From an uncultured Colwellia sp. (lineage in GTDB: Bacteria > Pseudomonadota > Gammaproteobacteria > Enterobacterales > Alteromonadaceae): a stretch of 64,000 nucleotides of DNA. The stretch lies in NCBI GenBank assembly GCA_913058145.1, contig CAJXQM010000005.1, forward strand, positions 62,001-126,000. The letters are read 5' to 3'. Positions 1 to 64,000 of the stretch are shown here, in pieces; within the stretch, counting starts at the first letter, position 1; the number at the start of each line of letters is the position of its first letter. The notes beneath the pieces are model-generated. The model was not told the DNA's origin. It was given only the letters and a program-made list of their open reading frames with translations, and made no database searches. A program made the translations under genes and the position numbers.

Positions 1-820
1 TTTCACCAAATAAACATAAATGTAATTTCCCTGAGGAACTGACGCGTAAACGGTTACAACTTTTACAAAAATCTTTTGAATAGGGCATGATTAAACCAAT
101 GCGTCCTTGATAATCAGGGTGGTAAAATTCTTGAGCAGGTCCTGCTGCGCGATCCTGAATAACAGGCAACCAACCATCAAGAATTAAATTTTGTTTAATA
201 CGTGAACCTTGTACATGTTGTGCATCAAAAAATTTCTGGTTATCACCGGTTTGCATTAATTCTATAAAACGTAAAGTGACCGGTGTGTCTTTTAACCAAT
301 CTAAATAGCTTTGAATATCTCTACCACTGTATTCACGCATTAATACCGTATTTACTTTCACGCTCGGCCGACCATCGGCTAGTGCCATGTCAATACCTTT
401 TAAAATGGTATCAAGTTTATTATGGCCGGTAATGGCAAGAAATTTACGAGGATCTAAACTATCAATGCTGATATTTATGGCATCAATGCCCGCATCTAAC
501 CACATAGGTAAGTGTTCAGGTAATTTAAAACCGTTACTGGTAATAGCAACTTTTTTAATTCCTTGGGTTTGTTTGCAAAGATTAATAATATCGGGTAAAT
601 CTTTACGGAGTGCGGGCTCACCACCCGTGATGCGAATTTTTTCTGTACCTAAACTGGCAAAAGCAGCAGTTAAGCGCTTTATTTCAGCGAGTGACATAAA
701 ATCGCGCGGAGTATCACATTGATAACCGTCAGGTAGGCAGTAATTGCAACTAAAGTTACATACGTCAGTGATTGATAGGCGCAGATAATAAAATCTGCGA
801 CCGAAGTTGTCTGTTAACAT
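1..820 (-). CDS. moaA: GTP 3',8-cyclase MoaA (3' end outside window)
   Basis: Radical-SAM enzyme for the first step of molybdenum cofactor synthesis, turning GTP into the cyclic pyranopterin precursor together with MoaC. About 273 residues are visible; some 50 C-terminal residues lie beyond the left edge. The N-terminal cluster motif is C21-x3-C25-x2-C28, followed by the SAM-binding GGEP at 66-69. The C-terminal cluster cysteines C252, C255 and C269 have the 3 and 14 residue spacing of characterised MoaA, and the sequence FCKSCNRLR is typical. The ATG is preceded by GGAAAGG. A Moco-type leader precedes it and moeA, of the same pathway, is divergent. Confidence 0.96.
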   Translation of the reverse strand, partial: MLTDNFGRRFYYLRLSITDVCNFSCNYCLPDGYQCDTPRDFMSLAEIKRLTAAFASLGTEKIRITGGEPALRKDLPDIINLCKQTQGIKKVAITSNGFKLPEHLPMWLDAGIDAINISIDSLDPRKFLAITGHNKLDTILKGIDMALADGRPSVKVNTVLMREYSGRDIQSYLDWLKDTPVTLRFIELMQTGDNQKFFDAQHVQGSRIKQNLILDGWLPVIQDRAAGPAQEFYHPDYQGRIGLIMPYSKDFCKSCNRLRVSSSGKLHLCLFGE

Positions 821-821
821 G

Positions 822-960
822 TCACCTTTCCAAATGTGGGAGGCTAACGTGTTTCCTTGTTAACCCTGGTAGCAAGCTATTTACAAAAAAAAGCTGCTAC
901 GGCTTATAATTACTTGACCTTATTTTTGAAAATATAGGCGTTAGCAATTACAGCTCGGTG
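822..960 (-). promoter_or_regulatory. Moco riboswitch-like leader of moaA
   Basis: Read on the minus strand, this leader forms nested pairings: GCTAACG (945-939) with CGTTAGC (849-843), weak outer CACC (960-957) with GGTG (826-823), and an internal 9-bp hairpin with one bulge between 900-892 and 878-869. The 3' end carries CCTCCCACATTTGGAAAGG directly before the moaA ATG, so the ribosome binding site sits inside the structure. Position and fold match the Moco RNA motif known upstream of gammaproteobacterial moaA operons. The pairing is seen in the sequence; the family assignment is from memory of the motif. Confidence 0.7.
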
Positions 961-1160
961 TAAATTATTTATAGTCGTATGACTAAAATTAAGTATATAT
1001 CATTTAATAGAAACTATCGTAATTGATTTTGAGTGTGATTATTTTGATCTGCAACAATAAATACCGGATGTGTTTAGCATAAAAGTTAAATCGCTATTAC
1101 ATTATTGTCAAAGTAAGCGATACTAGCGTCATTGAAAAGTTAAAGTTAAGTGAGTACTGT

Positions 1161-2396
1161 ATGTCTGATTGTTGTTCTGCCCCTGGTTTATTGCCTTTTG
1201 AACAGGCGCTGCAAAATATGTTGTCACAAATAACCCCTGTTACTGAAACCGTTAATATAGCAATAGAACAAGCGATGAATGCTGTATTAGCACAAAATAT
1301 CTCTAGTCCACTGAATGTACCTAATCATGACAATTCAGCCATGGATGGTTATGCTTTTGCACTTAAAAGTTTTAAACAAAGTAAAACGTTGACCTTGGTG
1401 GGTCGCTCGATGGCAGGTGCCCCATATCAAGGGACATGTAAATTAGGCGAGTGCATCCGTATTATGACGGGCGCTAAAATGCCTGTGTGTTGTGATAGCG
1501 TTGAAATGCAGGAAAATGTTCAGGCAAACGATGATGACATTACTTTCTTACAAGAAAAGCAGTTGGGCTCTCATGTGCGAAAAGCGGGTGAAGATATTCA
1601 ATTAGGGCAGCAAGTACTCCCTAAAGGTCATAAAATATCAGCAGTAGATATTGGTATCTTGGCTTCGCTTGGTATTAGCGAAGTGAGTGTTTATCGTAAA
1701 TTAACAGTAGCGTTAATTGCCACAGGTGATGAGCTAAAATTACCCGGGCAAGCGTTAAATTCGGGTGATATATATGAGAGTAACAGTTTTGTGTTACGAG
1801 GCATGTTAGAAAAGCTAGATGTTGATGTTATTGATTTTGGTGTGATTAAAGATGATTTTGATGCAATAAAAGCGGCTTTTGTGAGTGCTGATAACCAAGC
1901 CGATGCTGTGATTTCATCTGGTGGCGTTTCTATTGGTGACGCTGATTATACCAAGACTGTATTAGATGATTTGGGTAAAATTGGTTTTTGGAAAATAGCA
2001 ATGAAACCGGGTAAACCATTTGCTTTTGGTAAGTTGCCTAATAGCGTCTTTTTTGGTTTACCGGGCAACCCAGTTTCAGCATTAGTCACGTTTCACCAAT
2101 TAGCGTTAGTTGCGTTAACTAAAATGCAAAATGCACAGCCGTTAAAGCGTACAATATTACAAGTGAAATGTACCTGTGATTTAAGAAAATCTCCCGGACG
2201 TATGGACTTTCAGCGGGGGGTGTTGAGTGTAAATGAGCAAGGCGAAAATGTTGTGTTATCAACGGGTTCTCAAGGCTCAGGTATTTTATCTAGCTTAGCG
2301 AGCGCTAATTGTTTTATTGTTTTAGCGTCTGATCAAGGAAAGGTGACCGCTGGAGAGGTAGTGACGGTGCAGCTATTCGATCAGTTTATTTGTTAG
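1161..2396 (+). CDS. moeA: molybdopterin molybdenumtransferase MoeA
   Basis: Inserts molybdate into adenylylated molybdopterin in the last step of cofactor synthesis. The 411 residues match the usual MoeA length. Visible motifs are DNSAMDGYAF (substrate loop, about residue 53), MTGAKMP, SGGVSIGDADYTK in the MoCF/MogA-like domain and FGLPGNPVSA near residue 300. It is divergent from moaA, so the two genes share the 821-1160 region. The N-terminus begins MSDCCSAPG, an unusual cysteine pair before the conserved region; FeoB in this window has a similar Cys/Ser-rich start. It ends at a convergent junction with hemL. Confidence 0.96.
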   Translation: MSDCCSAPGLLPFEQALQNMLSQITPVTETVNIAIEQAMNAVLAQNISSPLNVPNHDNSAMDGYAFALKSFKQSKTLTLVGRSMAGAPYQGTCKLGECIRIMTGAKMPVCCDSVEMQENVQANDDDITFLQEKQLGSHVRKAGEDIQLGQQVLPKGHKISAVDIGILASLGISEVSVYRKLTVALIATGDELKLPGQALNSGDIYESNSFVLRGMLEKLDVDVIDFGVIKDDFDAIKAAFVSADNQADAVISSGGVSIGDADYTKTVLDDLGKIGFWKIAMKPGKPFAFGKLPNSVFFGLPGNPVSALVTFHQLALVALTKMQNAQPLKRTILQVKCTCDLRKSPGRMDFQRGVLSVNEQGENVVLSTGSQGSGILSSLASANCFIVLASDQGKVTAGEVVTVQLFDQFIC

Positions 2397-2410
2397 CCAT
2401 TAATCTTGTT

Positions 2411-2494
2411 GCTGTATAGCTTAATTTAGGTGTCAACAGTACTCATTGACTTGCGTCAACTCCGTGCATTTTCCTTTAAATTAAACCATACAGC
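2411..2494. repeat. palindromic intergenic repeat, copy 1
   Basis: A large imperfect hairpin between the convergent moeA and hemL genes. Outer pairings are GCTGTAT (2411-2417) with ATACAGC (2488-2494) and TTAATTTA (2421-2428) with TAAATTAA (2477-2484); the inner hairpin is TTGAC-TTGC-GTCAA (2446-2459). The core reappears, inverted, at 62308-62391. It may also serve as a bidirectional terminator. Confidence 0.75.
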
Positions 2495-2532
2495 TTAAAG
2501 CTAAATAGCTAAGTTTTTAATGAAATTATTAT

Positions 2533-3840
2533 TTACAGTTGTGCGAAACACTTAGCCGCAGCTTCAAGGGTTTTCTCTATAATATCATCGCTATGCGCGG
2601 TAGATAAAAACCCTGTTTCAAACGCTGATGGTGCAAGGTAAACACCGTGCTCAAGCATTAAATGAAAGAAGCGATTAAATTTTTCACTATCACAAGCAAT
2701 TACTTGTTCAAAAGTTGTTATTGGTTGGTCGTCATCAGTAAAGAAAAAACCAAACATAGCACCCACATAGTTAATACTTAAATTAACACCATGTCGTTCT
2801 GCTGCGGCTTTTAAGCCCATCGCTAATTTTTCAGTCGCAGCAGTTAGTTGTTTATGTTTATCACCTTTTGCTAATTCTGTTAACGAGGCCAGACCTGCCG
2901 CCATAGCTATTGGGTTACCTGAAAGTGTGCCGGCTTGATATACTGGGCCTATAGGCGCAATGTAATCCATGATCTCTTGTTTACCACCAAAAGCACCTAC
3001 TGGCATACCACCACCAATAACTTTACCCAAGGTAGTTAAATCTGGTTTGATATTGTAATGTGCTTGAGCGCCGCCCAATGCTACGCGAAAGCCTGTCATT
3101 ACTTCATCGAAAATCAATACGGAGCTGTATTGATCACATACTGCACGTAAGCCTTCAAGGAAACCTTCAACAGGCGGAATACAATTCATATTGCCTGCTA
3201 CTGGTTCAACGATAATACAGGCGATTTGATCAGGGTATTTAGCAAAGATTTCTTTTACTTGTTCAATGTTATTATAACTAACAGTTAACGTGTGCTTGGC
3301 AAAATCAGCGGGAATACCTGGAGAGTTTGGTATACCCAATGTTAATGCGCCAGAACCAGCTTTGACTAGTAATGAGTCAGCATGACCATGATAGCAACCT
3401 TCAAATTTTAAAATTTTATCACGGTTAGTGTAACCACGGGCTAGGCGAATAGCACTCATGGTAGCCTCTGTACCAGAGCTAACCATACGCAGTGATTCCA
3501 TTGATGGTACTAATTCACGTACTTTTTCCGCCATGGTTATTTCTAGCTCTGTAGGGGCACCAAAACTCAAGCCATTCTGGGCAGTGTTAATTACCGCTTC
3601 TAAAATTGCAGGGTGGTTATGACCTAAAATCATGGGTCCCCATGAGCCAACATAATCAATGTAAGCATTATCATCTGCATCATAAATATAAGCGCCTTGA
3701 GCGCGCTTAATAAAAGGTGGGATACCACCAACACCATTAAAAGCGCGTACAGGAGAATTAACGCCACCAGGGATCACTTTTACTGCTTTAGAAAATAGTT
3801 GTTCTGACTTATTCGTCACTAAATTTGTTGTTTGGTTCAT
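2533..3840 (-). CDS. hemL: glutamate-1-semialdehyde 2,1-aminomutase
   Basis: PLP- or PMP-dependent aminomutase that makes 5-aminolevulinate from glutamate-1-semialdehyde in the C5 route to tetrapyrroles. At 435 residues it has the family length plus a few extra N-terminal residues. The PLP lysine is K273 in [33 protein letters not shown] (121-135) and FDEVMTGFR (244-252) are the other cofactor and substrate motifs. A second haem gene, hemJ, lies 4 kb away on the same strand, but pyrB and the protease gene lie between, so a shared transcript is unlikely. The 3' end faces the palindromic repeat. Confidence 0.97.
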
Positions 3841-3948
3841 CAGTTCACTCTTTATTTTTTCACTGGTTAATTATTTGACCAGAAAAAGATCAGTTTTCAC
3901 TCAGTAAATAAGGAAAAATTCATAGTTTATGTTCTTATAAATAAGGTG

Positions 3949-5001
3949 CTAGCGCTTATTTGTGTACCAGTTTACTTCTTTTTCATACTGGGTTAGTTGC
4001 TCTTCAACACCTAAGGTTAAGGCGAATAATGCCATTCTGACTAAAACACCATTTTGTGCTTGTCTGAAAATGGCTAAGCTATCTAAATCATTTAAATCTA
4101 TATCTAATTCATTTGCTTCTGGGCGAGAATCTCTCGGCAAAGGGTGCATAATAACGGTGTTTTCACGACAATATTGCTGATAAACACTTTTGTTTAAACT
4201 GAAATGCCCACGATATAACTCGGCTTCGTCTTTACTAGCAAAACGTTCTTGTTGAATACGGGTTTGATAAATTACATCGCAAGATAAGTTTCCTGCCATC
4301 GTGTCGGTGATAATAACTTGATGGCCCGCATTTTCAAGTGTTGAAACTATACTATCAGGCATTTGCAGTGCGGTTGGTGCTACCATAGTTATTTTGACAT
4401 TGTTATAAAGGCTGAGCAGTTTTGATAGTGAATGTACTGTGCGACCATGCTTTAAATCACCCATCAAAACAATATCAAGGTTGTCTAAGCCCTTGTTAAA
4501 ATGCATCATTTCAGATTGTATGGTAAATAAATCTAATAGTGCTTGTGTAGGGTGTTCATTAGCACCATCGCCCCCATTAATAACGGGCACTGTACTGCCT
4601 TGAGCAAATTTTTCAACTGAATGCATTTGTGGGTGACGCATGGCGATAACATCAGAGTAACCACTGATTACTTGTGCCGTATCAAATAAGGACTCACCTT
4701 TGCTAAGTGATGAGTTTTCTTGTCCGACGGTTTCTCTTACATAGCCACCTAGTAGATTAAAAGCCGTACCAAAACTCACTCTAGTACGAGTGCTAGGTTC
4801 GAAAAACAAATTACTTAAAATCGCTCCATCAAGAACTGTACATCGCTTTTTGCGAGCCGCGTAGGGTGCCATATTGGCGGAAATATCTAATATTCTGGCT
4901 ATTGCTTCGCGATCAAGTTGCGAAACGGACAAAATATGACTGCCTTGAAAATTCATCATATTAAAAGTATTTGAGAAAAAATTTGGCGAGAAATATAGCA
5001 T
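3949..5001 (-). CDS. pyrB: aspartate carbamoyltransferase catalytic subunit
   Basis: Catalyses carbamoyl phosphate plus aspartate to N-carbamoylaspartate in pyrimidine synthesis. The carbamoyl phosphate loop FFEPSTRTRVSF, the HPTQALLDLFTI helix, the DLKHGRTVHSL segment and HPLPR are all present. The 350-residue reading is longer than E. coli PyrB; the extra N-terminus (about 14 residues before MMNFQGSH) is probably untranslated, and Met15 or Met16 (near 4959 or 4956) could be the true start, but no start has a clear Shine-Dalgarno. No pyrI regulatory subunit gene follows, so this is either an unlinked or a PyrI-independent enzyme. Confidence 0.95.
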   Translation of the reverse strand: MLYFSPNFFSNTFNMMNFQGSHILSVSQLDREAIARILDISANMAPYAARKKRCTVLDGAILSNLFFEPSTRTRVSFGTAFNLLGGYVRETVGQENSSLSKGESLFDTAQVISGYSDVIAMRHPQMHSVEKFAQGSTVPVINGGDGANEHPTQALLDLFTIQSEMMHFNKGLDNLDIVLMGDLKHGRTVHSLSKLLSLYNNVKITMVAPTALQMPDSIVSTLENAGHQVIITDTMAGNLSCDVIYQTRIQQERFASKDEAELYRGHFSLNKSVYQQYCRENTVIMHPLPRDSRPEANELDIDLNDLDSLAIFRQAQNGVLVRMALFALTLGVEEQLTQYEKEVNWYTNKR

Positions 5002-5123
5002 AAAAAAGAGTTTTTTAAAATCACTTGTATAATACGAATAGAATAAACTCTCGCTGAATGATCAATCCATTGTTTCCATTGGTATGATTAAGGTAGATAA
5101 AATTAAGTTGTAAACTAGGGGAT

Positions 5124-5147
5124 AAAAAAGGCCGTTAAACGGCCTTT
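5124..5147 (-). terminator. rho-independent terminator of the protease gene
   Basis: AAAGGCCGT (5127-5135), loop TAA, ACGGCCTTT (5139-5147): a 9-bp GC-rich stem. On the minus strand it is followed by a run of Ts, just downstream of the stop codon of the trypsin-like gene. Confidence 0.85.
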
Positions 5148-5170
5148 ATTTGAAGAGGTGAGCGTTGCTA

Positions 5171-7300
5171 TTATTTTCTGCACTTAATACGAAGACTAAT
5201 AACCATTATTATCAATGACCACCAAGCTATGCTACCACTACTGCTAGTTGAGCTTGCTTCGAGGGGTGCAGGTGCAGGCGTTACTGGCTCAGGTGCTACT
5301 GGCTCAGGTGGTGTTGCAATTACAACTGGAGTAAAAACAACATTACGGATATGAGCATTATCATCACCTTCTGAGCTAAGCTGATCTTTTTTATATACCC
5401 AAGCAATATTATGCTCACCGGCGGGAAATTCAACAGATTCACTTTGGTAAGCAATTTCACCAGAGATAAAGTTAATTAACTCGCCATCAACATATAAATA
5501 GAGTGCATCAAAAGGTTCTTCAGGATCGTTGGTATTTTCTTCAGAGGATACTGACCATTCAAATGATAGTTCTCCTTCTCCAGCTACGGTCACCATGACG
5601 ATACTTTCTTCTTTATCGCCAATGCTACCACTGACTATGGCGGCAGCTTCAGTATTATCAAGCTTCCAAGCTGAGTTACCACCACTATACCAAGTTAATG
5701 CAACGTCAGCGCTAGATAGTTGTGTTTTTATCTCACTGGCTAGTGCGATAGTTTGCGCTATAATTTTAGCACTGCTGGTGGCTATTTCACTATTATCAGA
5801 GGCAATAATAATGTTAGCGCTATGGTTGCCAATTTCTGCAGCATCATAGTTAACCGGTAATAAACAAGTTGCTCCAGCAGCGATATTATGACAGTGGTCA
5901 CTCGTGATTGTAAAATTAACATCGCCATCAATAGTGAAGGTTAGGTTGGTACTTAATTCACTATTATTAACAATTTCTAGCGCTGAGCTTTGTGCTTTTG
6001 CTTTCGCTTGAATAGTAAAATCAAAGAATTGATCAATAGCGATGCCGTTGGTAATTTCATTAACCCAATCGCTAAAAACGGCTGTACGAGTATAAACCCC
6101 AGGAAACCCATCAGCAGCACAACCTATACCCCAGCTAACAATACCAATTTGCTGCCAGCCTTCATTAGTATTGATCATTAATGGACCACCACTGTCACCT
6201 TGACATGAGCCTTTGCCACCACCAGGAATAAATGCACAAATCATCGCATCAGAGAGCCCTATACTATTGGCGGTAAATGTTCCTTCAAAGGTATCAGTAG
6301 ATGATTGTGCTAGTATACTTTTACATTCTTCATTTGTAAGTAGCTGTAAATCCACTTGATGTAATACGTCAGGAAAGTCTGATGTTGGACCACCGTCAGC
6401 GTCGTAACCTTGTCTACCACCCCAACCCACAACGGTTACGGTACTGTTGTCTATGGCAAGTTGCGCTGTTGTAGTTAAATCAACTAAGGTTATTGCGGTG
6501 ATTGCTGGGTTAGTTACGCTATCAACCAATTCAATTAAGGCAATGTCATTGTTCAATTCAACATCTAGTTGGTAATCAGCGTGCATATAAATGCGTTTAA
6601 TGGCTTTTGCATTTTCAGCACCGTCACTTAAGTCATATTCACCCACATTAACTTTTAATTGCTGGGGCGAAACGCCGTTAACACAATGTGATGCGGTTAA
6701 TATCCATTTTTTGCCAAGGAAGGATGCGCCACAGGTCGATGATTGCACTGAAGCAGCTTCTTCGATAACAGTTAAGTTTGCGCTTACACCGATATTCTCT
6801 TTTAACGTAGCCCCGTCAGCTTGAGTAATAGAAACTGCAGGTATTGTACCCGCGAAATCTTCACCTAACGTACCACTGATGGCGCCTTCCACATTATTGT
6901 AGATAATCGCGCCACCACCACCACCTGCTTGACAGTTTTCTACTTTCACTGCAAAATCAATTTCACCACGTTCAATTAAACAAATTTTGTTAGTGGCATC
7001 AACGCACGGTGAATCACCAATGCCACAGTCGACGGTATAGCCTGCGGCACTACCTGCAACGCCACCACTGAAGGATTGGCTTTCATAGCTAGTATTATCA
7101 ACAGTTAATGTGGTCGATATATCATTCAAGGTATAAACCAACGCAGACATCCATGGCCAGTCGCCCTCGGTGGCAACTTCGCCACCGACAATCTTAGGTT
7201 TTACGGGAATTAATTCAGTATTTTTTGCTATGCTACTGTCGCTAATAAAAGCTACGCAGAAAAAAGCCATAATAAGAGCAGATTTTAAAGAGTACAGCAT
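5171..7300 (-). CDS. secreted trypsin-like serine protease with PA insert and GlyGly-CTERM-like tail
   Basis: Predicted S1-family endopeptidase of 709 residues. The ATG at 7300 is preferred because AGAGG lies 8 bases upstream and the protein then opens with a signal peptide; an in-frame ATG at 7357 would place 19 polar residues before it. Mature domain starts at IVGGE (37-41). Catalytic residues are His205 (LTASHC), Asp252 (NNDIAL) and Ser370 (GSCQGDSGGP). A protease-associated-like segment (about 65-182) with several cysteines is inserted early in the protease fold. Two beta-rich C-terminal domains follow. The tail SSSGSIAWWSL, hydrophobic stretch and RIKCRK resembles the GlyGly-CTERM signal cut by rhombosortase in type II secretion substrates. 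Confidence 0.88.
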   Translation of the reverse strand: MLYSLKSALIMAFFCVAFISDSSIAKNTELIPVKPKIVGGEVATEGDWPWMSALVYTLNDISTTLTVDNTSYESQSFSGGVAGSAAGYTVDCGIGDSPCVDATNKICLIERGEIDFAVKVENCQAGGGGGAIIYNNVEGAISGTLGEDFAGTIPAVSITQADGATLKENIGVSANLTVIEEAASVQSSTCGASFLGKKWILTASHCVNGVSPQQLKVNVGEYDLSDGAENAKAIKRIYMHADYQLDVELNNDIALIELVDSVTNPAITAITLVDLTTTAQLAIDNSTVTVVGWGGRQGYDADGGPTSDFPDVLHQVDLQLLTNEECKSILAQSSTDTFEGTFTANSIGLSDAMICAFIPGGGKGSCQGDSGGPLMINTNEGWQQIGIVSWGIGCAADGFPGVYTRTAVFSDWVNEITNGIAIDQFFDFTIQAKAKAQSSALEIVNNSELSTNLTFTIDGDVNFTITSDHCHNIAAGATCLLPVNYDAAEIGNHSANIIIASDNSEIATSSAKIIAQTIALASEIKTQLSSADVALTWYSGGNSAWKLDNTEAAAIVSGSIGDKEESIVMVTVAGEGELSFEWSVSSEENTNDPEEPFDALYLYVDGELINFISGEIAYQSESVEFPAGEHNIAWVYKKDQLSSEGDDNAHIRNVVFTPVVIATPPEPVAPEPVTPAPAPLEASSTSSSGSIAWWSLIIMVISLRIKCRK

Positions 7301-7448
7301 TTTTTGAACCTCTAATTTCAGTGTGTTCGCTCTTGACAAAACAACCCAAAAGCTCAAAATATTTAATTAATTGTTAACATTTATGAGAGTAAATACTTTG
7401 AATTTTAAAGCGAATGCAAGACCGAATAATAGCTTGAGTATAAAAGTA

Positions 7449-7482
7449 TTTCAGGATAAAACGTAGAGGTTTTATCCTGAAA
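7449..7482 (-). terminator. hairpin downstream of hemJ
   Basis: TTTCAGGATAAAAC (7449-7462), loop GTAGAG, GTTTTATCCTGAAA (7469-7482): a perfect 14-bp stem, 28 bases beyond the hemJ stop. Only a short T-rich stretch follows on the minus strand, so terminator function is likely but not certain. Confidence 0.7.
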
Positions 7483-7509
7483 TGTTAACTATTTTGATAG
7501 GTAAAGGCG

Positions 7510-7956
7510 TTAGATTGGTTTTACGTAAGCTAAAATAATGATTGCCAAAAGGACTAACACGGGAATTTCATTAAAAATGCGGTAGAATTTCCCTGAACGT
7601 GTGTTGTTGTCTTGTTGAAATGTTTTTACTAGCTTAAAGCAATAACCATGATAGCTAAGTAATACCATGACTAACGTTAATTTGATATGTAACCATTTTG
7701 AGGCGACAAACCAAGGGTAACCGTAAGCATAAATAATGATTAAACCAAACAAAACGGTTAAAATAGCAAAGGGAGTAATGAAATAAAGTAAGCGTCTCTC
7801 CATACCTTTCAATTGTTCAGCAACTTCTATAAATGAGGTTTCGGCATGATTTACAAATAAACGGGGTAAATAAAATACACCGGCAAACCAAGCAACCATA
7901 AAAAAAACATGAAAAGCTTTAAACCATAAAATATAATTTATTATAAACTCGCTCAT
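7510..7956 (-). CDS. hemJ: protoporphyrinogen oxidase HemJ (membrane)
   Basis: Small inner-membrane haem-synthesis enzyme oxidising protoporphyrinogen IX to protoporphyrin IX. The 148 residues contain four hydrophobic helices, with the conserved early histidine in WFKAFHVFFMVAWFAG and the SKWLHIKLTLV segment typical of the HemJ (former UPF0093) family. AAGGA precedes the ATG. It lies in a run of minus-strand genes between the ClC channel and the secreted protease, flanked by its own hairpin terminator. Confidence 0.93.
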   Translation of the reverse strand: MSEFIINYILWFKAFHVFFMVAWFAGVFYLPRLFVNHAETSFIEVAEQLKGMERRLLYFITPFAILTVLFGLIIIYAYGYPWFVASKWLHIKLTLVMVLLSYHGYCFKLVKTFQQDNNTRSGKFYRIFNEIPVLVLLAIIILAYVKPI

Positions 7957-8016
7957 TACTTTAATTTTCCTTTAATTTAATTTAATTCATGTAGAGTTAA
8001 TATCAACGGGACTAAT

Positions 8017-9816
8017 TTATTGCTCAACTTGGACTATTTTTCCTATGACTAATTTACCGGTAACAAGATATTGTCTAATTTGTTCAAAGGTAACTACCCC
8101 CATTATATCGTCAATACTATGTTGATAAATGTATACTCCTCCGCAGCGTTCAGCAATTAAGAGTTGGTATGCCTCTGCCAAGCTAGCTTGATGAGATATA
8201 GGGATGAGTTTATGCAAGCTCATTTGATCTGAAATTTGGTAGGTAATCGGGTCGCTAGACGCGTTTTTGTTATCTATTTGATCAAATGATTTACTGGCTA
8301 AGGGAACCTGTTCACTAAATTCAGCCCAATAATAATCAACTTTTTCTATAACTTCATTATGTTTAGTGATTTTTTTAATAGTTTTGTTAATCACGGGTAC
8401 ATTAATATCACTAGTAACAACAAGGCCTGCAAGGGTGCGTTGAGATGCTTTTTCTACTAACTCGAATTTTTCTATCATTAACCCTAAAACGCCAATTTTT
8501 TGTAACGTTTTTTCGATGGGAGGTTTGTTATAAATAAGGTTTTGCGCATCCAGTTGCATAGTAAATACTGAGCGATTTTTAAATAATTGACCAGAGGTTA
8601 TGCTTGAAATGGTGATTACGATCATCGCGGGTACAATTATTTCTAGCTGTCCAGACAATTCAACAACAGCCAATAATGCTGCTAGTGGGGCATTTAAACT
8701 AGCAGCCATAAAGCCCGCCATGCCCATTAGAATAAAATCACTACCAATATGCTCACTCGGGTAAAGCTGCATCACTAATGCGCCACTTAATGCACCTGCA
8801 ATGGCACCTATACCAATGATAGGACCAATAATGCCGCCGGGGATACCCAATCCTAGCGCAAAGGTCGTCATTAAGAACTTCGCTAACAATAAACTAAATA
8901 ATAATCCTACCTGTAAGTTATTAGCTAATGATACATCAATAGCACTTGTGCCTGTGCCCATAGCTCCGGGAATTAAATAACCTAAACTACCGGTGATTAG
9001 CGCGGCTATCATAAGTCTGGGTACTATATGTAATTTTATACTATGTTTAATTATGCCAACTAAGCTTTTATTGAAAGCCGCAGCAAGTACACCTAATAAA
9101 ATAGCTAGAATCACTAAAGGGATATAATGTTGGGGGATTAATTCAATTTTATGGAAAAACTCAAAGTGATGTGATGTTTCAAACACAGAGCTGGTCACTA
9201 AAGAACCAACCAGTGAAGCCAACATGATGGGAATAAAAATATGCACTTTATATTCACGCATAATCACTTCCATAACAAAAAGTACTGCGGCAATAGGCGT
9301 ATTAAAGGTAGCTGCTATACCAGCGGCAATACCACAAGCGCATAAAGTACGAATACTATTATGAGGAAGCTGTAATAGACTGCCTAAATAACTACTACAG
9401 GCAGCACCTAAATGTACAGCGGGTCCTTCTCTACCGACTGAAAACCCAGAGGCAAGTGCTACCGCACTACCAAAAAATTGATTTAAGGTGTTTTTTAATG
9501 GAATAACGCCATGGGCTACTTTTAATCGATGTAATACAAACGGAATGCCAGTTCTTAAGTATTTATAGCCGGTTAGCCAACCAAATAATAAGATAATCAA
9601 AGAGCCGATGATAGGTAAATCAAAACGACTTATTTTATCTAAGGTGTTATAGTTGTCGCGTTTAACTAGATACAGTTGTTGAATTTCTTCAATAGTTAAA
9701 GTAAACAAAACGACTAATAATGCTGAGGCAAAACCCCCAATAATGGCAAGCAAACAAATTTGCCATGAGGTTTTAGGTAATGCTAAATTTTTTCTTATTG
9801 GGTTAAGAAGTTTCAT
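8017..9816 (-). CDS. ClC-family chloride channel/transporter with CBS domains
   Basis: Inner-membrane anion channel or proton/chloride exchanger of 599 residues. About ten to twelve hydrophobic helices fill residues 15-410. The anion-filter signatures are GSAVALASGFSVGREGPAVH (about 115-135), GLGIPGGIIGP and a late filter region around LNAPLAALLAVVELSG. The last 170 residues are soluble and end in a CBS-type segment (SLAEAYQLLIAERCGGVYIY). Whether it exchanges protons or conducts passively cannot be told here. No clear Shine-Dalgarno precedes the ATG. It is divergent from the next gene with only about 58 bases between them. Confidence 0.93.
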   Translation of the reverse strand: MKLLNPIRKNLALPKTSWQICLLAIIGGFASALLVVLFTLTIEEIQQLYLVKRDNYNTLDKISRFDLPIIGSLIILLFGWLTGYKYLRTGIPFVLHRLKVAHGVIPLKNTLNQFFGSAVALASGFSVGREGPAVHLGAACSSYLGSLLQLPHNSIRTLCACGIAAGIAATFNTPIAAVLFVMEVIMREYKVHIFIPIMLASLVGSLVTSSVFETSHHFEFFHKIELIPQHYIPLVILAILLGVLAAAFNKSLVGIIKHSIKLHIVPRLMIAALITGSLGYLIPGAMGTGTSAIDVSLANNLQVGLLFSLLLAKFLMTTFALGLGIPGGIIGPIIGIGAIAGALSGALVMQLYPSEHIGSDFILMGMAGFMAASLNAPLAALLAVVELSGQLEIIVPAMIVITISSITSGQLFKNRSVFTMQLDAQNLIYNKPPIEKTLQKIGVLGLMIEKFELVEKASQRTLAGLVVTSDINVPVINKTIKKITKHNEVIEKVDYYWAEFSEQVPLASKSFDQIDNKNASSDPITYQISDQMSLHKLIPISHQASLAEAYQLLIAERCGGVYIYQHSIDDIMGVVTFEQIRQYLVTGKLVIGKIVQVEQ

Positions 9817-9874
9817 TATTATTGGTAACTAGTGTTAATTCACATCATTTTTATTGGGTTATTATACGTTACAC

Positions 9875-10591
9875 ATGAATTGGTTAGCAAAAATAAATCT
9901 TACGGTGGTCATTGAGCGTTTAGGGCCATTTAAATCGGCGTTGTTTTTAGTCATTCTGATAGCACTTTGTTTATTTACGGGTTATCGGTTAGGTAATTTT
10001 TATCATCACTTTCAAACAACCACGTTAACACAACAAAAAAATCGACTTGAACACTTATATCAAGAGCAAGCGCTTCAAGTTGAGCGAATTCATACATTAG
10101 AAGTGGAGTTGGCTGTAGAACAATTAGCCAATCAAAATGCGCAAGTCACATTAAAGCAAATGGCTGATGAGCATTATCAAGTTAAAAAGCAGTTAGGGTT
10201 TTATGAAAAAGTGATGGCACCTGAGAAAGGGGCTAATGGCTTGGTGATTGATAATGTAAAAATTACAGCAAGCCAAAGCCTCAATCATTATAATTTTCAA
10301 GTTACCTTAGTGCAGCAGCAGCTTAAAAAACGCTATGCTAAAGGTTATGTAGATATAAAGGTAACGGGCAGTTTTGCAAATAAACCTAGTCAATTAACAT
10401 TATCTGAAATTTCTAAGGTGGATAAAAAAAGCTTGTCGTTTAGTTTTAAATATTTTCAAGTTATTTCAGGTGATTTTACTTTACCAAATGACTTTATTCC
10501 TGAAACAATACACGTATCAGCAATATTGACGAAAAGTAAATGGCAGAAATATCAGAAGCTTAGTGAAACTCTACCGTGGAACTTAGAATAA
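9875..10591 (+). CDS. single-pass membrane protein, DUF6776-like
   Basis: Hypothetical protein of 238 residues from the ATG at 9875; an upstream TTG at 9854 is in frame but overlaps a TATTATAC promoter-like sequence, so the ATG is preferred. One N-terminal membrane helix (about 22-40, FKSALFLVILIALCLFTGYR) is followed by a coiled-coil stretch (LEHLYQEQALQVERIHTLEVELA) and a beta-rich C-terminal domain. I assign it to the DUF6776 group from its architecture and its habit of lying before erpA in related genomes; this is a memory-based call. Function is unknown. Confidence 0.75.
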   Translation: MNWLAKINLTVVIERLGPFKSALFLVILIALCLFTGYRLGNFYHHFQTTTLTQQKNRLEHLYQEQALQVERIHTLEVELAVEQLANQNAQVTLKQMADEHYQVKKQLGFYEKVMAPEKGANGLVIDNVKITASQSLNHYNFQVTLVQQQLKKRYAKGYVDIKVTGSFANKPSQLTLSEISKVDKKSLSFSFKYFQVISGDFTLPNDFIPETIHVSAILTKSKWQKYQKLSETLPWNLE

Positions 10592-10687
10592 TACTTGATT
10601 AAATTAGTCAGGTTTAAGATAATTACCCTGATTTATGTTGTTTACCCCTTTTGTTTGCCCTTTTTTTTAAGTAGAAAGTAGAGTTCT

Positions 10688-11041
10688 ATGTCTGATCCTA
10701 TCTCAAATCCCGAATTACCAATTAAGTTCACCGATTCAGCAGCTAAAAAAGTGTTGTCTTTGATCACCGAAGAAGAAAATCCAGCATTAAAGCTTAGGGT
10801 TTATGTTACTGGTGGTGGTTGTTCAGGTTTTCAGTATGGCTTTACTTTTGATGAAAAAGTGAATGATGGTGATATGACGATTGATAAACAGGGAGTAACA
10901 ATGGTTATCGATCCAATGAGCTTACAATACTTAGTTGATGGCGAAGTTGATTATCTCGAAAGTTTAGAAGGTAGCCGTTTTGTTGTGAACAACCCCAATG
11001 CATCAACAACGTGTGGCTGTGGCTCTTCTTTTTCTATCTAG
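10688..11041 (+). CDS. erpA: iron-sulfur cluster carrier ErpA
   Basis: A-type carrier that delivers [Fe-S] clusters to apoproteins, including IspG and IspH in E. coli. The 117 residues show the three invariant cysteines: one in [13 protein letters not shown] and two in [11 protein letters not shown] at the C-terminus. Length and sequence fit ErpA better than IscA or SufA, and no isc or suf genes are nearby. It follows the membrane protein gene after 96 bases and precedes a 0.9 kb gene-poor stretch. Confidence 0.95.
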
Positions 11042-11947
11042 TTTCTATTCTAAGCACTATTATTTTTATTATGCTGTGACTGCTTTTTTATGTTCATAAA
11101 GTTGTTCATGGATTTATTTTAATAGTTCATCCATTGTTTTTTGCCATCGCTAGCAGTAGCAACTTAGCTAACTGGTGATGGGGATAAAATATCCTGGTTA
11201 AGGTGTTGGATTGTTTTGATCTTCATAAACGCTAATATCGAGTTACTACTGTAACGCATTCACAACCTGAAAATGAGTACGGATCGCTCCAGCTGTAAAG
11301 AAAAAACAGCATATTTATCTCGATCGCTCTTAATGTAATAACCACTTCTTTATTTTGAATTATTTAGATATCTATGGGGTAAAGCCTGTAATCAATTCAG
11401 TTGAGTAGGTTATTAAGTTTGTCGTGATATGTAATGCCATCTTTAAATTCTAAAGTTTTCTAAACCATTTTTTTGAGATTTATCGTATTCTTCAATGGTA
11501 TTGAAATTCTCACCAACACGAATAATACCGCAGATAACTATTGTAATATTATTCATGAGCGAATGCTTAACATTAGCTGAATTTCCTGGTTAGTTTAATT
11601 GGGGAAGATTTGGCTCATTAGTAATTTTTTAGTTTGTCCATGAAAAGGTTAGTATGAAACACGATAATGATGATCGGTCAAATGATCAATCCCGATTGCT
11701 TGTTGTTACTTGTTTTCACTCAGCTATATGTCAACCTGGAATACAAGGATAAAATCAAATGTTAAGCGATAGCACTATTATTAAAAATCAAGAAAAGCGT
11801 AAGCGTTAATTTTTTGAATTCACTTGGCTATAAAAATCATATAAGCTTGTAAGTAATATCGTTCTCAATAATAAAAATAAATCGTACTCATATGTTAGAC
11901 ACACGTGTTTTTGATACTCATGTTTACGGCAATAGGAAAATAATTTC
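11042..11947. other. 0.9 kb without an intact gene; possible GGDEF-gene debris
   Basis: No convincing gene, RNA or insertion sequence was found. On the minus strand between about 11700 and 11440, short scattered peptides recall a diguanylate cyclase domain: IDHLTDHHY (compare IDHFK..ND.YGH) and RVGENFNTIEEYDKSQKNG (compare the ADKALYxSKxNG end of GGDEF), separated by stops and too close together, as expected of a decayed gene. Matches are weak. A hairpin-like CCATC...GATGG lies near 11144-11181. The last 30 bases hold the parC ribosome binding site (AGGAAA). Confidence 0.3.
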
Positions 11948-14242
11948 ATGTCTGATGTGCTCGAATATAGTCCAGACGGGGTAGAACAAGTTCCCCTAAG
12001 ACGCTTTACAGAAGAAGCTTATTTAAACTACTCCATGTACGTTATTATGGACCGTGCCTTGCCGCATATTGGTGATGGCTTAAAGCCAGTACAACGACGT
12101 ATAGTTTATGCCATGTCAGAGCTGGGTTTATCCGCAACAGCTAAATATAAAAAATCGGCTCGTACTGTTGGTGATGTGCTCGGTAAATTCCATCCTCATG
12201 GCGATAGTGCTTGTTATGAAGCCATGGTGTTAATGGCGCAACCATTTTCTTATCGTTATCCTTTAGTTGATGGCCAGGGAAACTGGGGTGCACCAGATGA
12301 TCCAAAGTCTTTCGCGGCTATGCGTTATACTGAATCCCGTTTATCACGCTTTAGTGAGATACTTCTAGCTGAGCTTGGTCAAGGGACTGTTGATTGGGTG
12401 CCAAACTTTGATGGCACCCTGAATGAGCCAAAAACACTGCCCGCACGTTTACCTCATATTATGCTTAACGGCATTACCGGTATTGCCGTTGGTATGGCAA
12501 CCGATATCCCACCTCATAATGTACGTGAAATTGCTGCTGCCTGTGTGCATTTAATTGAGCAACCGAAAGCCGAAGTGAGTGATTTACTAGAATTTGTTCA
12601 CGGACCTGATTACCCAACAGATGCAGAAATAATTACCCCTAAAGCTGATATTGAAAAAATATATCAAACGGGGCGTGGCAGCATTAGAATGCGTGCGGTT
12701 TATGATATAGAGCAGGGTGAAGTGGTGATCACCGCATTACCGCATCAAGCATCAGGCGGTAAAATATTAGAACAAATAGCGGGACAAATGAACGCGAAAA
12801 AACTGCCGATGGTGGTCGACCTTCGTGATGAATCTGATCATGAAACCCCAGTACGCTTAGTCATTGTTCCTCGATCAAACCGAGTTGATACTGAACAATT
12901 AATGCAGCATTTGTTTGCAAGTACCGATTTAGAAAAAAGTTACCGCGTTAATATCAATATGATTGGTTTAGACAATCGTCCAGCGGTGAAAAATTTACGA
13001 GAAATTTTAACCGAGTGGCTTGAATATCGTCGTGAAACTGTACGTCGACGTTTACAATATCGTTTAGATAAAGTATTGGCTCGTTTACATATTTTAGACG
13101 GTCTATTAGTTGCTTACTTAAATATTGATGAAGTTATCGAGATCATTCGTGGCTATGATGATCCAAAAGCCGAGTTAATGTCGCGCTTTAGTTTGTCAGA
13201 AATTCAAGCCCATTCCATTTTAGAAATAAAACTAAGACAACTCGCTAAATTAGAAGAATTTAAAATTCGTGCTGAGCAAGATGAACTGCGCGAAGAACAA
13301 GAATATTTAGAAAAGATTCTTAATTCAAAAGTGCGTATGAGTACGCTAATGAAAAAAGAAATTTTGGCTGCTGCAGAGGAATATGGTGATGATCGTCGTT
13401 CTAAATTGGTAGAACGTGCTGAATCAAAAGCATTAACTGAAAAAGATCTTGTGCCAAGTGAACCCGTTACGGTAGTTATATCAGATAAAGGTTGGGCACG
13501 ATGCGCTAAAGGCCATGATATTGACGCCACCGCTCTTAGTTATAAAGCGGGTGATAGTTATTTATGCTTAGCCAAAGGACGAAGTAACCGTCCGGTAGCC
13601 TTTATTGACTCATCAGGTAGAGCGTTTACTACTGATGCGCATACGTTACCAACGGCGCGTAGCCAAGGTGAACCACTGACAGGACGATTTAACTTAACAG
13701 CAGGTGAAAATTTTGTGCATTGCCTAATGGCTAATGATGACACCCAATACTTGCTAGTGAGTGATGCAGGTTATGGTTTTATTAGCTGTTTTGGCGATAT
13801 GATTAGTCGTAATAAAAATGGTAAGGCGATGATTACTTTACCAAAAAATTCAAAGGTATTAACACCACAGTTAATTGAGGATATTGATAGTGCTTCTTGT
13901 TTAGCTATTACGACCGAAGGGCGAATGTTAGTATTTCCAGTAAAAAACCTGCCTATTTTAAGTAAAGGCAAAGGGAATAAAATTATTAATATCCCATCTG
14001 CGCGAGCTAAAACACGTGAAGAGCTTGTTACTTTGCTTGCCATTGTGCCAGAAGGCGCCTCAGTTACCTTGCATGCGGGTAGACGTAAACTCACCTTAAA
14101 AACTAGTGATATTGAACATTACCGGGGTGAACGAGGTCGAAGAGGTAATAAGTTACCACGCGGTTTACAACGAGTAGATCAAGTTGACGTGGAATTGATC
14201 AAAGCAGGGGCAGTGGAACAAGAGGTAAGCGATAAAAAATGA
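11948..14242 (+). CDS. parC: DNA topoisomerase IV subunit A
   Basis: DNA-cleaving subunit of topoisomerase IV, which decatenates daughter chromosomes with ParE. At 764 residues it is close to E. coli ParC. The catalytic tyrosine is Y127 in [11 protein letters not shown]. The quinolone-determining region reads [11 protein letters not shown] with Ser87 and Glu91, the susceptible-type residues equivalent to E. coli Ser80 and Glu84. The C-terminal beta-pinwheel is divergent (no GyrA box), which argues for ParC over GyrA. Its partner parE is 36 kb away in this window, not adjacent as in E. coli-like arrangements. Confidence 0.97.
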
Positions 14243-14283
14243 ATTTTTATTACCTGAAATACCCCCGCGTTATGTAAATTATA

Positions 14284-14306
14284 GGAGGCCAAGGACGGCC
14301 CCTTTT
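14284..14306 (+). terminator. possible parC terminator
   Basis: GG-A-GGCC (14284-14290), loop AAGGAC, GGCC-CC (14297-14302) followed by TTTT: a short GC-rich stem with one bulge, about 40 bases after parC. Weak by itself but correctly placed. Confidence 0.45.
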
Positions 14307-14420
14307 GCTGATTTATTCTAATTAGATTAATGCTACTCACGCATTTATTGATCAACATCAACTAAGGCGTAAACAATAATTTTTTTCATTGTGTCCTTAC
14401 CTATCTCAGTGTAGAATGCA

Positions 14421-14439
14421 AATAGTAGTAATTCTCATT
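14421..14439 (+). promoter_or_regulatory. Fur box upstream of feoA
   Basis: The 19-mer AATAGTAGTAATTCTCATT matches 15 of 19 positions of a classical Fur-box pattern AATGATAATGATTCTCATT. It lies 136 bases before feoA in the parC-feoA gap, where iron control by Fur is expected. Confidence 0.65.
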
Positions 14440-14574
14440 AGCTTTTGTATCTTGTTATCTAAATTGACTGTTTAGCGAAAGTTACTAACAAAGTAATGAT
14501 GATATTTTATTTGTATTTAGTAAGCTTATTTTTAACCAATTGTTGTTAAAGATGAAGTAGAAAAAGGTAAAGAA

Positions 14575-14799
14575 ATGACTTTAGTTGATATAGCCAAAAA
14601 TCAGGTTGTTAAAATTAGCGGATTACCGTTTGATGAAATACTCTCCGCTCAGTTGCTCGAGCAAGGTTTTACTTTGCGTACCGAAGTAGCATTAGCGCAT
14701 AAAGCGCCATTTAATGGACCAATAGCTTTTCGATTACATAATACTAAAATAAGCATTCAACGCTGCATCGCCGAGCAAATTCAAGTTGCTAGCACTTAA
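14575..14799 (+). CDS. feoA: ferrous iron transport protein A
   Basis: Small SH3-like cytosolic partner of FeoB, 74 residues, needed for Fe(II) uptake in several species. The fold signature is the N-terminal hydrophobic start (LVDIAKNQVVKISGLP), a central L-x-E-x-G-F segment and a C-terminal beta strand ending in AEQIQVAST. AAGG precedes the ATG. It is followed by feoB after 78 bases and preceded by a Fur box, so the pair is probably iron-repressed. No feoC-like gene follows feoB. Confidence 0.9.
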   Translation: MTLVDIAKNQVVKISGLPFDEILSAQLLEQGFTLRTEVALAHKAPFNGPIAFRLHNTKISIQRCIAEQIQVAST

Positions 14800-14877
14800 T
14801 TTTTTGTAGGTTCCACCTGAACCCTCTAGCGTATTTAAACACCGCTTCATTCAGTAAACGTTATATGAGTTTTCATC

Positions 14878-17079
14878 ATGAGTTGTTGTTCTAGTTTGTC
14901 ATCATGTAGCCAATCTTCTGATAAAGGAACTGTTTTGCCACTAAAAGGTTTGCATTACGCCCTTGTTGGCTTTGCTAATACCGGCAAAAGTACCTTATTT
15001 AATTTACTCTCTTCTCATACTAAAAATACAGTCCAGCAAAATGTAGGTAATTTCTCAGGCATCACGGTTGCGGCGAACAAAACATCAATGCAGTTAAATG
15101 GTGTTGACACTTTTCTTTCAGATTTACCCGGTCTAAGCTCGCTAACTAAACGAGGTGAGCAAGGACACGACTTAACTATTTCTCAACAATTTATTACAAC
15201 CAATGATATTGATTGTTTGATTAATGTCGTTGATGTTAATCAAATAAGCCGTCAACTTTATCTTACGACACAGCTACTTGAATTAGGCGTGCCTATGATA
15301 GTTGTGCTGAATAAGATGGATAGGCAGAAACATGCCTCTGTTGATGTTGATAAATTAAGCGCTGAATTAGGTTGTCCTGTAGTGGCGCTCAGTGCGCACG
15401 ATAAAAATTCTTTAAGCTGCATAGAGAAAAATTTATTATTAGGTCAACAACAATTTACGAAGCTAAAACAAGTCTCAAAACAGCCTAAAACAGAAGAGCA
15501 TAAAAATTTGATAGGTGAAAGTTCATCTGCGATTCAAGCAAGACATGATTATGTTGCCGATGTTTTATCTCGATCAAGTGTTGGTGGAGGCGGAGCGCGC
15601 TTTTCAGATAACTTAGATAACTTTGTGTTGCATCCAGTGACAGGTATTCCGGTATTTTTAGGCATGATGTACCTGTTATTCATGTTTGCAATTAATGTTG
15701 GTAGTGCGTTTATTGATTTTTTTGATATTCTCAGTGGTACCATTTTTGTTGACTATCCACTACATTTTCTTACACCTTTAGGTTTACCTCAGTGGGTTCT
15801 TACTATAGTAGAAGGTGTGGGCAGTGGTATACAAACTGTTGCCACCTTTATTCCTGTAATCGCCTGTTTATTTATTGGCTTATCGTTATTAGAAAACTCA
15901 GGTTATTTGGCTCGAGCTGCTTTTGTAGTGGATAGCGTGATGCAAAAAATTGGCTTGCCGGGTAAAGCGTTTGTGCCGCTTATTGTTGGTTTTGGTTGTA
16001 CGGTACCTGCGGTGATGTCAGCGCGAGTACTTGACAGTGAAAGGGAACGTATTACTACGATTATGATGTCTCCCTTTATGTCATGTGGAGCTCGCTTACC
16101 TGTTTACGCATTATTCGCAGCGGCATTTTTCCCTGAAAGCGGTCAAAATTTAGTGTTTTTATTATATTTGATTGGCATTGCCGCGGCTATATTTACAGGC
16201 TTTTTACTTAAAAAAACCGTGTTATCAGGTACTACTTCATTGAATATAATGGAATTACCACCTTATGAATTACCTAAGATTGGCACCATCAGTAAACGTG
16301 TGTGGCAACGTACTTATAGTTTTGTTACTGGTGCAGGTAAAACCATTGTTATTGTAGTGTGCTTACTGAATTTTTTGAACTCTATAGGTACAGATGGTAG
16401 TTTTGGTCATCAAGACAGTGAAAAATCTATTTTAAGCCAAAGCGCACAACTGGTTATGCCATTGCTTGCGCCGATGGGGATTAAGGAAGACAACTGGCAA
16501 GCTGGTGTGGGTATTATTACCGGAATTTTTGCTAAAGAAGTCTTAGTTGCAACCTTTAATAGTTTATATTCGCCAAGTAATGGTATCGCTGATGAAGCAC
16601 CATCGTTAACAGCAAGTTGGACTGATGCTGTGACAAGTATTAAAGAAAACCTATTGGGGATCGCACCAGATGATCCCTTAGGTATTGATGTGGGTGACCT
16701 TAGTGATTTAGCGCAAGTTGCCAAAGAACAAGAGGTAGAGTTAAGTACTTATCAAGTCATGCAGGCCGCCTTTGCGGGTCAATTAGGGGCGTTTAGTTAC
16801 TTGCTTTTTATTCTTCTCTATACACCATGTGTAGCTGCTATGGGGGCAATTAAAAGTGAGGTTGGTACTCGTTGGGCTGGTTTTGCCGCTACTTGGAGTT
16901 TTTTACTAGCATATTTAATGGCAACGTTATGCTTCCAAGTGGGTAACTTTTTTGTTGCTCCGTTAATGGCCAGTATTTGTATTGTTGCGGTACTGTTGTG
17001 TTTTGCTGGTGTTTATTTTTGGCTAAAACATCAAGGGCGTAAAGTACTGACTATTCCTATCTCGGTTAGTTATTCATAA
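14878..17079 (+). CDS. feoB: ferrous iron transporter FeoB
   Basis: Inner-membrane Fe(II) permease with an N-terminal G domain. G1 is GFANTGKS (31-38), G3 DLPG (82-85), G4 NKMD (145-148) and G5 SAHD near 172. About residues 250-730 hold two Gate motifs and the membrane helices, with VGFGCTVPAVMSAR and TPCVAAMGAIKSE as conserved core segments. Length (733) is slightly under that of E. coli FeoB (773). The N-terminus MSCCSSLSSCS is unusually rich in Cys and Ser and lies ahead of the G domain; it might bind metal, which is speculation. It ends at a hairpin. Confidence 0.95.
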   Translation: MSCCSSLSSCSQSSDKGTVLPLKGLHYALVGFANTGKSTLFNLLSSHTKNTVQQNVGNFSGITVAANKTSMQLNGVDTFLSDLPGLSSLTKRGEQGHDLTISQQFITTNDIDCLINVVDVNQISRQLYLTTQLLELGVPMIVVLNKMDRQKHASVDVDKLSAELGCPVVALSAHDKNSLSCIEKNLLLGQQQFTKLKQVSKQPKTEEHKNLIGESSSAIQARHDYVADVLSRSSVGGGGARFSDNLDNFVLHPVTGIPVFLGMMYLLFMFAINVGSAFIDFFDILSGTIFVDYPLHFLTPLGLPQWVLTIVEGVGSGIQTVATFIPVIACLFIGLSLLENSGYLARAAFVVDSVMQKIGLPGKAFVPLIVGFGCTVPAVMSARVLDSERERITTIMMSPFMSCGARLPVYALFAAAFFPESGQNLVFLLYLIGIAAAIFTGFLLKKTVLSGTTSLNIMELPPYELPKIGTISKRVWQRTYSFVTGAGKTIVIVVCLLNFLNSIGTDGSFGHQDSEKSILSQSAQLVMPLLAPMGIKEDNWQAGVGIITGIFAKEVLVATFNSLYSPSNGIADEAPSLTASWTDAVTSIKENLLGIAPDDPLGIDVGDLSDLAQVAKEQEVELSTYQVMQAAFAGQLGAFSYLLFILLYTPCVAAMGAIKSEVGTRWAGFAATWSFLLAYLMATLCFQVGNFFVAPLMASICIVAVLLCFAGVYFWLKHQGRKVLTIPISVSYS

Positions 17080-17080
17080 A

Positions 17081-17109
17081 GTTTATTAGCATTTATAAGG
17101 CTAATAAAC
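17081..17109 (+). terminator. hairpin after feoB
   Basis: GTTTATTAGC (17081-17090), loop ATTTATAAG, GCTAATAAAC (17100-17109): a perfect 10-bp stem two bases after the feoB stop. No strong T-run follows, so termination may be partial. Confidence 0.6.
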
Positions 17110-17176
17110 GCTAATAATTTGTGATGTGGTATAGTTTTCTTAGTAGAGTAAAATTAAGATAACAGGAAACATCCAC

Positions 17177-18211
17177 ATGTCCAATATCCAGAGTAAACGC
17201 ATTGGTATCTTAACCAGTGGTGGTGATGCCCCAGGCATGAATGCCGCTATTCGAGCTGTTGTGTTGGCTGCTCATCATTATCACATCGATGTTATGGGTT
17301 TTTATTATGGTTATAACGGTTTAATTTGTGCTGAAAGTATTAATCAAGCAAAGCTTATAGAGCTTAGTGATGTTAATAGTATTATTCATCGTGGCGGTAC
17401 TTTTTTAAAAAGTGCTCGTTGTCATAAAATGCTAACGGAAGATGGTCTTCAACAAGCAGCAAAAACCTTAAAAAAAGAAAATATTGATGCTTTAATTGTT
17501 ATAGGTGGTGATGGCTCTTTTAACGGATTATTAGCACTGAAAGACCACTGGCAAGGTCAGTTGATTGGCATTCCGGGCACTATTGATAATGATCTTGATG
17601 GTACTGACTTTACAATAGGTTTTGCAACGGCGGTAAATACTGCTATTGAAGCGATTGATAAAATACGCGATACCGCTGATGCTTTTGAGCGAATTTTTCT
17701 TGTTGAGGTAATGGGACGACATAGCGGTCATATCACCTTTAATGTAGGTATTGCTTGCGGTGCGGAACAAGTACTATCTTTTGAAAATTTTTCTGTGGCT
17801 GAACAACAAAGTAAACTTGAAATATTGGCAGCTGAAATCAAATATGCTCAGCAAAACCGTCATAGTAGCTATATTATTGTGATCGCTGAAAATTTATGGT
17901 CAGGTGGCGCTATTGAGCTAGCAAAAAAGCTGAAAAAATCGGCAGGTATTGAGTGCACGGCTTGTGTGTTAGGGCATATTCAACGAGGTGGCTCGCCTGT
18001 ACCTAAAGATAGGTTATTAGCTACAAAGATGGGAGTTGCCGCAGTACAAGCTATTATGGCAGGAGAAAACCATATTATGATTGCAGAGCAACATAGTGCT
18101 ACTTGTTATATAGCACTTGAACAAGCAGTTAAACACCGAAAAGTGGTGAGTCAGCAACTTATTGATGCCCAGACAAATATTTTGGCATTGACCGCCCAAA
18201 ATCAATATTAG
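17177..18211 (+). CDS. pfkA: ATP-dependent 6-phosphofructokinase
   Basis: Phosphorylates fructose 6-phosphate in glycolysis. The 344 residues include the N-terminal GILTSGGDAPGMNAAIRA, the nucleotide site GGDGSF and the catalytic PGTIDND. Both diagnostic positions are glycine (GGDG and PGTID), the ATP type; pyrophosphate-dependent enzymes have Asp and Lys there. Later motifs are VEVMGRHSGH and LGHIQRGGSP. It is somewhat longer than E. coli PfkA (320). The gene stands alone between feoB and a convergent ParA gene. Confidence 0.93.
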   Translation: MSNIQSKRIGILTSGGDAPGMNAAIRAVVLAAHHYHIDVMGFYYGYNGLICAESINQAKLIELSDVNSIIHRGGTFLKSARCHKMLTEDGLQQAAKTLKKENIDALIVIGGDGSFNGLLALKDHWQGQLIGIPGTIDNDLDGTDFTIGFATAVNTAIEAIDKIRDTADAFERIFLVEVMGRHSGHITFNVGIACGAEQVLSFENFSVAEQQSKLEILAAEIKYAQQNRHSSYIIVIAENLWSGGAIELAKKLKKSAGIECTACVLGHIQRGGSPVPKDRLLATKMGVAAVQAIMAGENHIMIAEQHSATCYIALEQAVKHRKVVSQQLIDAQTNILALTAQNQY

Positions 18212-18239
18212 CCGTTTATTTTTATTTTTTTAATCGCTG

Positions 18240-19004
18240 TTATGAGTTTTCAATGAAATCATAAAGCGCTTTAAATTGCCGTGTTAAATTATGTTTAGGT
18301 GCAAAATAAGGTAATGGCATTGCCTGTTGATGAGACTCGCGCATTTTTACTGAACTATTTAGCATTACAGGTATAATTGGATAACCTGCTTCAATTAATT
18401 CATCTACTAATTGTTTTGGTAGCTTTGCACGTGGTTGAAATTGATTAACGATGACACCTTCAATAACTAAATCGTTATTGTGATCTTCACATATTTCATT
18501 AATAGCAGCGGTAACACTTTCTAAAGAGTGGCGAGAGAAAGCATCACAATCAAAAGGAATTAACACTCTGTCAGCGCCGATCAATGCAGATTTAGTATAA
18601 AAGTTTAACGCTGGCGGTGTATCAATGTATATTTCATCATAAAACTCCTCTAGCGCTTCCATCGCTTTGCGTAATGCAAAAATTTTGTAGCGAGATTCTA
18701 GTTTATGCTCGATTTCAGGTAGTTTATCGCATGCAGGCATAATGAAAAGATTTTCAAACGGGGTTTTGAATACAAACTCTTCTGCTCCACGTGCGGTGCC
18801 AAAGAATCCGACACTTTGATTTAAAAAATCAGCAACGGAAAGATCACAAGCTTGATCTCCTAACAAATAATGACTTGAATTAGCCTGTGGATCTAAATCT
18901 ATTACCAAGGTTTTCTTACCCGACATAGCACTTACGGCAGCTAAATTACACACAATACTAGTTTTACCCACCCCACCTTTTTTGTTAAAAATCAATCTGC
19001 GCAC
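18240..19004 (-). CDS. orphan ParA-family ATPase
   Basis: P-loop ATPase of 254 residues with the deviant Walker A KKGGVGKTS (8-16), the switch segment VIDLDPQAN and the DTPPALNF segment. Such proteins position chromosomes, plasmids or surface machines. No parB gene or parS-like repeat lies next to it, so it is not a complete partition cassette; its cargo is unknown. The start is a GTG with GAGG eight bases upstream. It ends only 28 bases from the convergent pfkA stop. Confidence 0.88.
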   Translation of the reverse strand: MRRLIFNKKGGVGKTSIVCNLAAVSAMSGKKTLVIDLDPQANSSHYLLGDQACDLSVADFLNQSVGFFGTARGAEEFVFKTPFENLFIMPACDKLPEIEHKLESRYKIFALRKAMEALEEFYDEIYIDTPPALNFYTKSALIGADRVLIPFDCDAFSRHSLESVTAAINEICEDHNNDLVIEGVIVNQFQPRAKLPKQLVDELIEAGYPIIPVMLNSSVKMRESHQQAMPLPYFAPKHNLTRQFKALYDFIENS

Positions 19005-19701
19005 TATATCAACCTCGAATTAATTATCTATATTTAAAACGTTACTTAGCTCTAATTTAAGTACGATTATAATATCACAAAGTTATTAGGATTTAATTAA
19101 TGAAAATATTAAAGTTAACTGACTATTTATCAGTTAACCAATAATATGAGACTTAAGGTATTAATTAATATTATTAGTGCTTTACCCACTGTAACGAAAA
19201 TGAAAAATCACAGCCAAGACCTAATTAATTATCAACAAATAATTCTGAATGTGAAATTCGCCTTAATCTCTGACTTGCATGATGAATATGACCATCATCC
19301 TAGTATCATCGGTTGTTTCATAAACAACTCCTGAGTCCCATAGTTTGAAAATTTAAATTTATATTCAAGGCTATATTAGCTCTACATTAGTTTTACTCTC
19401 TGATATCTTGAACGATAATCAAATAATATTTACCCATACATGTGCTAATAAAAAAGCACTGAACGGAAATTTAAATGAATTCTCAAATATCATATTAAGT
19501 ATATTAATTAACTCAGCAGAAGTCTTTATCTAAAGATAAACGCTTGCACCTGAACTACTAATGGTCAGTGACAAAAAATGTAAAAAACAGTTAATGATAA
19601 CGAGTTAATAAAATGTACCTTGTGCTTAAATTAATTACTTTTCGAATCGAGTATTTTCCTACTTCAAGGATTATAATTATCTTGTCATTGGATATGAATG
19701 A
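19005..19701. other. 0.7 kb AT-rich stretch without a convincing gene
   Basis: Apart from a perfect 9-bp hairpin, GTTAACTGA (19114-19122) with TCAGTTAAC (19130-19138), nothing here is recognisable. The open frames are short, lack ribosome binding sites and have no coding look. It could be the relic of a deleted gene between parA and cca. Confidence 0.4.
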
Positions 19702-21045
19702 TTACACTACTTTATATCGTTTTTTAACTTCTTTAATGGCTTGTAAACGTGCTTGTGCTATTGCCTCTTTTATTGCTATCCCTTGTAGCCCTTGCTCCAC
19801 AAATACTTTTGCATTGACCTGAGTCGCGGCTTGTGCGGCATCTTTTAAATATTTTTCTTGTGGGTAAGGTTTATGTTCAAAACCAAGGCGGCCAAGAAAG
19901 TCACTTTTACAGGCGATAAGAAAATCATCAAATTCTTGAGGTTTACGCCAAACATCTAACTGATTAAATATTTGTAGTAAGGTACTCGCTTTTAGCTGAA
20001 AAGCTTTATGACAATGTAAATGATGTTCACATACTTTTAAGGCTAATTGCTTACAATAATTGGGTACTTTAAGTTGTTTAGAAATTTTATCTACTAAGGC
20101 GAGGCCAGACTTTTCATGTCCTCGATGACTAGGTAGCTGTTCGTGTGTGGTTAACCCTTTACCAAGATCGTGACATAAAGCGGCAAAGCGAATAGCGGTT
20201 TTGTTTTTATTCTTAGCGGTGAGTAAAACGGCTTGTTGTAATACCATCATGGTATGGATACCGCTACAAATTTCAGGATGCCATTGGACTGGGTTAGGGA
20301 CTCCCCATAAAACATCAAGTTCCGGCCAAAGTGCTTTTAGTGCCTGGCATTGGTGCAATACTTCAAAGAATATTTCAGGGTGTTGTTCATTGCTAGATTT
20401 TGTATTGTCGGCTTCTCCCTCAGTACCACTTTCAACTTCGCCTTCACATAGTGCGCGTTGCATTTCTTGCCAAACTCTCTCGGCGCTTAAGGTAGCTAGT
20501 TCGCCGCTATTACTAATTTGAGTCATTAAGGTAAGCGTTTCAGCTGCGATGCTAAAACCCTCTTTGTGATAGCGAGCAGCGAAGCGCGCGACACGTAATA
20601 CTCGTAAGGGATCTTCAATAAACGCATCGCTAACGTGGCGTAACACTTTGTTTTCTATATCTTGTTGGCCATGGTATGGGTCAATAATCGTACCGTTTTT
20701 ACTCATTGCCATGGCGTTAACGGTAAGGTCGCGTCGTAACAAGTCTTGTTCAATGGTTACATCAGGTGCGGCGTAACAATCAAAACCTGTGTAGCCTTGG
20801 CCTTGTTTACGTTCAGTGCGAGCTAACGCGTATTCTTGTTTGGTTTTTGGGTGTAAAAAAACAGGAAAATCTTTGCCTACTTGATGAAAACCTAGCAACA
20901 ACATTTGTTCAACGGTTGCGCCAACCACTAAATAATCATTATCTTTTACTGTTCGATTTAATAGTTTGTCACGAACAGCACCACCCACAAGATAAATATC
21001 GAGCGTTGATGTATCTGTTGTTAAGTGAGTAGTGTTAGTAGACAA
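19702..21045 (-). CDS. cca: CCA-adding tRNA nucleotidyltransferase
   Basis: Builds or repairs the 3' CCA end of tRNA. The nucleotidyltransferase head starts at IYLVGGAVRDKLL and carries the DND metal site and RRDLTVNAMA; a C-terminal HD domain (CHDLGKG) gives the phosphohydrolase activity seen in gammaproteobacterial enzymes. A TTG at 21045 with AGGG six bases upstream gives 447 residues and brings the conserved region near the N-terminus; an ATG at 21123 would add 26 residues unlike the family. I prefer the TTG but cannot settle it. In E. coli cca sits beside ygiM; here ygiM is 12 kb away. Confidence 0.92.
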   Translation of the reverse strand: MSTNTTHLTTDTSTLDIYLVGGAVRDKLLNRTVKDNDYLVVGATVEQMLLLGFHQVGKDFPVFLHPKTKQEYALARTERKQGQGYTGFDCYAAPDVTIEQDLLRRDLTVNAMAMSKNGTIIDPYHGQQDIENKVLRHVSDAFIEDPLRVLRVARFAARYHKEGFSIAAETLTLMTQISNSGELATLSAERVWQEMQRALCEGEVESGTEGEADNTKSSNEQHPEIFFEVLHQCQALKALWPELDVLWGVPNPVQWHPEICSGIHTMMVLQQAVLLTAKNKNKTAIRFAALCHDLGKGLTTHEQLPSHRGHEKSGLALVDKISKQLKVPNYCKQLALKVCEHHLHCHKAFQLKASTLLQIFNQLDVWRKPQEFDDFLIACKSDFLGRLGFEHKPYPQEKYLKDAAQAATQVNAKVFVEQGLQGIAIKEAIAQARLQAIKEVKKRYKVV

Positions 21046-21192
21046 AAATATCCCTAAAGTGTGTGCTGAAAAAGTAAAGTTTATCACAACTTTTGATACA
21101 GCATGAGCGTAATTCGTAGACATACCTACTGCAAAAGGTTAGTTTCTTTAATGTGATTTTTATAATTTACCTTTGAGTAATAGCGTCATTTT

Positions 21193-22779
21193 ATGTATAC
21201 AAATTTTTTTTCGTTAAGTGAATTACCTTTTTCAATCGCGCCTGATCCTAAATACTTATTTATGAGTGATCGGCATCGTGAAGCGCTGACACATTTAACG
21301 CATGGTTTGGGGGGCTCTAGTGTCAGTAGTAATGGTGGCTTTGTTTTATTAACGGGTGAAGTAGGAACGGGTAAAACCACTGTTAGTCGTTTTTTAATGT
21401 CGAATTTGCCTAAAAACACACAGTTAGCATTCATTTTGAATCCGACCCTATCAAGCCAAGAATTACTGGCGACTATTTGTGATCAATTAAAAATTCGTTA
21501 TCGTAAAACAGGCGCCACGTTAAAAACATTAACGGATAAAATTTCTGAGAAATTACTAAAGAATCATGCCAATGATATCAATACTGTATTGATCATTGAT
21601 GAGGCACAGCACTTAGAACCACAAGTATTAGAACAATTACGTTTGTTAACTAATTTAGAAACAAACACTAAAAAACTATTACAAGTGATTCTTATTGGGC
21701 AGCCAGAATTACAACAACTATTGAAACGTCGTGATTTACGACAATTAGCGCAACGTATTACGGCGCGTTATCATTTGTTACCTCTAGATAAAGACGAATT
21801 AGCTCTGTATATAAAGCATCGTTTGTCGGTAGCTGATTGTCATAGAGCACTTTTTAATAAAAGTGCTCTAATGGCAATTCATCAATTGTCGCAGGGTATT
21901 CCAAGGTTAATAAACTTGATTTGCCATAGTGCCTTGATGGAGGCATACAATAGTAATAATGCAGTGATTGATAAAAAAATAATCCACAAGGCGGCAAGTC
22001 ATGCTTTAGGAGATGACTTTCTACCGTCTATTTGGTGGCAGCATAAAAATGTGCAGCTAGCCTTGATTGCTAGTATGTTATTTTTCGTGTTGATTATTGG
22101 TTTTTGGCTTGGGAAAAAAGAGCCTTTGCCGATGTTAAGCAGTGAGTTACCAGAGAACATAGTAAAACAAGAAGTCACCATTAATACTGAGCCAAAACAG
22201 GTTAATCAGGTACCACTAGAAAAGGTAATTAATGCATCAGAAAAAAAACTAATACCCTTGAGTTCAGCTAGTGAGGTTATTACTCCAAAGAATGAAGTTA
22301 TTGTTCCAAAGATTGACATTGTTACTCCAAAGAAAGCAGTCATCGCGAAAAAATCGCCTGAACAGAAAGTTATTTCAGCAACACCAAAGAAAGTTGTGAC
22401 ACAGAGAACTAAAGGTGATGAGAATTATCAAATTGAAGCTGTTGAAGGTGTTTCTGATGACTTATTAGCGCGATTTCAAGCAGCGATTGATGATCAGTCT
22501 ATTCAATCACCGAAAGTTGAAGTGAGTGATAGCGTTGATGGCGAAATTAAACCACTAACACAAATGCCAGCGTGGGTACAAAAGGGAGTGCCGAACCTAC
22601 GTTTTGAACAGCATATTTATGCGTCAAATGGTGAAGGTTGGGTAAATGTAAATGGCAGAGATAGGTATCAAGGGGATATGATAACGCCAGAGCTACAGTT
22701 GAGTGAAATATTGCCACAGAAAGTTACTTTATTGTATCGTGGCGAAAAATTTAGTTTACCCGCACTGACTAATTGGTAG
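21193..22779 (+). CDS. GspA-GspB fusion: AAA ATPase with GspB domain (type II secretion)
   Basis: Protein of 528 residues joining two functions usually on separate polypeptides. Residues 1-275 are an ExeA/GspA-type ATPase with Walker A GEVGTGKTT (55-63), Walker B VLIIDEAQ (132-139) and a sensor-like GQPEL. One membrane helix spans about 288-306. A Lys/Pro-rich periplasmic linker with repeated PKK-like motifs follows, and the last 85 residues (MPAWVQKGVPNLRFEQHIYA to the end) match the GspB/ExeB C-terminal domain. GspAB helps place the outer-membrane secretin through peptidoglycan. A GspA-like MshM role in pilus assembly is less likely because of the GspB end. Confidence 0.82.
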   Translation: MYTNFFSLSELPFSIAPDPKYLFMSDRHREALTHLTHGLGGSSVSSNGGFVLLTGEVGTGKTTVSRFLMSNLPKNTQLAFILNPTLSSQELLATICDQLKIRYRKTGATLKTLTDKISEKLLKNHANDINTVLIIDEAQHLEPQVLEQLRLLTNLETNTKKLLQVILIGQPELQQLLKRRDLRQLAQRITARYHLLPLDKDELALYIKHRLSVADCHRALFNKSALMAIHQLSQGIPRLINLICHSALMEAYNSNNAVIDKKIIHKAASHALGDDFLPSIWWQHKNVQLALIASMLFFVLIIGFWLGKKEPLPMLSSELPENIVKQEVTINTEPKQVNQVPLEKVINASEKKLIPLSSASEVITPKNEVIVPKIDIVTPKKAVIAKKSPEQKVISATPKKVVTQRTKGDENYQIEAVEGVSDDLLARFQAAIDDQSIQSPKVEVSDSVDGEIKPLTQMPAWVQKGVPNLRFEQHIYASNGEGWVNVNGRDRYQGDMITPELQLSEILPQKVTLLYRGEKFSLPALTNW

Positions 22780-22787
22780 ATGTAGTT

Positions 22788-22810
22788 ACAAGTAGACAAG
22801 TAGACAAGTA
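22788..22810. repeat. short tandem repeat (ACAAGTAG)
   Basis: Almost three copies of the 8-mer ACAAGTAG in the gap after the secretion gene, before the convergent leuD stop. Copy number of such repeats can vary by slippage; no function is apparent. Confidence 0.7.
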
Positions 22811-22903
22811 TTAAGTGATGAATCAAAGTGCTCTGATTCTCGCCACTCATCCTGCGCGCGAGTTACGAGCTGTCGAAGGACAACTCATAACTCAATACTC
22901 ATG

Positions 22904-23515
22904 TTATTGCCAGCTTGGCATTTTACTTTCAAACGCTTCAATAGTGTCTAGTTTGTTTAAAGTCCAACCAACACTATCAACACCTTCTTCTAGGCAATAT
23001 TTATGAAATTCACCTAGTTCAAAGCTAAAGCTGATTTTAGTTCCAGTTTCGTTAATGAAAGAAACATTATTATTAGTTAAATCAACCGTTAGTGTTAGTT
23101 TTGCATCTTGAGATTGAGTGAATAACTGTTCAATTTCATCTTCGCTTAATTGAATCGGTAAAAGGCCAATATTAATACAATTACCGTAAAAAATATCTGC
23201 AAAGCTTGGTGCAATAACTACCTTAAAACCAAATTCTTCTAATGCCCATGGGGCATGCTCACGACTTGAACCACAGCCAAAATTTTCACGAGCGAGTAAT
23301 ATACTTGTGCCTTTGTATTCAGGTTTATTTAAAATAAACTCAGGATTTGGTTCTTTGCCACTATGATCAAGATAGCGACTATCGTGAAATAAATGTACAC
23401 CAAAACCAACACGTTCAGTTTTTTGTAAAAATTGCTTTGGAATGATTTGATCGGTATCGACATTAGCGATATCTAATGGCACAACTAAGCCAGTATGTGT
23501 GGTAAATTTTTCCAT
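22904..23515 (-). CDS. leuD: 3-isopropylmalate dehydratase small subunit
   Basis: Small subunit of isopropylmalate isomerase, which with LeuC isomerises 2- to 3-isopropylmalate in leucine synthesis. The 203 residues match the family. Motifs are [12 protein letters not shown] near residue 20, [14 protein letters not shown] (about 79-92) and the [17 protein letters not shown] segment. AGGAAAG precedes the ATG. It is the last gene of leuABCD, 37 bases after leuC, and is convergent with the GspA-GspB gene. Confidence 0.97.
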
Positions 23516-23552
23516 TTTCTTTCCTAAAATTTTAATAGCACAAAGGCAATTG

Positions 23553-24977
23553 TTACGAGTTTAAATCAACAAAGTGACCGGCGATTGCGGCTGCTGCTGC
23601 CATCTCGGGGCTAACTAAGTGAGTACGACTTCCGCGTCCTTGTCGACCTTCAAAGTTACGATTGCTAGTTGATGCACAACGATCACCTTCTTCAAGTACA
23701 TCGTCGTTCATGCCTAAACACATAGAACAACCAGGTAGGCGCCACTCAAAACCGGCATCAGAAAACACTTTATCTAACCCTTCACTTTCTGCTTGTGCTT
23801 TTACTCGATATGAACCGGGAACAACAATAGCATCGATTGAGCTTTGAACACGTTGGCCTTTAGCTGTGTAATCTTTAACAACGTTTGCTGCGGCTCTAAG
23901 ATCTTCAATGCGTGAATTAGTACAAGAGCCGATAAACACTTTATTAACGCTAATATCAGTGATTTTAGTACCTGCGGCTAAGTCCATGTAAGCTAAAGCA
24001 CTGACACATGACTCTTTCTCTGTAAGATCATTGAAATCATCTGGAGAAGGAACAATACCGTCTACACTTGTCACTTGTCCGGGGTTAGTGCCCCAAGTCA
24101 CTTGTGCTTTAATATCTTTCGCTTCAAGCGTTACTACACTATCAAACACTGCGCCGTCATCCGACTTTAATTGTTTCCAGTCATTAACCGCTTGTTGCCA
24201 AACATCGCCTTTAGGTGCGTATTCTCTGCCTTCAACATAATCAAAAGTAGTTTGATCAGGCGCTACTAAACCCGCTTTTGCACCGAACTCTATGCTCATG
24301 TTACATACCGTCATGCGCTCTTCCATGCTTAATGCTTCGATGGCTTCACCGCAATATTCAACTACATAACCTGTAGCGCCAGCGCTACCGGTTTTACCGA
24401 TAATAGCAAGAATAATATCTTTAGCGCTAATGCCTTTACCAACATGACCATTTACTTGTACTTTCATGGTTTTAGCTTTAGTTTGGCGCAAGGTTTGCGT
24501 TGCAAAAACATGTTCAACTTCAGACGTACCAATACCAAAAGCTAATGCGCCAAATGCGCCATGAGTTGCGGTATGTGAGTCACCACAAACAATAATAGTA
24601 CCAGGTAATGTTAAACCAAGTTCAGGACCCATAACATGCGCGATACCTTGGTTTTTATGTCCCATACCAAATAGCTCAATGCCAAAGTCTTTACAGTTTT
24701 TTTCTAACGCGCGTAATTGATTAGCAGCACCTTCGCCTGCCGCATCAATTTTGATAGAGCGAGTTGAAATATTGTGATCCATTGTTGCTATTGTTCGCTC
24801 AGGGTGGCGTACAGGGCGGTTATTAAAACGTAAATTTGCAAAGGCTTGCGGTGAGGTTACTTCGTGAATCAAATGGCGATCAACATAAAGTAACGGTGTT
24901 TCACCTGCTTTTTCTTCTACTAAATGCGTTTGCCATAATTTTTCATATAATGTTTGTGGTGTAGTACTGATTGTCAT
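23553..24977 (-). CDS. leuC: 3-isopropylmalate dehydratase large subunit
   Basis: Aconitase-type [4Fe-4S] large subunit of isopropylmalate isomerase. Taking the ATG at 24977 gives 474 residues, close to E. coli LeuC, and starts one base after the leuB stop, a typical coupled arrangement; a longer frame back to 25064 would overlap leuB and add 29 unrelated residues. Motifs include [32 protein letters not shown] and [12 protein letters not shown], which supply the three cluster cysteines. Confidence 0.97.
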
Positions 24978-24978
24978 G

Positions 24979-26103
<1,125 letters not shown>

Positions 26104-26176
26104 TTATAAAAACGAATCTTCTAGTAGAGACTTCGAAGATAACGTTATGCTATTTTTTATGTTTGTTGGCTTGTCT

Positions 26177-27745
26177 CTAGCTTGCTTTTGTTTGTTTCAA
26201 TTGTGCAATTGTCATCGCGCGGCGGATACTATTCAATGCATGAATAAGCGCTTGTCCTGATGCTTCAATAACATCAGTTTCTAAACCATAACCGTGGAAG
26301 TTTCTACCTTGCCAAGTGATGACTAAATCAGCTTGACCTAAACCATCTTCACCTGAGCCTTTATTTGATATTTTATAGTCACTTACGTCGAAATCAATAT
26401 CGACAGTTTGCTTGATTGCTTGATATAAAGCATCAACTGGCCCATTACCTGTAGCGGCGTGAATGTTACCTTCGGCTTCTTCACCAGAAATTAATTTAAT
26501 ACTCGCAGTAGCAAAATCGCCATCGCCACATTGCACTTTTATATTTTCCAAGCGGTAATAATCTTTCAAATCTTTTTGTTGTAATTTAAAGACTAAGGCC
26601 TCTAAATCATCATCGAATACCTGGCCCTTTTTATCCGCTAATGCTAAGAAATCAGCGTAAAGTTCTTCAATATCATAATCGACTTCTTGGTAACCTAAAC
26701 TTTCCATGCGATGTTTAATGACATGACGACCACTACGCGAGGTTAGGTTTAATTTGGTTTTAGCAATGCCGACACTTTCAGGGGTCATTATTTCATAAGT
26801 ATTACTGGCTTTTAACATACCGTCTTGATGAATACCTGATGAGTGGCTAAACGCATTGCCACCCACAATAGCTTTGTTTAATTGCACCGGCATATTACAT
26901 AAGGTGCTAACTAATTTAGAGGTTCGAGCAATTTCTTGGTGTTTGATATTGGTATTAACACCTAATAATGCTTGGCGAGTTTGCATGATCATCGCCACTT
27001 CTTCTAATGAACAATTGCCTGCACGTTCACCAATACCATTGATGGTACATTCAATTTGACGAGCACCTGCTTGCACAGCTGCCATAGAATTAGCCACGGC
27101 TAGCCCTAAATCGTTATGACAATGTACTGAAATAATGGCTTTGTCTATATTAGGTACACGGTTGAATAGGTTGGTGATAATGCCTTGAAATTCGAATGGC
27201 AAAGTATAACCGACTGTATCTGGAATATTTACGGTTGTTGCGCCAGCATCAATGGCAGCTTCAACCATACGACATAAATTATCAATTGGCGTGCGACCAG
27301 CATCTTCACAAGAAAATTCAACATCGTCAGTGAACCTACGCGCATACTTTACCGCGTGCACAGCCATGGCTTGTACATCAGCAAATTCTTTTTTCAGCTT
27401 TTGCTGTACGTGCACATCAGACGTAGAAATAAAAGTATGAATACGGAATTGGTCAGCGACTTTTAATGCTTGTGCACAGGCATCAATATCCGCTTCAACG
27501 GCGCGTGCTAAACCACAAACACGGGCATTTTTAATGGTACGTGCAATTTGCTGTACCGACTCAAAGTCACCGGGTGACGAGACTGGAAAACCAACTTCCA
27601 TAATATCAACGCCTAAACGCTCAAGTGATAGGGCAATTTGTAATTTCTCGTGCACAGATAAGCTCGCATTGAGTGCTTGCTCGCCATCGCGTAGGGTGGT
27701 GTCGAAAATAATGACATTGTCAGTTGATGCTGCTTTATTGCTCAT
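26177..27745 (-). CDS. leuA: 2-isopropylmalate synthase
   Basis: First committed enzyme of leucine synthesis, condensing acetyl-CoA with 2-oxoisovalerate. At 522 residues it is the long, feedback-controlled form. [16 protein letters not shown] marks the catalytic N-terminus, [15 protein letters not shown] and [13 protein letters not shown] are metal and substrate motifs, and residues beyond about 390 form the leucine-binding regulatory domain. AGGA precedes the ATG. It heads leuABCD and its transcription is probably attenuated through leuL. Confidence 0.97.
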
Positions 27746-27814
27746 GTGCTTATCCTTTATATGCCTAGTTGTTGTTTGCTAATTATGTGTTCAAGCTAAA
27801 AAACGCATAGACGT

Positions 27815-27840
27815 AAAAAACCCGCGTTAGTTAGCGCAGG
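27815..27840 (-). terminator. leu operon attenuator terminator
   Basis: On the minus strand CCTGCG and CGCGGG pair around CTAACTAA and are followed by TTTTTT (27820-27815). It lies between the leuL leader peptide and leuA, where a ribosome-controlled terminator is expected. An upstream pairing of AACC...GGTT spans the end of leuL. Confidence 0.85.
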
Positions 27841-27907
27841 TTTCATTTGAATATCTTATTTGTTTATCTCTAATAAATGAATGGAGTAATTAAATAAGCA
27901 ATAAAAC

Positions 27908-27970
27908 CTAACCGCGCATGATGAGTGCGAGGAGGAGGTTAAGCTTAGTGTGGTTAATTAATTTAATCAT
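27908..27970 (-). CDS. leuL: leu operon leader peptide
   Basis: Twenty-codon reading frame, MIKLINHTKLNLLLALIMRG, with six leucines, including three consecutive CTC codons. Its stop lies 67 bases before the attenuator hairpin and about 160 before leuA. Leucine shortage would stall the ribosome on the CTC run and favour the antiterminator, as in the enteric leu operon. Found by reading the leader directly; it is too short for standard gene callers. Confidence 0.88.
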   Translation of the reverse strand: MIKLINHTKLNLLLALIMRG

Positions 27971-28089
27971 TTTTTAGGTAAACTATTTGTTCAAAAATTA
28001 CTATGTACATATTAATAACGCATATGCTCTAACACTGTCAAATGAAATATTATTAAGTGCTAGATAAATTAGTTATATGTCGCTAGATA

Positions 28090-29601
28090 CTATAGGTTAT
28101 ATTCAACCATAAAAGCGGCATTAATATCTGTTTCATTACTAATGTCATTATCAAAAGTTGCACGGCTCATTTCTACTGCTAAGGTAAAGCGCCAGTTTTT
28201 ATAATCATGCAGAACACTACTTGATATCATCCACACTTGTTCAGCAATACTCGTTACGGTATTACCAATGATAGGATTGTCAGGGGCTTTGTCTTGATTA
28301 TCAGTGTTTAAATCTAAATACCGTATTTTGGTGGTGAGCCGAGTATTCATACCTAGCTGAGAAATAGCGCCTAACACATAGGTTTTCGCATCATTCTCAT
28401 AAGTGCTACCAAGACTACGACCATTATAACGCATCCCTGTTGCATAACTTGAATGCTCGTAATAGCAATCGCCTGTTGTATTATCAGTACCACAGGCGGC
28501 AAAGCTATCAGCAAGTTCGATAAAAACGGTACTTGGTTTGCCAAAAAGTGCTAAATGCGCATCAACGCCAATTTGTGGCTGTGCTTTGGTAACATATTTT
28601 AGCGCGCCTTCGGCACCATCCTCAGCAAATTTTTGTCCGTAAAAGCTCATCGGAGTATTAAATAAATTAAAACTATAACGTAAATCGTAGCCTGCTTGTT
28701 GATTAGCAGGGTTTAGCGTGTTTTCATCACACACTACCTCATCAATACCACAGTTAGTTTTGCCAAGAAGTATATCACCAAAAGTTGATAAATTTTGAGA
28801 ACGCCCATCACCACCCCATTGAGCTAGGCGCGTAATACCCAATTCTAAATTTTTAAACGGCTTTAAATTTAATCTAAACCCCCACAGCAAGGTGTTTTTA
28901 ACGACACGTTCATCATCCATATGCCCCATAAAGCTAGTTACTGTCCATGGAATATCAAACCCTGTAAAAGGTACAATAAATGCTTCAGCAGATTTACGTG
29001 AAATTGAGAATGCAGTAATAGGGCGAGCATTATTAGTTAAGCTGAAACTCGTGTCCCAAGTCGGGCCATACCAACGATTTTGTCGACCGAATGAAAGCAC
29101 CCAATTACCCATAAATGTGGCAACATAGCTTTCATCTAAGCGGTTTTTGTCGCCATCAACAGGATCTTGTGTATAGCTTTGAGCAAACTTAGCAGCAAAA
29201 TTGTCGAACAGTATACTTGAGTGCACACTGATACTATTTTTATCACTGACTTGATCGCCAAAACTGGTAAAACGTTTATTTTCAACGCCAATTTTTGCTT
29301 TTATACGAGTTTGATTTTGGTTAGCGAGCTTAAATTGATGATTAATATAATGATAAGCACTTTGCTGATTTGTGCTTAAGCTATCAAGGTTAATATTTTT
29401 AATATCACGAATTATATCGTGCCACATTAACGGATAAGTGGTTACTGGCGTAATAATATGTCCAGTATCAGCAAGTAACTGAATGTTAGCTTTTAAATAA
29501 ATATCTGAAGTGTCTATCCAAGGCTCAGCTAATGATAGTGTGCTAAAGGTGATACCTGTCACTAAAATTAGCGCAGTAAATAGTGATTTAGAAGATAGCA
29601 T
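28090..29601 (-). CDS. capsule assembly Wzi-family outer-membrane protein
   Basis: Predicted outer-membrane beta-barrel of 503 residues with a signal peptide (cut near SLAEPW, about residue 26). The family hallmark SFGRQNRWYGPTWDTSFSL and the following NNARPI are present, and the rest is alternating strands ending in VEYNL, an outer-membrane-type aromatic/hydrophobic end. Wzi binds capsular or exopolysaccharide at the surface. It is divergent from the glycosyltransferase genes that follow, which supports an exopolysaccharide or LPS role. Confidence 0.85.
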   Translation of the reverse strand: MLSSKSLFTALILVTGITFSTLSLAEPWIDTSDIYLKANIQLLADTGHIITPVTTYPLMWHDIIRDIKNINLDSLSTNQQSAYHYINHQFKLANQNQTRIKAKIGVENKRFTSFGDQVSDKNSISVHSSILFDNFAAKFAQSYTQDPVDGDKNRLDESYVATFMGNWVLSFGRQNRWYGPTWDTSFSLTNNARPITAFSISRKSAEAFIVPFTGFDIPWTVTSFMGHMDDERVVKNTLLWGFRLNLKPFKNLELGITRLAQWGGDGRSQNLSTFGDILLGKTNCGIDEVVCDENTLNPANQQAGYDLRYSFNLFNTPMSFYGQKFAEDGAEGALKYVTKAQPQIGVDAHLALFGKPSTVFIELADSFAACGTDNTTGDCYYEHSSYATGMRYNGRSLGSTYENDAKTYVLGAISQLGMNTRLTTKIRYLDLNTDNQDKAPDNPIIGNTVTSIAEQVWMISSSVLHDYKNWRFTLAVEMSRATFDNDISNETDINAAFMVEYNL

Positions 29602-29767
29602 GTTAGGGAATATCCATTAAATAGTTTTACAATTCCATCTGATTTCATCACGGAAAGTTTATATTAACGCAGAAAAATTGAATTATACGTGTTTTCATCC
29701 CTGTTATATAGAGGTAAAATGGTGATAATTAACAGGTCTTTATTCTATTAGATAAGTTGAACGTTTC

Positions 29768-30808
29768 ATGACTGCAAAACGTTATTTGTTTTATATTTCT
29801 CAAAATTATTCTTATGCTATTTTACGACCTTTGCAAAATGCGATTTTAGCGAGGGGGGATCAAGTCGCTTGGTTTTTAGAGGGTAAAGAAGTTAATGCTG
29901 ACTTTTTAACCGCCGATGAACGTCAACTAATGTCAATTGCTGAGATAAAAAGCTACAATCCTAAAGCTGTTTTTTATCCAGCTAATATAGCGCCTACTTT
30001 TTTACCCGGTATTAATGTTGCTATTTTTCACGGCTTTGATGCAGGGAAAGTGGATAAAAAAGGTAATAATGATCATTTTAAAATTAGAAATTGCTTTGAT
30101 CTTTATTGCACTCAAGGTCCAAGTACAACCCAACCCTTTTTAACATTAGCTAAGCAATATAGCCATTTTAAAGTAACTGAAACTGGATGGTGTGCGCTAG
30201 ATAGACTTTATTTAAAGCCAGTAAATATGCCAGTAAATAAGCCAACGATACTATTATGCTCTACGTTTTCAAAAAAGCTTTCTTGTGCCCCTCATTTATT
30301 TGAAGTGGTCAAGAAACTCTGTCAATTAAATAAATGGAAATGGTTAGTGCAATTCCACCCCAAAATGCCCGTGGAAATTGTGAATCAATATAAATCTCTC
30401 CAAAACGATAACTTAACTTTTATTGAAACGGATGATGTTATTCCATTATTACAAAAAGCTGACGTGATGGTCTGTGATACATCATCAGTTTTAATTATGT
30501 TTTTATTGTTAGGTAAGCCAGTGGTGACATATCAGAATATAGCACCAAAAGATTACTTATTAGATATTGATAATGTAGACTTACTGGAACAATCCATTGA
30601 AGCCGCATTGCAAAAGCCACCTAAGTTAATGGAGCATATTAAAGACTTTATTAATAAGACTCATCCTTATAGTGACGGCAATTCCTCAATTCGAGTTTTA
30701 AATGCAGTTGAAGAGGTGTTGTCTGGTAAGCTATCATTGAGCAACAAACCGATAGATGTTGTTAGGCAATTTAAAATGCGTAAGAAATTAAAGTACTGGC
30801 GATTGTAA
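29768..30808 (+). CDS. CDP-glycerol glycerophosphotransferase-like protein
   Basis: GT-B-type protein of 346 residues resembling the CDP-glycerol:glycerophosphate transferase family. The C-terminal half has the donor-site features GWCALDRLYL, QFHPKMP and CDTSSVLIMFLLLGKPVVTY. In Gram-negative bacteria such genes occur in LPS or capsule loci and may add glycerol phosphate or a related group; the actual substrate is not known. It is followed after 14 bases by a GT2 gene, so the two are probably co-transcribed. Confidence 0.75.
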   Translation: MTAKRYLFYISQNYSYAILRPLQNAILARGDQVAWFLEGKEVNADFLTADERQLMSIAEIKSYNPKAVFYPANIAPTFLPGINVAIFHGFDAGKVDKKGNNDHFKIRNCFDLYCTQGPSTTQPFLTLAKQYSHFKVTETGWCALDRLYLKPVNMPVNKPTILLCSTFSKKLSCAPHLFEVVKKLCQLNKWKWLVQFHPKMPVEIVNQYKSLQNDNLTFIETDDVIPLLQKADVMVCDTSSVLIMFLLLGKPVVTYQNIAPKDYLLDIDNVDLLEQSIEAALQKPPKLMEHIKDFINKTHPYSDGNSSIRVLNAVEEVLSGKLSLSNKPIDVVRQFKMRKKLKYWRL

Positions 30809-30822
30809 ATATTTTGGGAAAC

Positions 30823-31587
30823 ATGATGAAAAAAATATCAATATGCATTATTTGTAAAAATGAAGAAAGTAAAATTGCCAATTGTTTGGCATCGGTTAGT
30901 TGGGCGGATGAAATCGTTATTGTTGATTCGGGAAGTACAGATAATACACTTGAAATTGCAAAAGAGTTTACTGATAAAATTTTTGTTAAAGAAGATTGGC
31001 AGGGCTTTGGCAATCAGCGACGTAGAGCAGAAGACTTTGCTTCTAATGATTGGGTTTTTGCTATTGATTGCGATGAAGTTGTTACTGAAGAGTTAAAAAA
31101 TGAAATAATATCTAAAATTTCTAATGCTAATGATACCGATGTGTTTTGTGTAAATAGGTTAACAAACTTTTGTGGACAGTTTATTTATCATAGTGGCTGG
31201 TATCCTGATAAAATTGCACGTATTTATAATAAAGTATCCTATAGATATAACGAGGCGCTTGTTCATGAAGCACTAGATTGTAAAGGCTGTAAAAAAATCC
31301 ATTTAAAGGGAGGTTTACTGCATTATCAATATGATGATATTTACCAATATATTAATAAAAGAAATCGTTATGCTAGTTTGGGTGCTGATTCTAAATGTAG
31401 GCAAGGAAAAAAAAGTGGTGTATTAATAGCTACTTCTTCTTCAATATTTGCCTTTATTCGTCATTATTTTTTACGTTTAGGTTTTTTGGATGGTCGCTTA
31501 GGTTTTGTCATTGCCGTAATTCAAATGCAATATACGTTTAATAAATATTTGTTTACTTATTACCATCAAAACAAAAATCAAAAATAG
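30823..31587 (+). CDS. family 2 glycosyltransferase, WaaE/KdtX-like
   Basis: Inverting GT-A glycosyltransferase of about 254 residues from the ATG at 30823, with GGGA just upstream; a TTG at 30814 is less likely. It begins KKISICIICKNEESKIANCL, with VDSGSTDNT and the metal-binding AIDCDEV. Length and the YHSGWYPDKIARIYNK segment fit the LPS core beta-1,4-glucosyltransferase WaaE/KdtX group. The adjacent GT genes support a role in LPS core or surface polysaccharide. Confidence 0.82.
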   Translation: MMKKISICIICKNEESKIANCLASVSWADEIVIVDSGSTDNTLEIAKEFTDKIFVKEDWQGFGNQRRRAEDFASNDWVFAIDCDEVVTEELKNEIISKISNANDTDVFCVNRLTNFCGQFIYHSGWYPDKIARIYNKVSYRYNEALVHEALDCKGCKKIHLKGGLLHYQYDDIYQYINKRNRYASLGADSKCRQGKKSGVLIATSSSIFAFIRHYFLRLGFLDGRLGFVIAVIQMQYTFNKYLFTYYHQNKNQK

Positions 31588-31626
31588 AAGTGTTTCATCA
31601 TTTTTAAATTAAAAGTAGAGCTAACT

Positions 31627-32727
31627 TTAATTTTTGTTTTTTGAAGATAAGCTTTGAAAAAATTCAAGCATATTTTTGACTGTTTCTGTATGAGACATTT
31701 TGGTTTTGATAATATCTGTTGTGTGTTCCGCAAGTTCTTTTAGTTTTTTACGGTCTTGGTGAAGCATTCTTATTTTATCAGCAATTGCTTTTGAATCTCC
31801 AATGGGAACTAAATAACCATTTACGTCATTTTCTATTGTTTCAACAGCACCATCATTTGCTGATGAAACAACGGGTGTGCCATTTGATAATGCTTCTAGT
31901 ATTACTCTTGATAGGCCTTCTTTACCAATAGAGGGGAGAATGACTAAGTCGCATGCCTTAGCTATGGAAGGCGCATCACGTCTAAAGCCTGGCTGCAAAA
32001 TTCGCTCAGCCATACCGGAATTAATAATTTGAGATTGATAAGGCTCACAATTAAAATTTTTCCCAACTAAAATAATTCTAAGCTCGTTAATGTCAGCCAG
32101 TTGTTTAGCTGCATCAAGCATAACCTTTAAGCCTTTATGAGGCCTATTACTGCCAATGCATAAGACATTAAAATATTTTTGGTTGCTTCCTAATATATCA
32201 AGATCTACAGCAGGCTCTTGATACCAGGCTAAATCGTGACCTTTATAAATAGTTCTAACGTTATTTTTAATTGATTGTCTGACTTTATTTTTTACATTTT
32301 CTGTAACCGCACTTGATACACAAACTACCCCGTTTATACGAGGATGTAACATACAAAGGTAGTTACTAGGATCGGTTCTGTACATTCCACCAGAGGTACC
32401 TCGGTATACAATCAGCTGAACATTGAATCCAATGCATGCAAAAGAAGCGTTAGGAATTGTTTTTGAGCAACAAGCATATAGAACATCATATGAATGTAGA
32501 GTGAGTTCCTGACGGATCAGTTTTATAGAGTTTAAGCTGATTTTTTTTGTTATTTTATGAGGAATAACCCTAACGCCGGCTTGCTCAAAGCGCTCTAATT
32601 GTTCAGGTATTACATCGGTTATGATGGTTATATTGTGACCTGATTTTGCCATGGAACAATATATTTCAGCTTCAGGACGAAATTGATTAATTGTTGATGT
32701 TGAGCGGGTAAAAACTAATATGTTCAT
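31627..32727 (-). CDS. family 4 glycosyltransferase
   Basis: Retaining GT-B glycosyltransferase of 366 residues. The C-terminal Rossmann domain has VLCIGSNRPHKGLKVMLDAA, and the donor-binding EGLSRVILEALSNGTPVVS supplies the family E-x7-E motif. AAAAGG precedes the ATG. It is convergent with the WaaE-like gene and may be part of the same surface-polysaccharide locus; its acceptor is unknown. Between it and ygiM lies an insertion-sequence relic. Confidence 0.82.
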   Translation of the reverse strand: MNILVFTRSTSTINQFRPEAEIYCSMAKSGHNITIITDVIPEQLERFEQAGVRVIPHKITKKISLNSIKLIRQELTLHSYDVLYACCSKTIPNASFACIGFNVQLIVYRGTSGGMYRTDPSNYLCMLHPRINGVVCVSSAVTENVKNKVRQSIKNNVRTIYKGHDLAWYQEPAVDLDILGSNQKYFNVLCIGSNRPHKGLKVMLDAAKQLADINELRIILVGKNFNCEPYQSQIINSGMAERILQPGFRRDAPSIAKACDLVILPSIGKEGLSRVILEALSNGTPVVSSANDGAVETIENDVNGYLVPIGDSKAIADKIRMLHQDRKKLKELAEHTTDIIKTKMSHTETVKNMLEFFQSLSSKNKN

Positions 32728-32839
32728 AAAAACCTTTTAAAATACAGAACTTAATAAGCTGTATTGTTAGTATATCTAAATAAACTCATATATTCGCAAT
32801 ATTTTGTACTTTTACGAGTTTAGATAACGACTGTTCTGG

Positions 32840-33016
32840 TCAAGCAGCATAAGACACATTTATTGTGGACTGCTCGAACTCAATTAGAGAGCAATCACCG
32901 TTTGAACTATGAAGGGCCTTTTTTAAGATTTCTTTTTCCATACGCAGTTGTTTGCTTTCTTTACATAGTTTTATTAACTCATTGCGTTCATCACCATAGT
33001 TGGTATTGATGATATG
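32840..33016 (-). pseudogene. IS3-family transposase OrfA remnant
   Basis: A 58-codon open stretch on the minus strand ends with a stop at 32840 and reads YGDERNELIKLCKESKQL, RMEKEILKKALHSS and so on. This is the leucine-zipper end typical of IS3-family OrfA (ELxRLRKENxxLRMERDILKKA). There is no start, no helix-turn-helix part in frame and no OrfB, and no terminal inverted repeats were recognised. It is a decayed insertion sequence beside the polysaccharide genes; the remaining 32728-33203 gap shows nothing else. Confidence 0.72.
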
Positions 33017-33203
33017 TCATTGATTATCCATTTGTTTTTTGTAACGTCTATTCCACAGCTCCCTGTAAACATCCCCCCTTAGAGCCACTCAATTGTATCT
33101 AGCTTTGCCATCCAATTATATTTGATATAGCATCTATTCATTTTAATAATATTTTTTTTGTAGGATGTATGGTTTTTACTCGTTACTAGACCACATAACA
33201 AAA

Positions 33204-33836
33204 CTAACTCCAACTATCCATTGAGCTTTTACGACGAGAAAAAATTCTAGGTGCAATTAAACCTAAAAATAAACCTATCACTAATACTATCGCGCCATTA
33301 TAAAAACGTTGCGTTAGAATTTTAGTATCTTGATCTTTCACTTTACTTGTCGTTGTTTTGAGTTGTTGTTCAACTTGCTTTAATTGGGTTAACAGTTTAT
33401 CTCTATCTTTAGTCAGTATGTCGACAGAACTTCTTAATTTATTCACTTCACCATCAAGCTGGCCAGTGTAATCACTACTACTGACTATTTTGCTATTCAG
33501 CTCTGCAACAACATAACGCAACCCTGGTTGAGTGGTGAGATATTTAGTTTCTATCCATGTATTGCGGTTTTTAGCATCAATAATTTCACTATAGCCTTTA
33601 TCTGATTTTCCTGTTGTTTTTATCTCTGAACCAGCATTAATCGTACCCAATATGCGATAATTTGTACCCGGTCCCGTATGCATATATATTGATAAATCAT
33701 CAGTAATAAAACCTTGTTCATTTTTTGATGAACTGGTTTCTTGTGCTTGAGCAGATATAACAGCACAAAGTAGAAGGGTAAAGCTGACTAGTATTTGTCT
33801 AATTTTTTGTTTTACGATCTTAGAAGAAATTTTCAT
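33204..33836 (-). CDS. ygiM: SH3-domain membrane protein YgiM (TIGR04211 type)
   Basis: Envelope protein of 210 residues: signal peptide (cut near AQAQE), bacterial SH3 domain (about 42-100, with MHTGPGTNYRILGTI), a coiled coil of about 60 residues and a C-terminal membrane helix (VLVIGLFLGLIAPRIF) ending in basic RRKSS. This is the YgiM layout; the role in E. coli is unclear. It is divergent from the CYTH gene below, and the same ygiM/ygiF neighbourhood exists in E. coli. Confidence 0.85.
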   Translation of the reverse strand: MKISSKIVKQKIRQILVSFTLLLCAVISAQAQETSSSKNEQGFITDDLSIYMHTGPGTNYRILGTINAGSEIKTTGKSDKGYSEIIDAKNRNTWIETKYLTTQPGLRYVVAELNSKIVSSSDYTGQLDGEVNKLRSSVDILTKDRDKLLTQLKQVEQQLKTTTSKVKDQDTKILTQRFYNGAIVLVIGLFLGLIAPRIFSRRKSSMDSWS

Positions 33837-33979
33837 GAAACAACCACTGGATAAATAAATTATTGATGCTCAGATACTATGTGTTTGGCGCTTTGATAGC
33901 AAGTTAAGATTGAGTTTGAAGTCGCTTGAGTCTAAGCTATTAGCGATTGAATTATTTAATAAAATAGAAGCTTACTAAA

Positions 33980-34624
33980 ATGACTACAGAGATAGAACTT
34001 AAATACTTAATACCCGCAAATAATGAAGATAATGATGTAGTTGCTGATAACATTACGGCAATGTTAAAAGAACACACTATTACCTTTACACTTGACCAAA
34101 AGCAGTTAAACAATCACTATTTCGATAATAAAGACTTAGCGTTAAGAAAAATGGATATAGGACTGAGGATAAGAGGGGTTGACCAAGAATATGAACAAAC
34201 CGTTAAAACCGCAGGAAAAGTTGTTGGCTGTTTGCACCAAAGGCCAGAATATAATGTTGCTCTTGAAGATAACCAGTTAGCCTTATCATTATTTCCAGAA
34301 CATATTTGGCCAGCGCATGTTGATGTAGTGAAACTACAGAAAAGTTTGCAGGTGATTTTTAATACCAACTTTTCTCGTCAAACTTGGTTAATTACGCAAG
34401 CAAGTAGTGTTATTGAATTAGCACTTGATCGCGGTGAAATTTTCACTTCGCCTAATATAGAAACACTTGCCATAAATGAACTAGAAATAGAACTCGTTAG
34501 CGGTGATGAGCAAGCGTTATTTGCTTTAGCAGAGCAGTTAATGACCGTTGTTCAAATGAAGCCAGGTAAGTTAAGCAAAGCTGCTCGGGGTTATACCTTA
34601 TATCATCAAAGAGATGGTTCGTAG
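33980..34624 (+). CDS. ygiF: CYTH-domain inorganic triphosphatase, YgiF-like
   Basis: CYTH/triphosphate-tunnel enzyme of 214 residues; the E. coli homologue hydrolyses inorganic triphosphate. The N-terminal EIELKY gives the ExExK signature, and later strands supply the charged tunnel residues (GLRIRG, ELEIELVSG). It lacks the C-terminal CHAD domain that makes E. coli YgiF 433 residues long. The stop shares one base with the GTG start of the L,D-transpeptidase gene, so the two are translationally coupled. Confidence 0.85.
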   Translation: MTTEIELKYLIPANNEDNDVVADNITAMLKEHTITFTLDQKQLNNHYFDNKDLALRKMDIGLRIRGVDQEYEQTVKTAGKVVGCLHQRPEYNVALEDNQLALSLFPEHIWPAHVDVVKLQKSLQVIFNTNFSRQTWLITQASSVIELALDRGEIFTSPNIETLAINELEIELVSGDEQALFALAEQLMTVVQMKPGKLSKAARGYTLYHQRDGS

Positions 34625-35538
34625 TGAATATCAGTAATAAATTTTTAAAGCACTTTTTCTCTGTTGGCGTCATTACTTTATGTTTTATTAGCAATTTTAT
34701 TTATGCAACAGAATATGACTTACCAGCAAAAAACTTTCGACTTATTGGCGTTGATCAAAGCCATAAAGTTAAGAAAGGTGATTATTTTCAAAAAATTGCT
34801 GAGCAGTATAATGTTGGCTTTTTGGCACTAATGGCAGCAAACCCTGATATTGATCCTTTTTTACCTGAAATTGATAGTGATATTGTTATTCCTAGCGCTA
34901 TGTTATTACCCTATGTAAAACGTGAAGGTATTGTCATTAATTTACCTGAATTACGTTTGTATTATTTTTTACCACAAGAAAATAAAGTACATGTGTTTCC
35001 TGTTGGTATCGGTAGGGAAGGTTTGACGACGCCGAAAGCAACGAGTTACATTAGCAGCAAAAGAAAAGATCCTATTTGGCGGCCGACAAGCGCTATGCGC
35101 CAACGGTACTTTGAACAACACGGTAAACAAATGCAAAAAGAAATTGCTGCAGGGCCTAGTAATCCCTTCGGTAAATACGCATTACGACTCGGTACTAGTG
35201 AATATTTAATTCATGGCACTAATCAACGTTTTGGTATTGGCATGCGCTCGAGTTCAGGTTGTATTCGTATGTTTGACGGTGATATTAAATGGCTGTTTGA
35301 CAATGTTCCATTAAATACTAAGGTGCGTATTATTGATCAACCGATAAAAATGTCTTATGAAAGTGGAGGTAGACAGGTGATGGAAATACATTCCCCTTTA
35401 TCCATTGAAAATATAGCTCAAAAAAAATCAATAACTGCGGCGGTAAAAACGTTTGTCGGTAAAAATGATAGCGTGTGGCAAAAAATAATCCCTATGCTTG
35501 ATAAGCCACAGGGATTAATTATCGAGTTAGGACAATAA
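34624..35538 (+). CDS. LysM L,D-transpeptidase (YkuD/ErfK type)
   Basis: Periplasmic peptidoglycan cross-linking or lipoprotein-anchoring enzyme of 304 residues, starting at a GTG. Signal peptide (1-28), a LysM-like domain (about 47-92), then the YkuD domain with His197 (LIHGTNQRFGIG) and catalytic Cys213 (SSSGCIRMFD). Enzymes of this architecture in E. coli (ErfK, YbiS, YcfS) attach Braun lipoprotein to peptidoglycan. It is coupled to the CYTH gene and convergent with the lpp-like gene five bases away, its likely substrate. Confidence 0.9.
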   Translation: MNISNKFLKHFFSVGVITLCFISNFIYATEYDLPAKNFRLIGVDQSHKVKKGDYFQKIAEQYNVGFLALMAANPDIDPFLPEIDSDIVIPSAMLLPYVKREGIVINLPELRLYYFLPQENKVHVFPVGIGREGLTTPKATSYISSKRKDPIWRPTSAMRQRYFEQHGKQMQKEIAAGPSNPFGKYALRLGTSEYLIHGTNQRFGIGMRSSSGCIRMFDGDIKWLFDNVPLNTKVRIIDQPIKMSYESGGRQVMEIHSPLSIENIAQKKSITAAVKTFVGKNDSVWQKIIPMLDKPQGLIIELGQ

Positions 35539-35542
35539 TGGC

Positions 35543-35818
35543 TTATTTTTTATAAGAAGCAACAACGTTGTCAATGCGTTCATTTGCGTTCGCAGCACTT
35601 TCAGCGGCTTGCTCTGCTGCCATTTTAGCGGCTTGTGCTTCTTCGCTGATAGATTCGTGTTGTGTTTGAAGCTCAGAAACTTCGCTTGAAAGTGAGTCAA
35701 CTTTATTGGATAAACTGGCAATGCTTGATTCTAAGCCTTCAGTGTTTGCACAAGCGGTTAAGCCTAATGCAAAACTAACGGTAAGTAAATTTTTGATAAG
35801 TGATTTTTGTTTTAACAT
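35543..35818 (-). CDS. lpp: Braun-type outer-membrane lipoprotein
   Basis: Lipoprotein of 91 residues from the ATG at 35818, preceded by AGGG; an upstream in-frame ATG at 35857 would add 13 residues before the signal peptide. The lipobox is LTAC (Cys23). The mature part is one heptad-repeat helix (SIASLSNKVDSLSSEVSELQ) and the end AANANERIDNVVASYKK aligns with E. coli Lpp AARANQRLDNMATKYRK. The terminal lysine is the residue attached to peptidoglycan by L,D-transpeptidases. It is somewhat longer than Lpp. Confidence 0.85.
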   Translation of the reverse strand: MLKQKSLIKNLLTVSFALGLTACANTEGLESSIASLSNKVDSLSSEVSELQTQHESISEEAQAAKMAAEQAAESAANANERIDNVVASYKK

Positions 35819-35896
35819 AATGATGTCCCTATGTGTGTTTATTTTGATGTTAAACAAAAGTATGGCACATATAAGATTATTTTTACAAAAATCTAT

Positions 35897-36262
35897 TTAT
35901 TTGTTCTCGCTTAGGTTAACTGATTCAATGAGCTCATCCATTAATTTTCTCTTGATATCAAGTTGCTGTATGGCTTCTAAACCGTATTTTTCAGCTAATA
36001 ATTGATAATCACTTAGGGCTAAACTTACCGTTAGACGAGGGCGTTTTGGACGTTTATTAATGGGTAACCCTAAAATATCACGAATTTGATCTGATGGGCT
36101 AAGGCCGGCATCAAGCGCCTGTTTTCGAATAGACAACTGTATTTTTTCATCCATATCAAAAGCAACTTGCACGGCTTTCATTGCCTTTACTGAAGACTGC
36201 CATTTATCAGGGATTTTTCTATCTTTTTTTGTAGGGATAGATGAAGTATTAGCTTTTGTCAT
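35897..36262 (-). CDS. small protein with ribbon-helix-helix-like repeats, last gene of PspA cluster
   Basis: Not a family I recognise by name. The 121 residues hold two regions that read like ribbon-helix-helix DNA-binding units: about 30-65 (VQVAFDMDEKIQLSIRKQAL then GLSPSDQIRDILG) and, weaker, about 76-112 (RLTVSLALSDYQLLAEKYG). Beta-strand, helix, Gly-Leu-Ser turn and second helix are in the right order. It directly follows yjfK (22 bases), so it may be the regulator of the PspA cluster. This is inference from pattern only; a structural or packing role for the cluster is possible. Confidence 0.65.
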   Translation of the reverse strand: MTKANTSSIPTKKDRKIPDKWQSSVKAMKAVQVAFDMDEKIQLSIRKQALDAGLSPSDQIRDILGLPINKRPKRPRLTVSLALSDYQLLAEKYGLEAIQQLDIKRKLMDELIESVNLSENK

Positions 36263-36267
36263 ATTAT

Positions 36268-36288
36268 TTCCTAGTTCCTAGTTCCTAG
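36268..36288 (-). repeat. tandem heptamer carrying the ribosome binding site
   Basis: Three exact copies of TTCCTAG; on the minus strand this is CTAGGAA repeated, giving three Shine-Dalgarno-like AGGAA units ahead of the small-protein ATG and covering the yjfK stop codon. Repeat gain or loss would change the yjfK end and the spacing of the ribosome binding site. Confidence 0.8.
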
Positions 36289-36926
36289 CTCGCTGGGTAC
36301 ATATCAATAATATCGGTTAATGGTCTAAATAAGGTTAAAAAGACATCAGTATCGCCATCTTGCCACACTTCTATATCTACGCCTTTACTTTGATCTTCGT
36401 TATACAAGCTATATAGTTCAAGTTGCTCGCCAGAGCCTTTCCCTTCATAGGCAGAAAGATCTTCACTGCGATGATCTTTTCGATGAAAGTAACCCACTTT
36501 TGCAAAAATACTTTGTTGGTATTGTTCACTACTCCAAGTTGAAGTGACTTCATTATCACGTTGGCGGTTTAAAAAAGCTTGCCCAGGTTCATCAAATACT
36601 TGTGAGAAGTTATCTAAATCAAACAATGTTTCAATATCATCATGCTCAACTTTGACTGAAAACTTTAGCTCGGTGCTATCATCAATTTCTAATGATAAAA
36701 AGATCGCCAGTTCATCATTTCCTTGTAAAGACCATTCAGTTTGTGTGTTTTGTTCGTATTCATAGCTATTAACCGCGGTCACTTGAAACTGTTGACCTTG
36801 TAACGCTTGAGGTAAAGCAAAGCTATCCGTTAATACAATAATATCACCGACTAAAAGTTGGTTGACGTGAGTTAATTTACGTTCAGCTTGTGCTTCTTTG
36901 TTAAATATTTTTTTAAAAAAACTCAT
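36285..36926 (-). CDS. yjfK: DUF2491 family protein YjfK
   Basis: Cytosolic protein of 213 residues, acidic and rich in beta strands, without signal or membrane helices. The call rests on its length, its position right after the PspA homologue as in the E. coli yjfIJKLM cluster, and its general sequence feel (VGDIIVLTDSFALPQALQG, LYSLYNEDQ). Function is unknown; it is thought to act with the PspA-like coat protein. A large hairpin separates it from pspA. Confidence 0.75.
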   Translation of the reverse strand: MSFFKKIFNKEAQAERKLTHVNQLLVGDIIVLTDSFALPQALQGQQFQVTAVNSYEYEQNTQTEWSLQGNDELAIFLSLEIDDSTELKFSVKVEHDDIETLFDLDNFSQVFDEPGQAFLNRQRDNEVTSTWSSEQYQQSIFAKVGYFHRKDHRSEDLSAYEGKGSGEQLELYSLYNEDQSKGVDIEVWQDGDTDVFLTLFRPLTDIIDMYPAS

Positions 36927-36969
36927 TATTTATCTCAGTTGTCGAATAAATATTGTCGAATAAACAGCT

Positions 36970-37017
36970 GTGAATAAGTAGTCGCGAGTTATTGATAACT
37001 CACTACTACTTATTCAC
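36970..37017. repeat. large perfect-stem hairpin between pspA and yjfK
   Basis: Outer stem GTGAATAAGTAGT (36970-36982) pairs with ACTACTTATTCAC (37005-37017), 13 bp; an internal loop of three bases on each side is followed by GAGTTAT (36986-36992) with ATAACTC (36995-37001). In RNA it could stabilise or attenuate the transcript between the two genes. Confidence 0.8.
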
Positions 37018-37025
37018 TATGTAAA

Positions 37026-37715
37026 TTACTTCTGTTTCGCTTTAATACGATCAAGTACTGAGTTAGCGCTGTTTTCTTGTGAGCCTATGCCCGCAGCTTT
37101 TAACTGTGCTGTTAATGATGAATCTGCGTTTTCAGATTCAAGTATTTCAGCGGCCTTCATTTTATCATCAAATTTTTGTTGCTTCGCTTTAATACGCTCT
37201 AGTGAATCTTTAGCACTTAACAATTTTGAATTGCTCGATGAAAAATTATCAGTAATAGCCGAAGTCGCTTTTTGTACACTTTCTGTAGTTTTTACCATAG
37301 ATAACTGACGTTTATGCTCCGTTACTTGGCGCTCACTTTTCTTTACTAGCTCTTTAAGTCTATCAGCATTGCCGGTAAAACTATTAAGTGCTTGTTCTTG
37401 CGCGGCTAAATCATTTTCTAAGGTAGAAATCTTTTCAGCAATGGCAAGTGCTAACGTTTCATCACCTTTTTCTAAGGCTTGGCCAACATAACCTTCATGC
37501 TCAGATACTTCGCGTTGTAAACGAGTCACTTCACGGTTTGCCGACATCTGCTCGGCCATTACACCCGTTAAATCGCGTTTTGCCTTGGTTAAGTGATTTT
37601 CTGCATCACGAATCTCTTGTTCAAAAATACGGGTAGCATTTGCATCAATAATTGCTTCACCAGCTTCTGAAGCACCACCACGAATTGCAGTCATAATTTT
37701 TTTAAATATACTCAT
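37026..37715 (-). CDS. yjfJ: PspA/IM30-family membrane-remodelling protein YjfJ
   Basis: Coiled-coil protein of 229 residues of the PspA/Vipp1 (ESCRT-III-like) superfamily, which coats and repairs the inner membrane. It opens SIFKKIMTAIRGGASEAGEA, has long heptad helices (about 25-150, TKAKRDLTGVMAEQ and EVSEHEGYVGQALEKGDE) and ends in an Ala/Lys-rich helix. Neighbours (DUF2170, DUF2491, DUF350, spermidine synthase) identify the YjfJ branch rather than the PspABC stress operon; no pspF, pspB or pspC is present. Confidence 0.88.
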   Translation of the reverse strand: MSIFKKIMTAIRGGASEAGEAIIDANATRIFEQEIRDAENHLTKAKRDLTGVMAEQMSANREVTRLQREVSEHEGYVGQALEKGDETLALAIAEKISTLENDLAAQEQALNSFTGNADRLKELVKKSERQVTEHKRQLSMVKTTESVQKATSAITDNFSSSNSKLLSAKDSLERIKAKQQKFDDKMKAAEILESENADSSLTAQLKAAGIGSQENSANSVLDRIKAKQK

Positions 37716-37776
37716 TTTTTTCTCTCCTAATAAGATGATATTCTAACTTGGGTTTGTTGTCGTAATAGATTACGAC

Positions 37777-38190
37777 TTACCGAAGGTAATCACTCATATC
37801 ATCAATTACTTCTATGGCGTTATTGCTTAACACAGCCAGCTCATGTTCAATATCTTCAAAGGTTGAATTGATAGATAAAGCCCCGAAAACTACATATTTA
37901 TCACCAATTTTTGAAAAAGATGATAAAGGCATGGGAATGTTCATTTCCAACATGCTTTCGTGCATTGTATTTATACATTCAGTTTTTACTTCATCAGTAC
38001 CCCAAAGATAACTGATGCATAAAATTTGGTCATCGGTTACTGATAAAAAGATGGGTAATTCTTCTCGTCCTAGAAGCGTTATTTGTAGTACATCGACTTC
38101 ACCGGATATAGGTTGACAGTCAAAGTTCATTCCTGTGTCAGAGTTATCGGCCAAGCTATTTAAATGATCGGCTATAGTATGAATATTCAT
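37777..38190 (-). CDS. yjfI: DUF2170 family protein YjfI
   Basis: Cytosolic protein of 137 residues resembling DUF2170/YjfI: acidic, mixed alpha/beta, with EVDVLQITLLGREELPIFLS and LPMPLSSFSKIGDKYVVFGALS-like strands near the middle. It precedes the PspA homologue by 61 bases as in E. coli yjfI-yjfJ. AGGA lies ahead of the ATG. It is the first gene after a promoter with two palindromic operators. Biochemical role unknown. Confidence 0.78.
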   Translation of the reverse strand: MNIHTIADHLNSLADNSDTGMNFDCQPISGEVDVLQITLLGREELPIFLSVTDDQILCISYLWGTDEVKTECINTMHESMLEMNIPMPLSSFSKIGDKYVVFGALSINSTFEDIEHELAVLSNNAIEVIDDMSDYLR

Positions 38191-38221
38191 GTACTTCCTA
38201 TCCTTATCAAAAATATATAGA

Positions 38222-38236
38222 TGACATAATATGTCA
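38222..38236. promoter_or_regulatory. palindromic operator O1 (yjfI promoter, downstream of start site)
   Basis: TGACATAATATGTCA, a perfect 15-bp palindrome around a central base. It lies at about +4 to +18 of the predicted yjfI transcript. Two further copies are at 38258-38272 and 42281-42295. Confidence 0.75.
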
Positions 38237-38245
38237 CCGAGGTTG

Positions 38246-38273
38246 AATTTAGCATCTTGACATATTATGTCAA
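38246..38273 (-). promoter_or_regulatory. predicted yjfI promoter
   Basis: Minus-strand TTGACA (38273-38268) and TAAATT (38251-38246) with 16 bases between. The consensus -35 is part of operator O2, and O1 follows the expected start site, an arrangement typical of repression. Confidence 0.55.
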
Positions 38274-38274
38274 G
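38256..38274. promoter_or_regulatory. palindromic operator O2 (yjfI promoter, over -35)
   Basis: CTTGACATATTATGTCAAG, a perfect 19-bp palindrome with the same TGACATA-N-TATGTCA core as O1, centres 36 bases apart. It covers the -35 and half of the spacer. Confidence 0.8.
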
Positions 38275-38326
38275 TGTTTTTTTTACTTGAGACTTCTTTT
38301 CTTAATAGTCATTTTTTGTAACTGGC

Positions 38327-40039
38327 TCAATTAATCCCTTGTTGGGTTTGCCATGCGTTTTGGTGTAATTGGTAAAGTGTATGGCTACCTAAAATATTGA
38401 TATCTATGTTTTCTTCATTAATATAGAAATCATTGGGGAAAATAAAAGCTGATTTTAATATGTCTATATTGAGCCAACTATGTTTGACCGGCAACTGTTT
38501 TAAATTATTTAGTCTTGCTAGTGGGCTCTTGCCTCTTTTTGAAGCTATAGTCCAGCCCCATTCTCCAAAGCTTGGAACATTGTCATGGTATTGCTGCACA
38601 TGCGCAAAGTTTGCAGCACGTAATGTTTTACCAATAGAAATAAATGAATTTTTTGCATGGTAAGGGCTTGTTGACTGAATGGCAATTAAGCCATCTCCTG
38701 AGAGTAGCTGTTTTAATCTAGCGTAAAAATTAACAGTGTAAAGCTTATTGAGATCGGGATGACTAGGATCAGGAAGATCGACAATAATAGCATCGAATAC
38801 TTGTCCCGCTTTAAGTAGTTTATTAACCGTTAAAAAAGCATCACTTCGTAAAATAGTGACTCGTTTATCTTGGAGGCTATTCTTATTCATATAGCTTATT
38901 TTTCTAGCTAAATTGGCATTTACATGTTGGTCTGGCGTTTTAAATATATTAATTAACTCGCTATCTAGATCAATCAAGGTCACTTTTTTTGGCCCGTATT
39001 TCAATACATCTCGCAGTGCTAAGCCATCGCCACCACCAATAATAAGTATATTATCATGTCGAGCTGAACCCGCTAAAACGGGCGCTACTAGGTAGTCATG
39101 ATAAATATGCTCATCGATGGATGAAAACTGTAAACGGCCATTAAGATAAAAGTTAATGATGCTAGTTTGTTGTTCGTCATCGCTAACACCTAAATAGCGT
39201 TCAGTGAAGGTAAGTTGCTGATAATTAGTTTTTTGTACGTGTACTACCTTGTCTAAATAGAGCAGGCTATTCATTTGATTTAGCCAGTGGTTACCGTAAT
39301 TAAACATTAATAAAATAAGTAATGCTAAGACTAGATGTAAACTAATAAAGGTTTTACGCCAGGTTAATTTATGCCAATACCGTAAAATAAAAAAAGCGCC
39401 AGCAATTAGATTTAAGCTAGCGGTTAACGCAGCCGCTTTACTGATATCTATGCTAAGTAAAAAAACCACCCAAATAGCAGCCCCAATGCCTGCACCAATG
39501 TAGTCTGCGCCATAAATTGTACCTAGATTATTAGCGAGGTGCTGACCATGTATTTCTTCACGAATTCTGGCGATTAGTGGAATTTCCATGCCAATAAAAA
39601 AACCTAATATCACACCGAAAAAATAAGGACTATTAATGGCAATAAAACTTAACTGCTTAAAAACTCCTCCTTTGGGTAGCATATCGGGAGGAAGGGCAAA
39701 CATATCGGCAATGATATGTGGCAATATTTGAGTGATGGCTATGAGACCGCCAATGATTAAAATGGCACTAGCACCGAGAAAAGCAATTAATAATTCTAAA
39801 TAAACAAAACCATTAAAGGCGCAGCGCACTTTACGCGCGGCAAAAGCACCTAGGCCCATTGACACGATCATTAAACCTATCATGGTATAAATGGTGCTTT
39901 CCATTACACCAAGCACTCTACCAGCGTAATGAGAAAGAAGATATTCGTAAATTAAACCACAACCGGCGAGAACCGCCATGGTTAAAATGAGTAGTGTGTC
40001 GTCAATAAGGCGGGAGTTTTTTGATGGCATAAAAGGCAT
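38327..40039 (-). CDS. membrane-anchored spermidine synthase-like protein
   Basis: Protein of 570 residues. About 220 N-terminal residues form some seven membrane helices; residues 270-545 are a polyamine aminopropyltransferase-type domain with the SAM-site LIIGGGDGLALRDVLKYGP, an acidic VTLIDLDSELI and the active-site VDLPDPSHPDLNKLYT. Soluble SpeE lacks the membrane part. It sits in the PspA cluster, where the E. coli yjf cluster instead has a glutathionylspermidine-synthase-like ATP-grasp gene; both point to polyamine chemistry at the membrane. Substrate is not known. Confidence 0.85.
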   Translation of the reverse strand: MPFMPSKNSRLIDDTLLILTMAVLAGCGLIYEYLLSHYAGRVLGVMESTIYTMIGLMIVSMGLGAFAARKVRCAFNGFVYLELLIAFLGASAILIIGGLIAITQILPHIIADMFALPPDMLPKGGVFKQLSFIAINSPYFFGVILGFFIGMEIPLIARIREEIHGQHLANNLGTIYGADYIGAGIGAAIWVVFLLSIDISKAAALTASLNLIAGAFFILRYWHKLTWRKTFISLHLVLALLILLMFNYGNHWLNQMNSLLYLDKVVHVQKTNYQQLTFTERYLGVSDDEQQTSIINFYLNGRLQFSSIDEHIYHDYLVAPVLAGSARHDNILIIGGGDGLALRDVLKYGPKKVTLIDLDSELINIFKTPDQHVNANLARKISYMNKNSLQDKRVTILRSDAFLTVNKLLKAGQVFDAIIVDLPDPSHPDLNKLYTVNFYARLKQLLSGDGLIAIQSTSPYHAKNSFISIGKTLRAANFAHVQQYHDNVPSFGEWGWTIASKRGKSPLARLNNLKQLPVKHSWLNIDILKSAFIFPNDFYINEENIDINILGSHTLYQLHQNAWQTQQGIN

Positions 40040-40101
40040 TTATTCTGTCGTTACGAGTGAATGATACGAGTTGGTAGTTACTAGCCTTGGGTGTAGAGTT
40101 A

Positions 40102-40134
40102 AGTGACTAGGTATTTGCTTTGTAACTAGTCACT
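40102..40134. repeat. hairpin between DUF350 and spermidine synthase-like genes
   Basis: AGTGACTAG (40102-40110) pairs perfectly with CTAGTCACT (40126-40134) across a 15-base loop, in the 120-base gap inside the cluster. Confidence 0.6.
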
Positions 40135-40159
40135 CTGAACCCAGAAGGTCGATTTTTCC

Positions 40160-41062
40160 TTATGCCATTAACGCAGTTAATATCAAGGCGATGGAAATAC
40201 TCGTTGCCATTTCAATACTAGCCACACCAATATTATGTTGCTGATCTACTTCTTCTACTAGGTTGATTCCCCAAAGCACAATACGTTTGGCTATTGAGGT
40301 CAACAGTGCAACCAATAGTGTCATGATTATACCGAAGACTAACCAGCCTAATAAATTCACTACTAAGGTGTCGGGACTATAAATAAGGAAGTGACTTGCT
40401 GCTGTGACGGCAAGTGCGGTACTAATAACTTGACCACTATAACGGATAGCAAGCGCTAAATGTCCATCGCTTAAGGCTTCTTGTAGACAATCTTGTTGAT
40501 TGTTTTTAGCATATTTTTTCTCTCTAATACGAGTCACCATAACTAATACTGCTTGTGCAACAATAAAGCCACTGGTAATGGCGATGAAGGTTGAAATATT
40601 TAAACCGTCAACCCAAAGTAATACCGCACGAATAATAATCGCGGTAGCAATGGCACCTGCTGCATCAACAATACCGATGGTAAGGTTTTTGTTTTTTATT
40701 AATTCTGTTTTATTTAAGTGCTGTAAAGCTACCTTGTCTTGAATGATACGTCCGACCTTAATCAATACCAATCCGTAGGTACCGTAGGCAAACATACCAA
40801 TGATTTCCATGGTATAACTTGGCGCATTTTCTCCGGAAATAGCACCAGTTAATACGATGCCTAACGCTAAAATACTACCGGCAACACTAACACCAAAGGC
40901 AAAGTTATCTTTTTGAGCTAATTCTTCTGTACTATTTACTTGGCTTGTTAAACCCAATAAAAAGCGCATAGCACCTAAAAGAATGATAGCAATAGTGATA
41001 TCTATGGCTAAATAAATCAGTAATTCTTGATTAACACCAACGAGATCTATCAATGTGTTCAT
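40160..41062 (-). CDS. yjfL: double DUF350 membrane protein, YjfL-like
   Basis: Inner-membrane protein of 300 residues with about eight helices. Two DUF350-type repeats are visible: FAFGVSVAGSILALGIVLTG (about 53-72) and the C-terminal HNIGVASIEMATSISIALIL. E. coli YjfL has one repeat in about 132 residues, so this is a tandem version. Function unknown; in PspA clusters DUF350 proteins are the constant membrane partner. It follows the lipoprotein gene by 21 bases and so is probably co-transcribed. Confidence 0.82.
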   Translation of the reverse strand: MNTLIDLVGVNQELLIYLAIDITIAIILLGAMRFLLGLTSQVNSTEELAQKDNFAFGVSVAGSILALGIVLTGAISGENAPSYTMEIIGMFAYGTYGLVLIKVGRIIQDKVALQHLNKTELIKNKNLTIGIVDAAGAIATAIIIRAVLLWVDGLNISTFIAITSGFIVAQAVLVMVTRIREKKYAKNNQQDCLQEALSDGHLALAIRYSGQVISTALAVTAASHFLIYSPDTLVVNLLGWLVFGIIMTLLVALLTSIAKRIVLWGINLVEEVDQQHNIGVASIEMATSISIALILTALMA

Positions 41063-41083
41063 AACTATCTATCCTATTTCTTG

Positions 41084-42121
41084 TTATTTACCACGTCGAA
41101 AACCACGTGATGTATTGGTGTTAGAGTTTCTAAAGCTAGAGCTTTTTCCATACTTTGATTGAGTACTAGATTTACTCGCATAGCTACTTTTTTTAGCGGT
41201 ATTACTTCGAAAACGATTAGCGCTAGATTGTGCTGTTTTACTTTTGGAAGATAAACTCGATGAGCCAGTACGGTTTTTATCGTATGGGCTGGTAAATTTT
41301 TTCCCTTTGCTTGCAAATGATTTTTTAGTGCGCTGATCAAGTTGTGTTTGTTTGTTTAGTTGGTTAGGTGAACTATAACGAGTTCTGCCGTAATCATTAT
41401 AATAGCTATAGTTTCTATTTCGTCCCCAGTCACTATAGTATGTAGGGCGACCAAGCATATTTCCCATCATAGAATACATGCCATACCATGCCCAAAAAGA
41501 CATACCATTGCTGCCCGTTTGCCAATTACCATAACTTGGGTTACCAATAAGTTGTTCACCCGTGCCAAAATCTTGCGCATTATTTGCTTGTTGAGATTGT
41601 GATTTAGATAAAGAGTTCACTCTGGGCAATTGACCGTCAGACATATCAGCTAATACATTTAAGGGATCACTTAATGCTTCAGAATAAAGTACGGGATCAG
41701 CCGCTTGATAAATATTGAGTAATTCGTCATAAATGGCTTGGCTTGAAGCAAACATTTGCGGTTGATTTTTTACTGTATTGACTCTATTTAGAAGGGCACG
41801 ATACATTGGTCCTTGTATGCTAGCATCTTTACTAAATTCTTCAGTCAACGCGTGTAAACTTGGCTTGATTTTGGATACTTTATCAGCATATTGATGAATT
41901 AGATTAGCATTGCGCACCTGCCCATTAGTTAACGCATCACCCAGTTGAGTAACTCTTTTCTCGGTTATGGGGAGTTGCTGTATTGCTTGTTCTTTAACGG
42001 GGTCACCACAAGCGGATAACAATAAAATAGAGAGCCCTAATACTGAACTAGTGCATATTTTATTAAAAAATTGTTTGATAAAAGAGTCTTTCAGCCTTTG
42101 CATTTCTGCTATCATCTCCAT
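41084..42121 (-). CDS. lipoprotein of PspA cluster, DUF1190/YjfM-like
   Basis: Predicted lipoprotein of 345 residues (or 339 from Met7 at 42103) with lipobox LLSAC near residue 38. The middle is low-complexity with a Trp/Met/Tyr-rich segment (SFWAWYGMYSMMGNMLGRP) and the last 100 residues are Ser/Lys/Asn-rich, ending in SRGFRRGK. The layout, with an SFW...GYMMGR-like segment and a Gly-Phe end, recalls DUF1190 proteins (YjfM, YgiB). Because YjfM sits beside YjfL in E. coli, I call it YjfM-like; the sequence match is partial. It is the first gene of the cluster. Confidence 0.6.
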   Translation of the reverse strand: MEMIAEMQRLKDSFIKQFFNKICTSSVLGLSILLLSACGDPVKEQAIQQLPITEKRVTQLGDALTNGQVRNANLIHQYADKVSKIKPSLHALTEEFSKDASIQGPMYRALLNRVNTVKNQPQMFASSQAIYDELLNIYQAADPVLYSEALSDPLNVLADMSDGQLPRVNSLSKSQSQQANNAQDFGTGEQLIGNPSYGNWQTGSNGMSFWAWYGMYSMMGNMLGRPTYYSDWGRNRNYSYYNDYGRTRYSSPNQLNKQTQLDQRTKKSFASKGKKFTSPYDKNRTGSSSLSSKSKTAQSSANRFRSNTAKKSSYASKSSTQSKYGKSSSFRNSNTNTSRGFRRGK

Positions 42122-42267
42122 AAAAATATGATGTTAATACTACCTATTCATTACACTCTTGTAAGGTCGTTATGCCAGTGATTTATCACGCTAGCATCTA
42201 ACAACTTTAACACTAGTTTCTCGATTAATACACTTCGAGTAGGACAGATAGTGAATCGTTCAGGTTA

Positions 42268-42296
42268 TTAATAGCATTAATGACATATTATGTCTA
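42268..42296 (-). promoter_or_regulatory. predicted promoter of PspA cluster with operator O3
   Basis: Minus-strand TAGACA (42296-42291), 17-base spacer, TATTAA (42273-42268). The near-palindrome AGACATAATATGTCA (42295-42281) covers the -35 exactly as O2 does at yjfI, with one mismatch to the core. Leader to the first gene is about 140 bases. Confidence 0.65.
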
Positions 42297-42362
42297 TTGT
42301 TGAAATCATATTGCCTTGATTTAACTGCCTTGAAATCTAGTTTTCCCATTGAAATCAGATGG

Positions 42363-43301
42363 TTACTTATATAAAGAAGGTGAGTCAGGATCTGGGCGTG
42401 TCTTAAATCGTCGATGTAACCACATATATTGTTCGGGTTTTCGAGAAATAGCTTTTTCTAACTCTTGATTTATACGGATAAGATCGGCTTCATCATCTTT
42501 GGTTGGAAAATTTGTCAGTGGTGGCATTATTTCCATAGTGTAACCATCGTCATTCTCATTTCTAGTGGGAATTAACATCATGGTTTCAACATTTTTTTGT
42601 CGTGCAAAAATTAAGGTTCCAGTGGTTGTAGCGGTTTCTTTTACACCAAAAAAAGGCACAAATAAACTACGGTTTCTACCATAGTCTTGATCGGGTAAGT
42701 AAATACAGACTTCGCCATCTTTTAGTGCTTTTATTAAACCCTTAACATCACGCTTACCTAACATATATTTATTAGAGCGCCCGCGACCTCGAAACTGAAA
42801 ATATTCCATGAGCTGATTATTATGTGGACGATAAAAGACCACCATTGGGTGACCATAACCTATGCCTCTAGCAGTCATTTCAACACTTAGGTAATGCATT
42901 GTGAGTAATAATACGCCTTTACCTTCACGTTTTGCTTTCTCAATATGTTCTAAACCTACTATGTTTACTTTACGTTTAACGCGCCAATTTGGCCACCACC
43001 AACCCATACCTGTTTCTAATAAAGCAATACCCGTGTTTTCAAAGTTCTTTTTCAAAATGTGTCGGCGTTCTTGTTCACTCATTTTTGGGAAACATAATTT
43101 TAAGTTGGTGTCAGCAATATGTTTTCTTTTAGATCCCATTTTAAAAAGTAAACGGCCAATCAACCGACCTAAACCTAATTGCCATTTATAGGGTAACCAT
43201 GAAATGCTATAGAGAATTATAACACCTAACCAAGTTAGCCAATATTTAGGGTATAAAAAAGCTAATTTAAAATCAGGTTGTAAAACTTTATTTCGACTCA
43301 C
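42363..43301 (-). CDS. lpxL: lipid A late acyltransferase LpxL-type
   Basis: Inner-membrane enzyme of 312 residues adding the secondary acyl chain to Kdo2-lipid IVA. Strong resemblance to E. coli LpxL throughout: YPKYWLTWLGV at the N-terminus, LCFPKMSEQERR, the HX4E catalytic motif in MHYLSVEMTAR, PDQDYGRNRSLFVPFFGV and YMWLHRRFKTRP near the end. Whether it prefers laurate or a palmitoleate-type chain (LpxP, expressed in cold) cannot be told. Neighbouring the PspA cluster and an LPS glycosyltransferase, it belongs with envelope genes. Confidence 0.92.
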   Translation of the reverse strand: MSRNKVLQPDFKLAFLYPKYWLTWLGVIILYSISWLPYKWQLGLGRLIGRLLFKMGSKRKHIADTNLKLCFPKMSEQERRHILKKNFENTGIALLETGMGWWWPNWRVKRKVNIVGLEHIEKAKREGKGVLLLTMHYLSVEMTARGIGYGHPMVVFYRPHNNQLMEYFQFRGRGRSNKYMLGKRDVKGLIKALKDGEVCIYLPDQDYGRNRSLFVPFFGVKETATTTGTLIFARQKNVETMMLIPTRNENDDGYTMEIMPPLTNFPTKDDEADLIRINQELEKAISRKPEQYMWLHRRFKTRPDPDSPSLYK

Positions 43302-43465
43302 AGTATTTACTCTTAATAAAGCAGCTCATTAAAGTTGCTAGGAATTTTCGCAGGGAATTATTATACCTAGGTTACCTGAAAATGGGCAATTAACTTATAT
43401 AGTCTACACAGGTTTTATCGTAGAATAGTCATTATTGTTTTAGACATGGTCAGTGTGTAGATAAA

Positions 43466-44560
43466 ATGAATACAGCAGAAAATCAAACTAATCGCCAAAG
43501 TGAAATAGAATTAATTATTGGAAATTCCAATTCAAACTTTTCTGGCGTTACCTCAACTATGTTGCAGTTATTGTCTGAGCAACAAAAATTAATTAACTTG
43601 CGAGTAATGGGAAAACACCATTTAACGGATGAATCGTTACATATTAGTTTTTGGCAAGTGGCTAAAATGTGTTTTAAACCATTAGCGGATGGACGCTTTA
43701 GAATTTTTCATGCGCGCCGTGTTGATGAAATGATCCAAGCGTTGATTTTGAAGCATGTTTTTCGTAGTAAAATCAAAATCATTTTTAGTAGCGCAGCACA
43801 GCGTTATCGCAGTGGTTCAACTCTATGGTTAACTGATAAAATGGATGCGGTATTAGCGATGTGTAAAGCATCAGCGAGCTATTTGCACCGAAAACCTGAT
43901 GCTATTATTTATCATGGTGTGAATACCGAGGTTTATACACCACCAGTTGATAAAGCAAAGGTTTGGCAATCGTTAAGTATATTACCTGAAGGTGTTGAAA
44001 AAGGTAAAAGAGGTATTGCCATCTTAGGACGAGTTAGAGCACAAAAAGGTGTTCACCTTTTCGTTAAAAGTTGTATCCAGATACTTGATAAATATCCAAA
44101 TTATACCGCTGTTGTTGTTGGCTCTATTAGCGCAAGTAATGAAAGTTTTGTTAAAGAATTACAAGCAGAAATTGAACAAGCGGGTTTAAGTCAACGTATT
44201 GTTTTTGCGGGAGAACAGAACTTTGCTGATATTCCTAAAATTTTCAGTGGCTTGTCTTTAGTTGTGGCGTTAAGTGAAAATGAAGGTTTTGGCTTAACCA
44301 TTTTAGAAGCCATGAGTAGTGGCGCAGCCGTGTTGGCAAGTGAAGCCGGTGCATGGCCTGAAGTGGTACGAGAGGGCACAGATGGTTATGTTGTACCTGT
44401 TAATGATTTACCTGCCGTTGTTGATAAAATGGATTTGCTACTGAGTAATGAAGATAAATTAGCACAGATGGGCATTGATGGACGAGAACGCGTTTTAGCA
44501 CATTATTCTGTTCAACGTGAAGCTAAACAGTTGGTCGCGTTTTTTAGAAATTTGATGTAA
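43466..44560 (+). CDS. family 4 glycosyltransferase, LPS mannosyltransferase-like
   Basis: GT-B glycosyltransferase of 364 residues. The C-terminal donor domain has GIAILGRVRAQKGVHLFVKS and the E-x7-E motif in ENEGFGLTILEAMSSGAAVL. The N-terminal half (IIGNSNSNFSGVTSTML, FHARRVDEM) resembles LPS core mannosyltransferases of the LpcC type. It is divergent from lpxL and ends at a strong terminator shared with tolC. Acceptor unknown. Confidence 0.82.
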   Translation: MNTAENQTNRQSEIELIIGNSNSNFSGVTSTMLQLLSEQQKLINLRVMGKHHLTDESLHISFWQVAKMCFKPLADGRFRIFHARRVDEMIQALILKHVFRSKIKIIFSSAAQRYRSGSTLWLTDKMDAVLAMCKASASYLHRKPDAIIYHGVNTEVYTPPVDKAKVWQSLSILPEGVEKGKRGIAILGRVRAQKGVHLFVKSCIQILDKYPNYTAVVVGSISASNESFVKELQAEIEQAGLSQRIVFAGEQNFADIPKIFSGLSLVVALSENEGFGLTILEAMSSGAAVLASEAGAWPEVVREGTDGYVVPVNDLPAVVDKMDLLLSNEDKLAQMGIDGRERVLAHYSVQREAKQLVAFFRNLM

Positions 44561-44581
44561 ACATATTTCAGGACAAGACAT

Positions 44582-44614
44582 AAAAAGGGCACATGCTATG
44601 CATGTGCCCTTTTT
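44582..44614. terminator. bidirectional rho-independent terminator
   Basis: AAAAAGGGCACATGC (44582-44596), loop TAT, GCATGTGCCCTTTTT (44600-44614): a perfect 15-bp stem with A- and T-runs on both sides, between the convergent glycosyltransferase and tolC genes. Confidence 0.95.
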
Positions 44615-44618
44615 ATGT

Positions 44619-45959
44619 TTAGTTTCTAGCCACTAAACCAGCGTTAATAGCCGTGATATCTTCATCAGTGATAGTGCCTCCAGCACGTTTTAATAATAAA
44701 ACATTTTGAATGTAAGAATAACGTGTAGATGATAAATTACGTTTAGCATTATACAAGTTACGTGTGCTGTCTAACACATCAACAATGGTACGAGTACCTA
44801 CTTCAAAGCCTGCTTCGGTAGCTTCTAACGCCTTGCTAGCACTGAGTACCGATTGTTCAAAAGCTCTGATGCCTGAAATAGTAGCAATAACGGTGTTATA
44901 AGCATTACGTGTCGTACGAACAACAGCGCGGTGTGTTTGCATTAAATCTTGACTAGCCAGTACAAAGCGATTTTGGGCTTGACGTACAGAACTTTGAATG
45001 GCGCCACCAGAATAAATGGGTACATTCAGCGTTACGCCAATAGAGTAATCATTTAAAGCCGGTGCATTAATATCACCTAGAGGACCTGTTGTGTCACCAT
45101 CGGTACTCTGGTAAGTAGCACCAAAATCCAAGGTAGGATAATGCCCCGATCTCGCCGCATCAATAGCTTGTTTAGAAATATCTATACCTACTTTAGCGGT
45201 TATTAAATCTAAGTTTTTCGCTTCGGCGCTTTGTTGCCATTCATCAGCACTATTTGGGTTAGGCGTCGTTGTGCTAAATCTATCCGTATTTAGTATGTTG
45301 ATATCGCTAGGGTATGTATTAGTGATTACCCGTAATTCTTCTTCAGCATTAAAAATAGCATTTTCTGCACGTATTTCTTCGGTGACCGCATTATCAAATT
45401 GTGCTTGTGCTTCATGTACGTCGGTTATCGCAGTTAAACCAACAGAAAAGCGTTGCTTAGTTTGTTCAAGTTGACGAGCGATAGCCGCTTTTTCTGCTTG
45501 TGCAAATTCTAAGTCATCTTTGGTGCCCAACAGAGCAAAGTAAGCTTGAGCGACACGTACAATTAAATCTTGTTTTGCAACTTGGTAAATTAAATCACTT
45601 TGGTGTGCTGATTTTTCAGCAATATCTAAACTTAGCCAACTACTATGGTGATAAAGCTGCATGTTTAAGCTAGCCCCATAGCCTAACGAATTGTATTTAG
45701 TTGTTAAGGTAGAACCCAAAAGATATGACTCGTTTTCCCCATCAGTATAACTGCCAAAGGCGTTGATGTTAGGTAATAAAGCAGCACGTGCTTGTTCAAT
45801 ATCTTCTTTAACAATATCGTACTGTGCTTGTGCTTTTAATACGACAGTATCATTTAGTAAGGCTTGCTGGTAAACGGTTAATAAATCTTCGGCTTGAGCA
45901 TTAACGCTAGTTATTGCACTGGCGATAGCTATAATTAACGTGCTTAATGTTTTTTTCAT
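44619..45959 (-). CDS. tolC: outer-membrane efflux channel TolC
   Basis: Outer-membrane exit duct for multidrug efflux and type I secretion. The ATG at 45959 gives 446 residues starting at a signal peptide (MKKTLSTLIIAIASAITSVNAQA), with AAGGA upstream; an ATG at 45995 would add 12 residues. The two internal repeats of the trimer barrel and alpha-barrel are visible (YGASLNMQLYHHSSW and YSIGVTLNVPIYSGGAIQS). It is divergent from nudF exactly as in E. coli, which supports the assignment. Confidence 0.95.
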   Translation of the reverse strand: MKKTLSTLIIAIASAITSVNAQAEDLLTVYQQALLNDTVVLKAQAQYDIVKEDIEQARAALLPNINAFGSYTDGENESYLLGSTLTTKYNSLGYGASLNMQLYHHSSWLSLDIAEKSAHQSDLIYQVAKQDLIVRVAQAYFALLGTKDDLEFAQAEKAAIARQLEQTKQRFSVGLTAITDVHEAQAQFDNAVTEEIRAENAIFNAEEELRVITNTYPSDINILNTDRFSTTTPNPNSADEWQQSAEAKNLDLITAKVGIDISKQAIDAARSGHYPTLDFGATYQSTDGDTTGPLGDINAPALNDYSIGVTLNVPIYSGGAIQSSVRQAQNRFVLASQDLMQTHRAVVRTTRNAYNTVIATISGIRAFEQSVLSASKALEATEAGFEVGTRTIVDVLDSTRNLYNAKRNLSSTRYSYIQNVLLLKRAGGTITDEDITAINAGLVARN

Positions 45960-46095
45960 GGGTAAGGCTTTCCTTGAGTAGATATTTGTACTCATATTAA
46001 GTTTTATACTTGGTTATCGTACCTAATTTTTTATATTAACCAAATAAAATAGGTGTTTACTATTGTAACAAATTATAATTAAAAAGAGATTATTT

Positions 46096-46731
46096 ATGCA
46101 AGATAATAAAAACAAGCAAGTATCAATGCTTCAATATGATAAAACGGATGTCACTATATCGGCTATTGAAACAAAATATCAGGGATTTTTTAAGATGAAT
46201 GAATACCATCTTAATCATAAATTATTTTCTGGTGTGCAAAGTGCTAGCTTTACTCGTGAAGTATTTGAACGTGGTGATGCGGTTGTGGTGATGCTTTATG
46301 ATCCTAAAAAAGACGCGTTATTGTTATTAGAGCAATTTAGACCCGGTGTATTACGGGTAAATGAAACGCCGTGGATGCTTGAGTTTGTTGCGGGTATGTT
46401 TAATGAAAATGAAAGTCCAATTGATGTGGCTGTTCGTGAAGCAAAAGAAGAAGCCAGCATTGAATTAAAGGCAGAATCAATAAAACTGATTATGAAATAT
46501 TTCTCTAGCCCTGGCGGCACGAGTGAATGTATTAATTTATATTGGTCAACCTTTGATAGCAGTAAAATTTCATCAGGCAGTGTTTATGGTTTAGCCCATG
46601 AAAATGAAGATATTATGCTACATGTTGTTTCACGTAATGAGGCTCTAGCATTACTTACTAAGGGCAAAATTAGTAACGCTGCAACTATAATTGGCTTACA
46701 ATGGTTAGCAATAAATTATCAACGTTTGTAA
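46096..46731 (+). CDS. nudF: ADP-ribose pyrophosphatase
   Basis: Nudix hydrolase of 211 residues cleaving ADP-ribose to AMP and ribose 5-phosphate. The Nudix box runs from Gly100 (GMFNENESPIDVAVREAKEE); the usual late Gly is Ser121. First gene of the nudF-yqiB-cpdA-yqiA-parE group conserved in gammaproteobacteria, here beside tolC. A 20-base gap separates it from yqiB, which starts at GTG. Confidence 0.94.
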   Translation: MQDNKNKQVSMLQYDKTDVTISAIETKYQGFFKMNEYHLNHKLFSGVQSASFTREVFERGDAVVVMLYDPKKDALLLLEQFRPGVLRVNETPWMLEFVAGMFNENESPIDVAVREAKEEASIELKAESIKLIMKYFSSPGGTSECINLYWSTFDSSKISSGSVYGLAHENEDIMLHVVSRNEALALLTKGKISNAATIIGLQWLAINYQRL

Positions 46732-46750
46732 TGATAAAGGGTTATGATAA

Positions 46751-47260
46751 GTGAGTTTTTTCCCAAGTAGTACCTTTAATAGCAGAAAAACATATCAACC
46801 TAATCTCGTTAGTTTGATGTCTTTGTGCGCCAATAACTATTTTTTATTTTTAAAAATACAGGCTGATCAAACTCAACTTGATCAACAGCGTCATTTTTTT
46901 ATTCATGATCATCTTGCCTATGCGATAACGGTTATTGAAGTGACTCGTTATACTTCGCTTATTACGTTTGAACAAAAAGTGCTTAGGAAGACGGACTTTG
47001 AACAAGAAAAGTCAACAAGCAAAACCATACTGCATTATTTGCATCCTCGTATGTCTATTCGTTTATATCACGATGCTCACATGGCTGAAGTGATCAGCAG
47101 CCAAGACATTCATCAAGTGAAACCACGTTATGACTACCCTAATAAACACATGCATCAACAAGATGAGAAGCAACAAATCAATCAATTTTTGAATGAGTGG
47201 TTACACCTTTGCTTAACGCACGGACAAGTTAATGTTGAGTTAAAACTAGCTTATGATTAG
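46751..47260 (+). CDS. yqiB: DUF1249 protein YqiB
   Basis: Cytosolic protein of 169 residues and unknown function, starting at GTG. It resembles E. coli YqiB across its length: VIEVTRYTSLITFEQK, SIRLYHDAHMAEVISSQ, PRYDYPNKHMHQQDEK and QINQFLNEWLHLCLTHG align well. The last eight bases overlap cpdA, so translation is coupled. Confidence 0.93.
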   Translation: MSFFPSSTFNSRKTYQPNLVSLMSLCANNYFLFLKIQADQTQLDQQRHFFIHDHLAYAITVIEVTRYTSLITFEQKVLRKTDFEQEKSTSKTILHYLHPRMSIRLYHDAHMAEVISSQDIHQVKPRYDYPNKHMHQQDEKQQINQFLNEWLHLCLTHGQVNVELKLAYD

Positions 47261-48011
47261 TCAGAGAAAAGCATTTACGGTTGCCCAATTTAGCGATTGT
47301 CACTTATTTTCAGACAAAAGTTCCAAACATTTTGGTGCTAATGTTTGGCAAAACCTAACACAAGTATTAACTGATATTGCTAGTCGAAAGAATATTGATT
47401 GTGCGGTGTTTACGGGTGATCTCACTCAAGACCATTCTGAATTATCTTATCAATATTTTGTTGAAGCTGTCGCGCAGGCTCAGTTTTCTATCCCGGTGTA
47501 TTTCTTAGCGGGCAATCACGATGATAAAAAGATGATGGCAAAATACTTAACTGCGCCAAACTTTCAAACCAATAGCACAATCAGCCATGATTTTTGGCAA
47601 TTACAGCTAGTAGACAGTAAGAGTGACACTCCATCAGGCTTGGTTAGCCAAAAATCCTTAACTGAATTAGCTCAACGAATAGACAACAATAAATTTCAAT
47701 TACTGATGATGCACCATCACCCGGTCAACATTGGCTATTATATTGATAAACATGGCTTAATAAATCAGCAAACTTTTTGGCAAACTATTAATCAATTAAA
47801 TGATGCAAACATGACTATAAAAGCCATTGCCTGTGGGCATGTACATAGAGCTAGCCAACTGTCTAAACATCAAGTTGATATTTATACTTGCCCGGCAACG
47901 TCTGTCCAATTTGGCGAGGCTAAAGAAAAAATGGCCTCTATTGTGCCAAGTTATCGATTATTTTACCTTAACAGTAATGGTACAATGACCAGTGAGATTA
48001 TCACTCCTTAA
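47253..48011 (+). CDS. cpdA: 3',5'-cyclic-AMP phosphodiesterase CpdA
   Basis: Metallophosphoesterase of 252 residues that hydrolyses cAMP and so tunes Crp-controlled genes. The two-metal site is spread over FSDCHLF, TGDLTQDHS, GNHDDK, MHHHPVN and CGHVHRA, all intact. It overlaps yqiB by eight bases and is followed by yqiA after 42. Confidence 0.94.
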   Translation: MISQRKAFTVAQFSDCHLFSDKSSKHFGANVWQNLTQVLTDIASRKNIDCAVFTGDLTQDHSELSYQYFVEAVAQAQFSIPVYFLAGNHDDKKMMAKYLTAPNFQTNSTISHDFWQLQLVDSKSDTPSGLVSQKSLTELAQRIDNNKFQLLMMHHHPVNIGYYIDKHGLINQQTFWQTINQLNDANMTIKAIACGHVHRASQLSKHQVDIYTCPATSVQFGEAKEKMASIVPSYRLFYLNSNGTMTSEIITP

Positions 48012-48053
48012 GCGCTTATTCCTTAAAAAAGCTAATTTGATAGAAGTACAGTA

Positions 48054-48653
48054 ATGCAAAAAATAATTCTTTATATTCATGGCTTTAACTCATCACCTTT
48101 ATCAATTAAAGCAGAGCAAACACGACAATATTTATGCAAACACTTCCCTCAGGTTCATTTCTATTGTCCGCAACTTGCTAGCAATCCCAAAGAGGCTATT
48201 AATCAACTTGAACACATCATTCAATCTTATCAAACTAATACTTCATGGTACTTAATGGGTTCCTCATTAGGTGGGTATTTTGCTAGCTACTTGTCAGAGA
48301 AATATAATTATCCAAGTGTACTCATTAACCCTGCAATTAAGCCTTTTGAATTACTGAAAGACTATCTTGGAGAACAAGTAAATCCTTATACAGGAGAGGT
48401 TTATCAAGTCACCAGAGATCATATGATTGAACTAAAAGCGATTGAACCAAAATCCCCTAGTTTCGATATGCAGAAAAAAAATAATTATCTAGTTATGGTA
48501 CAAACCGATGATGAAGTGTTAAATTACCAACAAGCAGTTGAAAAGTACCAACACTGCCGATTAGTAATCGAGCAGGGTGGTGATCATAGTTTTGTCGATT
48601 TTGAGCAACATTTACCGACAATAGCAGATTTTTTTCAACTCAACCGTTTTTAA
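48054..48653 (+). CDS. yqiA: esterase YqiA
   Basis: Alpha/beta-hydrolase of 199 residues similar to the acyl-CoA thioesterase/esterase YqiA. The nucleophile elbow is GSSLGGYFAS (Ser near residue 71), the acid is in TDDEVLNY and the histidine in GGDHSFVDF. N-terminal IHGFNSSPLS is the oxyanion region. Position between cpdA and parE matches E. coli. Confidence 0.92.
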   Translation: MQKIILYIHGFNSSPLSIKAEQTRQYLCKHFPQVHFYCPQLASNPKEAINQLEHIIQSYQTNTSWYLMGSSLGGYFASYLSEKYNYPSVLINPAIKPFELLKDYLGEQVNPYTGEVYQVTRDHMIELKAIEPKSPSFDMQKKNNYLVMVQTDDEVLNYQQAVEKYQHCRLVIEQGGDHSFVDFEQHLPTIADFFQLNRF

Positions 48654-48702
48654 TACAGTAAAAACACCAAACAAAAATAATATTTATAAAGATACTATAA
48701 AC

Positions 48703-50595
48703 ATGACCGACCAATATAACTCCGACTCAATTGAAGTACTCAGCGGTTTAGAACCCGTTCGCCGTCGTCCAGGTATGTATACTGATACCACTCGCCCGAA
48801 TCATTTAGGTCAAGAAGTTATTGATAATTCGGTGGACGAAGCGCTTGCAGGCCATGCACAAAATATTTCAGTGGTGTTAGATATCGATCAATCATTAGAA
48901 ATTATTGATGATGGTCGTGGTATGCCAACAGATATCCACCCAGAAGAAGGCGTTTCAGGTGTTGAACTCATTTTTTGTAAGTTGCATGCGGGTGGTAAGT
49001 TTTCCAATAAAAACTATCAATTTTCAGGTGGCTTGCATGGCGTTGGTATTTCTGTAGTTAATGCTTTATCGACACGTGTTGATGTGAGCGTAAGGCGTAA
49101 TGGTATAGTCTATGAAATGGCTTTTGAAAATGGCGATAAGGTTGAAGAGCTAACGGAAAAAGGCACTGTTGGTAAACGAAATACGGGTACTCGAGTAAAG
49201 TTTTGGCCTGATCCTAGCTATTTTGATTCACCTAAATTTTCAGTGTTAAAACTTACCCATTTATTAAAAGCAAAGGCAGTGTTATGTCCGGGCTTAACCC
49301 TTAAGTTTCATGACAAAATTGAAAATAAAAAGTACGAATGGTGTTATGAAGATGGTTTAACCGACTATTTAAAAGAATCTGTTAAAGGCTATGTTAATTT
49401 ACCTGAAGAGCCTTTTATTGGGGTGTTTTCATCGCAAAATGAGGCGGCTGACTGGGCAGTAACTTGGCTACCTGAAGGCGGAGAAGGTATAGGCGAAAGT
49501 TATGTTAACTTAATCCCTACTATTGCAGGCGGTACGCATGTTAACGGGTTACGCCAAGGCTTGTTAGAAGCAATGCGTGAATTTTGTGAATTTCGAAACT
49601 TAGTTCCCCGAGGTATTAAATTAACCCCTGATGATATCTGGGACAAATGTAGTTATATCTTATCGATAAAAATGCAAGATCCACAATTTGCCGGTCAAAC
49701 TAAAGAGCGTTTATCATCACGCCAATGTGCCGCGTTTGTAATCGGCGTAGTGAAAGACGCTTTTAGCTTATGGCTAAATGAACATACGGATATAGCGGAA
49801 ACCCTCGCAGATTTTTGTATCAACAACGCCCAAAAACGACTTAGAGCAAGTAAAAAAGTGGTACGAAAAAAGATTACCCAAGGTCCTGCGTTACCTGGAA
49901 AACTCACCGATTGTGGCAGCCAAGATTTATTACGCACAGAATTATTTTTAGTGGAAGGTGACTCTGCTGGCGGTAGTGCTAAACAGGCACGTGATCGTGA
50001 AATACAAGCCATTATGCCACTGAGAGGTAAAATTCTTAATACGTGGGAAGTTGATTCAGGACAAATCTTAGCCTCGCAAGAAGTCCATGATATTTCTGTC
50101 GCCTTAGGTATCGATCCCGATAGCGATGATTTATCAGAATTACGTTACGGTAAAATTTGTATTCTTGCCGATGCTGACTCTGATGGTCTGCATATTGCTA
50201 CCTTATTGTGCGCCTTATTTACGCAACATTTTTTACCACTAGTACAAGCAGGGCATGTTTATGTAGCCATGCCGCCATTGTATCGCATTGATATTGGTAA
50301 AGAAGTATTTTACGCGCTAGATGAAGCAGAAAAAGAAGGTATTCTTGATCGAATTGAAGCAGAAAAAAAACGTGGAAAAGTCAACGTACAGCGCTTTAAA
50401 GGCTTGGGTGAAATGAATCCCCCACAATTACGTGAAACCACCATGGATCCGAATACCCGCCGCTTAGTACAATTAACGGCGCTTGATGAAGAGCACAGTG
50501 AAACCATTGAGATGATGGATATGTTGCTATCAAAAAAACGTAGTGGTGATCGAAAAACATGGCTACAAAGTAAAGGTGACATGGCGATCGTTTAA
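48703..50595 (+). CDS. parE: DNA topoisomerase IV subunit B
   Basis: ATPase subunit of topoisomerase IV, 630 residues. GHKL ATP-site motifs are IDNSVDEALAGHA, DDGRGMPTD and GGLHGVGISVVNAL; the TOPRIM part has EGDSAGGSAKQARD, PLRGKILN and DADSDGLHIA. The C-terminal RFKGLGEMNP is the ParE/GyrB signature. It closes the nudF-parE group, 36 kb from parC. Confidence 0.97.
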   Translation: MTDQYNSDSIEVLSGLEPVRRRPGMYTDTTRPNHLGQEVIDNSVDEALAGHAQNISVVLDIDQSLEIIDDGRGMPTDIHPEEGVSGVELIFCKLHAGGKFSNKNYQFSGGLHGVGISVVNALSTRVDVSVRRNGIVYEMAFENGDKVEELTEKGTVGKRNTGTRVKFWPDPSYFDSPKFSVLKLTHLLKAKAVLCPGLTLKFHDKIENKKYEWCYEDGLTDYLKESVKGYVNLPEEPFIGVFSSQNEAADWAVTWLPEGGEGIGESYVNLIPTIAGGTHVNGLRQGLLEAMREFCEFRNLVPRGIKLTPDDIWDKCSYILSIKMQDPQFAGQTKERLSSRQCAAFVIGVVKDAFSLWLNEHTDIAETLADFCINNAQKRLRASKKVVRKKITQGPALPGKLTDCGSQDLLRTELFLVEGDSAGGSAKQARDREIQAIMPLRGKILNTWEVDSGQILASQEVHDISVALGIDPDSDDLSELRYGKICILADADSDGLHIATLLCALFTQHFLPLVQAGHVYVAMPPLYRIDIGKEVFYALDEAEKEGILDRIEAEKKRGKVNVQRFKGLGEMNPPQLRETTMDPNTRRLVQLTALDEEHSETIEMMDMLLSKKRSGDRKTWLQSKGDMAIV

Positions 50596-50640
50596 TTTGT
50601 CTTGTATGGCAATTATGTCAATACAGGACTCACTATTAAA

Positions 50641-51375
50641 TCAAGCTTTTGATAAAAATATTATTATAGCGACTAGCACGCCACCACCCAATGCAACAAA
50701 ACTATATTTTTTGTGTTCTTGTTCAGCTTTAGGTAATAGATGCGTTGCACCGACATAAAGTAGTGCACCTGCTGATAATGATAACAATGAACCTAACATT
50801 GGTTTACTAATATCACTTATTAGTGGGTATGAAACCAGCATTCCAATCGGAGTGGTTAGTGCAGCTGCAAACAGTGAGAGAATCATAGCCTTTCTCTCAC
50901 TGAATCCGCCTCGTATTAATAATAGATAAGTAATGATACCTTCAGGAAATTCATGTAAAACCATGCCCGCAGTGGCGAGGAACCCTGTAAAAACACTCAC
51001 GGTAAAAGCAATAGAGTAGATAAAACCATCGATAAACGAGTGGAAGCCAATACCCATCATTGACACAAGCCCAAGGCCATATGTCTCTTTTTCAGGTTTT
51101 TTTTGACATACAAATACTGTAATAAAACGATTAAATAAATGTAACCCAAAATATCCAACTAACAAATAAATAGCAGAATTAGGGTTCATTGATAATGATT
51201 TAGGAATAATGTGAAGAAATGAGGCCGAGATGAGAACACCTGCGGCGAAACACATAAAGTATGTACTATTACGTTGACCCCAATCGGTATATTTACGTAT
51301 TGTATATATGCCAATTGAAGTAACAATGGCTGCCAAAGAACTCGTGGCAAGAGCTGTCCAAAATGTATTTTCCAT
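50641..51375 (-). CDS. ZIP-family metal transporter
   Basis: Inner-membrane zinc/iron permease of 244 residues with about eight helices. Metal-site motifs are FHSFIDGFIYSIAF (helix 4) and VLHEFPEGIITYL (helix 5). It is in the zinc-uptake group, but substrate cannot be fixed. It follows a ferritin-like gene by eight bases in a small metal-related run (50.6-52.8 kb), and is convergent with parE. Confidence 0.88.
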   Translation of the reverse strand: MENTFWTALATSSLAAIVTSIGIYTIRKYTDWGQRNSTYFMCFAAGVLISASFLHIIPKSLSMNPNSAIYLLVGYFGLHLFNRFITVFVCQKKPEKETYGLGLVSMMGIGFHSFIDGFIYSIAFTVSVFTGFLATAGMVLHEFPEGIITYLLLIRGGFSERKAMILSLFAAALTTPIGMLVSYPLISDISKPMLGSLLSLSAGALLYVGATHLLPKAEQEHKKYSFVALGGGVLVAIIIFLSKA

Positions 51376-51383
51376 CTTAAAAC

Positions 51384-51851
51384 CTATTTAAAGCGTTGTT
51401 CTCGACCTTCTCCTTTTCCACTCTTTCTTTTTCCACTACCTCTTTTGGCACCACCGTTTTCGACGCAACGCTGAAAAGCGGGAAGATGATTTTCTTTTGA
51501 TGCTTTTTGTAGTTTTTTTAGTACTTCCTGAACATCAGGGTAGTCTATTGTTGAATCAAGCAACCTGTCATACATCTCTGTATTGTCGATCTCATCGGCA
51601 ACGCCTAAGTGACATGCATCAATAATAGATAGAGGCGTTTCTATAAGTGAATCCCAATCATCGTTGGGTATAGCAATATTATATTTAGCAAACAAAGGTA
51701 ATAAGGCTTGAATATGATGGCCTTCTGCTTCCACTATGTTAATGAATGGCCGTATTTCACCAAACTTATTAATGACGGCACGGTATGTTGCGCGCGCCTT
51801 ATACTCATCGTTGATTGCTTCTATAAGTGCACTGTGTAAATTGTCAGACAT
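51384..51851 (-). CDS. ferritin-like protein, DUF2202 type
   Basis: Four-helix-bundle protein of 155 residues resembling DUF2202. Carboxylate/histidine ligands are seen in EAINDEYKARATY, IVEAEGHHIQALLP and DEIDNTEMYDRLL, consistent with a di-iron site. The last 20 residues are Gly/Lys/Arg-rich (GGAKRGSGKRKSGKGEGR), a possible nucleic-acid or polyanion contact. It is coupled with the ZIP transporter, so metal storage or oxidation is likely. Confidence 0.78.
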   Translation of the reverse strand: MSDNLHSALIEAINDEYKARATYRAVINKFGEIRPFINIVEAEGHHIQALLPLFAKYNIAIPNDDWDSLIETPLSIIDACHLGVADEIDNTEMYDRLLDSTIDYPDVQEVLKKLQKASKENHLPAFQRCVENGGAKRGSGKRKSGKGEGREQRFK

Positions 51852-52093
51852 TGTTTCCTCCTAATAAAACAATAGGTGTAATAAATTTAGGCCTATTAGC
51901 CTATTTAAAAAGTAATATTGTTGGCGACAATAAGTGAACAAAGCTTGACCGCTATTGCTAATATACCGGCGAACTATCACTTGGAAAGATTGCGTTAACG
52001 CTCTTAATTAATACAAAGCACTTTATAAGGTATTTAGCTTTAACTACATCTCTAACAGCGAGTAAATTTACGATTGCTTGCGCTTGTTATATT

Positions 52094-52324
52094 TCACCGC
52101 AACATTGCATCTAGTTGATTTACTATCTCAACCCAATCTGCATCGTCGTCTAACGCCTGTTTTAAAAATGTTGCTTGTGAGGTATTCCAGAAATATGCTT
52201 GGTGTAATTCTATATTACCCAATAGCTGACCATTTTTATTTATGAAGTTATTGATGCCTTCTTCTGTGCTGTTTAGCCCTAATTGATCAAATAATGAAAC
52301 GATAGAATGAAGTGGCTTTTCCAT
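52094..52324 (-). CDS. DUF2789 family small protein
   Basis: Cytosolic protein of 76 residues matching DUF2789: HSIVSLFDQLGLNSTEEGI, a Phe-Trp in AYFWNTSQATFLKQALDDD, and DWVEIVNQLDAMLR at the end. Function unknown. Found in the ferritin/ZIP run on the minus strand; spaced from its neighbours by 160-240 bases. Confidence 0.82.
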   Translation of the reverse strand: MEKPLHSIVSLFDQLGLNSTEEGINNFINKNGQLLGNIELHQAYFWNTSQATFLKQALDDDADWVEIVNQLDAMLR

Positions 52325-52485
52325 GAGATTATCCTTAATATACTTTAGTGCGAGGTTGAATATTTCGGTTTAGTTATACCAACATCCAGCACAGTGACAG
52401 TTTGTGGAGTAGTATTAGCATAGTACAATATAAAAAAGTAAAAAAGTCATGGAACGAACTGTTCGACTGCTGATTATTATGCTGT

Positions 52486-52773
52486 TTATTGATGAGCAAT
52501 AGGTTTATCAGTAAACAAATAATCCTTTAACTCTTTATCAAATCCTGGATCTTTTCTTCTAATCCATTCAAGCACCATTGCTGCATGCTCTTTTTCTTCA
52601 TCTCTGTTGTGAGCAAGTATTGCTTTTAATTCTTCGTCTTTACAGGCGTCTACTCGTTGATTGTACCAATCAACTGCTTCAAGCTCCTCCATCAATGAGA
52701 TAATAGCTCGATGCATATCCTTTGTTTTGTTTTTAAGTTCTTCAATAGGCTCGTGATAACCTTCATTTGACAT
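52486..52773 (-). CDS. EncFtn-like ferritin core without targeting peptide
   Basis: Ferritin-like protein of 95 residues that matches the encapsulated-ferritin family (R. rubrum EncFtn) almost end to end: RAIISLMEELEAVDWYNQR (22-40), ILAHNRDEEKEHAAM (52-66) and YLFTDKPI. Predicted iron ligands are Glu30, Glu60 and His63, equal to Glu32, Glu62 and His65 of the R. rubrum protein. It stops right after the core, so it lacks the C-terminal peptide that directs cargo into encapsulin, and no encapsulin gene is nearby. Activity as a free ferroxidase is inferred. Confidence 0.85.
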   Translation of the reverse strand: MSNEGYHEPIEELKNKTKDMHRAIISLMEELEAVDWYNQRVDACKDEELKAILAHNRDEEKEHAAMVLEWIRRKDPGFDKELKDYLFTDKPIAHQ

Positions 52774-52943
52774 TGTTTTACCCTCGATAGTTGGATGTTT
52801 AGCTTATGCATAACAACTTAGTATAGATACATTTTGATTAATATCTGGTTGATAAGTCATTTAATCCTTATTTAATCCCAATCAATAGCTGTGTGTACCG
52901 TTGTTCTTATGTATGTTATTGGTTTTTAATTTAATAACTCAGG

Positions 52944-52949
52944 TATAAT
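52944..52949 (+). promoter_or_regulatory. -10 element of the following phosphatase-family gene
   Basis: Perfect TATAAT, placing the start site near 52956. No good -35 is visible at 16-18 bases; TTGGTT at 52919-52924 has a spacing of 19. Confidence 0.55.
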
Positions 52950-52976
52950 TATTACTCATCGTTTAGTAGAGTTAAC

Positions 52977-54068
52977 ATCATCAACCACAAAGATCAAAAC
53001 GAAATAAATAAGATACTTCCACCTATAGGCGTATCAAATTTACAACTTAAAATTGCCACGTTTAATTTATTTAATTACCTTGAGCCGCCCAATGCTTTTT
53101 ATGATTTTGAGCGCATTTATAGTGCCGCGCAATGGCACAAAAAACAAACGTGGATTGCAGAGTATTTACGTGAATATCAGCCTGATATTATTGGTTTTCA
53201 AGAAGTTTTTAGTACTGAATCGTTAAAGGCACTAGTAGAGTTGCAGGGCTATCGTTATTTTAAAGTGGTTGATCAACCCCATGTAATTGATGACTTTATT
53301 TATCAACGTCCTGTTGTTGCTATTGCGTCGCGATATCCTATTGTTGATGCCGTTGCAATAAAACCAAACACTGAACTTGCACAAACATTAGGTTTAGCCA
53401 ATGATTTTTGTTTTAGTCGAAAAGTCTTAAGGGCGACGGTTGATGTACCTCATATTGGCAACTGCGATTGTTATGTGGTGCATTTTAAATCTAAACGTTC
53501 CATGATTGATCTCGATGAGAAAAATAAATCTCGGTCGGCAGAAAAAATAATTATTGAAAGTTTAAAAGCACACGTGGCAGGTGCTTGGGGGTCAACGATA
53601 CAGCGTGGCAGTGAAGCAACGTTATTAATGATTGAGATGATAGCGCGACGTGAGGCGACTAATTACCCCATGGTATTAATGGGAGATTTTAATAATACCT
53701 TAACTGACGGTGTTTTAGGTCATCTACTAACAAACACCTTACGCTTTGTTTCTTCTATTGACCGTGATGCCTATCTAGCTCAGTATTGTTTAAAAGATGC
53801 CTGGAACCTATTTGAAGTGGCGATCATCAATGAAGCTAATCGAGAAATAAAAGAAATACGTACCCCAACACATTATTTTGGCGGTGGTAGCTCCGTACTC
53901 GATTACATCTTATTATCATGTGAATTTGATGCAAGTTATCACGATAGCCTTTACCAGGTCAGCGCTTATGATACTTATGATCGACATTTAATTAATCCTA
54001 TTTTTGAACGTGACGGAGAAAGCACCGATCATGGCATTGTGTCAGTCACATTAACCTTAAGATCATAA
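52977..54068 (+). CDS. endonuclease/exonuclease/phosphatase-family protein, non-standard start
   Basis: EEP-fold hydrolase of about 363 residues; substrate unknown. The catalytic Asn is in KIATFNLFNY, Glu in IGFQEVF, the His in VVHFKSK, Asp/Asn in LMGDFNN and Asp-His in STDHGIVS. The frame is open from 52938, but there is no ATG, GTG or TTG before TTG at 53241, which would remove the Asn and Glu. The start is therefore probably a rare codon: ATC at 52977 or 52980 (after AGTAGAG), or an ATA further on. A sequencing error is an alternative. Coordinates use 52977. Confidence 0.75.
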   Translation: MINHKDQNEINKILPPIGVSNLQLKIATFNLFNYLEPPNAFYDFERIYSAAQWHKKQTWIAEYLREYQPDIIGFQEVFSTESLKALVELQGYRYFKVVDQPHVIDDFIYQRPVVAIASRYPIVDAVAIKPNTELAQTLGLANDFCFSRKVLRATVDVPHIGNCDCYVVHFKSKRSMIDLDEKNKSRSAEKIIIESLKAHVAGAWGSTIQRGSEATLLMIEMIARREATNYPMVLMGDFNNTLTDGVLGHLLTNTLRFVSSIDRDAYLAQYCLKDAWNLFEVAIINEANREIKEIRTPTHYFGGGSSVLDYILLSCEFDASYHDSLYQVSAYDTYDRHLINPIFERDGESTDHGIVSVTLTLRS

Positions 54069-54196
54069 TGATGAGCGTATGTTTGATTTGAATGTTTTGA
54101 TTAGTCTCTCAATATTTTATTGCTGAGTTAACAGTCATGAAATAGAGTTTGTGGTATACTGATAAGTAATTAAACTATTAAAAAATTCTAATTATT

Positions 54197-56572
54197 GTGA
54201 CTTTTAAAGACCCCCACGCAAAACGCGAAGCAAAAAAATATGAAAAACCAGTAGCGTCCCGTGAACTATTGCTCTCTATTATTGAAAAGAGTTCACCTCC
54301 ACCAACATATAACGCCCTCGCTAAAACATTAAAATATCAAGAAGATCATTTACTTGTTGGTTTAAAGCGTCGTCTACGTGCGATGGAAAATAGTGGTCAG
54401 CTGATTTTTAATAAATTCAAACAATACGCTATACCAGAAGAAAGCAGTTTGGTAACAGGAAAAGTTCTTGGCCATAGAGATGGCTTTGGCTTTTTTACAC
54501 CTGATGATCCGGCTAAAAAAGATAAACGAGGTAAAGATTTTTATATTTCTTCTTATGAAATGCAGCGAGTATTTCATGGCGATGTTGTCCAAGCTATGTT
54601 GGTAGACCGCACTGATCGAAAAGGTCGTAAAGAAGTTAAAATTTTAGAGGTGATTGAACCGAGAAAAGCGCCTATTGTAGGACGTTTTTATATTGATCAT
54701 CATGTTTGTTCGATAGTACCAGAAGATACGAAGATAAAACAAGAAATCTTAATTGATCCCAAAGCCAAACTCGGTGCACGTCATGGTCAAATGGTAGTAG
54801 TTGACCTAGTGCAAAGACCCACCAAACGTTCATTGGCAATTGGAAATGTCATTGAAGTTTTAGGCGATCACATGGCGCCAGGTATGGAGATTGACATAGC
54901 CTTACGTGCGCATGATTTACCGCATGAATTTTCTTCTGATGTTCAAGCTGAAACGGCTTGCATTAGTGATGAAGTTGAAGAATCATCAAAATTACCGCGT
55001 AAAGATCTTAGAACGCTACCGCTTGTAACAATTGATGGTGATGATGCGCGTGATTTTGATGATGCAGTTTACTGTGAACCGAAAAAATCAGGTGGTTGGC
55101 GTCTATGGGTTGCTATTGCTGATGTTAGTTATTATGTTCGTCATGGTAGTGCACTAGATGATGAAGCTATTTCTCGTGGTAATTCTGTTTATTTTCCTAG
55201 CCAAGTTATTCCCATGTTGCCAGAAAAACTTTCCAATGGCTTATGCTCTTTAAATCCAGATGTAGACCGTCTTTGTATGGTGTGTGAAATGACGGTAAGT
55301 GCCGTAGGCAAACTTTCAGGTAGTCAATTTTACCCGGCCGTTATGCGCTCACATGCACGTTTCACCTACAGTAAAGTTGCTAAAATACTTGATGGTGACG
55401 AGATATTAAGAACTGAATATAAAGCATTAGTGCCTGATTTAGAGAACCTTAAGGATATGTATTTATCGTTAAGTGATGCGCGTAATAAACGTGGCGCCAT
55501 TGCGTTTGAAACCGAAGAGTCATTATTTCTTTTTAATGCGGATAAAAAAATAGAAAGCGTTGTGCCGCTTATCCGTAATGATGCCCATAAAATCATTGAA
55601 GAATGTATGATTTTAGCCAATGTGGCTACCGCTAAGTTTATTGAAAAAAATAATAAACCGGGATTATTTCGCGTACACGATAAACCAAGTGAAGATAAAT
55701 ATAATAAATTTGTCAGTTATTTGTCTGAACTGGGTATTCCCCTGCCTAAAAGAGAAGCACCAGAGCCACAAGATTATTGTGATATTTTAGCAAAAGTGGC
55801 AGATCGTCCGGATCAAGAACTTATTCAAACTATGTTGCTGCGTTCAATGCGCCAAGCGGTTTATCAAAGTGATAATCTTGGGCATTTTGGTTTAGCGCTG
55901 CAATCATATAGTCATTTTACTTCTCCTATTCGTCGCTACCCTGATCTGGTCGTACATAGGGTGATCAAAAGTATTCTTCAACAGCAGCTTAGCTCAAATG
56001 AAACAGTAGACGCTAATGCAGGTTTGTATAATTATAAACTTGAAGAAGTGATTGAGTTAGGTGAGCATTGCTCTATGACAGAGCGTCGGGCTGATGAAGC
56101 CACTCGTGATGTTAGTGACTGGCTAAAATGTGAATTTATGCAAGATCATGTTGGTGATCGTTTTACCGGTGTTATCAGTACAGTGACTAATTTTGGCCTT
56201 TTTGTTCGCTTACAAGATTTACATATTGAAGGCTTGGTACATATTACTGCGCTTGGTCAAGACTATTATCACTATGATGATGTTCGCATGTGTTTAACAG
56301 GTGAAAATAGTGGTGTTAAATACCGTGTTGGTGATGTGGTTACGGTACAAGTTGCTGCGGTAAATTTAGATGAAAAGAAAATAGACCTTACCATGCAATT
56401 GACGGGTGATGATAAATCACAGAAGCCAAATAAAAAACCGAAGAAGTCATCAAGCAGTAAGAAATCAACAAGTAGTAAAGCTGCTTTGCCCCAAGAAGAA
56501 AAGAGCAAAGTTAAAAAGCGTAGTGCACGTAAAAAACGTCCCGGTAAAAACGCACGTAAAAATATAAAGTAA
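54197..56572 (+). CDS. rnr: ribonuclease R
   Basis: 3'-5' exoribonuclease of 791 residues able to degrade structured RNA; important for growth in the cold. The start is GTG. An N-terminal helix-turn-helix (20-80) is followed by cold-shock domains, the RNB domain with DGDDARDFDDAVYC at its metal site and SHFTSPIRRYPDL, an S1 domain (about 645-730) and a Lys-rich tail. Its alignment to E. coli RNase R is close. It precedes rlmB, as in many gammaproteobacteria. Confidence 0.96.
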   Translation: MTFKDPHAKREAKKYEKPVASRELLLSIIEKSSPPPTYNALAKTLKYQEDHLLVGLKRRLRAMENSGQLIFNKFKQYAIPEESSLVTGKVLGHRDGFGFFTPDDPAKKDKRGKDFYISSYEMQRVFHGDVVQAMLVDRTDRKGRKEVKILEVIEPRKAPIVGRFYIDHHVCSIVPEDTKIKQEILIDPKAKLGARHGQMVVVDLVQRPTKRSLAIGNVIEVLGDHMAPGMEIDIALRAHDLPHEFSSDVQAETACISDEVEESSKLPRKDLRTLPLVTIDGDDARDFDDAVYCEPKKSGGWRLWVAIADVSYYVRHGSALDDEAISRGNSVYFPSQVIPMLPEKLSNGLCSLNPDVDRLCMVCEMTVSAVGKLSGSQFYPAVMRSHARFTYSKVAKILDGDEILRTEYKALVPDLENLKDMYLSLSDARNKRGAIAFETEESLFLFNADKKIESVVPLIRNDAHKIIEECMILANVATAKFIEKNNKPGLFRVHDKPSEDKYNKFVSYLSELGIPLPKREAPEPQDYCDILAKVADRPDQELIQTMLLRSMRQAVYQSDNLGHFGLALQSYSHFTSPIRRYPDLVVHRVIKSILQQQLSSNETVDANAGLYNYKLEEVIELGEHCSMTERRADEATRDVSDWLKCEFMQDHVGDRFTGVISTVTNFGLFVRLQDLHIEGLVHITALGQDYYHYDDVRMCLTGENSGVKYRVGDVVTVQVAAVNLDEKKIDLTMQLTGDDKSQKPNKKPKKSSSSKKSTSSKAALPQEEKSKVKKRSARKKRPGKNARKNIK

Positions 56573-56638
56573 TAGTAAATCAACCATCAGTTATGAAAGA
56601 GGTAGGTCGTACATTAGTGCGACAAAGGTAAATAAAAA

Positions 56639-57394
56639 ATGGCAAAAAATGAAGAATTAGTCTTTGGTATTCATGCAGTAAATGCTTTATTAACATGTGC
56701 TCCTGAACGCTTTATTGAAATTTGGCTATTAAAAGGGCGTGAAGATGACCGTTTAATGCCTATTATTAATTTAGCGCGTAAATATGGTATTGCTGCGCAA
56801 ATGGCGCAGCGTAAAGTGCTTGATGATAAAAGTTTAGGTGAGCAACACCAAGGCGTAGTAGCACGAGTAAAGCCAGGTAAAGTGTTTAATGAAAATGATT
56901 TAGATGACATTATTAAGAATGCTGAAAAGAATAATACGCCACCATTTTTACTTATTTTAGATGGCGTTACTGACACACATAACTTAGGTGCTTGTTTACG
57001 AAATGCTGATGCTGCGGGCGTACAAGCGATTATTGTTCCTAAAGATAATGCGGCTCGTTTAACCGCAACGGTGCGTAAAGTTGCGGTTGGTGCCGCAGAA
57101 TTTGTACCTTTAATACAGGTCACTAATTTAGCGCGTACGATGAAACATATACAGGAAATGGGTGTATGGATTATTGGTACGGCGGGTGAAACTGATACGT
57201 GTCTTTATGATGTTAAATTATCAGGGCCTATGGCATTGGTGATGGGATCTGAAGGAAAGGGCATGCGTCGATTAACACGTGAAAACTGTGATCAATTAGT
57301 GAAATTACCTATGGCAGGTAGTGTTTCAAGCTTGAATGTTTCAGTGGCAACGGGTATATGCTTATTTGAAATAGTTAGACAACGCTTGAGTTAA
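56639..57394 (+). CDS. rlmB: 23S rRNA Gm2251 methyltransferase RlmB
   Basis: SpoU-family methyltransferase of 251 residues that methylates the ribose of G2251 in 23S rRNA. The trefoil-knot SAM site is visible as [30 protein letters not shown] and [16 protein letters not shown]. The start is ATG at 56639; AAAGG lies about 10 bases upstream and a 7-bp hairpin (56606-56623) with one G-U pair precedes it. Confidence 0.95.
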
Positions 57395-57404
57395 GTGAAA
57401 AGTC

Positions 57405-57441
57405 TTAGTAAATAGCATAGCTGAAACATGCTATTTACTAA
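57405..57441 (+). terminator. hairpin after rlmB
   Basis: TTAGTAAATAGCAT (57405-57418) and ATGCTATTTACTAA (57428-57441) form a perfect 14-bp stem with a 9-base loop, 11 bases after rlmB. There is no T-run, so it may protect the 3' end rather than terminate. Confidence 0.6.
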
Positions 57442-57622
57442 CGATTAATTGGTTAAACCCATCAGCTCAGCCAAAAGTGAACCCGCATGAAAAACACTTT
57501 ATGATCATTACGTTATGTAGCACTGTTTTTTGTATCACTTAAGTTTAGTTGCGGAATAACGTTCAATGCTGGTAGCCCATACCAGCAGCAATCAAAAAAT
57601 ATCATGTTTAAGCTATCGTTAC

Positions 57623-57651
57623 TTGCTTTTATCTCTTCTTTCTTCTATTAT
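57623..57651 (+). promoter_or_regulatory. predicted rpsF operon promoter
   Basis: TTGCTT (57623-57628), 17-base spacer, TATTAT (57646-57651), 93 bases before rpsF. A further stem (GCTGGTA/TACCAGC, 57568-57586) lies upstream in the 349-base gap. Confidence 0.55.
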
Positions 57652-57686
57652 ATGCCTCCTTAATTCAGCCTGAACTTTTGTTCCTT

Positions 57687-57743
57687 GCCTCAACTGGTGT
57701 TGGCTGAGCCAGACTATGAGGCTACAACCGTAAGGAGCTCGTA
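57687..57743 (+). promoter_or_regulatory. S6:S18-binding-type leader of rpsF
   Basis: GCCTCA (57687-57692) pairs with TGAGGC (57717-57722) and CTGG (57694-57697) with CCAG (57709-57712); then ACCG and AAGGAG precede the rpsF ATG. Position, nested stems and the CCG next to the ribosome binding site resemble the leader by which the S6-S18 complex represses its own operon. The pairing is seen; assignment is by resemblance. Confidence 0.55.
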
Positions 57744-58169
57744 ATGCGTCATTACGAAATCGTATTTATGGTTCACCCTGATCAGAGTGAACAAGTGACT
57801 GGTATAATCCAGCGCTACACAGACTTGATTAACGCTGCTGAAGGTAAGATCCACCGTCTTGAAGACTGGGGTCGCCGTCAATTAGCATATCCAATCAATA
57901 AATTACATAAAGCCCACTATGTTCTTATGAACATACAAGCACCACAGTCAATTATTGATGAACTTGAAACTTCTTTCCGTTATAACGATGTTATTATTCG
58001 TAATATGATCATGCGTACTAAAGACGCGGTAACTGCAGTATCGCCTATGGCTGTTACTAAAGATGACCGTCGTGACGATCGCCGTGAAGTTAAGAAAGAT
58101 GTTGCTGCGCCAGTTGAAGCTACTGAAGTTTCTACAGAAGAAAAATCAGAAGAAGCTGCTAGCGAATAA
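57744..58169 (+). CDS. rpsF: 30S ribosomal protein S6
   Basis: Ribosomal protein of 141 residues, starting [18 protein letters not shown]. The S6 signature [20 protein letters not shown] is complete. The C-terminal 40 residues are highly charged ([20 protein letters not shown]), like the glutamate-tailed end of E. coli S6, which is extended by RimK. First gene of rpsF-priB-rpsR-rplI. Confidence 0.97.
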
Positions 58170-58176
58170 GTAATCT

Positions 58177-58515
58177 GTGAATTTTTTGCAAGATAGTTCG
58201 CAAGACTCTTTGCAGGAAAATTGCCTTGTGTTGACAGGTAGTGTGGTGAAAGCCGCAAAACAGTCAACTACTCCAGCAGGTATTGTTCACAGTCAGTTTT
58301 CAATAGACCACAAGTCTATACAAAGTGAAGCTGGCATGAGCCGACAAGCATTTGTCAGAATACAAGTTGTTGCTACAGGTGATTTATCACACTTAACTCG
58401 TGAATTAGTTGTTGGACAATATGTAAAAGTGAGTGGTTTTATTAACCGCCACGAATCAAGAAACGGGAATCCGCTATTGGTGTTACATGCTCAACAAATA
58501 GAAATGATTAATTAG
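58177..58515 (+). CDS. priB: primosomal replication protein PriB
   Basis: Single-stranded-DNA-binding protein of 112 residues that helps restart stalled forks with PriA and DnaT. It starts at GTG, seven bases after rpsF. The OB fold is marked by LVLTGSVVKAAKQSTTPAGI, the following HSQFSIDHKS and the end LLVLHAQQIEMI. Its place between rpsF and rpsR is the same as in E. coli. Confidence 0.93.
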   Translation: MNFLQDSSQDSLQENCLVLTGSVVKAAKQSTTPAGIVHSQFSIDHKSIQSEAGMSRQAFVRIQVVATGDLSHLTRELVVGQYVKVSGFINRHESRNGNPLLVLHAQQIEMIN

Positions 58516-58577
58516 TGTTTTATTTTTCTTAAGGTATAAGCCTTAAGGCGTAAATAAAACCAAATTCGGAGAAAATT

Positions 58578-58805
58578 ATGTCTCGTTTTTTTAGACGTCG
58601 TAAGTTTTGTCGCTTCACAGCGGAAGGCGCAACTTCTATCGATTATAAAGATGTTGCTACGTTAAAAAATTATATCACTGAAAGTGGTAAAATTGTTCCT
58701 AGCCGTATCACTGGTACAGCTGCTAAATATCAACGTCAATTAACTCGTGCGATCAAACGCGCTCGTTACTTGTCATTATTACCATACACTGACTTACACA
58801 AGTAA
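58578..58805 (+). CDS. rpsR: 30S ribosomal protein S18
   Basis: Small ribosomal protein of 75 residues that pairs with S6 in the platform of the 30S subunit. The conserved [23 protein letters not shown] and [12 protein letters not shown] are present. GGAGAA precedes the ATG. It follows priB by 62 bases. Confidence 0.97.
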
Positions 58806-58823
58806 GCTTAAAAGGGGTTTATT

Positions 58824-59276
58824 ATGGAAGTAATTCTTCTAGACAAAATCGCCAAATTAGGCGGCCTTGGTGACAAGGTATCTGTTAAATCAGGTTATGC
58901 ACGTAACTTCTTATTACCGCAAGGTAAAGCCGTTTTCGCATCGGAAGCCAATGTTGAGCACTTTGAAGCACGTCGTGCTGAATTAGAAGCTAAACTAGGT
59001 GAAGTGTTAACAATTGCAGAGGCTCGTGCCGCTAAAATTGTTGAATTGAGCGAAGTTACTATCGCATCAAAATCTGGTGAAGAAGGTAAATTATTCGGTT
59101 CTATTGGTACGCGTGATATTGCTGATGCAATCACCGCTGCTGGCGTTGCAGTTGTTAAAGCTGAAGTACGTTTACCATTAGGTGCAATCCGTGAAACAGG
59201 CGAATTTGAAATCGCTATTCACTTGCATCACGATGTTGATACTAGCGTTAAAGTGATTGTTATTGCTGAAGCGTAA
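58824..59276 (+). CDS. rplI: 50S ribosomal protein L9
   Basis: Large-subunit protein of 150 residues. N-terminal [20 protein letters not shown] and the [14 protein letters not shown] motif are diagnostic; the connecting helix is near residues 40-75. AAGGGG lies before the ATG, 18 bases after rpsR. Last gene of the operon, ended by a strong terminator. Confidence 0.97.
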
Positions 59277-59345
59277 GTTTTAGTTTTAAGCTACGGGTTT
59301 CGAGTTACTTTTTGTAAAGCGTAACCAGCAGCGATAAAGCGTTAT

Positions 59346-59393
59346 AAAAACACCGACTTTCTTATTTAATTATAAGAGATTCGGTGTTTTTTT
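59346..59393 (+). terminator. terminator of rpsF-priB-rpsR-rplI
   Basis: AAACACCGA (59348-59356) pairs with TCGGTGTTT (59381-59389) and TCTTAT with ATAAGA inside, followed by seven Ts. The A-run on the left may serve the convergent gene as well. Confidence 0.9.
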
Positions 59394-59415
59394 ATTGCAC
59401 AATCAAAAATAAACA

Positions 59416-60366
59416 TCAGTCTACTCGCTTGGGCATTGACCAGTCTTCTGTACTAAGTAGTCCTCGTTCAATCATACCACCAAGCCCCTGCATACCACCG
59501 GTATGTAATAAAACAATTCGCTCCCCGCTGCTAAAATAGCCTTGTTCAAGTAAATCAAGAAAAGCTAATATCATTTTTCCAGAATATACAGGCTCGAAAT
59601 TAACCTCCGTTATTTTACTAAACTCAAGGATACGTGAAGCGTCTGTTGGGCTAAACTTAGCATAACCACCACGGTGAAACTGGGTTAATAATTGCCACTT
59701 ACTATGTGTTTTTGCCGCGATAGGTAGTAAGGACTTTATCTCATTTTCTAAATAGCCAGCATTTTTCAGTACGGCAATACCAAGTATGTTATGTGTTATG
59801 TTATTTAACGCGTCGCCGGCGATAAGCCCTGCTAACGTACCACCACTGCCCACAGGTGTTATTAAGGTATCAAACTCGGTTTGTTGGGTTAGCTCAGTGA
59901 TTACTTCGCTAACACCCGTAATTGCGCGTTTATTACTGCCACCTTCAGGTATAATAAAATAATGAGGGAATTGTTGTTGTAGCTCTGCTAAGTAGTCACT
60001 GTCATGACGACATCGATACGTTTTTCTATCAACAAAATAGAGTGTCATGCCCCAATGCTTTGCCCAAGATAAGGTGAAATTATCAGCGTAAGCTGCTTCG
60101 CCTCTAATAATACCAACACAAGGAATATTTTGCTCAAAACAAGCAAATGCTAACGCATGGATATGATTTGAGTAGCAGCCCCCAAAACTAAGCACGCCAT
60201 TGAACTCTTGTTTTTGCTGTACGTGTTGCAAATTATATTTAAGCTTACGCCATTTATTACCTGAAATTATCGGGTGAATAATATCATCCCGTTTTATTTC
60301 TACTCGCACGTTGTGTTTGTTAAATAAAGGATGATGAAGTGTTTGTAACGTAGATAAAATAGCCAT
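59416..60366 (-). CDS. PLP-dependent ACC deaminase/D-cysteine desulfhydrase-like
   Basis: Fold-type II PLP enzyme of 316 residues. The cofactor lysine lies in SGNKWRKLKYNL (about residue 40), GGCYSNHIHALAFAC is the phosphate/substrate region and TPVGSGGTLAGLIAGD the phosphate cradle. Family members deaminate 1-aminocyclopropane-1-carboxylate or desulfhydrate D-cysteine; residues deciding between them cannot be judged here. It stands alone between rplI and a RluA-type gene. Confidence 0.85.
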   Translation of the reverse strand: MAILSTLQTLHHPLFNKHNVRVEIKRDDIIHPIISGNKWRKLKYNLQHVQQKQEFNGVLSFGGCYSNHIHALAFACFEQNIPCVGIIRGEAAYADNFTLSWAKHWGMTLYFVDRKTYRCRHDSDYLAELQQQFPHYFIIPEGGSNKRAITGVSEVITELTQQTEFDTLITPVGSGGTLAGLIAGDALNNITHNILGIAVLKNAGYLENEIKSLLPIAAKTHSKWQLLTQFHRGGYAKFSPTDASRILEFSKITEVNFEPVYSGKMILAFLDLLEQGYFSSGERIVLLHTGGMQGLGGMIERGLLSTEDWSMPKRVD

Positions 60367-60505
60367 TTTGATAAATTATATAGTGAAGTGAAAATATTAA
60401 TAACAACCAATAAAATCAATTGGTTGATGTTTCTCTACTATATTGCCGTAAGCACAATAGCTTATTTGAGCAATACTTTTGTTGCTAAAGTACATAAAAA
60501 AGCGA

Positions 60506-61402
60506 TTACAGCTGAGGTCGTAATACCTCAGACAATTGAAAAAATTGAGTTTTCTGTGTTATAGGGCAAATAAAGCGCAAACTAACGGCACATAGTTGTA
60601 AATTAAGTGGTTCATTGTTATTAGCGATGCCGTGAAGTCTATCACCTACTACAGGCAAGCCAACACTGGCAGCATGAACACGAATTTGATGTTTTCGGCC
60701 GCTATCAATTTTTACTTCGATAAGTGATTGATTTTTATTTTGATCATAGGTTAAACAGCGAAAAGTACTACGGGCACTTTTGCCATCAACCTCTGCTGTA
60801 ATCACTTGTGGCTGTTCATTTATACTGTGATTTCCATGGACAATTATTTGGTAATTTTTCTCAAGTGAGTTGTCATTAGTGGTGCGATTTTCAAACATTG
60901 AAGATAAGGCTTGTGCTGCTTTTTTACTGTGAGCAATTAGTATTAGCCCTGTTGCCGCTTTATCTAAACGATGCACGATAAAAACAGCACGTTCAGATGG
61001 AAAATGCTGCTGTACAAAGCGAGAGATAGTGCAATGGTCACTCCATTTAGAGCCTTGAGAAAGCATACCGAAGGGTTTATACCAAACACTATAATCAACT
61101 TCATCGCTAATTAAAATAGCCGCGGCAACCTCACTAGCAAGCACCGCTTCGTTATAATAAAAGTGTAACTCATCACCTTGTTGCATTGCTCTTTTAAGGC
61201 GGCGTAGCCTTTGGGTATGTTTACCGCGAGTGAGCCATAATGCACCTTTACTAATCGCTTGCTTAAGTTGAGCTTTACTTAGTGCGTTGTCTGTTTTTGT
61301 AAGGCTATCAAAAAGTACGGTTAAAGCGGTTGGCATATTAACATCAATAATATTATCAGTAATGTTATCAAGTTTTATATGATGCTCAAAAATAAGGGGC
61401 AT
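60506..61402 (-). CDS. RluA-family pseudouridine synthase
   Basis: Pseudouridine synthase of 298 residues from the ATG at 61402; an upstream TTG at 61429 is in frame but hydrophobic and unlikely. The catalytic Asp is in HRLDKAATGL. SGRKHQIRVHAASVGLPVVG is the second family motif. An N-terminal S4-like region (SKAQLKQAISKGALWLTRG) may bind RNA. Which RNA is modified, tRNA or rRNA, is not clear. Confidence 0.88.
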   Translation of the reverse strand: MPLIFEHHIKLDNITDNIIDVNMPTALTVLFDSLTKTDNALSKAQLKQAISKGALWLTRGKHTQRLRRLKRAMQQGDELHFYYNEAVLASEVAAAILISDEVDYSVWYKPFGMLSQGSKWSDHCTISRFVQQHFPSERAVFIVHRLDKAATGLILIAHSKKAAQALSSMFENRTTNDNSLEKNYQIIVHGNHSINEQPQVITAEVDGKSARSTFRCLTYDQNKNQSLIEVKIDSGRKHQIRVHAASVGLPVVGDRLHGIANNNEPLNLQLCAVSLRFICPITQKTQFFQLSEVLRPQL

Positions 61403-61524
61403 AAACGACAGAAAAAGAAATAAAATCAATATTGATTAGCTTAACACTTTTACCCATTAAGCGTTATCAGGTAATATGAATTTTAATAAGCTAGTTTCTT
61501 AAATGTAAAAATATAGAGTGACCA

Positions 61525-61860
61525 ATGGACCGTAATGTAACCATTTTCCCAAACGATACTACTGGCGATACCTTATGGCAAATGCAACAAGCTGGTGATG
61601 ATCTCGACAAAACCAGAGAAATAGAATTTTCGGTATTATTTCCTTCTCATGCGCTAGCATTACAGTTTGGTCAGCTACTACTGGAAAACAGCCAGAAAAT
61701 ATCCTGTACGGCTTTTTATGAGAATGAAGAATTACCATGGGAAATTACTGCTTATCCAGAAATGTCGCTGAATTATGACAATATTAGTGCCTATCAAGAG
61801 TTACTCGAAACCAGTTGTGCTGCGCTACAAGGTAAGTTTGATGGTTTTTACTGTTTATAA
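61525..61860 (+). CDS. RraB-family protein
   Basis: Protein of 111 residues resembling the RraB domain (inhibitor of RNase E): LWQMQQAGDDLDKTREIEFS, FPSHALALQFGQLLL and the end AALQGKFDGFYC match the family pattern (two acidic segments and a GxxDGW-like end). It lacks the long acidic tail of E. coli RraB, so the same regulatory role is only inferred. It is followed by a small gene after 52 bases. Confidence 0.7.
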   Translation: MDRNVTIFPNDTTGDTLWQMQQAGDDLDKTREIEFSVLFPSHALALQFGQLLLENSQKISCTAFYENEELPWEITAYPEMSLNYDNISAYQELLETSCAALQGKFDGFYCL

Positions 61861-61912
61861 CTTTCATTATAGGGTTACCATAAAAAAGAAAAAATAAAGA
61901 GATAGTAAAAAT

Positions 61913-62140
61913 ATGATTGATATTAAACAGTTTTCTGAATTGCAAAAAAACAGTAAAAACTCCTTTGCTAGCCAAAGACAGCTGATGAAAAAAGTCATGG
62001 CAGGGCAAACGGTGCTTTGTACTACCTGTAAGCAGCCACTTTTTTTACTAACACCTACGCATAATGGTGCTGCCAGTAACGAAAATTTAGGTATATATTG
62101 TAAGAAAGGCTGTACTGATATTCAACTAGACTTTGTTTGA
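61913..62140 (+). CDS. small protein with four cysteines (zinc-ribbon-like)
   Basis: Unrecognised 75-residue protein. The two pairs CTTC (36-39) and CKKGC (63-67) could form a zinc knuckle; the N-terminal half is a basic, helix-like stretch (NSFASQRQLMKKVMAG). No family name is offered. The start is ATG with GAGA upstream. It lies between the RraB-like gene and the purL terminator, on the opposite strand to purL. Confidence 0.65.
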   Translation: MIDIKQFSELQKNSKNSFASQRQLMKKVMAGQTVLCTTCKQPLFLLTPTHNGAASNENLGIYCKKGCTDIQLDFV

Positions 62141-62248
62141 TCAGTTGATGGGGTTTAGTGCGTAGTGAAAATATTATGCTTTAAATCTTTGCTATATATT
62201 TTCTAACGATTACCTTGTTATAACAATATTTAGCAAAGAAAAAGGCAA

Positions 62249-62283
62249 TAAAAAACCGGTAATCTATTAATTGAGATTTCCGG
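62249..62283 (-). terminator. terminator downstream of purL
   Basis: On the minus strand CCGG-A-AATCT pairs with AGATT-A-CCGG around CAATTAAT, followed by TTTTTTA (62255-62249). It lies after the palindromic repeat, beyond the purL stop. Confidence 0.7.
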
Positions 62284-62307
62284 CTATATTTTATTGTTTA
62301 TCTTGCA

Positions 62308-62391
62308 GCTAGTTAGCCCAAATTAAAGGAAAAAGCACGGAGCTGACGAATGTCAGTGAGTACTTTTGACAAATAATTTGGACTTACTAGC
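62308..62391. repeat. palindromic intergenic repeat, copy 2
   Basis: Inverted copy of the element at 2411-2494. Outer pairings GCTAGT (62308-62313) with ACTAGC (62386-62391) and CCAAATTA (62318-62325) with TAATTTGG (62374-62381); inner hairpin CTGAC-GAAT-GTCAG (62343-62356). The inner stem differs from copy 1 at both sides of one base pair, keeping the pairing. It lies eight bases after the purL stop. Confidence 0.75.
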
Positions 62392-62398
62392 AAAAAGA

Positions 62399-64000
62399 TC
62401 AACCAATAAAAGCGCGAGCGTTACGGAACATACGCACCCAAGGTGAATCTTCACCCCAGCTATCAGGATGCCATGAGTTAGCAACGGTGCGAAATACACG
62501 TTCAGGATGCGGCATCATAATGGTAACACGGCCGTCAGTTGTTGTTAACGAGGTAATTCCGTCCACTGAGCCATTTGGATTAGCTGGGTAGGTTTCAGTA
62601 ACATCGCCATAGTTATTAACATAGCGCATTGATACGGCACCTGAGTTATTTGCAGCATCAATTGCTTCATCACCACTAAACTCAGTACGTCCTTCACCGT
62701 GAGAAACAGCTATTGGCATTACTGAGCCAGCCATGCCTTTAAATAATACGGATGGGCTTTCTTGAATCTCAACTAATGAAAAACGTGCTTCAAAGCGCTC
62801 TGATTTATTTTGTACAAATCGTGGCCATGCATCACTGCCCGGAATAATTTCTTTTAAGTTAGACATCATTTGACAGCCATTACACACGCCTAATGAGAAG
62901 GTATCTTCACGTTCGAAGAATGCCTTAAACATGGCTTTTGCATCAGGGTTGAATAAAATTGATTTTGCCCAACCTTCACCGGCACCTAAAACATCACCGT
63001 AAGAGAACCCACCACAAGCCACTAAGCCATTAAAATCAACTAAGTTAGTACGACCCGCTAATATGTCTGACATATGTACATCAATAGCAACAAAACCAGC
63101 ACGATCAAACGCTGCTGCCATTTCAACATGAGAGTTAACACCTTGCTCACGTAAAATAGCAATGCGTGGGTTGCTGCCTTTTAGTGCATCTTTAGCAATT
63201 AAATCAGCGACAATATCTTCGTTAATATCAAAGCTTAAATCGGCCTGTAAACCTGGATCTTCAGTGTCGAACTTCACGTCGTGCTCTTCTTGTGCACAGG
63301 CTGGGTTATCACGCAGTGACTGCATTTTATAAGTGGTTTGTGCCCAAGTAGTACGATAATAAGTACGAGAATTTTCTAAAATAACCGTTTCATCACGAGT
63401 AAAACGAATGGTATCTTCATTGTTGATACGACCAATATCCGTACAACAATCATCAATACCGTGTTCTGATAAGACAGCGTTAACTACATCAACATCACTG
63501 TCACGAATTTGTATTACTGCGCCTAGCTCTTCATTGAATAATACTGAAACGTTATCACCGTTAAGTTTACTAATATCAATATCAACCCCAGTATGACCCG
63601 CAAAAGCCATCTCACAAACGGTAGTGAATAAACCACCGTCAGAAATATCGTGATACGCAATGAGTGTTTCATCTCGTACTAAGGCTTGCATCGCATTAAA
63701 GAAACCTTTTAACGTTAGGGCATCGTCAACATCAGGAGTTTCATTGCCAAGTTGTTTATAAACTTGGGCTAAACAGGAGCCACCTAAGCGATTTTTACCT
63801 TTTGATAAATCAATGGCAACAAGTCGCGTCTCTTCATCGGTTCTTAGCTCAGGAGTTACTGTTTTTCGAATATCTTCTACTACGCCAAATGCTGTGATGA
63901 TCAATGACATAGGTGAGGTGACGCTTTTATCTTCACCCTTATCTTGCCACTTAGTCTTCATTGACATTGAGTCTTTACCCACAGGAATGGTTAAACCAAG
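62399..64000 (-). CDS. purL: phosphoribosylformylglycinamidine synthase (5' part outside window)
   Basis: Large FGAM synthase that converts FGAR, glutamine and ATP to FGAM in purine synthesis. About 533 C-terminal residues are visible; the rest lies beyond the right edge. The visible start reads [14 protein letters not shown], within the second ATP-binding half. The glutaminase domain near the end has catalytic Cys in [11 protein letters not shown] and His/Glu in [10 protein letters not shown]. The stop codon is followed by the palindromic repeat and a terminator. Confidence 0.97.

Follow-up and report, generated by a model that had tools for sequence, protein, structure and literature searches.

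In many bacteria, PspA proteins protect the membrane, and what is known of their control comes mainly from PspF, ClgR, and LiaRS. We analyzed a 64,000-nucleotide stretch of DNA from an uncultured Colwellia sp. (hereafter, the window), in which a gene cluster that includes a PspA homolog carries three copies of a short palindrome. This raises the question of which regulator recognizes the palindromes and which genes it controls. An earlier reading of this DNA, made from the sequence alone (the sequence-only reading), had proposed that a single regulator, possibly a repressor, acts on both promoters of the cluster, and had left that regulator unnamed.

Palindromic sites and genes of the PspA cluster

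A scan of the window for TGACATAWTATGTCA recovered the three copies that the sequence-only reading had placed at the cluster, two of them exact (O1 and O2) and one with a single mismatch (O3). When up to three mismatches were allowed, 10 matches were identified in the window compared to 5.1 expected from shuffling; each of the remaining seven has three mismatches, in agreement with the earlier statement that the window holds no further copy. The sites, the promoters under them, and the genes of the cluster are as follows:

38258–38272: operator O1, an exact palindrome that covers the −35 element of yjfI
38222–38236: operator O2, an exact palindrome over the expected yjfI start site, just behind the −10 element; the centres of O1 and O2 lie 36 bp apart
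42281–42295: operator O3, with one outer mismatch, over a −35-like element upstream of the lipoprotein-like gene
38246–38273, minus strand: yjfI promoter from the promoter scan (TTGACA at 38273–38268, 16 bp, TAAATT at 38251–38246, with TG before the −10)
42268–42296, minus strand: candidate promoter of the lipoprotein-like gene (TAGACA, 17 bp, TATTAA), read by eye and absent from the promoter-scan list
41084–42121, minus strand: lipoprotein-like gene, the first behind O3; an open reading frame with no Pfam or NCBIfam family over the cut-off, named by synteny with PMC11237479
40160–41062, minus strand: YjfL-like DUF350 membrane protein (Pfam PF03994, 1.6e-33)
38327–40039, minus strand: membrane-bound spermidine-synthase-like protein (Pfam PF01564, NCBIfam NF002956)
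37777–38190, minus strand: yjfI, DUF2170 (Pfam PF09938, 2.3e-39), CesT/Tir-like in PMC11237479
37026–37715, minus strand: PspA/IM30 family protein of the YjfJ type (Pfam PF04012, 1.9e-37)
36285–36926, minus strand: DUF4178-like protein, encoded third in the yjfI operon (match to Pfam DUF4178 at E 5e-4, below the gathering score; position as in PMC11237479)
35897–36262, minus strand: proposed regulator of 121 aa, encoded fourth in the yjfI operon and predicted to have two beta-alpha-alpha (RHH-like) units

Read along the minus strand, the lipoprotein-like, DUF350/YjfL, and spermidine-synthase-like genes are followed by yjfI and the genes for the YjfJ-type PspA, the DUF4178-like protein, and the 121-aa protein. 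O3 precedes the first half of this series, and O1 and O2 precede yjfI. Against TIGR02977, the model of classical PspA, the YjfJ-type PspA scores far under the cut-off. The gene set (DUF2170, PspA, DUF4178, DUF350, lipoprotein, spermidine-synthase-like, and RHH) is that of the YjfI-PspA/membrane spermidine-synthase operon, the second CesT/Tir-PspA group of a 2024 mSystems survey (PMC11237479), with the DUF4178 match being sub-threshold and the lipoprotein and RHH genes assigned by synteny. As that survey describes such operons, their final gene encodes an RHH transcription factor in some cases.

The sequence-only reading had named frequent occurrence of the motif at unrelated places as an outcome that would count against its proposal. 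We searched the genome from which the window derives (68 contigs, 3.0 Mb, 97% complete) for the strict 13-bp core, GACATAWTATGTC, and identified three occurrences, every one at the PspA cluster, compared to 0.21 expected by composition (Poisson probability of 0.0013 for at least three). The strict core is thus confined to the cluster here; among the additional copies examined in relatives, the majority precede membrane-protection genes. When up to two mismatches were allowed, the same genome yielded 22 sites versus 11 for a reversed control pattern, and weak sites are therefore individually unreliable, with strict sites alone carrying weight. The genome is AT-rich, and single cores are present in 19 genomes of the order that lack the RHH gene, as would be expected if the palindromes were chance occurrences or a mobile repeat. 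However, a threefold occurrence against 0.21 expected, all in one cluster, together with a position that is kept in distant relatives, leaves that explanation with a negligible probability.

Conservation of the sites and geometry of the promoters

Both palindromes were present in all 30 loci of a first locus set. Near yjfI (within about 175 bp), two strict cores were identified in 47 of 54 genomes of the same family, the window's own genome included, and one in the other seven. A second set comprised 80 named loci from Colwellia, Litorilituus, Thalassotalea, and others, and overlaps with these family genomes in that 27 of the 80 are identical in sequence to family loci. Two sites lie at most 260 bp before yjfI in 79 of these loci, with an O1–O2 spacing of 35 to 39 bp; in the remaining locus, the pair is at −348 and −312. 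The strict core of O3 was detected in 74 of the 80 named loci and, among the 53 family loci that have the lipoprotein-like gene, in 40, being absent in 13.

Variants of the sites were identified in other lineages. In all 11 loci examined from family f11, GACATTWAATGTC is at O2 and TTGACATATAATGNC is at O1, and GACATTWAATGTC was found once per genome in each of the four f11 genomes that were searched. In f25, just a degenerate O2-like site, GACTTATTATGTC, is present (4/4 loci examined). Outside of the order, 10 of 11 RHH loci were examined, of which six stop before the yjfI start, two show no yjfI, and two, L362 and L363 (GC contents of 64.5% and 67.9%), have two adjacent palindromes before yjfI, with 2 bp between their cores; a mismatch is present in one of the four cores. 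Collectively, the loci compared indicate that the twin-site arrangement is conserved across several families.

The promoter under the twin sites is likewise recurrent. A strict filter, which required two strict cores and the yjfI start pattern, was passed by 58 of 94 loci (the 36 that failed include 11 f11 loci). In every one of the 58, the −35 is TTGACA and the best −10 is at 16–17 bp from it. The −10 matches at least four of six positions in 53 of the 58, as compared to 7.9 in shuffled intervals, and TG precedes it in 47. The O2 core starts 7–13 nt behind the −10 in these promoters. At O3 in relatives, the −35 hexamer is TAGACA in 30 and TGGACA in 10 family loci, and TATTAA follows within 18 nt of 29 of 54 TRGACA-type sites, a count in which O3 and other sites are mixed. 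The sequence-only reading had further held that two copies overlap the −35 in the same register; both O1 and O3 do overlap it, but the spacers are 16 and 17 bp, so that the register is nearly rather than exactly the same.

The yjfI promoter looks like one of the sigma-70 type with embedded operators. The idea that a −35 with a −10 at 16–18 bp is embedded in all sites of the regulon was rejected, in that this was the case for 8 of 37 oriented sites compared to 6.1 in shuffles; we therefore claim the embedded geometry for yjfI and, tentatively, for O3.

Three ways in which such sites could act were weighed. The yjfI palindromes were both flagged as terminator-like stems in a scan, as might be expected of RNA hairpins that function in attenuation or termination rather than as DNA sites for a protein. 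However, O1 and O3 are at the −35 and thus upstream of the transcript, and the same word recurs at other promoters, making a role as hairpins very improbable. The RHH protein, instead of being a simple repressor, could also bind as an activator or act in both ways, which would suit the many sites outside of the cluster that lack a clear −10 at the spacing seen at O1. This, too, is improbable, if somewhat less so, given that at yjfI one site is on a consensus −35, the other is on the start site, and a conserved −10 lies in between, a geometry suited to blocking polymerase. Repression, which the sequence-only reading had raised as a possibility, is favored by this same geometry.

A candidate regulator within the yjfI operon

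Ten proteins of the cluster and its flanks were scanned against Pfam and NCBIfam and revealed no second transcription factor; the 121-aa protein is, by these scans and by synteny with PMC11237479, the sole candidate transcription factor among the cluster proteins. Its closest named relatives are from Colwellia. An AlphaFold2 model (pLDDT 69, pTM 0.51) predicts two beta-alpha-alpha units (strand 31–33 with helices 39–52 and 56–64, and strand 79–81 with helices 83–93 and 100–120) and, as modeled, these two units leave no room in so short a protein for an evident ligand-binding domain. A Foldseek search with this low-confidence model returned no significant match (best E 0.66). The top three entries by E-value are not RHH entries, and two of them, named as a transcription factor and a restriction-modification controller protein, we take to be helix-turn-helix proteins. 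Single-chain Arc was fourth (E 1.1) and had the highest probability among the 50 best matches (0.51); AvtR and chains of the F-plasmid relaxosome, presumably TraY, were also among the matches. Searches for an RHH sequence family revealed nothing in Pfam with E values of up to 1 allowed and one chance-level match in NCBIfam, and a PDB sequence search with the RHH alignment revealed three chance-level matches. Alignments comprised 30 of the 54 family sequences (A1) or the window's sequence and those of 59 of the 80 named loci (A2), with the fragment L306 left out.

Arc, MetJ, NikR, and antitoxins are self-regulating RHH repressors that bind short palindromic operators and control their own operons. 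The 121-aa protein resembles these and tandem-RHH proteins in the short palindromic operators and own-operon control proposed for it here, and in having two predicted beta-alpha-alpha units per chain. It differs in having no meaningful PDB or Pfam sequence match, in Foldseek E-values near 1, and in its targets. The assignment as RHH is weak by sequence and fold; the name comes from PMC11237479 by way of synteny and is used here as a working label.

Distribution of the motif was compared to that of one regulator gene, RHH. Among 118 genomes of the same family, the core GACATAWTATGTC was identified in 54 of 54 with the RHH gene versus 2 of 64 without it, the genomes being related and hence not independent events. 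The two exceptions are G026, which has two sites, and G117, which has a single site. Across 394 genomes of the order, 92 have both RHH and core, 24 have RHH only, 23 have the core only, and 255 have neither. The RHH-only genomes belong to one family, f11, in 22 of 24 cases, and 19 of the 23 core-only genomes have a single site. Of the four core-only genomes with at least two sites, G222 and G392 have the YjfI-PspA cluster, within which the G222 stretch ends; no YjfJ-type PspA was found in the core-only genomes G026 and G196. Outside of the order, the RHH protein was detected in 11 genomes of the class sample (13 of 369 when two family genomes are counted).

DUF2170 is more widespread, being encoded in 91 of the 118 family genomes, 54 of which have the close YjfI type that accompanies RHH. 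The other 37 have a distant DUF2170 and no RHH, and the core was detected in just one of these, G117, far from its DUF2170 gene. This suggests that it is the RHH-YjfI unit, rather than DUF2170 in general, with which the motif travels. The 54 family genomes with RHH are precisely those with the close YjfI type, such that co-occurrence cannot separate RHH from YjfI or the operon. Variation in the protein itself gives only a hint of a link to the operator. All 11 f11 RHH proteins have V for A27 and I for V33, near the predicted first strand, and these changes accompany the variant operator; in L258, however, I33 is found together with the usual operator, and the f7 loci L236 and L238 have a variant operator with no obvious change in the predicted first strand.

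The palindromes could instead be operators of another dimeric regulator encoded elsewhere, for example of the MarR, GntR, or TetR type, with RHH a passenger of the operon. Helix-turn-helix dimers also suit a 13–15-bp palindrome with one central base, RHH was the single regulator gene compared for co-occurrence, and the low-confidence model has entries other than RHH as its top matches. However, gains and losses of such a factor would have to parallel those of the RHH operon across families and outside of the order, and no second transcription factor emerged from the ten proteins scanned. We consider this reading unlikely, though less so than the other alternatives. The conserved twin sites, and a motif that tracks one putative transcription-factor gene, are in keeping with the proposal that one regulator serves both promoters. 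It is probable, in our judgment, that a local repressor uses the palindromes as its operators; the best candidate for it is the RHH-like protein encoded at 35897–36262, which would control itself and, in relatives, a membrane-protection regulon.

We infer binding by the RHH-like protein, repression, and the whole of the signal step in the model that follows. The RHH-like protein, the product of the fourth gene of the yjfI-pspA-DUF4178-RHH operon, would bind O1, O2, and O3. Once bound at O1 (the −35) and O2 (the start site), it would exclude RNA polymerase and hold down its own operon in a negative feedback, and binding at O3 would impose the same blockage on the lipoprotein-YjfL-spermidine-synthase half. 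A membrane signal would release the repressor, so that both halves of the cluster are made. YjfI or PspA may be an operon-encoded sensor partner, which is an attractive possibility. In relatives, control by the RHH protein would extend to a second PspA-PspC operon, HtpX, NhaA/Mrp antiporters, NfeD/SPFH, and YqiJ-flotillin.

Further sites and relation to known Psp systems

The genes behind the sites were computed, as were site conservation, yjfI promoter geometry, and RHH co-occurrence. Many relatives have 5 to 13 strict cores per genome. In 11 relatives, we examined 39 further site regions (L118–L156), which are all listed further sites for ten genomes and, for G025, all except one. Of the 39, 24 fall into five recurrent classes of membrane-protection genes, with classes assigned by Pfam for one representative each and by similarity for the rest: the PspA-PspC operon (6), NhaA (5), HtpX (4), NfeD/SPFH or SPFH alone (7), and YqiJ-flotillin (2). 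Four regions (L123, L131, L135, and L138) precede a pair of genes of which the second is weakly flotillin-like. Assignment of these to YqiJ-flotillin was rejected, as the second proteins are only 27–29% identical to the Band_7 protein of L118, and the four regions are counted apart; neither L123 protein has a Pfam family. One region each precedes a YidC/Oxa protein, an Mrp antiporter, a YbjQ-M48 group, and a Yip1 protein, and seven (L130, L133, L136, L145, L147, L151, and L152) fit no target class. A delta carbonic anhydrase is encoded near the L130 site.

A site precedes HtpX in three families (L122, L347, and L349), including f6 and f12, and a site precedes NhaA in family f16; in a set of 16 loci, just those near a known target were named. 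In the window's own genome, sites with one to two mismatches are located 67 bp before an Mrp antiporter and 188 bp before the first gene of a PspA-PspC operon. These rise above the background of weak sites because both are targets of strict sites in relatives, and the Mrp antiporter and PspA-PspC operon are likely targets beyond the cluster in this genome.

No PspF was detected among the cluster proteins scanned against Pfam and NCBIfam, but a TIGR02974 search identified PspF in all 118 family genomes. A separate pspF-pspABC locus is present in each of the six genomes examined (the own genome and five relatives; PspB and PspC named by eye), and PspF of the own genome is encoded on another contig beside its own pspABC. 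Replacement of PspF by RHH, considered because the first site regions that were read showed the PspA-PspC operon without a divergent pspF, was rejected on these grounds. Retention of PspF in 118 of 118 genomes suggests that an RHH regulon would run beside PspF and that both systems coexist. A scan for −24/−12 elements revealed no good site before yjfI, but it also revealed none in the own pspF-pspA intergenic region, which served as the positive control.

The proposed system is like the classical Psp system (PspF, sigma-54, and pspABC) in that PspA is under a dedicated regulator, and the second PspA-PspC operon resembles part of pspABC. It is unlike it in having a small RHH-like protein as the proposed regulator and a sigma-70-looking yjfI promoter with embedded operators. 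The bac operon of Pseudomonas aeruginosa (BacA is a DUF2170 protein; PMC10948618) is similar in having a DUF2170 gene followed by a PspA-family gene. It differs in that a sigma-54 site is proposed there and, as its authors report, a spermidine-synthase homolog is absent in and around the operon (PMC10948618). In the case of the YjfI-PspA group, the gene set with a terminal RHH gene in some operons is already published (PMC11237479). No operator, RHH binding site, or further targets were found in that survey, and the strings 'palindrom' and 'htpx' are absent from its main text; psp, htpX, nhaA, and yjf are likewise absent from the main text of the regulon-reconstruction papers PMC3223726 and PMC5343134. 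No report of the operator, its pairing with RHH, or the regulon was found in searches of the open-licence PMC literature, where the 13-mers occur in one paper only, on Ephedra.

Self-repression by RHH proteins is known, and a PspA regulon that works in this way independently of PspF would be new. The YjfI-PspA group, for which we found no described regulon, gains a candidate operator, regulator, and co-regulated genes, and the target list (a second PspA, HtpX, antiporters, and SPFH/flotillin scaffolds) proposes membrane-protection proteins that act together. More tentatively, and as a possibility to which we give less than even weight, Gammaproteobacteria may have a second, PspF-independent membrane-integrity regulon. 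In it, a single-chain tandem-RHH repressor would be released via proteins of its own operon, with YjfI or the YjfJ-type PspA as membrane sensor, and one 13-bp operator would join two PspA paralogs, HtpX, NhaA/Mrp antiporters, NfeD/SPFH, and YqiJ-flotillin scaffolds.

Antiporter genes beside an AsnC/Lrp-type gene

At five loci that encode the antiporter NhaA (L121, L127, L132, L144, and L149), the operator, a palindrome proposed as a repressor site, lies between an AsnC/Lrp-type gene and NhaA. At two further loci (L139 and L165, from G069 and the genome of the window), an AsnC/Lrp-type gene flanks the operator on one side and an Mrp antiporter flanks it on the other. The AsnC/Lrp-type assignment was made by Pfam search for L121 and by eye for L127, L132, L144, L149, L139, and L165. 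It seems that different antiporters (NhaA or Mrp) occupy one regulated place across genomes.

Other genes near proposed operator sites

A small, probably secreted protein is encoded ahead of the second PspA-PspC operon in a number of genomes (L177:2166-2507, L120:1592-1885, L125, and L129); a Pfam search with the L120 protein identified no family. At L123, L131, L135, and L138, a conserved gene pair follows a strict operator. Neither gene of the L123 pair was assigned to a Pfam family, and the second gene at all four loci exhibits weak likeness to the flotillin-type protein of L118. The genome of the window also has a site with one mismatch to the operator (L166, C22:45546-45560), located 104 bp 5' of a gene for a Bax1-I family (PF01027) membrane protein.

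Surroundings of the yjfI cluster

In two GC-rich genomes from outside the order of the window, both palindromes are adjacent ahead of yjfI, with 2 bp between cores (L362:3058-3085 and L363:2926-2953). In the window, a T run follows operator O1 on the + strand, and 38256-38285 was scored as terminator-like; no + strand gene was seen running into this site. Downstream of the ribbon-helix-helix-like (RHH) gene, convergent genes encode an alanine-zipper (Lpp-like) lipoprotein and an L,D-transpeptidase (34624-35857). The cluster is rearranged at L246, where ~4.7 kb separate the RHH match from the yjfI start, and at L110, where a spermidine-synthase-like gene ends ~4.5 kb upstream of yjfI.
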